Assembly (NCBI GenBank): GCA_025055235.1
Contig: JANWYN010000057.1
Coordinates: forward strand, 1-39,502
Reading direction: 5' to 3'
DNA length: 39,502 bases
Source: Candidatus Roseilinea sp.
GTDB lineage: Bacteria; Chloroflexota; Anaerolineae; J036; Brachytrichaceae
Within the stretch, counting starts at the first letter, position 1. Every line of letters starts with the position of its first letter. The position numbers were made by a program, and so were the translations under genes. The notes beneath the pieces were generated by a model. That model had not been told where the DNA came from and did no database searches. It saw only the letters and a list, made by a program, of their open reading frames with translations. This document shows, in pieces, positions 1 to 39,502 of this stretch.

Positions 1-654
1 AAGGGCAGCCGTGCCCTGAACAAAGTCGAAGGGTGGCCGCGCGCATGGGCGGGCATTCGCGCTCTTGTTTTTGGCCTTGTGCTATGGGCTGTCGCCGAGC
101 GTGCACGCCCATGGTGGGAGGCGGAATGGGGACGTTTCTTCGCCGACCCACCTACCTATGTGCCGTTGGCCATCGGATTGATGCCTCCGCTGCTCTGGCT
201 GCGGGCGCAGGCGCGCCGCCGCTGGCCGATGATCGTTGCGTGCGCCACGGTCATCGCCATCTCAGCCGGCCTATTCTGGCTGGCGGGCCGATTCTTCCCG
301 CGCGCACCATATGCGCCGCGCCTCGCAATCGCCACGCTGCCGTGGGTGATGTGGGGATGGGGCGCATTGCTGAGCCACCGGCCTCGCGTGGGCTGGTCGC
401 TGACGTTGCTGCTGCTCGTCGCGGTAGCCGCCGTGGCCTGGTTGCGCCCCGACGTCATCATGTCGCTGGCCGAAGGCGCGTTGGCCGCGTTAATGAGCGG
501 GATCGTGGCCGGCGGCGCCCTTGTCCGGCTGCGCCGGGACGAAGCCGCTGATCACTGTGCCGGCACCGGCTGCCGAGCGGATCGTCAGCTCGCCGCCGAT
601 CAGCTCGATGCGGTCGCGCATCGCCCGCAGGCCGAAGTGCGCCTGCGATTCTGA
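1..654 (+). CDS. Membrane protein of unknown function, 5' end outside window
   Basis: The frame is open from base 1 to a TGA at 652-654, so the start lies upstream or is a GTG at 79. The product is hydrophobic, with about four or five membrane segments (around FGLVLWAV, VPLAIGLMPPLLWL, MIVACATVIAISAGLFWL, LAIATLPWVMWGWGALL and LTLLLLVAVAAVAWL), separated by short Arg-rich loops. I do not recognise a family. The last 55 codons overlap, antisense, the 3' end of the histidine kinase gene and have the Arg/Ala-rich look of a shadow reading. The true C-terminus may therefore have been extended by loss of an earlier stop. A GACAAGCTCAG-type repeat copy lies at about 13-33, inside the open frame, so the region before about 40 may be non-coding. 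The reading is moderately secure, the function unknown. Confidence 0.5.
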   Translation, partial: KGSRALNKVEGWPRAWAGIRALVFGLVLWAVAERARPWWEAEWGRFFADPPTYVPLAIGLMPPLLWLRAQARRRWPMIVACATVIAISAGLFWLAGRFFPRAPYAPRLAIATLPWVMWGWGALLSHRPRVGWSLTLLLLVAVAAVAWLRPDVIMSLAEGALAALMSGIVAGGALVRLRRDEAADHCAGTGCRADRQLAADQLDAVAHRPQAEVRLRF

Positions 655-2460
655 TGGCGCGCGGTCGGGGTCGAACCCGATCCCGTCGTCGCGCACCTCG
701 AAGTGAACGCGGCCATCCGTCGCCCACAGCGCGACCCACACCTGCGACGCCTGCGCGTGCTTGTGCGCGTTGGTCAGCGCCTCGCGTAGCACGCGATAGA
801 GCTCGTGGCGCTGCGTCCGCCCCAGCAGCGCGTCCGCGTCCGGCGAGAGATTGTAGTGCACGGGCAGATGGTAGCGCGCCGAGAAATCGCGGAACATCTC
901 CTCCAACGGTTGGATCAGCCCGCGCTCGGTCTGCATCGGCGCCATGTTGCGCAGTGTCCGGCGCAGCTCGCGTTCCGCCTCGCGCAGCTCTTCGGCGGCC
1001 CGCTTCAACATCGCCTCTGCGCGCGTGGGATCTTCGGCGATCGCGTGGCGCGCGTGCTCCAGGTGGAAGCGAAAGCCGGTGAGGAACGCCTGGGTGGTGT
1101 CGTGCAGCTCGTTGCGGATGGCGTAGCGCTCGCGTTCGCGTGCCTCCACGATGCGGCGCGGCAGTTGACGCAGCCGCGCCTCGCGCTGCGCCGTGGCGTA
1201 GCTCCAAAGTGCACCGCTGACAAGCAAGGCGATGAAGGCCGGCAGGAAGAACAGCGGCCCGGCCCCCTCGATCACGTCGGGCGGCAGCACCGACCGGTAG
1301 AACGACGCCACGACAAATGCGGCCAGCACGCTGGTGGTGATCACCAGCACCGCCCAGAACACGGCAGCGCTGACGCGCAAGTATTGATAGCGGAACACCA
1401 CGAACGCGAAGGTCAAGGGGACGATCAGCCCTAGGAAGCGGATGTCGGTGAGCCGAAAGAGCGTGTTGGGCCGGGCAGTCGCCTCTCGCAGCAACAAAGG
1501 CGCCAGCGCCAGCAGCATGATCAATGTGCCCATCAACAGGCTGGTCAACGACGACTTCAGCCATTCGGGCTTCCGCCCGCGACGCATCGCCCAGATCAGG
1601 CGGACGATTAGGAACAGGGCGGCAGCGACGTTCATCCAGAAGCGGATCGAACGCAGCACGACGTCGCTCCAGCCGATCGCCGGCGTCCAGCCGCGCGTCC
1701 ACAACGCGAGCGCGACGCCGACGCTGCCCGCTGCGACGATGCCCGCTAGCCCGTACACGACTTTGAGCCATGCCGGATGTGGAACGTCGTTCGGGTCGTG
1801 CGCATCGCGCGTGATGAGCAGCGCGAAGTGGACGATGAGGGCAGCGATGAAAGGCAAGATGGCGAACCAAGTAAGCTGCGCAACTTGGCTGGTCAACATG
1901 CCATCGCGGAATATAGGCTGCTCGACGAGGCGCACCCCTGCGGCGATCAGCAGGATCAGCAGCGCGCTCATGCGGTTGACGGCGCTGGTTGGATGGGCTG
2001 CGTAGACGCCGAATGCGATCAGCCCCATACAAAGCATGATGGCAAGCACCGGCGCATCGGCGTCGAAGTACTCGTTCCAGCTATAGCGCCTGACGTAGAC
2101 CGGAATGTCCAGGCGCGCGCCGTCGCGCTGAACGGTGAGCGTCACGGGCTGCGGCCGAGTGAGCATCTCCTCCCAGAGCGCGTGCTCGGGCAGCCGGGTA
2201 TATGACTCGCCCTCCAGGTCAAGGATGCCGTCGTCCGGGGCGAGCCCGGATTCGCGAATGCCGGGCCACCAGTAGGGGGTTGCAGCGTTCACGCGATAGG
2301 CGAAGTGTAGCCCGTCGTAGTCGGTCAGGAATCCCCCGAACGCTTTGCCGACGTCATTCATTCGGTTGACCGTGGTCGTTGTGCACAGCACAAGGGCGAG
2401 CGCCGTCACCAGCAGCGCCGGCCGGTGCGTTCGCCAGGTTACGCCGAGCTTCGCGATCAT
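490..2460 (-). CDS. Membrane sensor histidine kinase, NarL/LiaS-type (HisKA_3)
   Basis: A 656-residue sensor kinase that should autophosphorylate and pass phosphate to the response regulator encoded just upstream. Residues 15-31 form a first membrane segment. Residues 40-125 form an extracytoplasmic domain whose WWPGIRESGLAPDDGILDL stretch resembles a PDZ-like fold (inference). About eight membrane segments follow at 137-420. The dimerisation/phosphoacceptor helix has ERERYAIRNELHD with H453. The ATPase domain has its N box at ALTNAHKHA (N564) and G1 box DDGIGF (D591-F596). The gene lies 4 bp after the regulator stop, with an AAGGAGG Shine-Dalgarno before its ATG. The input signal cannot be read from the sequence. 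Confidence 0.9.
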   Translation of the reverse strand: MIAKLGVTWRTHRPALLVTALALVLCTTTTVNRMNDVGKAFGGFLTDYDGLHFAYRVNAATPYWWPGIRESGLAPDDGILDLEGESYTRLPEHALWEEMLTRPQPVTLTVQRDGARLDIPVYVRRYSWNEYFDADAPVLAIMLCMGLIAFGVYAAHPTSAVNRMSALLILLIAAGVRLVEQPIFRDGMLTSQVAQLTWFAILPFIAALIVHFALLITRDAHDPNDVPHPAWLKVVYGLAGIVAAGSVGVALALWTRGWTPAIGWSDVVLRSIRFWMNVAAALFLIVRLIWAMRRGRKPEWLKSSLTSLLMGTLIMLLALAPLLLREATARPNTLFRLTDIRFLGLIVPLTFAFVVFRYQYLRVSAAVFWAVLVITTSVLAAFVVASFYRSVLPPDVIEGAGPLFFLPAFIALLVSGALWSYATAQREARLRQLPRRIVEARERERYAIRNELHDTTQAFLTGFRFHLEHARHAIAEDPTRAEAMLKRAAEELREAERELRRTLRNMAPMQTERGLIQPLEEMFRDFSARYHLPVHYNLSPDADALLGRTQRHELYRVLREALTNAHKHAQASQVWVALWATDGRVHFEVRDDGIGFDPDRAPSESQAHFGLRAMRDRIELIGGELTIRSAAGAGTVISGFVPAQPDKGAAGHDPAH

Positions 2461-2464
2461 CGTC

Positions 2465-3199
2465 CTATCCTCCTTGCCCGAGCTGCAGATCGCGGATCAT
2501 GCACGTCTTCGCCAGCAGGATGTCTTTGCGCAGGTGAGGTGCGATCTGGCCTAACCCGAGCTTGTCGTAGATGTGGTTGAGATAGTTCTCGGCCGATTTG
2601 GACGTGACGCCGAGCAATTGCGCGATGCGGCGCGTCTTGTTGGCAGCCGCCAGCAGGTAGGCGGCCTCGGCTTCGCGCGCCGATAGGCTCGCGAACGCCT
2701 GCAGCGCAGCTTCGATCAGCGGGCGCTCCTCGGACGAGAGCTGGCGCAGGATGCGATCGGCGATCGCCGAGGCGCTTGTCACCACGTCGGGATCCACGAC
2801 GACCCGGCCGTCGCACGCCGCATGCACTGCGCTGATCAACTCCTCCAGCGTGCAAGATTTCAACTTGTAGGCCAGGCCGCACACGCCGCGCTCCAGCAGC
2901 GCGGAGACGGCGTTCAGGCGATCTTCGTAGTTCGAAAAGAGCACCACGCCGGTGCTCGGGAAGGCTTCTTTGATGCGCCGTGCGAGCTCGATGCCGTGGT
3001 CGTTGTTGGAGCGATACTGCGCGCCGGGGTAGGGCAAGATGGCGATGTCAATGATCGCGGCGCGAGGGACGTGCTCGACCATCAAGCGCCAGGCGGTCTG
3101 CCCGTCGCGCGCCTCGATGATCGTGAAGCCGGCTCGCTCCAGGTTCGGGCGAAGGCCGTCGAGGATGTAAGGGTGATCGTCCACGAGGAGCGACTTCAT
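2465..3199 (-). CDS. LuxR/NarL-family response regulator
   Basis: A 244-residue two-domain regulator, first gene of a two-gene operon with the histidine kinase. The receiver domain (1-125) has the acidic pair D7/D8, phosphoacceptor D51 in AAIIDIAI, S89 in place of the usual T/S, and K112 in AYKLK. The C-terminal GerE-type helix-turn-helix spans about 171-216, from SLSAREAEAA to NHIYDKLGL. The receiver has a longer than usual loop after D51 (ILPYPGAQYRSNND), so the phosphorylation site is slightly unusual. No strong Shine-Dalgarno is visible before the ATG. It probably binds DNA as a dimer after phosphorylation. Targets are unknown, but the secreted-protein genes across the 3200-3640 gap are candidates by position only. 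Confidence 0.9.
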   Translation of the reverse strand: MKSLLVDDHPYILDGLRPNLERAGFTIIEARDGQTAWRLMVEHVPRAAIIDIAILPYPGAQYRSNNDHGIELARRIKEAFPSTGVVLFSNYEDRLNAVSALLERGVCGLAYKLKSCTLEELISAVHAACDGRVVVDPDVVTSASAIADRILRQLSSEERPLIEAALQAFASLSAREAEAAYLLAAANKTRRIAQLLGVTSKSAENYLNHIYDKLGLGQIAPHLRKDILLAKTCMIRDLQLGQGG

Positions 3200-3640
3200 T
3201 CGGTTGTGATCGAGCGAATGACCGGATCGGCGATCAACCCCTGATCCGATCCTTCAGTATGAATGCTTGAGAGGGGAAATCACCCTTGAAGGCGTGCTTC
3301 GACTGTGCACAATGAACTTGCCGGCGACGCGGGTGGGATGGAAGGCGCTGTGGGCGCCGCGTGACAACGGGGTGGCAATTCCCCCTGGCGCCTACAAGTA
3401 TAAGCCGGTCTGGAGGGTGGGTGGGGCTGTTTACGCGGTTGGGTGTGCCGTTGTGCGATGCCGGTGGGAATTTGCCGGAAATTAAACACTTGCTTTGGCG
3501 TTCGCCGATACCATTTGCGCAGAAGGATAAGGAGGGAGTGAGGTTAGAGGAGTATAGCGTATTGATTGCGAGTCACAGCACAGTTACAGAGCTAGGAGGA
3601 GTTGCCAGTTGATGAGCCTAGTGAACAATCTTTGTAGCTC
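3200..3640. other. Intergenic region between regulator operon and secreted-protein genes
   Basis: A divergent gap of 441 bp with visibly lower GC than its surroundings. It should hold promoters for both the minus-strand two-component operon and the plus-strand genes. I do not see a convincing -35/-10 pair. A strong Shine-Dalgarno (AGGAGGAG, 3594-3601) near its right end serves the short ORF at 3612. No repeat or RNA gene is recognised. Confidence 0.5.
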
Positions 3641-3659
3641 ATGCGCAGGGCCGCTCTAA
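3612..3659 (+). CDS. Possible 15-codon leader ORF overlapping the next gene
   Basis: ATG at 3612 lies 10 nt after AGGAGGAG (3594-3601), the only good ribosome site here. It encodes MSLVNNLCSSCAGPL and stops at TAA 3657-3659, 19 nt inside the next gene, which begins at 3641 in another frame. The downstream gene has an in-frame TAG at 3635-3637 and no Shine-Dalgarno of its own. Reinitiation from this short ORF is therefore a reasonable guess. No homology is recognised. Confidence 0.3.
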   Translation: MSLVNNLCSSCAGPL

Positions 3660-4582
3660 GTCTTACTTTAGCCGCGACCATCATAGTGATCGTAAGTGCC
3701 TTATACCCTCAGCGCAAGCCGCAATACGAGGGCGTGTTTAGCGTTGGGCCGCTGTCCGTGACCCTCTCGTACGACTCGAGTTCTGGATCTTGGAACGTTA
3801 GTCCCGGTGTGAATTTAGCGCGTTGGCAAGCAGGTTTTGCAACGATTGATTTGGCCATTCGAGATAGCCAAGGGATCGCGATCTCAGGCGATCTCAGTAA
3901 CTACCCTCACAAGCTAATTGTGCTCTGGAGGAGCCGAAATGGCTTGATACGACGGGAGGTGTATGGATTCGATCGGCCATTCAAGCTTGAGATAGCACAA
4001 GGTCATGCGCAGTGGATCGAATGGAATCTCGAGGAAGGTTTCGTTCTTCTAGCGGTCGAGTCAGCGCCGGATCCATCAACTCATGTTGTGGAAGCTGCTC
4101 GCAAAGTGGCTGCGGAAGTTGGAATGGGGAAGGGGAGCAGAGATACTGGCCCCCAACCAAGAGTAGGACAGGACGAAGTCATGCCGGAGAGTTTCGATCC
4201 TATCAAGGACCGATGCGATCCCTGCCCACGTCCCGGTGAGATGTGTATCGAATCTCCCACTCATGGTCAGACTGTGAGCGGTGTCATCATGATCAGCGGG
4301 GCAGCGAATCACCCGAACTTCGCCCGATACAAAATCGCGCTTGGCCATCAGGATTGTCCTGACGATGCTAACAACCTCTGTGTGTTGTTCGAATCTATAA
4401 CGCCAAATAGAGAAAGCCCTGATGTTCCTGAAGGTATCTTGATGCGCTGGAACACTGCACGGACACGGACTGGCGATCTGATTCGCAATGACCAGTATTG
4501 GGTTGTGCTATCCGTGATTGACAAGACAGGTAATGACTATCCAGATAAAGCATGCGTCCGAGTCAACGTGAGCAATCCCTAG
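3641..4582 (+). CDS. Secreted or membrane-anchored protein of unknown function with a C-terminal beta-sandwich-like domain
   Basis: A 313-residue protein. ATG 3641 is fixed as the earliest possible start by an in-frame TAG at 3635. An N-terminal hydrophobic segment (about 5-22, after MRR) is a signal anchor. Residues 30-160 contain no motif I recognise. Residues 165-195 are a polar linker. Residues 200-313 (CIESPTHGQTVSGVIMISGAA, then NHPNFARYKIALGHQ) resemble the Ig-like 'P..G..VSG.V.I.GSA....F..Y' domain that recurs in secreted Chloroflexota proteins (recollection, not searched). Four or more Cys residues suggest disulfides. Base composition is lower in GC than neighbouring genes, hinting at different ancestry. 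Its 3' end overlaps the start of the next gene by 31 bp, suggesting co-translation. Confidence 0.75.
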   Translation: MRRAALSLTLAATIIVIVSALYPQRKPQYEGVFSVGPLSVTLSYDSSSGSWNVSPGVNLARWQAGFATIDLAIRDSQGIAISGDLSNYPHKLIVLWRSRNGLIRREVYGFDRPFKLEIAQGHAQWIEWNLEEGFVLLAVESAPDPSTHVVEAARKVAAEVGMGKGSRDTGPQPRVGQDEVMPESFDPIKDRCDPCPRPGEMCIESPTHGQTVSGVIMISGAANHPNFARYKIALGHQDCPDDANNLCVLFESITPNRESPDVPEGILMRWNTARTRTGDLIRNDQYWVVLSVIDKTGNDYPDKACVRVNVSNP

Positions 4583-4977
4583 CGTCGAGGCATTGCCTCA
4601 GGCTGGTGTGGTTGGCTTGTTGGATCGCGCTGTTCATCGCCTTGGCCGGCTGCCAAGGCCCGGGCCAGGGCGAAAGCACCATCCTGATCGGGATCAAGCC
4701 CGAAGCAGTGTCGGCGTTGAAGAACCCAGAAGCGCCTGATCCGCGCGACACCGGCATCGCATCGCTCGACGCGCTCAACGTCAAGTGGAACGTCAAAAGC
4801 ATGACGCGCGTGTTCGACGTCTCGCCGGACGACGAAGCCGCCGTCAAAGCCGGGTTGGTCGGCGTCTACAAGCTGGTCGCGCCGACCGGCACGAACCTGG
4901 CCCACATGTTGAAGGATTACCGGGCGGACGCTCACGTCGAGTATGCCGAGGTCAATGCCGAGTTCGAGGCCAAGTGA
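4552..4977 (+). CDS. Lipoprotein resembling a free-standing subtilisin propeptide (I9-like)
   Basis: A 141-residue lipoprotein. A long N-region is followed by a hydrophobic stretch ending in lipobox LAGC (C34). The mature part aligns by eye with residues 45-142 of the protease encoded next. Shared landmarks are ILIGIKP/VLIGLKP, GIASLDALNVKWNVKSMTRVF/GIATLDRLNAQFGVRSVEPVF, GVYKL and HVEYAEVN/AIEYAEPN. This is the propeptide fold that in subtilases acts as intramolecular chaperone and inhibitor. Here it stands alone and membrane-anchored. An inhibitor or folding helper for the adjacent protease is a natural guess but is inference. The stop is 23 bp before the protease ATG, so the two are probably co-transcribed. 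Confidence 0.8.
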   Translation: MRPSQREQSLASRHCLRLVWLACWIALFIALAGCQGPGQGESTILIGIKPEAVSALKNPEAPDPRDTGIASLDALNVKWNVKSMTRVFDVSPDDEAAVKAGLVGVYKLVAPTGTNLAHMLKDYRADAHVEYAEVNAEFEAK

Positions 4978-5000
4978 ACATGTCTTCAAAAGGAGTATCT

Positions 5001-6911
5001 ATGAACATCTCTCGATCGGTCACTGCTTTCTCCTTGTTCGCTCTGATCAGCGCGCTCATCGCCGCCATGCCGGCGCGCGGACAGACGACGAGTGACTCGC
5101 TCTACCCTGTGCCCGTCGAGGTCTTCGCGCCCGGCGAGGTGCTCATCGGCCTCAAGCCGGCCTTCGCGCAACAAGCGAAGATCGCACGTGCCGGCGCAGC
5201 CCAGTTCGGCATCGCCACACTCGACCGGCTGAACGCGCAGTTCGGTGTGCGAAGCGTCGAGCCCGTCTTCTCGCCTGAGTTCACCGCCGACGCGCTCGCG
5301 GCTGCGCATGGCCTAGACGGCGTCTATAAGCTCACGCTCCCGCCGGAGACGCACCTCGCGACCGCGATCGCGGCCTATCAGGCCGATCCGGCCATCGAAT
5401 ACGCCGAGCCCAATCGCATCTACTACGCGACGTTCACCCCGAACGACACCGACTTAGCCAAGCAATGGGCGCTGCACAACACCGGACAAACCGGCGGGCG
5501 GGCCGATGCAGACATTGATATGCCGGAGGCATGGGACGTGCAGCGCGGCAGCGGGACGGTGTTGATTGCCATCATTGACACGGGTGTGGATTACACGCAC
5601 CCCGACCTCGACGCCAGCCGCATCCGAACAGACATTGACAAGGACTTCGTCAACAAAGACGACGACGCGAAGGACGATCACGGCCACGGCACCTATTGCG
5701 CGGGCATCGCCGCGGCCAGCACCAACAACGCCCGCGGCATGGCCGGCGTGTGCCCCAACTGCAAGATCCTGCCGGTGAAGGTATTGAACTCGCAAGGTAG
5801 CGGCAGCGCCGAGACGGTCGCGCAGGGCATCCAATATGCGGCACAGGCCGGCGCGCAAATCTTGAGCATGAGCCTGGGCTATCCGTCGAACTGCGGCTGC
5901 TCGAAGACAGTGGCCAAGGCGATTAACTACGCATATGACAAAGGCGGCTTGCTCATCGCGGCTTCAGGCAATGACTCGGACAAGACGCGCATCTCCTATC
6001 CGGCGTCGTCGCCACGCGTGATGTCCGTCGGCGCCAGCGATCACAACGACAGAGAAGCTAGCTTCTCTAACCGAGGCCCCGACCTGAACATCGTTGCGCC
6101 GGGTGTGAACATCTTCAGCCTGGATGCTAGGAACGGCGGCTACGTCACCGAGAGCGGCACGTCTGCCGCGACGCCGCACGTAGCCGGCGTCGCCGGCCTG
6201 GTGTGGTCGGCGCACCCGGACTGGACGAACGATCAGGTGTGGCAGGCGCTCTACCAAACGGCGGACGACTTCCCCGCGACCAACAAAATGGCCGCTGAAG
6301 CCTCAGCGCAAGCACCGCCGATTGATCCAAGCCGATTGACCTTCCGGATGTTCCTGCCCACGTCGGCGCGCTGGCGCACCGCTACCGGCCGACTGAACGC
6401 GCTTCGCGCTGTCACCAGCCAACCGATCAACGGGCCGCGCCTGGCCCAGGACAACTGTGGCGGCGAGCCGAATTGCCCGGTGGAATGTCCTGCGCAGGTC
6501 GTCGCCAATGGCAAGCTGGCAACAGCGTCCGATCTGCAGACGCTGTGGACGCTGCGCGACCACGTCATGGCGCAGACGCCGCTCGGGCAGTTGTGGATCA
6601 CGCTCTACACGCGGCATCGCTTCAAGACGGCCGCCATCTTGCTGAGCGACGGCGCATTCCGCGCACAAGTGGCGCAGGCGTTGGACTTGTGGATGCCGCT
6701 GTTCAGAGCCGTCGCCGATCCCGAGTCGGTCGCAGCCGGTGAAGCGAAGATGACAAGCGCGCACATCGCTGCAGTCGAAGGCGTCATCGAGGGCCTCATC
6801 AGCCGTGGCGACGCGTCACTGCAAGACGACCTGCGGGCACTGAAGTCCACACTGCGCCTCGCCGAGCATGCCGGCTGGGACGTGCGCGACTACTGGCGCG
6901 CGCTGAACTGA
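5001..6911 (+). CDS. Secreted subtilisin-like serine protease (S8 family)
   Basis: A 636-residue protease. ATG 5001 is chosen because AAAAGGAG (4988-4995) lies 5 nt upstream. An upstream in-frame ATG at 4980 lies before this site. Residues 1-28 are a signal peptide and about 45-142 a propeptide ending near AEPNRIYYA. The catalytic domain (150-420) has D193 in AIIDTGVD, H229 in GHGTYCAG, oxyanion N324 in AASGND and S388 in SGTSAATPH, so the triad is complete. Several Cys pairs (C233, C251/C254, C298/C300) may form disulfides. The C-terminal 215 residues are unlike the peptidase core. They carry a MFLPTSAR stretch, a Cys cluster (DNCGGEPNCPVECP) and a helical region. It acts outside the cell, and the preceding lipoprotein duplicates its propeptide. 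Confidence 0.92.
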   Translation: MNISRSVTAFSLFALISALIAAMPARGQTTSDSLYPVPVEVFAPGEVLIGLKPAFAQQAKIARAGAAQFGIATLDRLNAQFGVRSVEPVFSPEFTADALAAAHGLDGVYKLTLPPETHLATAIAAYQADPAIEYAEPNRIYYATFTPNDTDLAKQWALHNTGQTGGRADADIDMPEAWDVQRGSGTVLIAIIDTGVDYTHPDLDASRIRTDIDKDFVNKDDDAKDDHGHGTYCAGIAAASTNNARGMAGVCPNCKILPVKVLNSQGSGSAETVAQGIQYAAQAGAQILSMSLGYPSNCGCSKTVAKAINYAYDKGGLLIAASGNDSDKTRISYPASSPRVMSVGASDHNDREASFSNRGPDLNIVAPGVNIFSLDARNGGYVTESGTSAATPHVAGVAGLVWSAHPDWTNDQVWQALYQTADDFPATNKMAAEASAQAPPIDPSRLTFRMFLPTSARWRTATGRLNALRAVTSQPINGPRLAQDNCGGEPNCPVECPAQVVANGKLATASDLQTLWTLRDHVMAQTPLGQLWITLYTRHRFKTAAILLSDGAFRAQVAQALDLWMPLFRAVADPESVAAGEAKMTSAHIAAVEGVIEGLISRGDASLQDDLRALKSTLRLAEHAGWDVRDYWRALN

Positions 6912-7218
6912 TAGGTCACGAAACGCTCTGATAGTGCACATAGCAAGGACTTGCGTGCATCGTTACCTACGAGAAGGTCGAAGACCCTGGAGAGAAAAGA
7001 GGAGGCATGGGTGCGTCGCATATAAGGGCAAAGCGTCGCACTGTAGGGCACGGACGCCGTTCCGTGCCCATGTGCGCCGCTAACGGCGCGCTGCGGTAGC
7101 CCATCTGGGCCATTCAGAGCATGCCCTACCAACCATGTGCACTTGCCCCTGTTGGCGAGCATCCTACTGATGACTACTGCGCCAAGCGTTTAGAGCGATC
7201 TTAAGCAGCTGGAGCGCC
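6912..7218. other. Intergenic region with a multi-hairpin repeat
   Basis: A 307-bp gap between the protease and lipase genes on the same strand. Its central part (7043-7129) is a palindromic element described separately. No clear promoter or T-tracted terminator is visible. The lipase start has only a short GGAG (7209-7212) as ribosome site. Confidence 0.5.
7043..7129. repeat. Palindrome-bounded element with three internal hairpins
   Basis: The outer inverted repeat is GTAGGGCA (7043-7050) with TGCCCTAC (7122-7129). Inside are GGGCACGGA (7046-7054) with TCCGTGCCC (7061-7069), then GCGCCG-CTAA-CGGCGC, then GCCCA-TC-TGGGC. The compact stem-on-stem layout looks like a REP/MITE-type repeat. A related GTAGGG...CCCTAC palindrome occurs at 31357-31383. 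Confidence 0.55.
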
Positions 7219-9738
7219 ATGTCGAATCGGAGTCTGATCAGGATCTGTCTCGTCGTCGCGTTAGTGGTCGCTTCGTCCAATGCTGGCGCGGCCCAGTCGC
7301 CTGCTCAATCAGACGAAGCGGCCCAGGGCTTCGTCGTGCAAGCGCTGACGTGGAAGCGCTCCGACGTGTGGACCGGTGATCAGTTTGGACCCACCGACGC
7401 AGCCGGCCGCGCGTGGCACCATCCGCAGTTCGACGATAGCAACTGGCAGGCAGTCGCGCTGCCGGATAGTCACCTGAGTTCAACCGCTCACGACCGCTAC
7501 TATCGCGCGCGGTTCAATTGGGATGGCTCGTCCATGGTGAGCGTTTACTTCATCTCGGACGATGGCCTCTCGATCTTCATCAACGGCCAACAGTTGGGGA
7601 GTTGGGGTAAAGGCTGGCGCCAGTCAGGGTGCGTGAATCCGGCACCGGGGTGCTTCAACTTCACGCCCGTGCCCACACAGACAATTCCATCGGCAATGCT
7701 GCAGCCGGGCAGCAACGTGATCGCGATAGATCGCTGGAACGCGGCAACGTGTTGCTTCGCGTATCTCGACGTGACGCTGTATGGCTCCGGCAAACCACCG
7801 GTCAACCCGACCAAGACCACGCCGATCCTCTTCGTGCTCGGCTGGCGCGGCGCGCCTAACAACCCGCCCGGTGTGCAGAATTGCACGTCGGATTACAAGA
7901 ACCGCTTTGTGGACGACGAAACAGTAGACGCATACTTCAACCGGCTGGACGATGACCTCAGACCGCACTACCCGCTCTACTACGCCCATCTAATCACTAA
8001 CCCATGCTGGACGCCGCCGCTGGCCGAAAACGCCAAGCACTTGAAGAACTCGATCGAACGCGCGAAGAATGCCGAGCAACGACGCACCGGCGTTCGCCCC
8101 GTCAAGGTCATCCTCGTCGGCCACAGCATGGGGGGATTGGTCAGCCGCGCTTACGTGGAAGGCTCAAGCTATAGCGGCGACGTCGAAGCCATCTTCACGC
8201 TCGGCAGCCCGCACGACGGCGTACCAATCGAATCGCTGATTGACTACCTGGAACTGATCGATGCAAAAGGCGCCGGCTATATCACATTGGGTGTGTATTG
8301 CCTGGTCTCTCAGCCGGCGGTGTGTGAGTTCTCTGAGACGGGCATGCGCATCTTCAACTTGCTCTACAAGCGTCGCGCCGGCGTGCGCTACTACACCATC
8401 AGCGGCAACGCACCGTTCGGCGACCTCAACAACTTCGGCAAGGTGATGTCGCTGCTGATCGAGGGGCCGGACGATGGAATCGTGCCGACTCTCAGCGGAA
8501 ACGGCCTCGACGATGCGGGCGTACTCGCTTTGTCCACCGACGAGAACCACGGATCGTTCGGTTTGAACAATTACTTCAAGCGTGGTGCTGAGCCAGCCGA
8601 GCCAAGCCGCACCTTCACCGACTGCTTGAGCAAGGTGCTGGTTAGCGGTTCGCTCGGTGAGCCATGTGTGGCACGTGCCGTATCCGCCGGTCAAGACGGG
8701 ACGGAAAGGTTCACCAGCCGCGTGCCGCTGGCGACGAACGTCTTAAGATTGAACGAAATCCTGACGCGCGAGGTGTCCGTCGAGGGCGGTCCTGCACTGT
8801 TCGCGGCGCAAGCGCAGACGGGCACACTCAGCTTCACCCTGGTCGCCCCCGACGGCTCGGTGATTGACCCGGCGTTTGCCGCAGCGAATCCTGGGCTCGT
8901 CACGCACAAGGTGGAGGATGGCATCGCCATCTACGAAATCGCAGCGGCGCAGGCGGGGACGTGGAAGATGGTCACGCGGATGAGCGATGCGCCGCCGGAC
9001 GGCGCTGAGGTGATCACCTTCGCTGCGTTCGGCGGCGACTTGCAAATACAAGCCGCTGCCGATAGGCTGTGGTATGCACCGGGCAGCACAGCGATTCTGA
9101 CCGCCACGCTGAGCGGCGCAATCACAAGCGCGACCGTGACGGCGACGCTGTCGCGTGCGGACGGCGTTACCGATGCACTCACGCTGATTCAGACATCCCC
9201 CGGCGTGTTTCGCGGCGAGTATGTCGCACCGAACGCGCCCGGCTACGTGGAAGTGAAGATGCTGGCGAAAGGCATCGCGACCTCTGGCGCGCCGTTCGAG
9301 CGCGGCACCTCGTTCGCATTCCAAATCGCCCCGGCCACAGCAGCGTTGAACGGGGCCTTCACCGAGACGCCGCAACCGCGCAGCCCCGGATCGAGCTTCT
9401 ACGCTGCGATCGACATCGGCGTAGGCGTGCTCGTCAACGCCGGCGGCAAAGTGGGACTTGCCGCCGATCTGGTGGACGCCAGCGGCCGCTTCGTGGCGCG
9501 CGCCAACGCGACGTACGACGTGATTCCCGGCTCGACCACGCTGACGCTGCGCTTCGCCGGCGAGGACATCTACGCCTCGCGTCGTGACGGGCCTTACCGG
9601 CTGACCAACTTGGTGTTGACCGATCAGTCCGCCGCGCCCCTGGTGCTGGCCGAAAGGACGGATGCCTACATCACCGCTGCCTATCGCCACACCGCCTTTG
9701 GCCACGGCAAGGTGTATCTGCCGGCGATCAGCCGTTGA
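7219..9738 (+). CDS. Secreted multidomain lipase/esterase (alpha/beta hydrolase)
   Basis: An 839-residue secreted protein. Residues 1-25 are a signal peptide. Residues 40-190 form a jelly-roll-like module (DDSNWQAVALPDS, then FISDDGLSIFINGQQLGSW), similar to galactose-binding or PA14-like sensor/carbohydrate-binding domains. Residues 200-455 are an alpha/beta hydrolase. The nucleophile is S303 in VGHSMGGLVSR, the probable acid D419 in GPDDGIVP, and the histidine H444 in DENHGS, an arrangement like LCAT/PGAP1-type lipases. Residues 480-820 are beta-rich Ig-like modules. The protein ends in VYLPAISR, a tail type shared with the cupredoxin in this window. It probably hydrolyses lipid or polymer esters outside the cell. 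Substrate is unknown. Confidence 0.85.
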   Translation: MSNRSLIRICLVVALVVASSNAGAAQSPAQSDEAAQGFVVQALTWKRSDVWTGDQFGPTDAAGRAWHHPQFDDSNWQAVALPDSHLSSTAHDRYYRARFNWDGSSMVSVYFISDDGLSIFINGQQLGSWGKGWRQSGCVNPAPGCFNFTPVPTQTIPSAMLQPGSNVIAIDRWNAATCCFAYLDVTLYGSGKPPVNPTKTTPILFVLGWRGAPNNPPGVQNCTSDYKNRFVDDETVDAYFNRLDDDLRPHYPLYYAHLITNPCWTPPLAENAKHLKNSIERAKNAEQRRTGVRPVKVILVGHSMGGLVSRAYVEGSSYSGDVEAIFTLGSPHDGVPIESLIDYLELIDAKGAGYITLGVYCLVSQPAVCEFSETGMRIFNLLYKRRAGVRYYTISGNAPFGDLNNFGKVMSLLIEGPDDGIVPTLSGNGLDDAGVLALSTDENHGSFGLNNYFKRGAEPAEPSRTFTDCLSKVLVSGSLGEPCVARAVSAGQDGTERFTSRVPLATNVLRLNEILTREVSVEGGPALFAAQAQTGTLSFTLVAPDGSVIDPAFAAANPGLVTHKVEDGIAIYEIAAAQAGTWKMVTRMSDAPPDGAEVITFAAFGGDLQIQAAADRLWYAPGSTAILTATLSGAITSATVTATLSRADGVTDALTLIQTSPGVFRGEYVAPNAPGYVEVKMLAKGIATSGAPFERGTSFAFQIAPATAALNGAFTETPQPRSPGSSFYAAIDIGVGVLVNAGGKVGLAADLVDASGRFVARANATYDVIPGSTTLTLRFAGEDIYASRRDGPYRLTNLVLTDQSAAPLVLAERTDAYITAAYRHTAFGHGKVYLPAISR

Positions 9739-9769
9739 TCACAGGCGCTGCGCGCGGGGCCGTTTACCC

Positions 9770-11215
9770 CTACCCCGCCAGATACTTCGCCAGCTCTACC
9801 ATGGGGTAGCTCACGCGCTGGCCGTAGGGCCGACGACCTTTGTCGAAGGTCGCGTCAATGCCGATCTTGGTGCCGATGCCCTTCGCGTCGTTGGCCGGGT
9901 CCATCTCGTGGCCCTGCGCCCGCGGCACGGTGAACACGTCCTGCCCCCAGTCCACCCGCGTCGTCAGTGCCCACATCAGATCGCTGGGGTCGTAGATGTT
10001 CACGTCGCTTTCGACCACCACACACACGCGGAAGTTCGGGTGCGCAGCAAAGGCGGCCAGCGCGACGTTGCGCGGCTCGCCCATGTTCGTCTTCTTGTCG
10101 AGCTGCACCACCACCAGGAAGCCGTTGGTGTAGGGCGGGATGTGCACGGCGCGCACGTTCTTGCTGGCGTGGCGGACGAAGCGCATCAGCAGCGGCTCGC
10201 GCGGCAGCACATTGCCGATGTAGATGTGCTCGTTCCAGCCGGGCACGATGGTCTGGAAGATCGGGTTGTCGCGATGGCCGATCGCCGTCACCTCGAACAC
10301 CGGCGACTCCCACGGCTCGCCGTAGTAGCCGTGGAACTCGGCCAGCGGGCCCTCGCTCCGCCGCACGCCCGGCAGCACGTGCCCCTCCAGCACCAGCTCG
10401 GCGTGCGCCGGGATCGTGTCCACGTCCACCGTCACGCCGCGCGTCACCTCGACCGGCCGGCCGCGGATCGCGCCGGCGATGTTGTTCTCGTCGCCCTCGT
10501 ACTTGCAGCCGGCGGCGATCATCAGCGCCGGATCCAGGCCGATGGCGACGGCGATGCCGAGCGGCTGGCCCTTGGCCTCGGCAGCGGCGTGGGCGCGCTG
10601 CACGTCGCGCCACTGGTTGATGTTCATGCCCAGCGTGCGCGGGCCGAGGATCTCCATGCGGTTGTAGCCCAGGTTGCCCACGCCCGTTTCGGGATGCTTG
10701 CTCACGATCACGCCGCCCGTGATGAAGCGCCCGCCGTCGCCCACGGCGTGCTTGGGGATGGGCAGCCGGTTGACGTCAATCGCGTTGGGGTCGGTGATGA
10801 GGTGCTGCTTCCACGGCGCATCGGCGACGCAGACGGGCGGGATGGCGTTGGCAGGTTCGAGCGCGCGCGCCATGGTCGCCGTCACCTCGCCCTTCTCGCA
10901 GCCGAGCGCCAGCGCCACGCGCTCCTGGTTGGCCACGGCGCTGCTGAACAAGCGCCAGCCGTCGAACCTCCTATAGCATCCGGAGTCTTGGGCTTGTTGA
11001 GAGTCCTGAGCTTGTCGAGACCCCTGAGCTTGCCGAAGGGAAGGGTCGCCCTCGTAGATGCACTCGAACAGCGGCGCCGGCCCGCCGATGCGCTCGCACG
11101 TCGCGCCGATGTCGGCGACTTCGTGGATGATGCTGACCGGCTTGGTGATGCGCACCAGTTGGCCGCGCTGCTCCAGCAGATCGAGATAGGAACGCAGGTC
11201 GTAAATGTCGTGCAT
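9770..11215 (-). CDS. UbiD-family decarboxylase with an in-frame repeat insertion
   Basis: A 481-residue member of the prFMN-dependent UbiD family of reversible (de)carboxylases. ATG 11215 is preferred over the in-frame GTG at 11242 because a TACAAT hexamer lies between them. Family signs are VADIGATCERIGGPAPLFE near the start, GNLGYNRMEILG (metal/prFMN region), GCKYEGDENNIAGAIRG, and SEGPLAEFHGYYGE carrying the catalytic acidic residues. Between ECI and FDGWRLFSS is an extra loop reading RQAQGS, RQAQDS, QQAQDS, encoded by three 18-bp repeats. The usual prFMN synthase (UbiX) is not next to it. The substrate is unknown; a menaquinone-pathway or aromatic-acid role is possible. Confidence 0.88.
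   Translation of the reverse strand: MHDIYDLRSYLDLLEQRGQLVRITKPVSIIHEVADIGATCERIGGPAPLFECIYEGDPSLRQAQGSRQAQDSQQAQDSGCYRRFDGWRLFSSAVANQERVALALGCEKGEVTATMARALEPANAIPPVCVADAPWKQHLITDPNAIDVNRLPIPKHAVGDGGRFITGGVIVSKHPETGVGNLGYNRMEILGPRTLGMNINQWRDVQRAHAAAEAKGQPLGIAVAIGLDPALMIAAGCKYEGDENNIAGAIRGRPVEVTRGVTVDVDTIPAHAELVLEGHVLPGVRRSEGPLAEFHGYYGEPWESPVFEVTAIGHRDNPIFQTIVPGWNEHIYIGNVLPREPLLMRFVRHASKNVRAVHIPPYTNGFLVVVQLDKKTNMGEPRNVALAAFAAHPNFRVCVVVESDVNIYDPSDLMWALTTRVDWGQDVFTVPRAQGHEMDPANDAKGIGTKIGIDATFDKGRRPYGQRVSYPMVELAKYLAG
10984..11038. repeat. Three tandem 18-bp repeats inside the UbiD gene
   Basis: Units at 10984-11001, 11002-11019 and 11020-11038 are variants of AGTCCTGAGCTTGTCGAG. This is the same core (GACAAGCTCAG on the other strand) as intergenic copies at 13-33, 17406, 17479, 17612 and 28011. 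The 18-bp length keeps the reading frame and adds about 18 residues. Confidence 0.85.
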
Positions 11216-11223
11216 GGGATGTG

Positions 11224-11229
11224 ATTGTA
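11224..11229 (-). promoter_or_regulatory. -10 hexamer of the UbiD gene (near-leaderless)
   Basis: TACAAT on the minus strand, 8 nt before ATG 11215, with no Shine-Dalgarno. The transcript would start within a few bases of the start codon. It overlaps the alternative GTG-started extension and so argues for the ATG. Confidence 0.5.
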
Positions 11230-11277
11230 TGGGACTGTGCACTGCTCGCAGGCTACTTCACTCGCGCTGACCTTGGC

Positions 11278-11310
11278 AGCGCCTAACGCGCTCCGAGCGC
11301 GTTAGGCGCT
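11278..11310. repeat. Perfect 15-bp palindrome spanning the MFS stop codon
   Basis: AGCGCCTAACGCGCT (11278-11292), spacer CCG, and AGCGCGTTAGGCGCT (11296-11310). On the minus strand it encodes the last residues and the TAG of the MFS gene. There is no T-tract after it, so it is a weak candidate terminator and may be a palindromic repeat. Confidence 0.6.
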
Positions 11311-12536
11311 CGCCCCGGCAATGCAAACGCCGCCGCCAGCAGCGGCAGCAGCGCCACTGCGAAGCCGACGACCGATAGCCACGTAAACCCCACCGCCGCC
11401 AACAACAGCCCGCTGCCCAGGCAGCCCGCTGCCGAGGCGATGTTCACCGCTGCGTCGTTCGCGCCCTGCAAACGCGCTCGCTCGGCCTGGCCGAGCGCAT
11501 CGGCCAGCAGCGCCGAACCGGCCACGTAACACCCGCTCCAGCCCAGGCCGACGAAGAACTGCCCCAGCGCGATCCACGGCGTGTCGAGCGACAGCGGCGC
11601 GATCACGCAGCCGGCCATCAGCACCAGCGCTCCTGCAACGATCACGGCGCGCCGTCCCAGCCGGTCGGCCAACTGGCCCACCAGCGGCGAGAAGGCGAAC
11701 ATGCCCAGCACGTGGATGCTGATGACGGCAGAGATGTCGCCCAGGTCGTGGCCGTGGTCGCTCATGTGCACGCTCACGCTGGCCATCAGCAGCACCATCG
11801 CGGCCTGCCCGCACGCCATCGCCACCAGCGCGGCGAACACGCTGGGTTGATGCAACGCCTCGCGAAATGAGCGCCGGCGAGGGGGTGGGGGTGTTGAGGG
11901 TGTCGGGAGTGTCAGGGGTGTCGCGCGTTCGACTAAGCGCTGCCAGTCCACGGCGAGCATGGCGAACAGCAGCACGGCGACCACGGCGTAGCCGGCCGAG
12001 GTGAGCAGCAGCGGGCCGGCGTAGGTGTTCATGCCCAGCGACAGCGCCCAGTTGCCCGCCGGCGCGGCCAGCAGCGGCCCCGACACCGCGCCCACGGTCG
12101 CGCCCCAGATCACTAGGCTCATCACGCGGGCGCGGCGCTCCTGCGGCGTGACCTCCGCCGCGGCGAAGCGGCTCTGGTCGAGCGCGGCGCGCCCCATCCC
12201 CACCACGAACAGCCCCCACAGGAAGGCGAAGAAGCTGGCGCGCACGATGCCGAAGCCGGCCAACCCTGCGCCCAGCGATGCCGTGGCCGCGCCGAGCACC
12301 AGGCCGTAGCGCCGCCCCAGACGCGCCATCAGATAGCCGGCCGGATAAGCCGCCAGGGCCGAGCCGCCCAGCACCGCCATGCCGGCCAGGCCGGCCAGCG
12401 CCTTCTGCCCGCTGAGTTGCACGGCAGCCAGCGTGTTCACCGTGACAGCCGTCGAGTGGGCGGCTTGTGCCAGGCTCTGCGCCAGCATCAGCCCGATCGT
12501 GACGCGCAACAGCGAAGTGGACTGCGGCCATGCCAT
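11283..12536 (-). CDS. Major facilitator superfamily transporter
   Basis: A 417-residue transporter with about twelve membrane segments. The first half has the MFS loop signature as AGYLMARLGRRYGLVLG. The second half has FSPLVGQLADRLGRRAVIVAG, the matching motif after the central loop. That loop (ATPLTLPTPSTPPPPRRR) is encoded by 9-bp repeats at about 11885-11920. ATG 12536 is chosen because GATAAT (12551-12546) lies 9 nt upstream and overlaps the alternative GTG-started extension to 12557. The last eight codons lie in a perfect palindrome. Substrate is unknown; a drug or metabolite exporter is likely. It is probably separate from the UbiD gene downstream, which has its own -10. Confidence 0.85.
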   Translation of the reverse strand: MAWPQSTSLLRVTIGLMLAQSLAQAAHSTAVTVNTLAAVQLSGQKALAGLAGMAVLGGSALAAYPAGYLMARLGRRYGLVLGAATASLGAGLAGFGIVRASFFAFLWGLFVVGMGRAALDQSRFAAAEVTPQERRARVMSLVIWGATVGAVSGPLLAAPAGNWALSLGMNTYAGPLLLTSAGYAVVAVLLFAMLAVDWQRLVERATPLTLPTPSTPPPPRRRSFREALHQPSVFAALVAMACGQAAMVLLMASVSVHMSDHGHDLGDISAVISIHVLGMFAFSPLVGQLADRLGRRAVIVAGALVLMAGCVIAPLSLDTPWIALGQFFVGLGWSGCYVAGSALLADALGQAERARLQGANDAAVNIASAAGCLGSGLLLAAVGFTWLSVVGFAVALLPLLAAAFALPGRAPNALGAR

Positions 12537-12545
12537 AGCCAGCGC

Positions 12546-12551
12546 ATTATC
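12546..12551 (-). promoter_or_regulatory. -10 hexamer of the MFS gene
   Basis: GATAAT on the minus strand, 9 nt upstream of ATG 12536. No Shine-Dalgarno is present between the two. Confidence 0.4.
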
Positions 12552-12565
12552 CGGCACGTGAAATG

Positions 12566-12592
12566 AAAAGGGCGGGTGTTCAACCCGCCCTT
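12566..12592 (-). terminator. Rho-independent terminator of the bc-complex operon
   Basis: On the minus strand, AAGGGCGGGT (12592-12583), loop TGAAC and ACCCGCCCTT (12577-12568) are followed by TTTC. This is a 10-bp GC-rich stem with a short T run, 21 bp after the cytochrome c stop. Confidence 0.8.
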
Positions 12593-12613
12593 CACCCTTA
12601 ACTCAACGGAGGG

Positions 12614-13576
12614 CTATTTGAGCGAACTCAGATAGTCCACCAGGTTGTTCAGCTCCTCCGGCGTCAACTGTTGCTCGTAGTTCTGCGGCATCAGTCCGGC
12701 TTGGCAGGGACCCTGCGGACACTGCGCTACGATGTAGGCGTTCGGGTGCAGGATGGACTGCCGGATGTACTCAGCAGCGGTGGTCGCCGGCGGCTGATCC
12801 TTCAAGTTGGTCTTGTAGCTCTCGCTGGCGATGCGCTCCTCGGCCACTGAACCGATGCGCGTGAGATTCGGGCCAAGCGCACCCTGCGCACCGACGCCGC
12901 GGATAGCGTGACACGCCGCGCAGCCCTTGGCCAGATAGACCTGCTTGCCGGCTTCTTGCTCTGCGGTGAGCGGCACAGGCGTCGGTCGCGGCGCCATGCC
13001 CTCGCCGGGCGCCGGCGGCAACAGCGCTTGGTCGTTCGGCAACGGGTTCAGGCCGTAATTCACGATGAAGCTGGCGACGTTGCGAATCTGGTCGCCGCGC
13101 AGCGGCCCGCCCAGGCGTTCACTGAACGTCGGGTGTGTGACGTCCCACACGTTGCTGGTCTTGATCGGGATGCCTGCTTCGGTGACGGCGATGATGTAGT
13201 CTTCGAGCGTGCCCGACCACCCGATCTGCTTGATACGCTCACTGGGCTGAACCACCTTGATTGACTGCATCTGCATGTCATCGCGGACGAGTTCGATCCG
13301 CCCGACGAACTGCTCGCTGGCGAGCGCCGGCCCCAAGCCTTCGACGCCTTCGCCGTTCGGGCCGTGACAGCGGGCGCATTGGTCGAAGTACACCTTTGCG
13401 CCCGCCTCGATCGAGCGAGCGTCGAACTCAGTGGCGCGCACGTTCAGTCGCGTCCGGTCGGCCAGGCCGATGAACGTGCACACGCTGAGCAGGATGAGCA
13501 TGCTGATCAGGCCGGTCAGGATGCGTACGGTGAAGCTGGGACGATAGGTAACGATCTTCTTGAAGATGCTCATCAA
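12614..13576 (-). CDS. Membrane-anchored dihaem cytochrome c subunit of bc-type complex
   Basis: A 320-residue protein, last gene of the Rieske, cytochrome b, cytochrome c operon. A single N-terminal membrane anchor spans about 17-39. There are two c-type haem sites, CARCH (67-71) and CAACH (219-223). The second domain has a likely Met ligand, M296 in AGLMPQNY. The first domain's sixth ligand is unclear. A P-rich linker at 185-203 separates the domains. C286 and C291 could form a disulfide. It should carry electrons from the Rieske centre to a soluble acceptor or oxidase outside the membrane. The gene begins 8 bp after the cytochrome b stop. Confidence 0.9.
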   Translation of the reverse strand: MMSIFKKIVTYRPSFTVRILTGLISMLILLSVCTFIGLADRTRLNVRATEFDARSIEAGAKVYFDQCARCHGPNGEGVEGLGPALASEQFVGRIELVRDDMQMQSIKVVQPSERIKQIGWSGTLEDYIIAVTEAGIPIKTSNVWDVTHPTFSERLGGPLRGDQIRNVASFIVNYGLNPLPNDQALLPPAPGEGMAPRPTPVPLTAEQEAGKQVYLAKGCAACHAIRGVGAQGALGPNLTRIGSVAEERIASESYKTNLKDQPPATTAAEYIRQSILHPNAYIVAQCPQGPCQAGLMPQNYEQQLTPEELNNLVDYLSSLK

Positions 13577-13584
13577 AGCCGTCC

Positions 13585-15270
13585 TTAGTCAGCGTAGCCC
13601 GATTGGGCGTGCAGGAAGGTGTACTTCTTGAATTGCGTAGGCGCGCCGTTTACGTCGGTGTAGTCAATGGTGATGATCACCTGCCTGAGGTTCGACTGGA
13701 TCTGTTTCACCTCCAGTGTGCCGGTCGCGTCGGCAGGGAGCGTCTTGCCCAGCGGGTCGGGTCGCACCTTGCGTGCCTCCATATCGTTGTGGATGTCGCG
13801 GATCAACCGGTCCAGCCCCGCTGAGCCGGTGTTGGGCTGGGCGTTGACCGGGAACTTGCCGGCCACATACTCCTCGTACGGCAGCCGGCGCACCGGGCCG
13901 ATGCCTTCGTCGGGGATGAAAGCCTGACCCACCTCCGATGCCGGGTCGCCGCCGACGTAGCCGAACCCGGTGATCGGCACGCCCGTGGGGATGCCGGCGA
14001 ACGACAGGTAGATGATCGCTGCGGCAAAGAGCGCGCCGAGGGTCAGCATGACTTTGCGATCGCCGTAGCGGCGGCTGGGGTTCGGGTCAATGTAGGGCAC
14101 CACGAACAGGATAGCGAACAGCAGCGGGCCGACGATCACGCCCCAGAACACCTTCGGCGTCAGGCCGAAGACGTTGGCGAAGAAGCGATCTACCTCGCCG
14201 GCGATGCCGCTGGGCAGGATCGGGATCATGTGCGGGATCTTCAGCAACCCTTGCAGCCAGTAGAAGTACCACGGCGCGACGGTGTGATTCGGCGTGACCA
14301 GCGGGTCGGCATGGTGCTCCAGGGGAGCCGAATACCACGTCGCGCAGGAGATGGCCAATATGGCGAACGCCACGCCGGCGTACATCAGCTCGTTGGTGAG
14401 GATGTCGGGCAAGAAGTTCACCCGCTTCTCCGGCGGCACCTTGCGGGCGGTGTCCTCGCCGATGGCTTCCATCTCCGGCGGCAGGCTGATGCCGAAACGT
14501 ACCACCTTGTAGTAGTGTACGGCGACGAAGATCACGCCGATCAGCGGGAACAGCACGACGTGGAAGAGATAGAAGCGCAACAAGCCGCCGGCGCCGATGT
14601 CAGGCGCACCGCGGAGCAGCAGGTTCAACTCTGGCCCGATGCCCGGCACGGCGTCGGCCATCGAGGTGCCGATCGTCACCGCCCAGAACGCGAGCTGGTC
14701 CCACGGCAGCAGGTAGCCGCTGAACGACAGGAACAATGTGACGCCGAGCAGCACCACGCCGGTGAACCAGGTGAACTGACGTGGCTTCTTGTACGAGCCG
14801 GTGACGAACGTGCGCACCATGTGCAGCGTCACGACGATCACCATCGCCTCCGCGCCCAGGCGGTGCAGGTCGCGCATGAACTTGCCGAACGGCACGTTGG
14901 TCAAAATGTCGAGCATGTTGCCGTAGGCGTAGGTCGGCGATGGCGTGTAGAAGATCATCAGGAAGATGCCGGTGATGATCTCAAACGTAAAGAACATCGC
15001 CGAGAGCAGCCCTAAGCGAAAGGTGGGATAGAGCGTAGTGACGGCTTCGTGATAGAACGTTGGGCGAATGTGAAACCAGAACCCTTCGGTGTGTGGCTTC
15101 ACGCGTGGGTTTGGCTTGGCCGGCGGGTCGCCGCGCAACACGCCGCGCACGTCGTTCCACGACAGGCCTGCCGTGAAACGCGTAAACGCGTCGTCGAGGC
15201 GCTGCGCCACTGTCGCTTTCAGGCCGGTGGTTTGAATCTGCTTGACCAGTTTCTGTCCAACGAAGGCCAT
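13585..15270 (-). CDS. Cytochrome b of menaquinol:cytochrome c oxidoreductase (fused b6/subunit IV)
   Basis: A 561-residue fused cytochrome b. Haem ligands are H136/H150 and H237/H252. The second pair is separated by 14 residues, as in b6-type and menaquinone-type enzymes. The Qo motif, normally PEWY or PDWY, reads APWY (332-335) in TPNHTVAPWYFYWLQ. Membrane segments run to about residue 428. A hydrophilic tail of about 130 residues (430-561) follows, unlike classical cytochrome b. It probably faces outward and may contact the cytochrome c domains. A GAGGAGGT Shine-Dalgarno (near 15280) precedes the ATG. The enzyme oxidises quinol and passes electrons to the Rieske centre while moving protons. 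Confidence 0.93.
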   Translation of the reverse strand: MAFVGQKLVKQIQTTGLKATVAQRLDDAFTRFTAGLSWNDVRGVLRGDPPAKPNPRVKPHTEGFWFHIRPTFYHEAVTTLYPTFRLGLLSAMFFTFEIITGIFLMIFYTPSPTYAYGNMLDILTNVPFGKFMRDLHRLGAEAMVIVVTLHMVRTFVTGSYKKPRQFTWFTGVVLLGVTLFLSFSGYLLPWDQLAFWAVTIGTSMADAVPGIGPELNLLLRGAPDIGAGGLLRFYLFHVVLFPLIGVIFVAVHYYKVVRFGISLPPEMEAIGEDTARKVPPEKRVNFLPDILTNELMYAGVAFAILAISCATWYSAPLEHHADPLVTPNHTVAPWYFYWLQGLLKIPHMIPILPSGIAGEVDRFFANVFGLTPKVFWGVIVGPLLFAILFVVPYIDPNPSRRYGDRKVMLTLGALFAAAIIYLSFAGIPTGVPITGFGYVGGDPASEVGQAFIPDEGIGPVRRLPYEEYVAGKFPVNAQPNTGSAGLDRLIRDIHNDMEARKVRPDPLGKTLPADATGTLEVKQIQSNLRQVIITIDYTDVNGAPTQFKKYTFLHAQSGYAD

Positions 15271-15424
15271 ATCAGGTTTTACCTCCTCGAATTTCGATCG
15301 AACGACACAACTCCCAAACTATCAAAGCGCTCGGCACACAAGTCGTTCCGGGCGCTGAGGGTGCACGTCGGCCTTGCCAACGCCCGGAGCGACCCCTGGA
15401 GCCACGCGCGTCGGTCCCTTACTT

Positions 15425-16357
15425 TCAGAAGTGCGGCTTGCCCAGGATCTTCTGGCCGGTGTTGACAACGACGGTGTCGGCGCCCGGCGGCATCGGGATG
15501 GGCTGGCCATCCTTGGCTGCTGCGATGACGTTACCGTTGGCGTCGAGCACCTCGAACGTGAAGCGGTCCAAGTCGCGCGGCGCCGGCCCGGCGATGTATG
15601 TGCCGTCGAGCTGGAACTGCGAGCCGTGGCATGGGCAGGCGAATATTCTCGCTGCCTCGCTCCATGGATAGATGCAACCCAGGTGCGTACAAACCTTGTA
15701 GAGCGCATTGATGCCGGCATCGGTATGAACCAGCCAGAACTTGCCGGCGTTGTTCGGCACCGGCGCGCCGTTTACCTCGGGGAATTCATCGGCGCGCACG
15801 GTGATCTTGCCACCGAATTCGCCCGCCCGGAAGCGCGGCATGGCGAAGAAGAATGTGATGCCGGCGAACTGGGCCAAGAAGAGCGCCATGGACGCGCCCC
15901 ACACGTAGTTGAGGAACTCGCGCCGCGTCACGCCTTTCGGCGGAGCAGCCGGCGCTACTTCTTCCTTCGCGGCAGCGGCTGCCGGTTTGGATGCTGCGGC
16001 GGCTGCTGCACCTGCTGCGGCAGCGGGCCTAGCCGCGGCCGCCGGCGTTGCCGGTTTCGCAGCGCTCGCGGCGGCAGCAGGCTTAGCCGCGCCCGCAGGC
16101 GCAGCCGGTTTAGCCGCACTTGCTGGCGTCGCGGGTTTAGCAGCGCCGGTCGCAGCCGCCGGCTTAGCGCCCGCGGTGGCCGCCGGTTTCGCTGCTCCGG
16201 CTGTTGCGCTTGCGACATCCTCAGCCGCTTGCTTAGCTGCCTGGCCTGCCTGTTCGGTCGCAGCCTTGATGTCCTCAGCCGCCTGTCCGGCCGCGGCTGC
16301 GGCTTCTTCTGCAGCCTGAGAGGCTTGTGATCCCTTCGGTTCCGTTGTTTCTGCCAT
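15425..16357 (-). CDS. Rieske iron-sulfur protein with long Ala/Pro/Lys-rich N-terminus
   Basis: A 310-residue Rieske subunit, first gene of the operon. ATG 16357 is chosen because AAGGAG (16368-16363) lies 5 nt upstream; a GTG at 16363 overlaps that site. Residues 1-142 are low-complexity Ala-rich sequence with about eight AAKPA-type repeats. The Tat-like [11 protein letters not shown] precedes a membrane segment (about 149-173). The 2Fe-2S cluster motifs CTHLGC (223-228) and CPCHGSQF (241-248) are intact, followed by GPAPRDL. The extension should stay in the cytoplasm, since the Tat signal anchor lies after it. Its role is unknown; the histone-H1-like composition suggests flexible contact with a polyanion or another subunit. 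Confidence 0.92.
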
Positions 16358-16490
16358 TGACACTCCTTCAAAGCCGTTTGCGCCGTGTAACTTCGATGAC
16401 CGCCGAGCTACGCTCGGGCTTCACATTTGACCGGTTCGAGCACGAGACCCTCTGGTGTGGACGCGATGAAGCGGTCTCGGCCAGGTGCGC

Positions 16491-16519
16491 AATATATCAC
16501 GAGCTACCCACCTTGTCAG
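16491..16519 (-). promoter_or_regulatory. Promoter of the Rieske/cytochrome b/c operon
   Basis: On the minus strand CTGACA (16519-16514), a 17-bp spacer and TATATT (16496-16491) give a good sigma-70-type promoter. Transcription would start near 16484, leaving a leader of about 125 nt before the Rieske ATG. Confidence 0.65.
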
Positions 16520-16533
16520 TGACGTTTTGTCAC
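16519..16533. promoter_or_regulatory. Palindromic operator candidate upstream of bc operon
   Basis: GTGAC-N5-GTCAC (16519-16523 and 16529-16533) lies immediately upstream of the -35 element and shares its first base. It resembles CRP/FNR-superfamily half-sites (GTGA...TCAC) but with 7 rather than 6 bases between them. Confidence 0.4.
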
Positions 16534-16542
16534 GGGTAAATA

Positions 16543-16566
16543 TGACATTCGTCCAACGAAATGTCA
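16543..16566 (-). terminator. Imperfect hairpin at the uppP 3' end
   Basis: On the minus strand TGACATTTCGT pairs, with one bulge, with ACGAATGTCA and is followed by an AT-rich TATTTA. It includes the uppP stop codon. It is a weak terminator candidate separating uppP from the bc operon promoter. Confidence 0.35.
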
Positions 16567-17376
16567 CCTGAAGAAGCCGGCCGCAGCCAGCCCCAACAGG
16601 ACAATCCCGACGGCGATGCGATACCAGGCGAACGGCTTCAAGTCGCGCCGGGCGACGTAGCTGAGAAAGAACTTAATGACGACGAGGGCAACGAGGAAGG
16701 CAGAGGCCAACCCGACGGCGAACGCGGGCAGCTCGGTGGGGTGGATCGCGTCCAGGTTGCGCACAAAATCGAACACCGTCGCGGCCAGCATGGTGGGGAT
16801 GGAAAGGTAGAACGAGAAGCGCAGCGCGGTGGGCCGATCCATGCCGGCCAGCAAGCCGCCGATGATGGTGGACGCCGAGCGCGAGAAGCCCGGCCATAGC
16901 GAGGCGATCTGCGCGAGGCCGACAGTGAGCGCCTGGCGCCAATGGGCGTCTTCTACGTGATGCGTCGCTGCTCGGCGCGGCCGCCACTCTATGATCAACA
17001 TGATCACGCCGCCGGCGATTAGCGCGAACGCAACCGTGATCGGGTTGAAGAGGTTGTCCTTGATCAGGCGGCTGAGCAGCACGCCGACCACCGCTGCCGG
17101 GACGAACGCAATTCCAACGTTGAGCAGCAAGCGCTGCGCGCGCCGGTCGTGCGTCGCGCGTCGCAACAGGTCGAGCAAGTCGCGCGCGAAGTAAACGACG
17201 ACCGCCAGGATGGCACCGAGCTGGATGAAGATCTCGAACGTCGCAGCGATCGCTTCGGGGAAGCCGATCAACTTGCCGGTGACGATGAGGTGGCCGGTGG
17301 AGGAGATCGGGAGGAATTCGGTGAGGCCCTCGACGATGCCCATGACGAGCGCTTTGAACAGCAGTGATAAATCCAT
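16564..17376 (-). CDS. uppP: Undecaprenyl-diphosphate phosphatase
   Basis: A 270-residue integral membrane enzyme of the BacA/UppP family. It recycles undecaprenyl diphosphate to the monophosphate carrier for peptidoglycan and other envelope polymers. Signatures are VEGLTEFLPISSTGHL near the N-terminus and WPGFSRSASTI in the second half, carrying the catalytic Glu, Ser and Arg residues. About eight membrane segments are present. The frame is open upstream for more than 100 codons, but that part is repeat-derived. ATG 17376 is where the conserved protein begins, with TACGAT 8 nt upstream and no Shine-Dalgarno. Confidence 0.93.
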   Translation of the reverse strand: MDLSLLFKALVMGIVEGLTEFLPISSTGHLIVTGKLIGFPEAIAATFEIFIQLGAILAVVVYFARDLLDLLRRATHDRRAQRLLLNVGIAFVPAAVVGVLLSRLIKDNLFNPITVAFALIAGGVIMLIIEWRPRRAATHHVEDAHWRQALTVGLAQIASLWPGFSRSASTIIGGLLAGMDRPTALRFSFYLSIPTMLAATVFDFVRNLDAIHPTELPAFAVGLASAFLVALVVIKFFLSYVARRDLKPFAWYRIAVGIVLLGLAAAGFFR

Positions 17377-17405
17377 GGGCGCGGATCGTAACAGGTTTCG
17401 TCGAA

Positions 17406-17432
17406 CGCGGGCTGAGCCTGTCGAAGCCCGCG
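17406..17432. repeat. GCGGGCTGAGCCTGTCGAAGCC-type repeat, copy 1
   Basis: Self-complementary ends (CGCGGGCT...AGCCCGCG) flank a GAGCCTGTCGA core. Near-identical copies follow at 17479-17505 and 17612-17639, with an opposite-orientation copy at 28011-28036. Confidence 0.75.
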
Positions 17433-17478
17433 CCGAAGCCCGCATCAACGTTGCACCCTGATCGCCGCCGTCGTCTGA

Positions 17479-17505
17479 CGCGGGCTGAGCTTGCCGAAGC
17501 CCGCG
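17479..17505. repeat. GACAAGCTCAG-core repeat, copy 2
   Basis: Same palindromic repeat as 17406-17432, differing at two core positions (GAGCTTGCCGA). Confidence 0.75.
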
Positions 17506-17519
17506 CAGCCATGAATGGG

Positions 17520-17836
17520 CCGCGCTGAATGGGGCGGGGCGATGGGCAGATCCGTGCGGTAGCCGCGGGCTGCATGCCTGCGGCCGATGGGATGACCATC
17601 GCGCCGGCTGACGCGCAGGCTGAGCTTGTCGAAGCCCGCTTCTGCTGCAGAAGCAGCTAAAACACGGGTAGAGCAGGACTAGCACGGAAGTTCTGTGCAA
17701 CGAACAGTGCGAAAGCGGGAATCCAGCCATGCATAGTCTCTAGATGCCCTGTCATCCCCGCGCAGGCGGGGACATCCCCGCGTAGGCAGGGAGTGCGCGG
17801 GCATGACGCATCCGCGGTTCCAGGACTGAACACGCT
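17520..17836 (-). repeat. Composite dispersed repeat, copy A
   Basis: Read on the minus strand, this matches 27857-28135 in order. Shared blocks are GTGTT(C/T)AGTCCTGG, then CGTCATGCCCGCGC, then TATGCATGGCTGGATTCCCG, then a GACAAGCTCAG core, then GCGCGATGGTCATC, then GGCTACCGCACGGAT. Small indels separate the copies. Confidence 0.75.
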
Positions 17837-17888
17837 TCGACTGAGCAAACGGTATAAAGAGTGCACTCGTTCAAACCACAGAGTCTTG

Positions 17889-17894
17889 TAGACT
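17889..17894 (+). promoter_or_regulatory. -10 hexamer of the epimerase gene
   Basis: TAGACT lies 10 nt before ATG 17905 with no Shine-Dalgarno. A transcript starting 6-7 nt after it would have a leader of only a few bases. Confidence 0.35.
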
Positions 17895-17904
17895 GTCGAG
17901 GTTC

Positions 17905-18903
17905 ATGCTTGCGCTCGTCACCGGCGCGACCGGCTTCATCGGCGCCAACCTCGTCGAAACATTGAACCAGCGCGGCTGGGCGGTGCGTGCGCTGCACCGG
18001 CCGTCGTCGTCGCTCAAAGCGCTGGCCGGCCTGCACTACGAATCGGCCATCGGCGACGTGACCGACCCGGCGTCGCTCGGCGCGGCGATGGCCGGCGTGG
18101 ATGTGGTCTTCCACGTTGCGGCTGTCGCCGACTACTGGCGCAGCGATGCCGGCAAGATGATGCGCGTGAACGTGGGCGGCACGCGCAACGTGCTGCAGGC
18201 GGCGCTGGACGCGGGCGTGCGGCGCGTGGTGTTCACCAGCAGTTGCGCCTCGCTCGGCCGGCCGCCGTTCGGCCAGGCGCTCGACGAACGTGCGCAGTTC
18301 AACCTGCAGCCACACGAGTTCCCCTACGGCTACAGCAAGCACCTGGCCGAGCAGGTATGCCGCGAGTTCGTCGCGCGCGGGCTGGATGTGGTCATCGTCA
18401 ACCCGGCAGTGGTGTTCGGCCCGCGCGACGTCAACCTAATCAGCAGCAGCTTGATCGTCGAAGCGGCGCAGCGCATCATCCCCTTCGCCCCGCCCGGCGG
18501 CGTGAGCGTGGTGGACGTAGCCGATGTGTGTGCAGGGCACATCGCTGCTGCCGAGCGCGGATGCACCGGTGAGCGCTATATCCTGACCGGCGAGAACCTC
18601 ACCTACCGGCAACTGTTCGACATCGTGGCCGACGTGGTGGGCCGGTCACGGCCTCGTCTGGTGTTGCCGGCTGTGTTGTTCAAAGCAGTCGCTCCGGCGG
18701 TGGACTTCCTGCATCGTGGGTTGGGCTGCAAGCTGCCGGTCAGCGGCGAGCAGGTGCGCTTCGCCGCCGAGACATTTTGGTTCGACCCGAGCAAGGCCCG
18801 GCACGAACTGGGGCTGACGACGCGGCCGGTCGCCGAGACGATCGCGCGGACGTATGCGTGGTATGTGGCGCATGGGTATATAAACGTGGATCGTAGATCG
18901 TGA
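17905..18903 (+). CDS. NAD(P)-dependent epimerase/dehydratase (extended SDR)
   Basis: A 332-residue extended short-chain dehydrogenase. The nucleotide-binding motif is TGATGFIGANL (7-17), the acidic/aromatic patch is VVFHVAAVADYW, and the catalytic pair is Y...K in YGYSKHLAE. The sequence resembles dihydroflavonol-4-reductase-like and HpnA-like members, which act on sugar-nucleotides, ketones or hopanoid-related lipids. The exact substrate cannot be told. The final residues (NVDRRS and stop) are encoded within a heptamer repeat array, so the native C-terminus has been replaced or trimmed. It stands alone, with short flanking promoter space. Confidence 0.85.
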   Translation: MLALVTGATGFIGANLVETLNQRGWAVRALHRPSSSLKALAGLHYESAIGDVTDPASLGAAMAGVDVVFHVAAVADYWRSDAGKMMRVNVGGTRNVLQAALDAGVRRVVFTSSCASLGRPPFGQALDERAQFNLQPHEFPYGYSKHLAEQVCREFVARGLDVVIVNPAVVFGPRDVNLISSSLIVEAAQRIIPFAPPGGVSVVDVADVCAGHIAAAERGCTGERYILTGENLTYRQLFDIVADVVGRSRPRLVLPAVLFKAVAPAVDFLHRGLGCKLPVSGEQVRFAAETFWFDPSKARHELGLTTRPVAETIARTYAWYVAHGYINVDRRS

Positions 18904-18932
18904 ATCGTGAATCGTGGGTTGCGGAGCGTGGA
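18884..18932. repeat. Heptamer array 1, 5' of the S23 gene
   Basis: Seven consecutive 7-bp units of ATCGTGA type (including AACGTGG, ATCGTAG, ATCGTGA twice, ATCGTGG). The epimerase TGA (18901-18903) lies inside. The same units occur in reverse orientation at 19382-19423, on the other side of the S23 gene. Confidence 0.85.
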
Positions 18933-18975
18933 GCTCGTATGGAATCGGACTAGTCGTCCGTGAGAGGAGGAAGCA

Positions 18976-19377
18976 ATGATTGCAAAAGATCATCGCGAGT
19001 TGAGGGTCTGCCGGCTTGCCTTTGAATCGGCTCTGGAGATCCACAAACAAAGCGCACACTTCCCACCGGAGGAGAAATACAGCTTGACCGATCAGATCCG
19101 CCGATCGTCGAGATCCATCTGCGCCAACATCGCCGAAGCCTGGCGAAAGCGTCGCTATCCCAACAGCTTCGTGAGCAAATTGAGCGATGCCGATTCGGAA
19201 TCTGCCGAAGTGCTCGTGTGGCTCGAGTTCGCGCTGAGCTTCGGGTATATCACCAACGACGCCTTTCGAGAGCTGAACGACAGGTATGCGCATATTTCGA
19301 GTCAACTGGCGTTGATGATGGCCGAACCGGAGAAGTGGAAGCACCGCGAGCGCACCGATGCTTTGAACCAAAGCTAG
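18976..19377 (+). CDS. Four-helix-bundle protein, S23/23S-rRNA-intervening-sequence family
   Basis: A 133-residue all-helical protein matching the S23 family (TIGR02436-like) in layout: HRELRVCRLAFESALEIHK, then LTDQIRRSSRSICANIAEAWRKR, then FVSKLSDADSESAEVLVWLEFAL. Family members are often encoded inside 23S rRNA intervening sequences, or stand alone as here, and related Avd proteins serve diversity-generating retroelements. Function is unknown; a basic surface suggests nucleic-acid binding. AGGAGG (18965-18970) with a 5-nt spacer fixes the start. The gene is bracketed by inverted heptamer arrays (18884-18932 and 19382-19423), suggesting a discrete cassette of about 540 bp. No reverse transcriptase or rRNA lies nearby. 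Confidence 0.88.
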   Translation: MIAKDHRELRVCRLAFESALEIHKQSAHFPPEEKYSLTDQIRRSSRSICANIAEAWRKRRYPNSFVSKLSDADSESAEVLVWLEFALSFGYITNDAFRELNDRYAHISSQLALMMAEPEKWKHRERTDALNQS

Positions 19378-19381
19378 CTGC

Positions 19382-19423
19382 TTCCACTTCACGATCCACG
19401 ATCCACGTTGCACGTTACACGAT
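19382..19423. repeat. Heptamer array 2, 3' of the S23 gene (inverted)
   Basis: Six consecutive 7-bp units of N-CACG-(A/T)-T type. Their reverse complements include ATCGTGA, ATCGTGG and AACGTGG, identical to units of array 1. The array begins 4 nt after the S23 stop and ends 5 nt before the holA ATG. Confidence 0.85.
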
Positions 19424-19428
19424 TTGCC

Positions 19429-20448
19429 ATGTGGTACCTCTTCCATGGCCCGAACACCCTGGCGCGCGATGAGGAAATCGCTCGCATGAAGGCGAAACTG
19501 GGCAAGCCGGAGATAGCATCGCTCAACACGACGGTCATCGAGCGGGGCGCGCCGTTGCGCGACCTGATCGCGGCATGCGACGCGATGCCCTTCCTCACCG
19601 ATAAACGCCTGGTGATTGCGCCGGGCTGGCTGACCGGCCTGGGTGTGCCGAAAGCCAAGGCCAAGCCGGGGGACGCCGGCCCGCTGCAAGCGCTGCTCGC
19701 CTACCTGCCGGCTATGCCGGAGACCACGCGCCTGGTGTTCGCCGAAGACGTCACCCTGGACGATGCGCACCCGATCGTCAAGCTCGCCGCCGACAAGGCT
19801 GGCGGCGGCGTCGTCAGACGCTACGAGCTGCCGCCCGATCCTGTGCCATGGATCATTGAACGCGCGAAGGCGAAGGGCGGGGATATCTCGCACCAGGCTG
19901 CACAATTGCTCTCCATCAAGATCAACCGCGGCAACCCCAACGATCGCGATCATTTCGAATCCGACAGCCGGGCATACTTGCTCAAGCTGGACAACGAACT
20001 CGACAAGCTGGTGAGCTACGCGCTGGGCCGGCGCATCGAAAGCGCGGATGTCGAGTTGTTGGTGCAGGACGAGGACGTAGCCGACATATTCAAGTTCGTG
20101 GACGCAATGGGTGCGCGCGACGCCGAGGCTGCCTATCGCGCCATGCGCGGCCTGTTGGCACGCGGCGAGTCGCCGCTGGTCGTGCTTGCGCACATCGCCC
20201 GGCAGACGCGCCTGCTCATCCAAGCGAAGGAGAATGCGCATCTCAGCCCGGAGCAACTGGCGCGCGCAATCGGCGTGCATCCGTTCGTGGCGAAGAAGGT
20301 GTCGCAGCAGGCCGGCCGCTTCTCGCTGAGCGAGCTGGAGCAAGCACACGCTGCGCTGTTGGAAGCCGACCTGGCCATCAAGACCGGACGGATGGACGAC
20401 GCGACTGCGCTCGATGTGCTGGTGGCGGCACTGTGCGCGGAAGCATGA
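19429..20448 (+). CDS. holA: DNA polymerase III delta subunit
   Basis: A 339-residue clamp-loader subunit. It opens the sliding clamp as part of the delta/delta-prime/tau assembly during chromosome replication. Family signs are the start MWYLFHGPNTLARDE, the MPFLTDKRLVI stretch of domain I (usually PFF..RRLV), the Walker-less ATPase-like fold, the ELDKLVSYA helix of domain III, and the C-terminal collar with HIARQTRLLIQAKE. ATG 19429 is taken because it starts the conserved sequence; an in-frame TTG at 19408 lies in the repeat array. There is no Shine-Dalgarno, and the space where one would lie is occupied by heptamer array 2. Confidence 0.88.
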   Translation: MWYLFHGPNTLARDEEIARMKAKLGKPEIASLNTTVIERGAPLRDLIAACDAMPFLTDKRLVIAPGWLTGLGVPKAKAKPGDAGPLQALLAYLPAMPETTRLVFAEDVTLDDAHPIVKLAADKAGGGVVRRYELPPDPVPWIIERAKAKGGDISHQAAQLLSIKINRGNPNDRDHFESDSRAYLLKLDNELDKLVSYALGRRIESADVELLVQDEDVADIFKFVDAMGARDAEAAYRAMRGLLARGESPLVVLAHIARQTRLLIQAKENAHLSPEQLARAIGVHPFVAKKVSQQAGRFSLSELEQAHAALLEADLAIKTGRMDDATALDVLVAALCAEA

Positions 20449-20460
20449 CCGATGTCGGGA

Positions 20461-20600
20461 TGATGGACGATCAATAATGGATGATTGATGATGGATGATT
20501 GATGATTGCAAACTGACGACCAGCGACTAACGACTAACGACCAGCCACCAGCAACCAGCAACTAGCCACCAGCCACCAGCGACTAGCCACCAGCAATCAA
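20461..20600. repeat. Heptamer array 3: about 20 units in one register
   Basis: The stretch divides into 20 successive 7-bp units. The left third is TGATGGA/TGATTGA type and the rest CGACTAA/CCACCAG type. All 20 units have A at position 3, and position 4 is T or C throughout. It lies between the convergent holA and SH3 genes and contains the SH3 gene's last codons and stop (20583-20585). Confidence 0.9.
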
Positions 20601-20927
20601 AGCCAGCTTGGCCATCGGCGCCCAGCCGGTTTCGCCGGCGGCGTTCCGGCACAGTGCCCAGCCGTCCCGCACGTCGAGCACCTCTACGACTTCGCCGGCG
20701 CGCACGGTCAGCTCGCGCGCATCGTAGTCCTCGCGCGCTATGAAGCGGTAGTCCTCTTCCTCGAAGAAGCTGTCATGTACCCATCCGCTGCGGCCGCGCT
20801 TGTCGGTGCACCACCACCAGCCGGGATGGTCTGCATCCGGGCGCTCGACCGTGATGGACTCGCCGCGCTCGAAGCGAATCGGATCGTCGTATGAGCGGAC
20901 GTGATCTTCGACGACGCGATATTGCAT
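20583..20927 (-). CDS. Tandem SH3-domain protein
   Basis: A 114-residue protein made of two SH3-like domains. The first is about 3-55 (DPIRFERGESITVER, then WWWCTDKRGRSGWVHDSFFE). The second is about 58-110 (ELTVRAGEVVEVL, then GWALCRNAAGETGWAPMAKLAL). There is no signal peptide, so it is probably cytoplasmic and binds protein or peptide. It starts 9 bp after the LacI-type regulator stop and is likely co-transcribed with it. The last residues (IAGG) and TAG fall in heptamer array 3, so the tail has been set by the repeat. Function is unknown. Confidence 0.8.
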   Translation of the reverse strand: MQYRVVEDHVRSYDDPIRFERGESITVERPDADHPGWWWCTDKRGRSGWVHDSFFEEEDYRFIAREDYDARELTVRAGEVVEVLDVRDGWALCRNAAGETGWAPMAKLALIAGG

Positions 20928-20936
20928 CGCTGGTTT

Positions 20937-22058
20937 TCATCCTCCGGGGCGGGCGCTGCTCTCGCGCACGACCAGCTCCACCGGCAACATGATGTGCTGC
21001 GGATCGGCCGACCCTTCGCGGCGCAGCATCTGGATGAACATCTCGGCGGCGCGGCGGCCTTTCTCGCGCGTCGGCTGGCGCACCGTGGTGAGCGCCGGCC
21101 GCAGCAAATGGCTCGCCTCGATGTCGTCAAAGCCCACCACCGATAGATCCTCCGGCACGCGCACACCGGCGCAGTGCGCCGCCTCAATCACGCCAAAGGC
21201 GATCACGTCGCTCAGCGCGACCACAGCGGTGGGGCGCGGTCGCAGATCTGCTGCAAGCTGGAAGGCGCGTTTGCCGCCCGCCACGTCACAAGAACATTCG
21301 ATGATGTGGATGTTAGGGGAGCGCAACGACGCGCCGGCTTCTTCCAGCGCCGCCCGATAGCCCGCGAAGCGGTGCCGGAGCGTGCCGGTGTAATCCTCGA
21401 CGCGGCCGGTGAAGAACTCGAATGATGCGATGGCAATGTTCCGGTGATCCAGGTCTAGCACATGCTTCATGGCGAGATAAGCGCCGCGGTAATCATCTAC
21501 CTGCACCGAAGCGATGTCCTCCGGCGCGTCGGCGTCAAGCATGACGAACGGAATGCGGCGCAGGCGCAGCGCCCGCACGGCTTTGTCGTCGGCGCTCAGG
21601 CCGGTGACGATGCACCCGTCCACCAGCGCGGCATACGTCGCTTCCACCAGCGAGCCGCGCATCGGCGGCACGATCACCAGCGACATGCCCTCGGCTTTGC
21701 ACACTTCGCCGATCCCGCTCATCAGCTCGGCGAAGAAGGGATTGCTCAGCACGTTCGGGATGTCCTGCGGCACGATCACGCCCAGCGCGTGGGTGCGGCG
21801 CGTATTCAGGCTGCGCGCAACCGGGTTGGGCGTGTATCCCAGTTCGCGGGCCACGTCGAGGATGTGGCGCGTGGTCTCGGCAGAGAGCCGCCCAGGCTTG
21901 TTGAAGGCGAACGAAACAGCGGTCTTCGACACGCCGGCGTGTCTGGCGATGTCGCTGATGGTGACTTTGTGGCTGTGGACGCGTCGCCGGCGTTTGCCTT
22001 GGCCAGATCCGTTAGTGTGATCAGGCGGCTCCTCGGCGGCTGGACTTCGTTCTGTCAC
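20937..22058 (-). CDS. LacI-family transcriptional regulator
   Basis: A 373-residue regulator. GTG 22058 is chosen because AGGA lies 4 nt upstream (22066-22063); the frame continues up to a TTG at 22109 without a better site. An Arg-rich N-terminal tail (GKRRRRVHSHK) precedes the LacI helix-turn-helix, VTISDIARHAGVSKTAVSFAFN (about 32-53), and the hinge helix VARSLNTRRTHALGVIVP. The remainder is a periplasmic-binding-protein-like effector domain ending in VVGFDDIEASHLLRPALTTVRQP. The effector is probably a sugar or nucleoside, but no sugar operon is adjacent. It probably autoregulates through an AACGTT-centred site at about 22105-22118. Confidence 0.9.
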   Translation of the reverse strand: MTERSPAAEEPPDHTNGSGQGKRRRRVHSHKVTISDIARHAGVSKTAVSFAFNKPGRLSAETTRHILDVARELGYTPNPVARSLNTRRTHALGVIVPQDIPNVLSNPFFAELMSGIGEVCKAEGMSLVIVPPMRGSLVEATYAALVDGCIVTGLSADDKAVRALRLRRIPFVMLDADAPEDIASVQVDDYRGAYLAMKHVLDLDHRNIAIASFEFFTGRVEDYTGTLRHRFAGYRAALEEAGASLRSPNIHIIECSCDVAGGKRAFQLAADLRPRPTAVVALSDVIAFGVIEAAHCAGVRVPEDLSVVGFDDIEASHLLRPALTTVRQPTREKGRRAAEMFIQMLRREGSADPQHIMLPVELVVRESSARPGG

Positions 22059-22104
22059 TCGATCCTCACATTCGAAATCGCATTCTCGGCTCGCACAGAA
22101 TAAC

Positions 22105-22118
22105 GCCAAACGTTAACC
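22105..22118. promoter_or_regulatory. Candidate LacI-family operator
   Basis: GCCAAACGTTAACC contains a perfect AACGTT core with partly symmetric flanks, the kind of CG-centred palindrome LacI proteins bind. It sits between the divergent regulator gene and the DUF1992 gene. Confidence 0.35.
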
Positions 22119-22157
22119 AGTTTATCATCGCCGCCGGATTTTCGCGACGCGTGGTTT

Positions 22158-22163
22158 TACAAT
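22158..22163 (+). promoter_or_regulatory. -10 hexamer giving a leaderless DUF1992 mRNA
   Basis: TACAAT ends 6 nt before ATG 22170, exactly where transcription would begin at the A of the start codon. No Shine-Dalgarno is present. Confidence 0.55.
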
Positions 22164-22169
22164 GCAGCC

Positions 22170-22628
22170 ATGAACCTCGGCCGATTGATCGAGCAAAAGT
22201 TGAAGGAAGCCCGCGAGGCGGGCAAGTTCGACAACCTGCCGCGCAAAGGGCGGCTCGATCTCAGCGAAGACGACGGCGTGCCGGAAGACGAGCGCTTAGC
22301 GATGCACCTGCTGAAGTCGAATGACTTTTTGCCGGCGTGGATCGAGGAGGACAAGGCGTTGCGCGAGAAGCTCGCCGAGGCGCGCGGCGCGCTCTACCGC
22401 GCCTATGCCTGGCGGCGTCGCCGGCTGGCGCAGGCGGTGCATGCCGGCGAACGTAGCCGCATCGAGCGCGAATGGGAACGCGCACGTGCAAAGTTCGAAC
22501 GGGACGTTGAGGAGATCAATCGCGACATCTTCCACTTCAACCTGCGCGCGCCGTCATCGGCGGTGCATCGCCTGCCGCTGCGCCTGCAAGAGGAGTATGC
22601 GCGGCTGGAGCGGGCGATGGATGATTGA
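22170..22628 (+). CDS. DUF1992 (DnaJ subfamily C member 28-like) protein
   Basis: A 152-residue soluble protein with the DUF1992 signature LIEQKLKEAREAGKFDNLPRKGRLDLSED at 6-34, also found in the eukaryotic DNAJC28 protein. It lacks a J domain. The rest is strongly charged and helical (EREWERARAKFERDVEEINRDI), probably coiled coil. Molecular function is unknown in bacteria. It has its own -10 (TACAAT, 22158-22163) and is divergent from the LacI gene. The final MDD and stop lie in heptamer array 4. Confidence 0.85.
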   Translation: MNLGRLIEQKLKEAREAGKFDNLPRKGRLDLSEDDGVPEDERLAMHLLKSNDFLPAWIEEDKALREKLAEARGALYRAYAWRRRRLAQAVHAGERSRIEREWERARAKFERDVEEINRDIFHFNLRAPSSAVHRLPLRLQEEYARLERAMDD

Positions 22629-22656
22629 TGATGGATGATTAATGATGGAGATTGGA
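22615..22656. repeat. Heptamer array 4
   Basis: About six 7-bp units alternating TGATGGA and TGATTGA/TGATTAA, the same units as the left part of array 3. The DUF1992 stop (22626-22628) lies inside. A less regular stretch continues to about 22690. Confidence 0.8.
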
Positions 22657-22686
22657 GAATCGTCAATCATTGATCAGCAGCCGTCA

Positions 22687-23007
22687 TCAAATCTGCTCGA
22701 ACCGCTCGACGTTGAGCACGAAGACCGTAGCGCCACCAACTTCCACGTCAATCACCTGGGCGTTCAATGCGCCGGGCACTTCGCGGGGCACGCTGATGTA
22801 GGATGTGCGCCGGCGCGCCGTCTGTTGCAGAATCCGCAACACATCATCCACGTGTTCGTCGTTCACGCCGAGCAGCAAGGTGGCGTTCTCCCGGCGCAGC
22901 CATGCGCCTTGCGTGGCGATGCGCGTCACGCGGTGGCCGGCTTCGATCAACGCTTGGGTCACCTTCGACGCATCGTCCGCCTGCACCACCGCTAGGATCA
23001 TTTTCAT
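22687..23007 (-). CDS. darA: Cyclic-di-AMP receptor, PII-like (DarA/PstA family)
   Basis: A 106-residue PII-like trimeric signal protein of the DarA/PstA (DUF970) family, which binds cyclic di-AMP. The match is MILAVVQADDASKVTQALIEAGHRVTRIATQGAWLRRENATLLLGVNDEHVDDVL. The usual GGFL.RGNTTLL of the ligand loop appears here as GAWLRRENATLL. ATG 23007 is used because GGAGG lies 8 nt upstream. The gene is 5 bp downstream of pheA, so it is likely translated from the same transcript. Partner proteins of this family are poorly known. A diadenylate cyclase is not in the window. Confidence 0.85.
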   Translation of the reverse strand: MKMILAVVQADDASKVTQALIEAGHRVTRIATQGAWLRRENATLLLGVNDEHVDDVLRILQQTARRRTSYISVPREVPGALNAQVIDVEVGGATVFVLNVERFEQI

Positions 23008-23012
23008 TTCGG

Positions 23013-23927
23013 TCACCTCCCTGCTGGAAACCGGTTGCTCAAAGAATCCCCGGTTTCGCCTGATTCGGGCATTTTAGCCCGCGGGTAACTCCCCAGCACA
23101 CGTAGCACGGTGGCGAGTTCGCGCAAATGGTCGAGCGCGCGCCGGCAGTGCACCTCGTCGGCATGGCCGGCGAAGTCCAAATAGAACAGATACTCCCACG
23201 GCGATCCCTGCAGCGGGCGCGACTCGATCTTGGTCAAGTCAATATCGCGCAGTGCGAAGGCGGCCAGCGCGCGGAAGAGGGCACCGGGTTGATTGCGCAT
23301 GGCGAAGACGATGGAAGTCTTGAACTTGCGTTCGTTCGAAGCCTCAACCTGCACGGCGCGCGGCAGGTCGGGACTGCGTGAGATCACCACGAACCGCGTG
23401 TAGTTGGTGGGATCGTCCTCGATGCCTTCGCACAGGATCGGCAAGCCGTAGAGCACATGCGCCCGCCGGCCGGCAATGGCGGCTGTGTCTCGGCGCTGCG
23501 ATTCGGCCAGCATCTTGACGCTGCCGGCAGTGTCGTATACCGGCTCGCGCTCGGCGTGCGGCAGCAGCGCCGACAGCGTACGCTCGCACTGCGCCAGCGC
23601 CTGCCAATGTGAGATCACGCGCTTGATGTCGCTGAGCTGCACACCCGGTAGCGTGTAGAGATACCAGCGGATGCGCACCACCACCTCGCCGACGAGATGC
23701 AGCGCGTGGCGCATGAACAGATCGTAGTTGCGGTGCACGCTGCCGCCCAGCGAGTTCTCTACCGGCACCATGCCATAGTCGCACGTGCCCTTCGCCACCT
23801 GATCGAATACGTCGTCGAACGATGGGCAAGGGATCGGCTGGACGGATGCGCCGAAGAAGTCGAAGATCGCCTGCTCGCTGTAGGCGCCCGGCTCGCCCTG
23901 ATATGCGACGCGGGTCTCCGTTGCCAT
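23013..23927 (-). CDS. pheA: Prephenate dehydratase
   Basis: A 304-residue enzyme converting prephenate to phenylpyruvate in phenylalanine synthesis. The catalytic domain begins VAYQGEPGAYSEQA, includes VPVENSLGGSV, and ends with the TNYTRF motif (T177, R178, F179). A C-terminal ACT domain (about 203-280) with GALF (215-218) and ESRP (235-238) should bind phenylalanine for feedback inhibition. There is no chorismate mutase domain. ATG 23927 is chosen because TATAAA lies 7 nt upstream. The frame extends further but overlaps that promoter. The last dozen residues after the ACT domain are encoded by a GAAACCGG...CCGGTTTC inverted repeat. Confidence 0.93.
   Translation of the reverse strand: MATETRVAYQGEPGAYSEQAIFDFFGASVQPIPCPSFDDVFDQVAKGTCDYGMVPVENSLGGSVHRNYDLFMRHALHLVGEVVVRIRWYLYTLPGVQLSDIKRVISHWQALAQCERTLSALLPHAEREPVYDTAGSVKMLAESQRRDTAAIAGRRAHVLYGLPILCEGIEDDPTNYTRFVVISRSPDLPRAVQVEASNERKFKTSIVFAMRNQPGALFRALAAFALRDIDLTKIESRPLQGSPWEYLFYLDFAGHADEVHCRRALDHLRELATVLRVLGSYPRAKMPESGETGDSLSNRFPAGR
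23027..23057. repeat. Inverted repeat in the pheA 3' end
   Basis: GAAACCGG (23027-23034) and CCGGTTTC (23050-23057) with a 15-nt loop, inside the last codons of pheA. It could be a weak hairpin between pheA and darA. Confidence 0.5.
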
Positions 23928-23934
23928 GCAGGCT

Positions 23935-23940
23935 TTTATA
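23935..23940 (-). promoter_or_regulatory. Extended -10 element of pheA (leaderless)
   Basis: TATAAA on the minus strand, preceded by TGA as an extended -10, lies 7 nt before ATG 23927. A GATGT-C-ACATC palindrome (23947-23957) sits just upstream and could be an operator. Confidence 0.5.
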
Positions 23941-24015
23941 TCACGGGATGTCACATCTGCATCTCGGATTCTTCTCATCTCCGGCAACTACGATCCTTCT
24001 TCAGGAGAGTATTCG

Positions 24016-25341
24016 ATGAGAGAGAACGGGTTGAACCAACGGATCAGTCGCTGGACGGGGATGAGCATGTTGGCCGGCATTGCGCTTTTGTTGCAGGCAT
24101 GTGGGAGTGGAAGCGCGCCTGCATCGGCGCCGACGGCGGTCAGTGTGGCCGCGCCGGCGGCGACGCCGATGCCTGCGCCGACCGAGGTGCCCCTCGCCTC
24201 GCCATCGCCCGAGCCGGCGACCGCCGAGCCGCAGATCGCTGCCACGCCAACTGCCGAGGCGCGCCAGGACATGCAGCCGGCGCTGCAGATGATCGCCGAT
24301 GGGCTGGAGAGTCCGACGTATCTGACGCATGCCGGCGACGGCAGTGGTGTGCTCTACATCACCGAGCAGCCCGGCCGCGTGCGCGTGTGGCGCGATGGGC
24401 AGGTGCTGCCTACGCCGTTCCTCGACCTAACCGACCGCGTGGGCGATCGCGCCAACGAACAGGGCCTGCTCAGCATCGCCTTCAGCCCGGACTTCGCGCA
24501 GTCGCGGCGGCTTTTCGTCAACTACACCGACACCGCCGGCGATACGGTCATTTCCGGCTTCATCGCGAACGCCGATGGCCTGACCGCGGATCCGTCCAGC
24601 GAGTGGGTGGTAATGCGGATCGCGCAGCCCTACGCCAATCACAACGGCGGCCAGATCAAGTTCGGCCCGGACGGCATGCTCTATATCGGCATGGGCGATG
24701 GCGGCGCTGCCGGCGACCCGCAGAACTTCGCACAAAACATGCGTTCCCTGCTCGGCAAGATGCTGAGGATTGACGTGTCGCAGTCGTCGCCGGCGCAGCC
24801 GTATCGCGTGCCCGCCGATAATCCCGACTTCGGCGACGGCGCGCGCCCGGAGATTTGGGCCTCCGGCCTGCGCAACCCCTGGCGGTTCAGCTTCGACCGC
24901 GTCACGGGCGATATGTTCATCGCCGACGTCGGCCAGAACGCCTTCGAGGAGATCAACTTCCAACCCGCCAACCAGGGCGGCCAGAACTACGGCTGGAAGT
25001 TCCGCGAAGGCTTTGCGCCCTACGCCGGCGACCCGGGGACCCTCGTGCTCACCGATCCGATTCATCAGTATGCGCATCGCGAGGGTGGTTGCTCGGTCAC
25101 CGGCGGATACGTGTATCGCGGCTCGGCGTTGCCATCGCTGGCCGGCGCCTACATCTACGGCGACTTCTGCTCCGGCCTGATCTGGACGCTGCGACCGGAC
25201 GGCAACGGCGGATGGCAGAACGACATACTGTTCCGCACCCCCTATAACATCAGCTCGTTCGGCGAAGACGAGGCCGGCGAGCTATATGTGCTGGACCGCA
25301 ACGGCGGGGTGTATAAGCTGGTCGGCGTGCCGGCATCGTAG
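24016..25341 (+). CDS. Secreted lipoprotein PQQ-dependent sugar dehydrogenase (GSDH-type)
   Basis: A 441-residue lipoprotein with six-bladed beta-propeller sequence of the soluble glucose/sorbosone dehydrogenase family. ATG 24016 is preceded by AGGAGAG (24003-24009), and TACGAT at 23989-23994 is a possible -10. The signal peptide ends in lipobox LLQAC (C29). A P/A/T-rich linker runs to about 90. Family motifs are NEQGLLSIAFSPDF, NHNGGQIKFGPDGMLYIGMGDGG and ASGLRNPWRFSFD. It should oxidise sugars or related alcohols on the outer face of the membrane if PQQ is available. No PQQ synthesis genes are in the window, so PQQ use is inferred from the family. Confidence 0.9.
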   Translation: MRENGLNQRISRWTGMSMLAGIALLLQACGSGSAPASAPTAVSVAAPAATPMPAPTEVPLASPSPEPATAEPQIAATPTAEARQDMQPALQMIADGLESPTYLTHAGDGSGVLYITEQPGRVRVWRDGQVLPTPFLDLTDRVGDRANEQGLLSIAFSPDFAQSRRLFVNYTDTAGDTVISGFIANADGLTADPSSEWVVMRIAQPYANHNGGQIKFGPDGMLYIGMGDGGAAGDPQNFAQNMRSLLGKMLRIDVSQSSPAQPYRVPADNPDFGDGARPEIWASGLRNPWRFSFDRVTGDMFIADVGQNAFEEINFQPANQGGQNYGWKFREGFAPYAGDPGTLVLTDPIHQYAHREGGCSVTGGYVYRGSALPSLAGAYIYGDFCSGLIWTLRPDGNGGWQNDILFRTPYNISSFGEDEAGELYVLDRNGGVYKLVGVPAS

Positions 25342-25353
25342 GCCGATGCCGCG

Positions 25354-26391
25354 CTACGTCGCGACCAACACCATGGTGAAGTTGTAGAGGAAGTGTACCA
25401 AGATGCACACCGTGAGCGAGGTGCGCTGGCGCAGGATGCCCAGAAGGACGCTCATCACCAACACCAAAAGTGTGGCCGGCGTGATGCCGTATTGCGTATG
25501 GAACGACGTAAACAGCAGCGAGGTAAGCGGGATGCCCATGCGCGGCTGGTAGGCGCCACGGAAGAAGGTCTCCTCGCCGATCGCTGCCGCGACGCCGATG
25601 GCGAGCGCGCCGATCAGGCCGGTGAAGTTGCCCATCAGCGCCTTCGACAACCCGCCGACCTTCTTCAGGCTGTCTGGATCCAACCACTGCCAGGTGCGCT
25701 CGGTGAAGATCGCCATCCCCAACAGCGCAATGGTAAACCCGGCGGCGATGCCGAGTTGCTGAAGCGTCAGCGGTGCAAAACCCAAGCGTCTGAGCACTTC
25801 GGCCTGGCTGCGGCGCGTGTATAGCCCGACGCCAAGCAGCGCAGCGATGGCGAACGTGAGCAGCGGAAAGACCAGCACGTCCAAATAGGACACCCCGCCC
25901 ATCTGCTGGATCTGCTGGATGCCTTGCTCGGTGGCAGTCACGGCGAACAACAGCGGAGCGAGTGCAATCATCTGGAACAGGTTCACGCCGAGCGTCGTCG
26001 CCGTCAGCGAGAGCGCCGTCACGTGCACGGCGCTGTCCGCCCGCATCGGGAGGAGGCGCGCAGCGAGGTGGTGCACCGGCGGCAGCAGGACGATCATCGC
26101 CAGCAAGGCCGCAACCATGAGGATCAGCCCGGCCAAGTCGAACCGGACGGCGCGCAGTTGCGACGCCTCCAAGCCGGGGTATTGCTGTAGCAGGGCGTTG
26201 AGGAATGCTTCGCTGGCGAGCAGTTCGGCGCCGGCCAGGCTGAATAATCCGACGACGGCGAGCAAGCCGTTCAGAAGCGCCAAGTAGAGATACACGAGGA
26301 CGCGGACGCTGCGCTCCTTCTCCGCGACGTTCGCCAGGAAGATGGCCAGCAAGAAGGGCAGCATCGCAAACAGCGTCGTGATGGCGTTCAT
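25354..26391 (-). CDS. CPBP-family intramembrane metalloprotease
   Basis: A 345-residue polytopic membrane protein of the CPBP (Abi/CaaX protease-like) family. The three zinc/catalytic motifs are present in order: EETFFR (E273/E274...R278), FHTQYG (H298) and HFLYN (H333...N337). The N-terminal 200 residues add about five extra membrane segments. ATG 26391 is preferred over the in-frame ATG at 26400 because TATAAT (26404-26399) overlaps the latter and lies 7 nt before the former. Likely roles are membrane protein processing or bacteriocin self-immunity; neither is shown. It is convergent with the sugar dehydrogenase, with 12 bp between stops. Confidence 0.87.
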   Translation of the reverse strand: MNAITTLFAMLPFLLAIFLANVAEKERSVRVLVYLYLALLNGLLAVVGLFSLAGAELLASEAFLNALLQQYPGLEASQLRAVRFDLAGLILMVAALLAMIVLLPPVHHLAARLLPMRADSAVHVTALSLTATTLGVNLFQMIALAPLLFAVTATEQGIQQIQQMGGVSYLDVLVFPLLTFAIAALLGVGLYTRRSQAEVLRRLGFAPLTLQQLGIAAGFTIALLGMAIFTERTWQWLDPDSLKKVGGLSKALMGNFTGLIGALAIGVAAAIGEETFFRGAYQPRMGIPLTSLLFTSFHTQYGITPATLLVLVMSVLLGILRQRTSLTVCILVHFLYNFTMVLVAT

Positions 26392-26398
26392 ATCGGTC

Positions 26399-26404
26399 AT
26401 TATA
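26399..26404 (-). promoter_or_regulatory. Consensus -10 of the CPBP gene (leaderless)
   Basis: TATAAT on the minus strand, 7 nt before ATG 26391. Its last bases form part of an earlier ATG (26400), which would be untranscribed. Confidence 0.55.
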
Positions 26405-26450
26405 GGAAGGCAGCGAGTCCTTTCGCCGGCTGATGGGCAGCGGGTTGTGC

Positions 26451-26456
26451 TAATCT
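26451..26456 (+). promoter_or_regulatory. -10 hexamer of the 26464 gene (leaderless)
   Basis: TAATCT lies 7 nt before ATG 26464, with no Shine-Dalgarno. Confidence 0.4.
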
Positions 26457-26463
26457 AAATGCC

Positions 26464-27072
26464 ATGATTGACAAGCTCAGGTTGTATGTCTCCGCCGCGC
26501 CGGAGTTGCGCTTCGAGCGTGATGTGCTGGCGCGCGCCGTCGCCGAGATTCCTACTTCGCTGGGCTGGACGATCACCCAGACGCCCGGCGCCGACCGCGA
26601 GCCTGACCTCGACGCAGTAGCTCAGGCGAACGTGCACCTGCTCATCCTCGGCAGCGACATCCAAGCGCCGGTCGGCTTGGAATGGACGGCAGCGCGACGT
26701 GCCGGCAACAGCGTGGCGTTGTTCTACAAGTCGTCGGCGCTGCAGACGCAGGCGGCGCAGGCCTTCGTGCGCGAGGCGGCGAAGTTCGGCCGCTGGCAGG
26801 GGTTCAGCGATGCCTTCGAGCTACGCCAGCGCGCGCTCCGGCTGCTGGTGGATCACATCCTCACCCACAGCGCCCGCTACGAGATCAGCGCCGCCGAGGC
26901 AGAGACGCTGCGCACATGGCGCAAGGCGCTGGATGCGAAGGCGAAGGACAAGAAGGCGGTGGACGACACGCGCGGCGGCGCAGAACAGAGCGCCGTGATC
27001 CTCACCACCGAGCGCTTCACGCCGAGCGAGGGCAAGCTGCTGCGGACGGGAGATGAAGGCGTAGCTGCATAG
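26464..27072 (+). CDS. Conserved-looking protein of unknown function
   Basis: A 202-residue soluble protein with no signal peptide. The start, KLRLYVSAAPELRFERDVLARAVAEIP, recalls in layout the 'SS..DL..ERD' opening of DUF4062/TIR-like sensor domains. It is followed by VHLLILGSDIQAPVGLEWTAARRAG and an alternating strand/helix pattern up to about 130, consistent with a Rossmann-like fold. The C-terminal third is helical and Lys/Ala-rich, ending in SAVILTTERFTPSEGKLL. I do not recognise a named family. The gene is leaderless by its -10 position and is followed by lysoplasmalogenase after 3 bp, suggesting one transcript. Confidence 0.7.
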   Translation: MIDKLRLYVSAAPELRFERDVLARAVAEIPTSLGWTITQTPGADREPDLDAVAQANVHLLILGSDIQAPVGLEWTAARRAGNSVALFYKSSALQTQAAQAFVREAAKFGRWQGFSDAFELRQRALRLLVDHILTHSARYEISAAEAETLRTWRKALDAKAKDKKAVDDTRGGAEQSAVILTTERFTPSEGKLLRTGDEGVAA

Positions 27073-27075
27073 CGC

Positions 27076-27795
27076 GTGATAGACTCATCGCGCATGATCC
27101 TGCCGCTGCTGCCTGTGCCCCTGCTCGTCATCTCCGTCTTTCTGTTGCTCCGTGCGGAGACGCAGACGCCGCGCAACAAGCGGCAGATCAAGCTCTGGAA
27201 ACCGCTGTCCACGGCGCTGGTCATCCTCGTTGCGGCCCTGTCGTTTACCCAGCCGATGCACGCGCCGTTGTACTCGGTGCTCATCCTCACCGGCCTGCTG
27301 CTCTCGCTGGCCGGCGACTGGCTGCTGATTGACTCGGACGAGCGCCCCGGCTTGTTCGTCTCCGGGCTGGCGGCCTTTCTGTTCGCGCACGTCGCCTACA
27401 TCCTCGCCTTCGCCTACGCGCAGATTGTGCGCGGCACGCCGTTCGACCTCAACCGCGCCGCTCTGGCCGCCGCCGTGCTGGCGATCATCGGCATGGTGCT
27501 GTATTTCTACCTGCGTTCGTCGCTGGGCAACCTGCGGCAGCCGGTGTTGCTCTACATGACGGTGATCTCGCTGATGGTGCATCAGGCCTTCTCCGGCGTT
27601 CAGATCGGCGGGAGCCTGCTGGCGCAGCCGGCGCTGGCGATGGGCGGCGCGCTGTTGTTCTACATGTCCGACTTCATGCTCGCTATCAACAAGTTCGTCT
27701 TCGACGGCGAAGGCGAGAACAACAGCATCTGGGTGCTCTCGACTTACTACTGCGCGCAACTGTTCATTGCGCTATCGGCGTCGTTCGTGCGGTAG
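27076..27795 (+). CDS. Lysoplasmalogenase-like membrane protein (YhhN/TMEM86 family)
   Basis: A protein of up to 239 residues with about eight membrane segments. YhhN-family motifs are present: KLWKPLSTALV, LLLSLAGDWLLI, AFLFAHVAYILAFAY and GALLFYMSDFMLAINKF. The Asp residues in the GDWLL and SDFML motifs are the conserved polar ones. Animal relatives hydrolyse the vinyl-ether bond of lysoplasmalogens; the bacterial activity is less certain. The start is GTG 27076 or ATG 27094. The first lies 3 bp after the preceding stop and is kept here, but neither has a clear ribosome site. It probably shares a transcript with the preceding gene. Confidence 0.82.
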   Translation: MIDSSRMILPLLPVPLLVISVFLLLRAETQTPRNKRQIKLWKPLSTALVILVAALSFTQPMHAPLYSVLILTGLLLSLAGDWLLIDSDERPGLFVSGLAAFLFAHVAYILAFAYAQIVRGTPFDLNRAALAAAVLAIIGMVLYFYLRSSLGNLRQPVLLYMTVISLMVHQAFSGVQIGGSLLAQPALAMGGALLFYMSDFMLAINKFVFDGEGENNSIWVLSTYYCAQLFIALSASFVR

Positions 27796-28222
27796 GTGAT
27801 CGAGCGCCCAACGCATGCCGATCGCGTCGGGCATTGCCATCCAAACCGATTGCTAGTCAAAGTGTGTTTAGTCCTGGGACCGCAGATACGTCATGCCCGC
27901 GCAAGCGGGCATCCAGAGGCTATGCATGGCTGGATTCCCGCTTTCGCGTTGTTTGTTGCACAGAGTGCCCGGCGCTAAACCACCGGGCTAAGGGGACGGG
28001 CGGGCTTCGACGGGCTTCGACAAGCTCAGCCCGCGCGTCAGCCCGCGCGATGGTCATCTCACCGACTGCAGGCGTGAAGCCGGCGGCTACCGCACGGATT
28101 CGCCCATCGCCCGCCTCCGTCAGCGCACACCATTCCCCATGGCCCGCTGCTTGCGCGAGAATGACATGCGTATGTCGTTTGAAGTCGAATTAACCCGCAT
28201 TGCCACGCAATTGGTATAAGCG
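27796..28222. other. Repeat-filled intergenic region
   Basis: A 427-bp gap on the plus strand, almost wholly occupied by composite repeat copy B (27857-28135) including a GACAAGCTCAG-core palindrome (28011-28036). The remaining 85 bp before the PPOX gene contains TATAAG at 28213-28218 but no clear promoter. Confidence 0.65.
27857..28135 (+). repeat. Composite dispersed repeat, copy B
   Basis: The plus strand here matches the minus strand of 17520-17836 block by block, with small indels. A fragment resembling its CGTCATGCC(C/T)GCGCAAGCGG block also occurs at about 33419-33480. Confidence 0.75.
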
Positions 28223-28639
28223 ATGACCCAAGCAGACCTCTTGACGCAATTCGAAGGCCAACGCTTTCTGGCCCTGGAGACCTTTCGCAAAAGCGGTGTC
28301 GCGGTGCGCACGCCGGTGGGCTTTGTGCGCGATGGTGATTCGCTCTTGATCCGCACCGAGGCCGACTCCGGCAAGGTCAAGCGCATCCGCAACAACGACC
28401 GCGTGCGCATCGCGCCCAGCACCGGCCGCGGTGATCCGCTGGGCGATTGGATAGATGCAAAGGCGACGATCCTCGACCCGGCAGCCGGTGAGGCGGCGCG
28501 CCAGAAGATCGTCGCCAAATATGGCCTGATCTGGCGGCTGATCGAGTGGCAGGTGGCGATCCGCAACCGGCTGAGCCGCCGCAAGCGCGCCGGCTGGGTG
28601 AGCATCCGCCTCACGCCGGTCGCGCCGGCGCAGGGATGA
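28223..28639 (+). CDS. PPOX-class F420/FMN-dependent oxidoreductase-like protein
   Basis: A 138-residue split-barrel flavin-type protein of the PPOX family (similar to Rv2061-type F420-binding proteins). Signature stretches are RFLALETFRKSGVAVRTPVGFV, LLIRTEADSGKVKRIRNNDRVRIAPSTGRGDPLGDWI, and YGLIWRLIEW. The SGKVKR and RNNDRV residues belong to the expected cofactor phosphate-binding region. It probably reduces or sequesters a small molecule using F420 or FMN; the substrate is unknown. The start has no Shine-Dalgarno. It lies directly after the composite repeat and is followed by an ABC ATPase after 132 bp. Confidence 0.82.
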   Translation: MTQADLLTQFEGQRFLALETFRKSGVAVRTPVGFVRDGDSLLIRTEADSGKVKRIRNNDRVRIAPSTGRGDPLGDWIDAKATILDPAAGEAARQKIVAKYGLIWRLIEWQVAIRNRLSRRKRAGWVSIRLTPVAPAQG

Positions 28640-28754
28640 ATGCGCAGCGGCGCGTCGCGCATCGCGACGTCTGCCCGCCGCGCGTTCGGCAGGCGCGAAG
28701 TTCGCAGCGCATTGCTTTGGCGGCCGGAGTCGCGCCTGAAGGTTTTACTTCGTC

Positions 28755-28760
28755 TACAAT
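28755..28760 (+). promoter_or_regulatory. -10 hexamer of the ABC ATPase gene
   Basis: TCTACAAT (28753-28760) lies 11 nt before ATG 28772. The same TCTACAAT octamer precedes the Cys/Met PLP enzyme gene (38867-38860, minus strand). Confidence 0.45.
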
Positions 28761-28771
28761 CGAGCGTGCGG

Positions 28772-29506
28772 ATGAACAGCACCCCAACAGACGTGATCGT
28801 GCGCACAGAGAACGTGGAGCGCGTTTACGGTAGCGGCGAGAACAAAGTGTATGCCCTGCGCGGCGTCAGCTTCGAGGCGCCGAGCGGCGTCTTCATCGCG
28901 CTCAAGGGCCGCAGCGGCAGCGGTAAGACCACGCTGATCAACTGCATCGGCGGGTTGGATAGACCCACCAGCGGCAAGGTGTATTTGTTCGGCCAACTCA
29001 TCAACGATTACAGCGAAGCGCAGATGACCGAACTGCGCCGGCACAAGATCGGCTTCGTCTTTCAGTCATTTTCGCTGGTGCCCACGTTCACCGCCTTCGA
29101 GAACGTCGAGCTATCGCTGCGGCTGGCCGGCGCGCCGGCCAAGGAGCGCGTCCGGCGCGCGCAAGAATGCCTCGAGCTGGTGGGCATCGGCAAGTGGGCC
29201 AAGCACATGCCGTTCGAGCTGAGCGGCGGCCAGCAACAGCGCGTCGCCATTGCCCGCGCGCTGGCCAATTCCCCCAAACTCATCCTGGCCGACGAGCCGA
29301 CCGGCGAACTGGACAGCCATACTGCCCGCCAGGTGCTTGGCCTGTTGCGCGACCTATCCCACCAGCAGCACGTCACCGTCATCATGGCCACGCACGACCC
29401 GCTCAGCCTTGAATACGCCGATCAGGTCTTCGAGTTGAAGGACGGTAAGCTGGACGCGGTACACATCCGGCAGGGAGGGAAAGAGACGAGCAACCAGGCT
29501 TCTTGA
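28772..29506 (+). CDS. ABC transporter ATP-binding protein, MacB/LolD-type, orphan
   Basis: A 244-residue ATPase. ATG 28772 begins the conserved sequence. The open frame back to 28640 lies upstream of the -10 and encodes Arg-rich filler. Walker A is GRSGSGKTT, the signature LSGGQQQRVAIARAL, Walker B LILADEPTGELDS, and the H-loop residue is in MATHD. The LADEPTG.LDS form is typical of MacB/LolD/FtsE-type ATPases that work with FtsX-like permeases in lipoprotein or peptide export or envelope functions. No permease is adjacent; the next gene is convergent pyrG. The stop codon sits at the apex of a long hairpin (29489-29521). Confidence 0.9.
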   Translation: MNSTPTDVIVRTENVERVYGSGENKVYALRGVSFEAPSGVFIALKGRSGSGKTTLINCIGGLDRPTSGKVYLFGQLINDYSEAQMTELRRHKIGFVFQSFSLVPTFTAFENVELSLRLAGAPAKERVRRAQECLELVGIGKWAKHMPFELSGGQQQRVAIARALANSPKLILADEPTGELDSHTARQVLGLLRDLSHQQHVTVIMATHDPLSLEYADQVFELKDGKLDAVHIRQGGKETSNQAS

Positions 29507-29521
29507 AGAAGCCCGGTTGCT
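29489..29521. repeat. Long hairpin spanning the ABC ATPase stop codon
   Basis: AGCAACC (29489-29495), one mismatch, and GGCTTCTT (29497-29504) pair with AAGAAGCC (29506-29513), C, GGTTGCT (29515-29521). The apex is a single G. It lies between convergent ABC ATPase and pyrG genes and could act as a bidirectional terminator, though T-tracts are weak. Its ACCGG-like outer arms resemble the pheA repeat. Confidence 0.65.
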
Positions 29522-29542
29522 TCGACGCCGGTTACTACTTCC

Positions 29543-31267
29543 TCAGGCTGTTTGCTTCTCGCGTTCGACGATCACCGGCTTGATCAGCGGCGCGCCCTTG
29601 TCGTACTCGATGGCTGCCTCGATAAACGCCTTGAACAGCGGGTGTGGGCGATTGGGCCGGCTCTTGAACTCCGGGTGGAACTGGCTGCCCAGCATGAACG
29701 GGTGATCGCGCAGCTCGCAAATCTCCACCAGCCGGCCGTCCGGCGAAAGGCCGCTGAATACCAGGCCGGCGGCGCCCAGCGACTTGCGGAATTCGTTGTT
29801 GAACTCGAAGCGATGGCGATGGCGCTCTTGCACGGTGACCGCGCCGATGGCCGAGTCGCTGCGTAGGCCGTTGACGACGCTTGCACCGGACATTTCACCC
29901 TTGTCCAACGCGCTCACGTAGGCGCGATGCGCGCGCGTGCCGGGCACGAGCTGGCACGGATACACGCCTAGGCGCATCGTCCCGCCCATGTCGCTGATGT
30001 CGCGCTGGTCGGGCATCAAGTCAATCACCGGATAGGGAGTGGTGTGGTTGAACTCGGTGCTGTTCGGCTCGCGGCTGTTCAGCACGAAGCGGGCAAACTC
30101 GATGCACATCACTTGCATGCCCAGGCATAGCCCTAAGTAGGGCACGGCGTTCTCCCGTGCATATTGCGCGGCGATGATCTTGCCTTCGATGCCGCGATAG
30201 CCGAAGCCGCCCGGCACCACGATGCCCGAGACGCGTTCCAGCCGGTCTAGCCCCTCGCCACGCTCAAGCGCCTCGCTGTTGAGCCAGACCAGGTGCACAT
30301 CGCGCCCGCAAGCCACGCCGGCGTGGTAGAGCGCCTCGCGCACGCTGATGTAGGCGTCGTGCAACTCGACGTATTTGCCCACGATGGCGATGTGCAGCGG
30401 CGGCTTGGGCCGGCGCATCTCCGCGCACATCGCCCGCCATGCGCTTAGGTCGGCGGCCGGGCAGCTCAGTTGCAGGCGCTCGCACAGGTAATCGCCGAAG
30501 CCCATGTCCTCCAGCATCAGCGGCACCTCGTAGAGGTAGTTCGTGGTCACCATCGGCAACACGGCGCGCGGCTCGACGTCGCAAAACAAGGCGATCTTTT
30601 CACGCAGCTCGTCATCCACCGGCTCGTCGCTACGGGCGATAATGGCGTCGGGCTGGATGCCGGCCCCGCGCAGGTCGCGCACGCTGTGCTGGGTAGGCTT
30701 GGTCTTCAGCTCGCCGGTGGCGCCAACCTTGGGCAGGAAAGTGACGTGCACGTAGAACGTGCTGTCGCGTCCTACGTCCCGGCGCATCTGGCGGATGGCC
30801 TCGATGAACGGCATGGCTTCGATGTCGCCCACCGTGCCGCCCACTTCGACGATGACCACGTCGGCGGTGCTGCTCTTGGCGACCAGCGAGATGCGCCGCT
30901 TGATCTCGTTCGTCACGTGCGGCACCACCTGGATGGTCTTGCCCAGGTAGTCGCCCCGGCGCTCCTTGCTGATGACCTCGTTATAGACCTGGCCGGTAGT
31001 CACGTTGCAGGCGCGCGTGAGGTTCTCGTCAATGAAGCGCTCGTAGTGGCCCAGATCGAGGTCGGTCTCCGCGCCGTCCTCGGTCACGAATACCTCGCCA
31101 TGTTGGTAGGGCGACATCGTGCCCGGATCCACGTTCAGATATGGGTCGAGCTTTTGAATCGCGACGCGCAGCCCGCGCGCTTTCAGCACGCGGCCGATGG
31201 CAGCCGCCGTCACCCCTTTGCCCACCGAGCTGACGACGCCGCCCGTACAAAAGATGAACTTAGGCAT
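29543..31267 (-). CDS. pyrG: CTP synthase
   Basis: A 574-residue enzyme making CTP from UTP, ATP and glutamine. The synthetase domain has the P-loop SVGKGVTAA (14-22), [16 protein letters not shown] and the [10 protein letters not shown] motif. The glutaminase domain has oxyanion VPGGFGYRG, nucleophile C381 in GLCLGMQ, and H531/E533 in QFHPEF. The loop between MRLGVYPC and [11 protein letters not shown] is longer by about 20 residues than in the E. coli and B. subtilis enzymes as I recall them. GAGGAG precedes the ATG by about 9 nt. It is transcribed divergently from livK and convergently with the ABC ATPase gene. Confidence 0.96.
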
Positions 31268-31356
31268 GATTCCTCTCCTCGAACAGAGTCTTACATTTCT
31301 GAACTGACCACGCCGGCCTTTTCGCCATTCCCTCTTGCGTGGGTGATGAAAAGAAA

Positions 31357-31383
31357 GTAGGGAGCATGGGCAATGCTCCCTAC
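31357..31383. repeat. GTAGGGAGCAT palindrome
   Basis: GTAGGGAGCAT (31357-31367), loop GGGCA, ATGCTCCCTAC (31373-31383): a perfect 11-bp stem. It shares the GTAGGG/CCCTAC ends with the element at 7043-7129. Confidence 0.65.
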
Positions 31384-31479
31384 CGTGTAGATTGGGGAGT
31401 AGGATGCGCGCAAAAGGCGCTGATCGAATCGTCCTGGATTTTGCGGCACACTGAATTATATCGCGCCGGCCAGGTCAAT

Positions 31480-31750
31480 CAGTTTGCAAAGGTGCATTTC
31501 CCTAACGGGGGCGTTGCGGATTTGCGCGGATGAATCCGCGCGCAACGCATGGCAAAGCCGGCCCACGGCCGGCTTTGCCGCCAAATTGCCCGCGACTTCG
31601 GTCGCCGGGCATTTTGCCCTTAGCCGGGAAATACACCCAGTTTGCAAAGGTGCATTTGTCGGCCATCGCCGATGCATCATCATCGGCGCGGAATGGCGTC
31701 CGCGCCTTACCGCGCGACGTTTTGCCCCTATGCGCGAATGCACCCGCAAA
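31480..31750. repeat. Tandemly duplicated hairpin-rich element
   Basis: An exact 20-bp direct repeat, CAGTTTGCAAAGGTGCATTT, occurs at 31480-31499 and 31638-31657. Copy 1 is followed by three hairpins. They are 31511-31548 (15-bp stem with a bulge), 31551-31579 (perfect 13-bp stem, GGCAAAGCCGGCC, loop CAC) and 31583-31615 (TTCG loop). Copy 2 is followed by 31667-31688 (CGCCGATG stem) and 31685-31706 (GGCGCGGA stem). Both copies end in a similar TTTTGCCC-TA...CACCC block. Confidence 0.7.
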
Positions 31751-31759
31751 CCGCTGCGC

Positions 31760-31789
31760 TTGACAAAGCATTTTACCTTGGTGTAGATT
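31760..31789 (+). promoter_or_regulatory. livK promoter
   Basis: TTGACA (31760-31765), an 18-bp spacer, and TAGATT (31784-31789). The start would be near 31796, giving a leader of about 140 nt ahead of an AAAAGGAG site. Confidence 0.7.
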
Positions 31790-31938
31790 ATCGCTCGCTT
31801 GGCCGAGGACGGTCGAGCATGCATTCAGGACTTTCGACAACTTGTCTACTGTCTGCATGGTGAACACGCTAGCCCCGTTGCCCTTGTGTTCTGGGTTCCG
31901 AATCAACCAAATCTTTTCAAAAGGAGTGAGAAAGAGCT

Positions 31939-33243
31939 ATGAAATACCAAGCCAGTAAACTATTGCTCACGACGTTCTTGATCGGCGCGCTCGCTGCGTG
32001 CGCCCCGGCGCCGGCTGCGCCAGCCCAGCCTACACCCGCGCCAGCCGAACCCACACCGACGACCGCGCCGGCGGAGCCGACACCAGCGCCGGCAGAGCCA
32101 ACGGCGACGCCCGCTCCCGCCGCGCCGGCCATGACCGGCAAGATCAAGATCGCTACGCAGAGCCCGCTCTCCGGCCCACAAGCCGCACTTGGCACCGGCC
32201 TCCGCAACGGCGCTGACCTTGGCCTGCAGGACATGGGCAAGATGCTGACTGAGATGGGCTTCGAGGTCGAGCTGGCGCCGTTCGACGACCAGGCCAAGCC
32301 GGAAGTCGGCGCGGCGAACGCCAAGAACATCGCCTCCGATCCCGACATCCTCTGCATCGTCGGCCACCTGAACTCCGGCGTTGCGCTGGCGTCGTTGCCC
32401 ACCTACAAGGATAACAACCTGGCGATGGTCTCGCCGGCCAACACCAACCCGAAGATCACCGAGAGTGGCTACGAGAACGCCTTCCGCGTTGTGGGTCGTG
32501 ACGACGTGCAGGGCGCCGTGGGTGAAGAATTCGCGCGCACCGAGATGAAGATCAAGAGCGTGTACATCATCCACGACAAGACTGACTACGGCCAGGGCGT
32601 GGCCGAGTTCTTCCGCCAGCAGGCCGAGAAGAACGGCATACAGGTGCTGGGCTTTGAGGGCACAGAGGAAAAGTCGAACTTCGAGTCCATCCTGACGCCG
32701 ATCCAAGCGGCCAACCCCGACCTGATCTACTTCGGCGGCATCTACGACCAGGCCGGCCCGCTGTTCCGCCAGGCACGCGACCGCGGCATCACCGCGCAGT
32801 TCCTCGGCCCCGACGGCCTGGACTCGCCCGAGCTACTGAAGTTGGCCGGCGACGCAGTGAAAGGCATGTACTACACCTCGGTGGCTGCGCCCGTCAGCCA
32901 GTTCCCCGACGCTGCTAAGTTCGCCGAGGATTACAAAGCCAAATTCAAAGAGGACGCACCGCCGTTCTCCGCACAGGCGTATGACGCGATGGGTGTGTGC
33001 ATCCGTGCGATCCAGCAGGCGGCCGAGAAGGCCGGCGGCAAGCCCACCCGCGCGCAGGTCGTCCAGGCCATTCGCGAAGGCGGCGAGTACAAGGGCATCA
33101 CCGGCACATACACCTTCAATGCCAAGGGCGACCCTGTCACCTCCACCTACTTCGTGTTGCAGGTGAGCGACAAGGACGGCGAGCCGGCGGAGGTGTGGAA
33201 CCAGAACGCCGTGGTCAAGAAGCTGGAAATCCCGGCGCCATAA
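31939..33243 (+). CDS. livK: Branched-chain amino acid ABC transporter substrate-binding lipoprotein
   Basis: A 434-residue extracytoplasmic binding protein of the Leu/Ile/Val type I fold. A signal peptide ends in lipobox LAAC (C21). A P/A/T/E-rich tether follows (22-66). The binding domain starts KIKIATQSPLSGPQAALGTGLRNGADL, with GHLNSGVALASLPTYKDNNLAMVSPANTNP covering the region that usually contacts the amino acid backbone. AAAAGGAG (31918-31925) precedes the ATG by 13 nt. It has its own promoter and is followed by a terminator-like hairpin, so it is probably made in excess over the permease genes. The ligand could be leucine, isoleucine, valine or another amide or small acid. Confidence 0.92.
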   Translation: MKYQASKLLLTTFLIGALAACAPAPAAPAQPTPAPAEPTPTTAPAEPTPAPAEPTATPAPAAPAMTGKIKIATQSPLSGPQAALGTGLRNGADLGLQDMGKMLTEMGFEVELAPFDDQAKPEVGAANAKNIASDPDILCIVGHLNSGVALASLPTYKDNNLAMVSPANTNPKITESGYENAFRVVGRDDVQGAVGEEFARTEMKIKSVYIIHDKTDYGQGVAEFFRQQAEKNGIQVLGFEGTEEKSNFESILTPIQAANPDLIYFGGIYDQAGPLFRQARDRGITAQFLGPDGLDSPELLKLAGDAVKGMYYTSVAAPVSQFPDAAKFAEDYKAKFKEDAPPFSAQAYDAMGVCIRAIQQAAEKAGGKPTRAQVVQAIREGGEYKGITGTYTFNAKGDPVTSTYFVLQVSDKDGEPAEVWNQNAVVKKLEIPAP

Positions 33244-33281
33244 GGCAACCGAGCTCGCTCTACCACTGCCGCAAGTGACGG

Positions 33282-33315
33282 GCGGGGGAGTTTCTACCCT
33301 CCCCCGCTCGTTTTG
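33282..33315 (+). terminator. livK: Terminator or attenuator between livK and livH
   Basis: GCGGGGGAG (33282-33290), an 8-nt loop, CTCCCCCGC (33299-33307), then TCGTTTTGT. A 9-bp GC stem with a T run fits partial termination after the binding-protein gene. Confidence 0.75.
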
Positions 33316-33418
33316 TATTAGACTGTGCGACCAATCCGCGCAGGAAGCTGTGCACCGTTGCGCGGTAAAGATCGGAATCGGAAGTTGATTACCTGAGGCC
33401 TGCCTCGCCCACTACATC

Positions 33419-33490
33419 GTCATGCCTGCGCAAGCGGACATCCAGGGATGCCGCAGGGTTGGAAGGGTTGGATGCCCGCCTTCGTGGAAG
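33419..33490. repeat. Fragment of dispersed repeat before livH
   Basis: Contains CGTCATGCCTGCGCAAGCGG and, about 35 bp later, GGATGCCCGCCTTCG, resembling the CGTCATGCCCGCGC block of the composite repeats at 17.5 and 27.9 kb. It occupies most of the 298-bp livK-livH gap after the terminator. Confidence 0.5.
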
Positions 33491-33541
33491 TGACGCGGCA
33501 AAAACCTCGGGTAACCAAGACAAAAACGATAGGGCGATATT

Positions 33542-34720
33542 ATGGCGATCGCAGCAGATGCTCTTCCCGTTCCATCCAGTCGCCGCACGCTGCGCATGAC
33601 GTTGGCCGGCGTGTTCGGGCCGTTGGGCCAAGTGTTCGTCTTCGTTGTCGGCAGCGCCATCGTCCTGAGTGTGATTACGGTGCTGGTCGCCTTTCTGCTG
33701 CGCGGCACGCGCACCAATGTAGACCTCGTCCAGGCGACGCTCACCATCCTGCCCCAAGTGATCGTGGACGGCCTGGTGCGCGGCTTCTTGTTCGCCACCA
33801 TCGCGCTGGGCTACACAATGGTGTATGGCGTGCTGGAGTTCATCAACTTCGCGCACGGCGAGATCTTCATGGTCGGCGCGTTCTCCGGCGCGGCATTGGG
33901 CACGGTGTTGGCCGCATCGGGGATATTGAACTCCATCCCGCCCTTGCTGTTCGTTCTGATCGCGGTGATCGTGGGCATGGTCGTGAGCGGCACGCTGGCC
34001 ATGACGATCGAGCGGGTCGCCTACCGGCCGCTGCGCAACGCGCCGCGCCTGGTGCCGTTGATCTCGGCCATCGGCGTGTCGCTGTTGCTGCAAGACGGCA
34101 TGCGTCTGATCGCCAACGTGACCGGCTTGGGCTTCAACGCGCGCTTCCCAACGCCGAACTTCGGCCCGCCGTTGCAACTGGCACAGATTCCCACGGCGGA
34201 CGGACGCACCATCCCGCTCATCCTCGACGTGCGCGCGCTGATCTTCATCGCCGCTGCCACCCTGATGCTGATCGGCCTGAATTACCTGGTGAATGCCACC
34301 AAAATGGGCACGGCCATCCGCGCCGTGGCACAAGACCGCCCGACCGCCAGCCTGATGGGGATCAACGTCAATCAGATCATCGCGCTCACCTTCCTGATCG
34401 GTGGCGCACTGGGTGGCGCAGCGGGCGTGCTCTTCGGCGTGCGCGTGGGCACGGTGAACCCCTACATCGGCTTCCTGCCCGGGCTGAAGGCGTTCACCGC
34501 GGCGGTACTGGGCGGCATCGGCAACATCCCCGGCGCGATGGTCGGCGGGATTGTGCTGGGCTTCTTGGAAGCGTTCGTGGCTTCTTACTTGTCGTTGCTC
34601 ACCGGCGGCGCGTTCTCCGGCGCCAGCTATGCTGACATCGTGGCGTTCGCCATCCTAATCCTGATTCTAATCTTCCGCCCATCCGGCCTGTTGGGCGAAG
34701 CCGTTGCGCAGAAGGTGTGA
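33542..34720 (+). CDS. livH: Branched-chain amino acid ABC transporter permease LivH
   Basis: A 392-residue permease with about eight to ten membrane segments. The LivH signature GYTMVYGVLEFINFAHGEIFMVGAF lies at about 88-112. The C-terminal EAA-like region reads AVAQDRPTASLMGINVNQIIALTFLIGGALGGAAGVL. An N-terminal extension of about 70 residues with one extra hydrophobic segment precedes the core. The ATG has no clear Shine-Dalgarno. The gene starts 298 bp after livK, behind a terminator and a repeat fragment, and is followed after 3 bp by livM. It forms the membrane channel with LivM. Confidence 0.93.
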   Translation: MAIAADALPVPSSRRTLRMTLAGVFGPLGQVFVFVVGSAIVLSVITVLVAFLLRGTRTNVDLVQATLTILPQVIVDGLVRGFLFATIALGYTMVYGVLEFINFAHGEIFMVGAFSGAALGTVLAASGILNSIPPLLFVLIAVIVGMVVSGTLAMTIERVAYRPLRNAPRLVPLISAIGVSLLLQDGMRLIANVTGLGFNARFPTPNFGPPLQLAQIPTADGRTIPLILDVRALIFIAAATLMLIGLNYLVNATKMGTAIRAVAQDRPTASLMGINVNQIIALTFLIGGALGGAAGVLFGVRVGTVNPYIGFLPGLKAFTAAVLGGIGNIPGAMVGGIVLGFLEAFVASYLSLLTGGAFSGASYADIVAFAILILILIFRPSGLLGEAVAQKV

Positions 34721-34723
34721 ACC

Positions 34724-36040
34724 ATGAGCACGACTTCTCTGCCGAACTCCCCATTCGCCGCGTTGAACCGCGGGCCGCTGGCCTACATTGCACTTACGGC
34801 GTACGTCGTCGTGACCAGCGCGCTGATGCTGATGAACACGCGCACCAGCCTCGGCACGGACGTGCTGTTCGTCTTGTTCTTGCTGGGCTTCCTGCTGCTC
34901 TACCGCGCCAACGTGGCGAACGGCTACAAGCTGGCGCTTGGGGCGATCATGTTGATCGGCGTCGTGCCCTATTTCGGCACGATGAACGCCTACTACATCG
35001 AGCTGGCCATCCAGGCCGGCATCTTCGTCGCGCTGGCGCTCGGGCTGAACGTGGTAGTGGGTTTCGCCGGCCTGCTCGACCTCGGCTATGTGGCTTTCTT
35101 CGCCGTCGGCGCGTACTTGTGGGGCATTTTCAGCACAGACCAGATCTCGCAGATCTCGCCGGGCGCTTCACCCGTCTCGCCGCAGTGGTTCTACTTGTTC
35201 ATGGCGCTGGGGCTGTTCGTGGGCGCGTTCTTCGGCGTCTTGCTTGGCCTGCCGGTGCTGCGACTGCGCGGCGACTACTTGGCCATCGTCACGCTCGGCC
35301 TAGGCGAGGTGATCCGCGTGCTGGCAGTGAACTTAGACCGGCCGATCAACATCACCAACGGTTCGCAGGGCATTAAGTCCATCGCCCGGCCGCCGCTGCC
35401 CGACTTCCTGCGCGCGCTCTTCCCTGGGCTGGACGACCCGCAGCTCTACCAGCTCTTCATCTATGCGCTCGCGCTATTGGTGGTCGGCATTACCATCTTG
35501 ACCGTCTTCCGGCTGAAGAACTCGCGCATCGGCCGTGCCTGGGAAGCGATTCGCGAGGATGAGACGGCGGCAGTCGCGATGGGCGTCCCGCTGGTGCGGA
35601 TGAAGTTGATGGCCTTCGCCGTTGGCGCGTCGTTCGCCGGTGTGATGGGCGTGTTGTTCGCAGCCAAGCAGCAATTCATCAACCCGCCGACGTTCGACCT
35701 GATCCGCTCGATCGGCATTCTGGCAATGGTGATCCTAGGCGGGATGGGCAGCATCCCCGGCGTGATCCTCGGCGGCGTGCTCGTCACGCTGCTCGACCTG
35801 CAAATCCTGCCCCGCATCGCCACCGAGCTGGGCGCCCTAAAGCGGCAGGGCATTGTTATCCCGGACTGGTTCGACCCGGCGCAGTACCAGCGTGCGTTGT
35901 TCGGGTTGCTGCTGATCATCATGATGATCTTCCGGCCAGAGGGCATCTTGCCCGATCAGCGCCGGCGCGAGGAGGCACACGCGACCGAGGCCCAGGAGAT
36001 GCCGGAAGAGGCGGGAGCAGGCGAGGTGAAACCGGCGTAG
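34724..36040 (+). CDS. livM: Branched-chain amino acid ABC transporter permease LivM
   Basis: A 438-residue permease partner of LivH. Family stretches are ALALGLNVVVGFAGLLDLGYVAFFAVGAY, LRLRGDYLAIVTLGLGEVIRV and AWEAIREDETAAVAMGVPLVRMKLMAFAVGASFAGVMGVLFA, the last contacting the ATPases. Around ten membrane segments are present. The C-terminus is an acidic tail (RREEAHATEAQEMPEEAGAGEV). The start is 3 bp after livH with AAGGTG as ribosome site, so the two are translationally linked. Confidence 0.93.
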   Translation: MSTTSLPNSPFAALNRGPLAYIALTAYVVVTSALMLMNTRTSLGTDVLFVLFLLGFLLLYRANVANGYKLALGAIMLIGVVPYFGTMNAYYIELAIQAGIFVALALGLNVVVGFAGLLDLGYVAFFAVGAYLWGIFSTDQISQISPGASPVSPQWFYLFMALGLFVGAFFGVLLGLPVLRLRGDYLAIVTLGLGEVIRVLAVNLDRPINITNGSQGIKSIARPPLPDFLRALFPGLDDPQLYQLFIYALALLVVGITILTVFRLKNSRIGRAWEAIREDETAAVAMGVPLVRMKLMAFAVGASFAGVMGVLFAAKQQFINPPTFDLIRSIGILAMVILGGMGSIPGVILGGVLVTLLDLQILPRIATELGALKRQGIVIPDWFDPAQYQRALFGLLLIIMMIFRPEGILPDQRRREEAHATEAQEMPEEAGAGEVKPA

Positions 36041-36049
36041 AGGACGATC

Positions 36050-36826
36050 ATGGCGCTACTCGAAGCAAAGAACGTCACCAAGTCCTTCGGCGGCCTGATC
36101 GCCGTGAACAATGTGTCGCTCACCGTAGAGCGCGGCAGCATCGTCAGCGTGATCGGCCCGAACGGCGCCGGCAAGACCACGTTCTTCAACGTGCTCACCG
36201 GCATCTACAAGCCCGACCACGGCAGCATCATCTTCGACGGCGCGTCCATCGCCGGCCAGCGCCCCGACCAGATCACCAAGCAGGGCATCGCCCGCACCTT
36301 TCAGAACATCCGGCTGTTCAACAACATGACGGCGATCGAGAACGTGCTGGTGGGCATGCACGCGCGCCTGAACGCCAAGATGTGGCAGATCATCTTCCAA
36401 AGCCCGAGTGTGCGCGTCGAGGAACCGCGCGCCCGCGCCCGCGCCCGCGAGCTGCTGAAGTTCGTCGGCCTCGAGGGCCGGTATGACGAGCTGGCCAAGA
36501 ACCTGCCTTACGGCGACCAGCGCCGGCTGGAGATCGCGCGCGCCCTGGCCACCGAGCCGAAGCTGATCCTGCTGGACGAGCCGACCGCCGGCATGAACCC
36601 CCAGGAGACGCTGGAGGCCACGCGGCTGATCCAGCGCCTGCGCGACGAACTGGGGCTGACGGTGATCTTGATCGAGCACGACATGCGCGTGGTGATGACC
36701 ATCTCCGAGCGCATCTCGGTGCTGGACTACGGCGAGAAGATCGCCGAGGGCAAGCCGGAGGAGATTCGCGCCAACGCGCGCGTGGTGGAGGCCTATCTGG
36801 GACGCGGCGCGGCAGTCGCCGATTGA
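36050..36826 (+). CDS. livG: Branched-chain amino acid ABC transporter ATPase LivG
   Basis: A 258-residue ATPase. Walker A is GPNGAGKTT, followed by the LivG-type NVLTGIYKPDHGSI and GIARTFQNIRLFNNMTAIENV. The signature region reads LPYGDQRRLEIARAL, with PYGD in place of the commoner SYGQ. Walker B is LILLDEPTAGMNP and the switch His is in IEHDM. It sits 9 bp after livM with GAGGA before the ATG. It powers the LivHM channel as a heterodimer with LivF. Confidence 0.95.
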   Translation: MALLEAKNVTKSFGGLIAVNNVSLTVERGSIVSVIGPNGAGKTTFFNVLTGIYKPDHGSIIFDGASIAGQRPDQITKQGIARTFQNIRLFNNMTAIENVLVGMHARLNAKMWQIIFQSPSVRVEEPRARARARELLKFVGLEGRYDELAKNLPYGDQRRLEIARALATEPKLILLDEPTAGMNPQETLEATRLIQRLRDELGLTVILIEHDMRVVMTISERISVLDYGEKIAEGKPEEIRANARVVEAYLGRGAAVAD

Positions 36827-36853
36827 CGTGCACGGGAGTTCATCGAACGCAGC

Positions 36854-37573
<720 letters not shown>

Positions 37574-37603
37574 CGCAGCGCGTCTCCGAATTGGCTGCCA
37601 TGT

Positions 37604-37620
37604 GCCGGCGATGCGCCGGC
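37604..37620. terminator. Short hairpin between convergent livF and PLP-enzyme genes
   Basis: GCCGGCG, loop ATG, CGCCGGC. The stem is GC-rich but lacks a proper T-tract on either strand, so it is only a weak terminator candidate. Confidence 0.35.
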
Positions 37621-37658
37621 GATCCCTTTGAGATTCGGGCTTCACGGAGGAGGCGTCC

Positions 37659-38840
37659 CTACGCCAGTGCCTGCGCCAGGTCTGCAATGATGTCCTCGAC
37701 GTCCTCGCAGCCGACCGACAGCCGGATCAGCCCCGGCGCGATGCCGGCCTGGGCGCGCTGCTCGTCCGTCTGCTGCGAGTGCACCATCGAGGCCGGATGC
37801 GTGATCAGCGTCTCCACGCCGCCCAGGCTGACGGCGAGGATGCACAGCTTCGTCCGCCCGATGACGCGATAGGCTGCATCGTAGCCCCCCTTCATCTCAA
37901 ACGCGATCATCCCGCCGAAGCCGCCGGGCATCTGCCGCTTCGCCAGCGCGTGCTGCGGGTGCGACTCGAGGCCGGGGTAATACACCCTGCTCACTGCCGG
38001 ATGCGATTCGAGGAAGCGTGCGACGGCCAAGGCGTTGGCATTGTGCCGCGCCATGCGCAGGCCGTAGGTCTGCAGGCCGCGCCGCAGCAGCCACGCCTCG
38101 AACGGGTGCAACACCGGCCCGTTGATGCGCATGTGCTCCCACGCCTTCTCGATCAGCGCGCGCGGCCCGCAGATCACGCCGGCGGTCACGTCGCTGTGGC
38201 CGTTCAAGTATTTCGTCGCGCTGTGCACGACCAGGTCGTAGCCCAGCGCGAGCGGGCGCTGGTTGTAGGCCGAGGCGAAGGTGTTGTCGGTGATGGCCAG
38301 CGCGCCGCCTGCATGCGCGATCTCGGCGGTGGCGCGCAGGTCGGTCAGGTCCATTGTCGGGTTGGTCGGCGTCTCGGTGTAAACGATCTTCGTGTTCGGC
38401 CGCATCGCCCGCGCGAAGGCCTCAATATCGCGCTGATCCACCTGCGTGACTTCAATGCCGAAGCGTGGCAGCACATCGCTCAGCAGCGACATGGTCGCCG
38501 TGTAGTGCGTGTGCTGCGCCACGACGTGATCGCCGGCCTTGAGGTTCGACAGCAGCGCCGTGCTGACCGCGGCCATGCCGCTGCCCAGCACCAGCGCGGC
38601 CTCGCTACCTTCGAGCGCCGCGAGCAGCGCCTCGACCTGCTTGTTGTTCGGCGAGCCGTAGCGGGTATAGAACTGCGACGGCGCGATCTCGGCCGCGATC
38701 GCCGCGCCGGCCTCCGGCGAGGGCAACTGATAGGTCGTCGTCTGGTAAATCGGCGGCATGACGGCCGCTGTGTCGTTGTATGGGCGCGCGCCCTGGATCA
38801 TGCGCGTCTGGATGCCGGGTGAAGAAGGTAGTGTCGCCAT
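37659..38840 (-). CDS. Cys/Met-metabolism PLP-dependent enzyme (cystathionine gamma-synthase-like)
   Basis: A 393-residue enzyme of the trans-sulfuration PLP family. The internal aldimine lysine is K210 in SATKYLNGHSD. Y59/R61 (FYTRYGSPN) bind phosphate from the neighbouring subunit, and D185 lies in AITDNTF. The residue equivalent to the methionine gamma-lyase Cys appears to be Ala (HYTATM). A cystathionine gamma-synthase, gamma-lyase or O-acyl-homoserine sulfhydrylase role is therefore more likely than a Met gamma-lyase; these cannot be separated by eye. ATG 38840 is preferred because TCTACAAT (38867-38860) lies 19 nt upstream. An in-frame ATG at 38873 precedes it. It lies 65 bp downstream of the cupredoxin gene on the same strand. 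Confidence 0.9.
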   Translation of the reverse strand: MATLPSSPGIQTRMIQGARPYNDTAAVMPPIYQTTTYQLPSPEAGAAIAAEIAPSQFYTRYGSPNNKQVEALLAALEGSEAALVLGSGMAAVSTALLSNLKAGDHVVAQHTHYTATMSLLSDVLPRFGIEVTQVDQRDIEAFARAMRPNTKIVYTETPTNPTMDLTDLRATAEIAHAGGALAITDNTFASAYNQRPLALGYDLVVHSATKYLNGHSDVTAGVICGPRALIEKAWEHMRINGPVLHPFEAWLLRRGLQTYGLRMARHNANALAVARFLESHPAVSRVYYPGLESHPQHALAKRQMPGGFGGMIAFEMKGGYDAAYRVIGRTKLCILAVSLGGVETLITHPASMVHSQQTDEQRAQAGIAPGLIRLSVGCEDVEDIIADLAQALA

Positions 38841-38859
38841 AGTCGTCAACCCGGCAGGG

Positions 38860-38867
38860 ATTGTAGA
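38860..38867 (-). promoter_or_regulatory. -10 region of the PLP-enzyme gene
   Basis: TCTACAAT on the minus strand, 19 nt before ATG 38840. It is identical to the octamer before the ABC ATPase gene. Confidence 0.4.
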
Positions 38868-38905
38868 TGTCATGACGACCAGCGCACGCGGGCAAACGGG
38901 CTCAC

Positions 38906-39343
38906 CTACCTAGCCTTCTGCGCGATCGGCAAATACACCAGCGCCTCGCTGATCACCCGCACGCTGCCCACCATGCTCGGGTGGATGGCGCAGAAATAGC
39001 TGAACACGCCGGTCGCGCCGAACGTGCGCGAATACACCCCGCCTTGCCCAAGCGTGCCGGAGTCGAACGAGGCGTCGTTGGCCGTCACGGTGTGCGGCGC
39101 ACTGTCGTTATTGGTCCAGGTCACCGTGTCGCCCACGCGCACGGTCACTTGCCTGGGCGAATAGGCGAAGCCAGCGATGGCGACGTTGGTGTTGCCAGCG
39201 ATGCGCCCGGTCGCGGCGAAGGCGATCTGCACGACCAGCACGCCCAGCAGCATGCCGGGCAATGCGCCCAGGATGATCAGAATCGCGGTACGCAGCACAC
39301 GCTTGATGAGACTCATCTTCCCTCGTTCGATCAATGTGTTCAT
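38906..39343 (-). CDS. Membrane-anchored cupredoxin (plastocyanin/amicyanin-like)
   Basis: A 145-residue blue-copper protein. An N-terminal membrane anchor (about 18-43) leaves the cupredoxin domain (52-131) outside. The type 1 copper ligands are H84 in APHTV, then C118, H121 and M124 in FCAIHPSM, all present. The protein ends VYLPIAQKAR, a YLP tail like that of the lipase (VYLPAISR). It could shuttle electrons from the bc complex to an oxidase, but that link is inference. AGGAG lies 10 nt before ATG 39343; an alternative ATG is at 39316. It is probably co-transcribed with the partial gene upstream. Confidence 0.9.
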   Translation of the reverse strand: MNTLIERGKMSLIKRVLRTAILIILGALPGMLLGVLVVQIAFAATGRIAGNTNVAIAGFAYSPRQVTVRVGDTVTWTNNDSAPHTVTANDASFDSGTLGQGGVYSRTFGATGVFSYFCAIHPSMVGSVRVISEALVYLPIAQKAR

Positions 39344-39376
39344 TGCGATTGCGCTCCTCGTCGAATCCCAGGCGCA

Positions 39377-39502
39377 TCAGGGCGCTTCTATCCATTTGCC
39401 CCTGGCCTGGCTGAAACGCAGCTTGAGCGTGGACCCGGCGGTGAGCACCCGCGGCCCGGAGAGTTCGTATGAAGCGCTCACTGCGGGCAGGCTGATCGTT
39501 CC
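39377..39502 (-). CDS. C-terminal part of an unidentified protein
   Basis: The minus-strand frame is open from the window edge to a TGA at 39377-39379, giving 41 residues: ISLPAVSASYELSGPRVLTAG, STLKLRFSQARGKWIEAP. The balanced, beta-strand-like composition looks genuine, unlike the Arg-rich overlapping frames. It ends 33 bp before the cupredoxin ATG and probably belongs to the same operon. A secreted beta-rich domain is likely. The family cannot be told. Confidence 0.45.
   Translation of the reverse strand, partial: GTISLPAVSASYELSGPRVLTAGSTLKLRFSQARGKWIEAP

What the first reader, a model, noticed from the sequence alone, without database searches (positions are those of the whole stretch)
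18883..19423. S23 four-helix-bundle gene bracketed by inverted heptamer arrays
Array 1 (18884-18932) and the reverse complement of array 2 (19382-19423) share the exact units AACGTGG, ATCGTGG and ATCGTGA. Between them sits only the S23-family gene with its own Shine-Dalgarno. The boundaries are tight: array 2 starts 4 nt after the S23 stop and ends 5 nt before holA. This looks like a self-contained cassette of about 540 bp inserted between the epimerase and holA. S23 genes are known passengers of 23S rRNA intervening sequences, so a mobile unit using heptamer arrays as its ends is an interesting hypothesis.
Basis: partly seen in the sequence, partly recalled or inferred. Interest (0 to 1): 0.8.

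Follow-up and report, generated by a model that had tools for sequence, protein, structure and literature searches.

The report
S23 genes bracketed by inverted mini-repeats
In the bacterial genomes examined here, a small gene of unknown function (S23, a four-helix-bundle protein) usually sits between two mirror-image runs of 7- or 8-letter DNA repeats, and together they look like a tiny mobile element that may explain some of the unexplained short repeats in such genomes.

Summary
Two period-7 arrays with shared units in inverted orientation bracket an S23 (PF05635) gene; neither array nor their match is chance (0/5000, 0/5000, 0/2000 shuffles). Correction: array 1 overlaps the epimerase's last codons.

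It is a rule with exceptions. All nine non-Avd S23 genes of this genome carry such arrays, seven of period 7, two of period 8. Of 142 evaluable loci, 119 have period-7/8 arrays, 92 of them also an inverted match; 15 have neither; displaced controls 3 and 0 of 106. Unit length and sequence follow the S23 lineage, also between phyla. Cassettes run in sense with neighbours and are present, decayed or absent at conserved junctions and on Nostoc plasmids.

Best reading: a small, probably selfish, intervening-sequence-like mobile element whose ends are inverted tandem arrays; the 23S rRNA IVS looks like a special case. Movement, enzyme and the role of S23 are not shown; a test for a selected sense-RNA stem was negative. 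Ten full-text searches listed no report of this link.

The parts
17905..18903 (+). upstream gene: NAD-dependent sugar epimerase (HpnA-like); its stop TGA lies inside array 1
   Evidence: PF01370 1.6e-36; TIGR03466 7e-91, but below that model's cut-off; frame
18883..18931 (+). array 1 (5' arm): five clear heptamers AACGTGG/ATCGTRR to 18917, then two decayed units
   Evidence: TRF 18885-18916 period 7; 0/5000 shuffles
18965..18970 (+). Shine-Dalgarno AGGAGG of the S23 gene
   Evidence: read; no promoter-like site in 18700-19500
18976..19377 (+). S23 / 23S rRNA intervening-sequence protein (four-helix bundle), 133 aa
   Evidence: PF05635 1.4e-28 over cut-off; TIGR02436; PDB relatives 2gsc and 2rld, 3.1e-7
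19382..19423 (+). array 2 (3' arm): six period-7 units whose reverse complement matches array 1
   Evidence: TRF 19390-19423; inverted match score 21, 0/2000 shuffles
19429..20448 (+). downstream gene holA (DNA polymerase III delta)
   Evidence: TIGR01128 3.8e-63
20512..20594 (+). S23-less array of CGACCAG-type heptamers; same unit family as both arms of the S23 cassette at G000:C131 (L003)
   Evidence: TRF; 21 hits in the own genome, the query itself included, among them C131:29371-29434 and 29821-29854; alignment scores 38 and 34 to the two arms of L003

Best explanation
The 540-bp unit is one copy of a widespread small mobile element made of an S23 (four-helix-bundle) gene between two inverted tandem arrays of 7- or 8-bp units. 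The arrays are the element's ends and are inherited with the S23 gene; the unit length (7 or 8) is mainly a trait of the S23 lineage, while the unit sequence drifts. The element sits in sense orientation beside its neighbours, most likely expressed by read-through, and behaves like a selfish intervening sequence: gained at new junctions, decaying in place, sometimes lost. S23-less inverted arrays (hairpins) in some of these genomes are probably its non-autonomous or decayed derivatives, and the S23-bearing 23S rRNA intervening sequence (IVS) is probably the same kind of element in an rRNA gene. Shown: the association, inversion, lineage linkage, orientation and presence/absence. Inferred: that it moves as a unit. 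Conjecture: S23, a pentamer in a solved relative (PMC4990558, passage), holds the two arrays with one subunit per repeat unit and recruits an enzyme in trans.
For: Nine of nine S23 genes that are not Avd-like in G000 have arrays on both sides (by eye; by the automatic measure nine of nine for period and seven of nine for inversion; one search lists 11 PF05635 matches, of which L014 is Avd-like and L015 below cut-off). Wider set: 119 of 142 evaluable loci have period-7/8 arrays, 100 of 142 an inverted match >=15, 92 both; cross-locus pairs reach 15 in 154 of 3000; displaced flanks 3 of 106 with period-7/8 arrays (7 with any period) and 0 of 106 inverted. holA control: inverted >=18 in 0 of 21. 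Period label on a quick S23 tree of 76 rows: 8 changes against 25.4 shuffled, 0 of 500 as low. Unit similarity against S23 identity, pairs with shared host flank excluded: r 0.355, 0/500; GC removed, different phyla only: r 0.398, 0/300. Orientation: same strand as the upstream gene in 50 of 51 resolved and as the downstream gene in 55 of 62 (98 examined). Junctions without or with decayed cassettes in the genus; Nostoc plasmids with and without it before one integrase gene. S23 DNA identical over 366 bp between G006 and G008 with flanks at 92-94%. G053 and G008, with S23, show no other arrays in 200 and 220 kb samples.
Against: No movement seen; no catalytic gene in the cassette; no clear target duplication. 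Solo arrays without S23 are frequent in G006 (21 in 400 kb) and G000, and 4 of 21 holA loci, the window's own among them, also pass the period threshold, mostly through one array on one side. 15 of 142 loci show neither feature and 19 of 142 match better in direct than in inverted orientation; L033 is direct by eye. Two of eight plasmid S23 genes read by eye lack an array on at least one side (L177, L179). Sister S23 genes L004 and L007 have different periods. At most loci shared in the genus the cassette looks vertically inherited, so movement is rare. The Xanthomonas paper reports that its heptamers are generally not associated with mobile elements (PMC4692102, passage), and the Beggiatoaceae TAACTGA sets are nearly all direct (169 direct, one inverted; PMC4679880, passage).
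Confidence: 0.66

Rival explanations
1. The arrays serve as an RNA stem. The cassette is tolerated because its transcript folds with the arms paired and S23 in the loop, and is trimmed by RNase III as in rRNA IVSs; the arm match is kept by selection on that RNA.
For: The predicted fold of 18870-19435 pairs array 1 with array 2 around S23. Sense orientation. [quoted passage not shown] 5' arms have more G than C in 69 of 74 loci, a polarity that a strand-specific RNA role could explain.
Against: Transition mismatches between arms favour A-C over G-U (174 to 119 in 74 loci; distal part 141 to 92 in 79 loci, p 0.0016), the opposite of selection for sense-RNA pairing, though base composition could bias this. 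Fold z-score only -1.77.
Confidence: 0.3
2. The arrays belong to the host. Heptamer arrays arise by slippage anywhere, and S23 genes are carried into them by recombination between arrays of the same unit.
For: Dispersed same-unit arrays without S23: 21 hits for CGACCAG and 8 for CGTGGAT in G000, each count including the query itself; 21 arrays in 400 kb of G006. Unit-like sequence in the S23-free G006 junction.
Against: Insertion into an array would leave direct, not inverted, flanks (inverted higher in 117, direct in 19 of 142). G053 and G008 have S23 cassettes but no background arrays in the samples. Unit length follows the S23 lineage: octamer cassette L002 sits in G000, and the 400-kb sample of its congener G006 held no octamer array.
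Confidence: 0.2
3. S23 is an ordinary regulator that binds the arrays (DNA or 5' UTR) and controls itself and neighbours; the arrays are operators, not mobile ends.
For: Array directly upstream of the start codon; period tied to the protein lineage suggests recognition; homopentamer reported for a relative (PMC4990558, passage).
Against: Neighbours differ among the nine loci of G000 (by eye); an inverted copy downstream is not explained; cassettes decay or are absent in congeners.
Confidence: 0.15

Closest known systems
S23-bearing intervening sequences (IVS) of 23S rRNA (Leptospira, Coxiella; also CPR bacteria)
   Same: S23 ORF in an element with inverted repeats; the Coxiella IVS has two or three tandem heptamers GACAGAT plus a degenerate one just upstream of the S23 ORF (PMC4990558, passages); S23 ORFs also in 16S and 23S insertions of CPR bacteria (PMC11270868, passage)
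   Different: Here the unit lies between protein genes; the inverted arrays are general, of period 7 or 8, and follow the S23 lineage. The passages of PMC4990558 that I saw mention the heptamers upstream of the ORF only.
REPIN / RAYT system (recalled; PMC3116915 on REPINs seen only in the listing)
   Same: A gene flanked by inverted repeats, with dispersed gene-less inverted copies of the same repeat in intergenic space (recalled)
   Different: RAYT is a tyrosine transposase (recalled); S23 has no known catalytic site. The repeats here are tandem short units, not fixed palindromes.
Intergenic heptamer arrays of bacteria (STRR of cyanobacteria, recalled; GGGAATC of Xanthomonas; TAACTGA of Beggiatoaceae)
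   Same: Period-7 tandem arrays; 70 inverted pairs reported in Xcc and 75 in Xac (PMC4692102, passages)
   Different: The term S23 does not occur in the main text of the three papers searched; Xanthomonas heptamers were not found associated with mobile elements, TAACTGA sets are nearly all direct; [quoted passage not shown]
Avd of diversity-generating retroelements
   Same: Related four-helix bundle: bAvd PF22296 1.1e-5 and DivGenRetAVD 6.1e-5, both under cut-off
   Different: No reverse transcriptase gene inside the cassette; the Avd-like locus L014 of this genome has no period-7/8 arrays.

Membership tests
PF05635 / TIGR02436 (S23, 23S rRNA intervening-sequence protein) | score over the curated cut-off | tested here: met
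   99.7 bits against 33.8; 92.9 against 24
23S rRNA intervening sequence (IVS) | S23 ORF inside an element with inverted ends | tested here: met
   arrays and inverted match
23S rRNA intervening sequence (IVS) | located inside an rRNA gene | tested here: not met
   lies between epimerase and holA; no rRNA at gathering score in L001 or in 12 other S23 loci, ten of which lack arrays
23S rRNA intervening sequence (IVS) | excised from the transcript by RNase III | not testable with these tools
   needs RNA; the G-U/A-C test did not support a selected stem
Mobile element | present and absent at conserved junctions | tested here: met
Mobile element | own recombinase or transposase, target duplication | tested here: not met
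   only the S23 ORF lies between the arrays; no clear duplication at the thiolase junction (by eye)
Mobile element | observed movement | not testable with these tools
   needs populations or experiments
Diversity-generating retroelement accessory protein Avd | Avd model over cut-off | tested here: not met
   23.3 bits against 80; 26.3 against 40

The most novel reading that the evidence does not exclude
S23 proteins define a class of mobile elements whose ends are recognised by repeat period rather than by sequence: the S23 oligomer reads 7- or 8-nt registers, so the unit sequence can drift freely while both arms stay matched. This system, active in trans, would also make or spread many of the S23-less heptamer hairpins of bacterial genomes, including long-unexplained intergenic heptamer arrays; rRNA IVSs would be its best known but least typical members.
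Probability: 0.35. Interest if true: 0.92.

Novelty: new variant of a known kind. Interest (0 to 1): 0.8.

Why it matters
[quoted passage not shown] S23 proteins have solved structures but, by the one paper read in passages, no known function (PMC4990558). Linking the two gives both a testable role: the protein lineage predicts the repeat period. It also recasts the 23S rRNA IVS as one landing site of a more general element, and offers a handle on how inverted short arrays are made and kept matched.

Tried and rejected
Viral contigs: no match to the S23 peptide patterns. Phages: no tblastn match. PADLOC: none. Host-seeding of units: tested on 84 loci; a small excess (p 0.015 and 0.004) is confounded by array remnants outside my boundaries, so I do not rely on it; the G006 junction is kept as an anecdote. 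RNA-stem selection: tested and not supported. Chance or composition: rejected. My automated measure starts after the stop codon and so misses downstream arrays that lie inside long frames (L013, inverted score 8), and L003 scores 10 there although its arms are inverted by eye and scored 19 with wider windows; counts are therefore somewhat conservative. The first run of the survey script stopped with an error after 34 rows and was replaced. Xanthomonas (XCC0516 = 2gsc; GGGAATC arrays) could not be reached. An earlier count said that 16 relatives keep epimerase-holA; the count is 15. Literature: ten searches used; papers were seen as listings or passages only, none in full; preprints and most subscription papers are not held.

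Gene names thiolase, BchL/BchX-like, MurB-like and the reverse transcriptase beside L014 are read by eye and come from no family search. Phyla of the named loci are taken from their record titles; that the G-numbered relatives are Chloroflexota is my inference from the nearest named S23 loci.

Full report
CHECK. Each array's period-7 score of 0.875 was reached in 0 of 5000 shuffles, and the inverted match of 21 in 0 of 2000. The gene between is S23/PF05635, a four-helix bundle by TIGR02436 with solved relatives 2gsc and 2rld. One correction: the epimerase frame ends at 18903, inside array 1.

THE SAME GENOME. PF05635 gives 11 matches in G000. One is Avd-like beside what looks like a reverse transcriptase, without period-7/8 arrays (L014), and one is below cut-off (L015). 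The other nine all have short arrays on both sides in inverted orientation, each with its own unit: read upstream in gene sense ATCGTGA, GGGACAAG, CTGGTCG, GTTGGCAC, GTTGCAG, GTAACTA, AATTGAA, TCTTTCA, GTCGGGA (by eye). Two of these are octamers (L002, L004). The automatic measure finds the period in nine of nine and the inversion in seven of nine (L003 and L013 fail it for the reasons given under Tried and rejected).

THE WIDER SURVEY. I collected S23 loci from relatives (matches in 43 of 60 genomes; I used the 29 loci that it laid, one per genome), from one scan of named genomes (79 loci, many phyla), from four of those genomes (16 matches, 15 used, the one below cut-off dropped, four of the 15 being repeats of loci already held) and 20 regions in seven congeners and class members. 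After removing five duplicates and L014 (L015 was never put in), 147 remain; five have too little flank. Of the 142, the best of periods 4 to 12 is 7 in 69 and 8 in 63; 119 pass the array threshold with period 7 or 8 (3 with another period); 100 have an inverted match >=15 against 154 of 3000 cross-locus pairs; 92 have both; 15 have neither; the inverted score exceeds the direct one in 117 and the reverse holds in 19. Flanks 600-900 bp away: 3 of 106 with period-7/8 arrays, 7 of 106 with any period, 0 of 106 inverted >=15. An earlier cut with 97 loci gave 72 strong arrays, 71 of them of period 7 or 8, against 1 of 97 strong in displaced controls, of period 12. As a gene control, 21 of the 30 holA-search loci were measured: inverted match >=18 in 0 of 21, but 4 of 21, the window's own among them, pass the period threshold, mostly through one array on one side. 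Eight S23 genes on cyanobacterial plasmids, not in these counts, were read by eye: six have octamer arrays on both sides; L177 lacks the downstream one and L179 has none next to the gene (24 plasmid records have S23). The set is biased towards relatives of the window protein and towards strong PF05635 scores.

LINEAGE LINK. On a quick tree of 76 S23 proteins with a clear label (of 118 loci, 81 labelled, five of these too short), period 7 or 8 needs 8 changes, against 25.4 on average for shuffled labels, 0 of 500 as low. The tree has few columns and 29 of 71 inner branches are unresolved. It mixes phyla. The window's S23 groups with Chloroflexota cassettes, six of whose seven are heptamer ones, and L002, of the same genome, with an octamer clade spread over many phyla. 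Unit sequence follows too: Mantel r 0.355 with pairs that share host flanks removed (25 pairs; 113 loci; 0/500), 0.355 with GC removed and 0.398 for pairs from different phyla (0/300 each). The window's CGTGGAT/CGTGAAT units resemble the CGTGGAG/CGTGAAG units of its near S23 relatives L045-L047. So the arrays travel with the gene. Exceptions exist: sister S23 genes L004 and L007 have periods 8 and 7.

PRESENCE, DECAY, ABSENCE. At epimerase-holA, 15 of 20 relatives' loci have an epimerase relative upstream of holA and none of the 20 has S23 (21 loci given with the window's own, of 30 fetched; some of the five without epimerase are cut by contig ends). The junction of G006 holds AACGTGGATCG and CCACGATCC without a cassette: either the host sequence from which array 1 began, or the scar of a lost copy. 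In G020 and G015 the junction has arrays of other units without S23. At a thiolase junction, by eye, G000 and G004 have the cassette, G006 and G001 decayed copies with the same heptamers, G005 a short leftover, G002 unrelated sequence and G008 a clean GAATTAGGAGTAATC junction. At a BchL-like junction G000 and G002 have it, G005 and, less surely, G001 and G008 remnants, G006 and G003 nothing, and G007 an S23-less hairpin of GCGTATT units. On Nostoc plasmids S23 with AGCAGGGG-type octamers precedes an integrase gene in L175 and L176, while the six related plasmids that I fetched (L202-L207, of ten listed as two- or three-piece matches) have the integrase region with no S23 before it; in L207 the integrase is annotated in two pieces. 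One locus shows S23 DNA identical over 366 bp between G006 and G008 with flanks at 92-94%; at the MurB-like junction the S23 of G000 is only 48-50% identical in protein to that of G006, G008 and G001 although the downstream flank is 90-92% identical, and the unit differs as well, as if the cassette had been replaced whole. Most other shared loci look vertically inherited.

ORIENTATION AND EXPRESSION. S23 runs with its upstream neighbour in 50 of 51 resolved cases and with its downstream neighbour in 55 of 62 (98 of the 113 loci examined, 47 and 36 unresolved; I did not measure how often ordinary genes of these genomes do so). No promoter-like site lies in 18700-19500. This is what an intervening sequence in a transcript looks like. 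But the signature of a selected RNA stem is missing: transition mismatches between arms are A-C rather than G-U, 174 to 119 (74 loci) and 141 to 92 in the distal part (79 loci). The 5' arm has more G than C in 69 of 74 loci. The match of the arms therefore more likely comes from a DNA-level copying process; this is inference.

ARRAYS WITHOUT S23. G006 has 21 heptamer arrays and no octamer arrays in 400 kb; seven of the 21 have an inverted partner with score 16 or more within 40 bp. G056 has 2.5 per 100 kb; G053 and G008 (with S23) and G036, G016 and G013 (no S23 match) have none in the sampled 179-220 kb each, those of G016 and G013 from one contig. In G000 the CGACCAG family has 21 hits, the query included, among them both arms of an S23 cassette, and units drift along some arrays (L316, L320). 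This resembles autonomous and non-autonomous copies, but solo arrays could also be an independent slippage product.

KNOWN THINGS. The Coxiella IVS has tandem heptamers GACAGAT directly upstream of its S23 ORF and its RNase III site at the first of them (PMC4990558, passages); a CPR survey found S23 ORFs in both 16S and 23S insertions (PMC11270868, passage). Three papers on heptamers, searched for the term, do not hold 'S23' in the main text (PMC4679880; PMC4692102; PMC6344855); one of them reports no association of its heptamers with mobile elements and another nearly only direct sets. Ten full-text searches listed no report of the link that I recognised; subscription papers and preprints are not held, so it may exist in print.

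VERDICT. The association is very secure (about 0.97). That array-S23-array is a mobile unit with the arrays as ends is likely (0.66). How it moves, and what S23 does, is open.

Noticed in passing
window 20458-20508 and 20512-20594: Two S23-less heptamer arrays (GATGATT, then CGACCAG type) directly after holA; the second belongs to a family with 21 hits in the genome, itself included.
   Followed up: partly
window 22616-22654: Further heptamer array (GATGGATGATTGAT) overlapping the 3' end of a DnaJ C28-like ORF.
   Followed up: no
L316, L320, L321 (G000): Heptamer arrays in which the unit changes step by step or several unit families follow each other head to tail, as if copied from one another with errors.
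   Followed up: partly
L175, L176, L178 (Nostoc and Tolypothrix plasmids): S23 cassette directly upstream of a tyrosine recombinase gene in three plasmids.
   Followed up: partly
L179:4161-4290: S23-less inverted octamer hairpin (62-nt loop) on a Nostoc commune plasmid near an S23 gene.
   Followed up: no
L033 (G015): S23 with arrays of the same unit in direct, not inverted, orientation.
   Followed up: no
L014 (G000:C142): Avd-like protein beside a reverse-transcriptase-like frame (by eye): probable diversity-generating retroelement, without period-7/8 flanking arrays.
   Followed up: no
window 10983-11036: Three copies of an 18-bp repeat GAGTCCTGAGCTTGTCGA.
   Followed up: no
window 17753-17792: Two copies of a 20-bp repeat CATCCCCGCGCAGGCAGGGA.
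   Followed up: no
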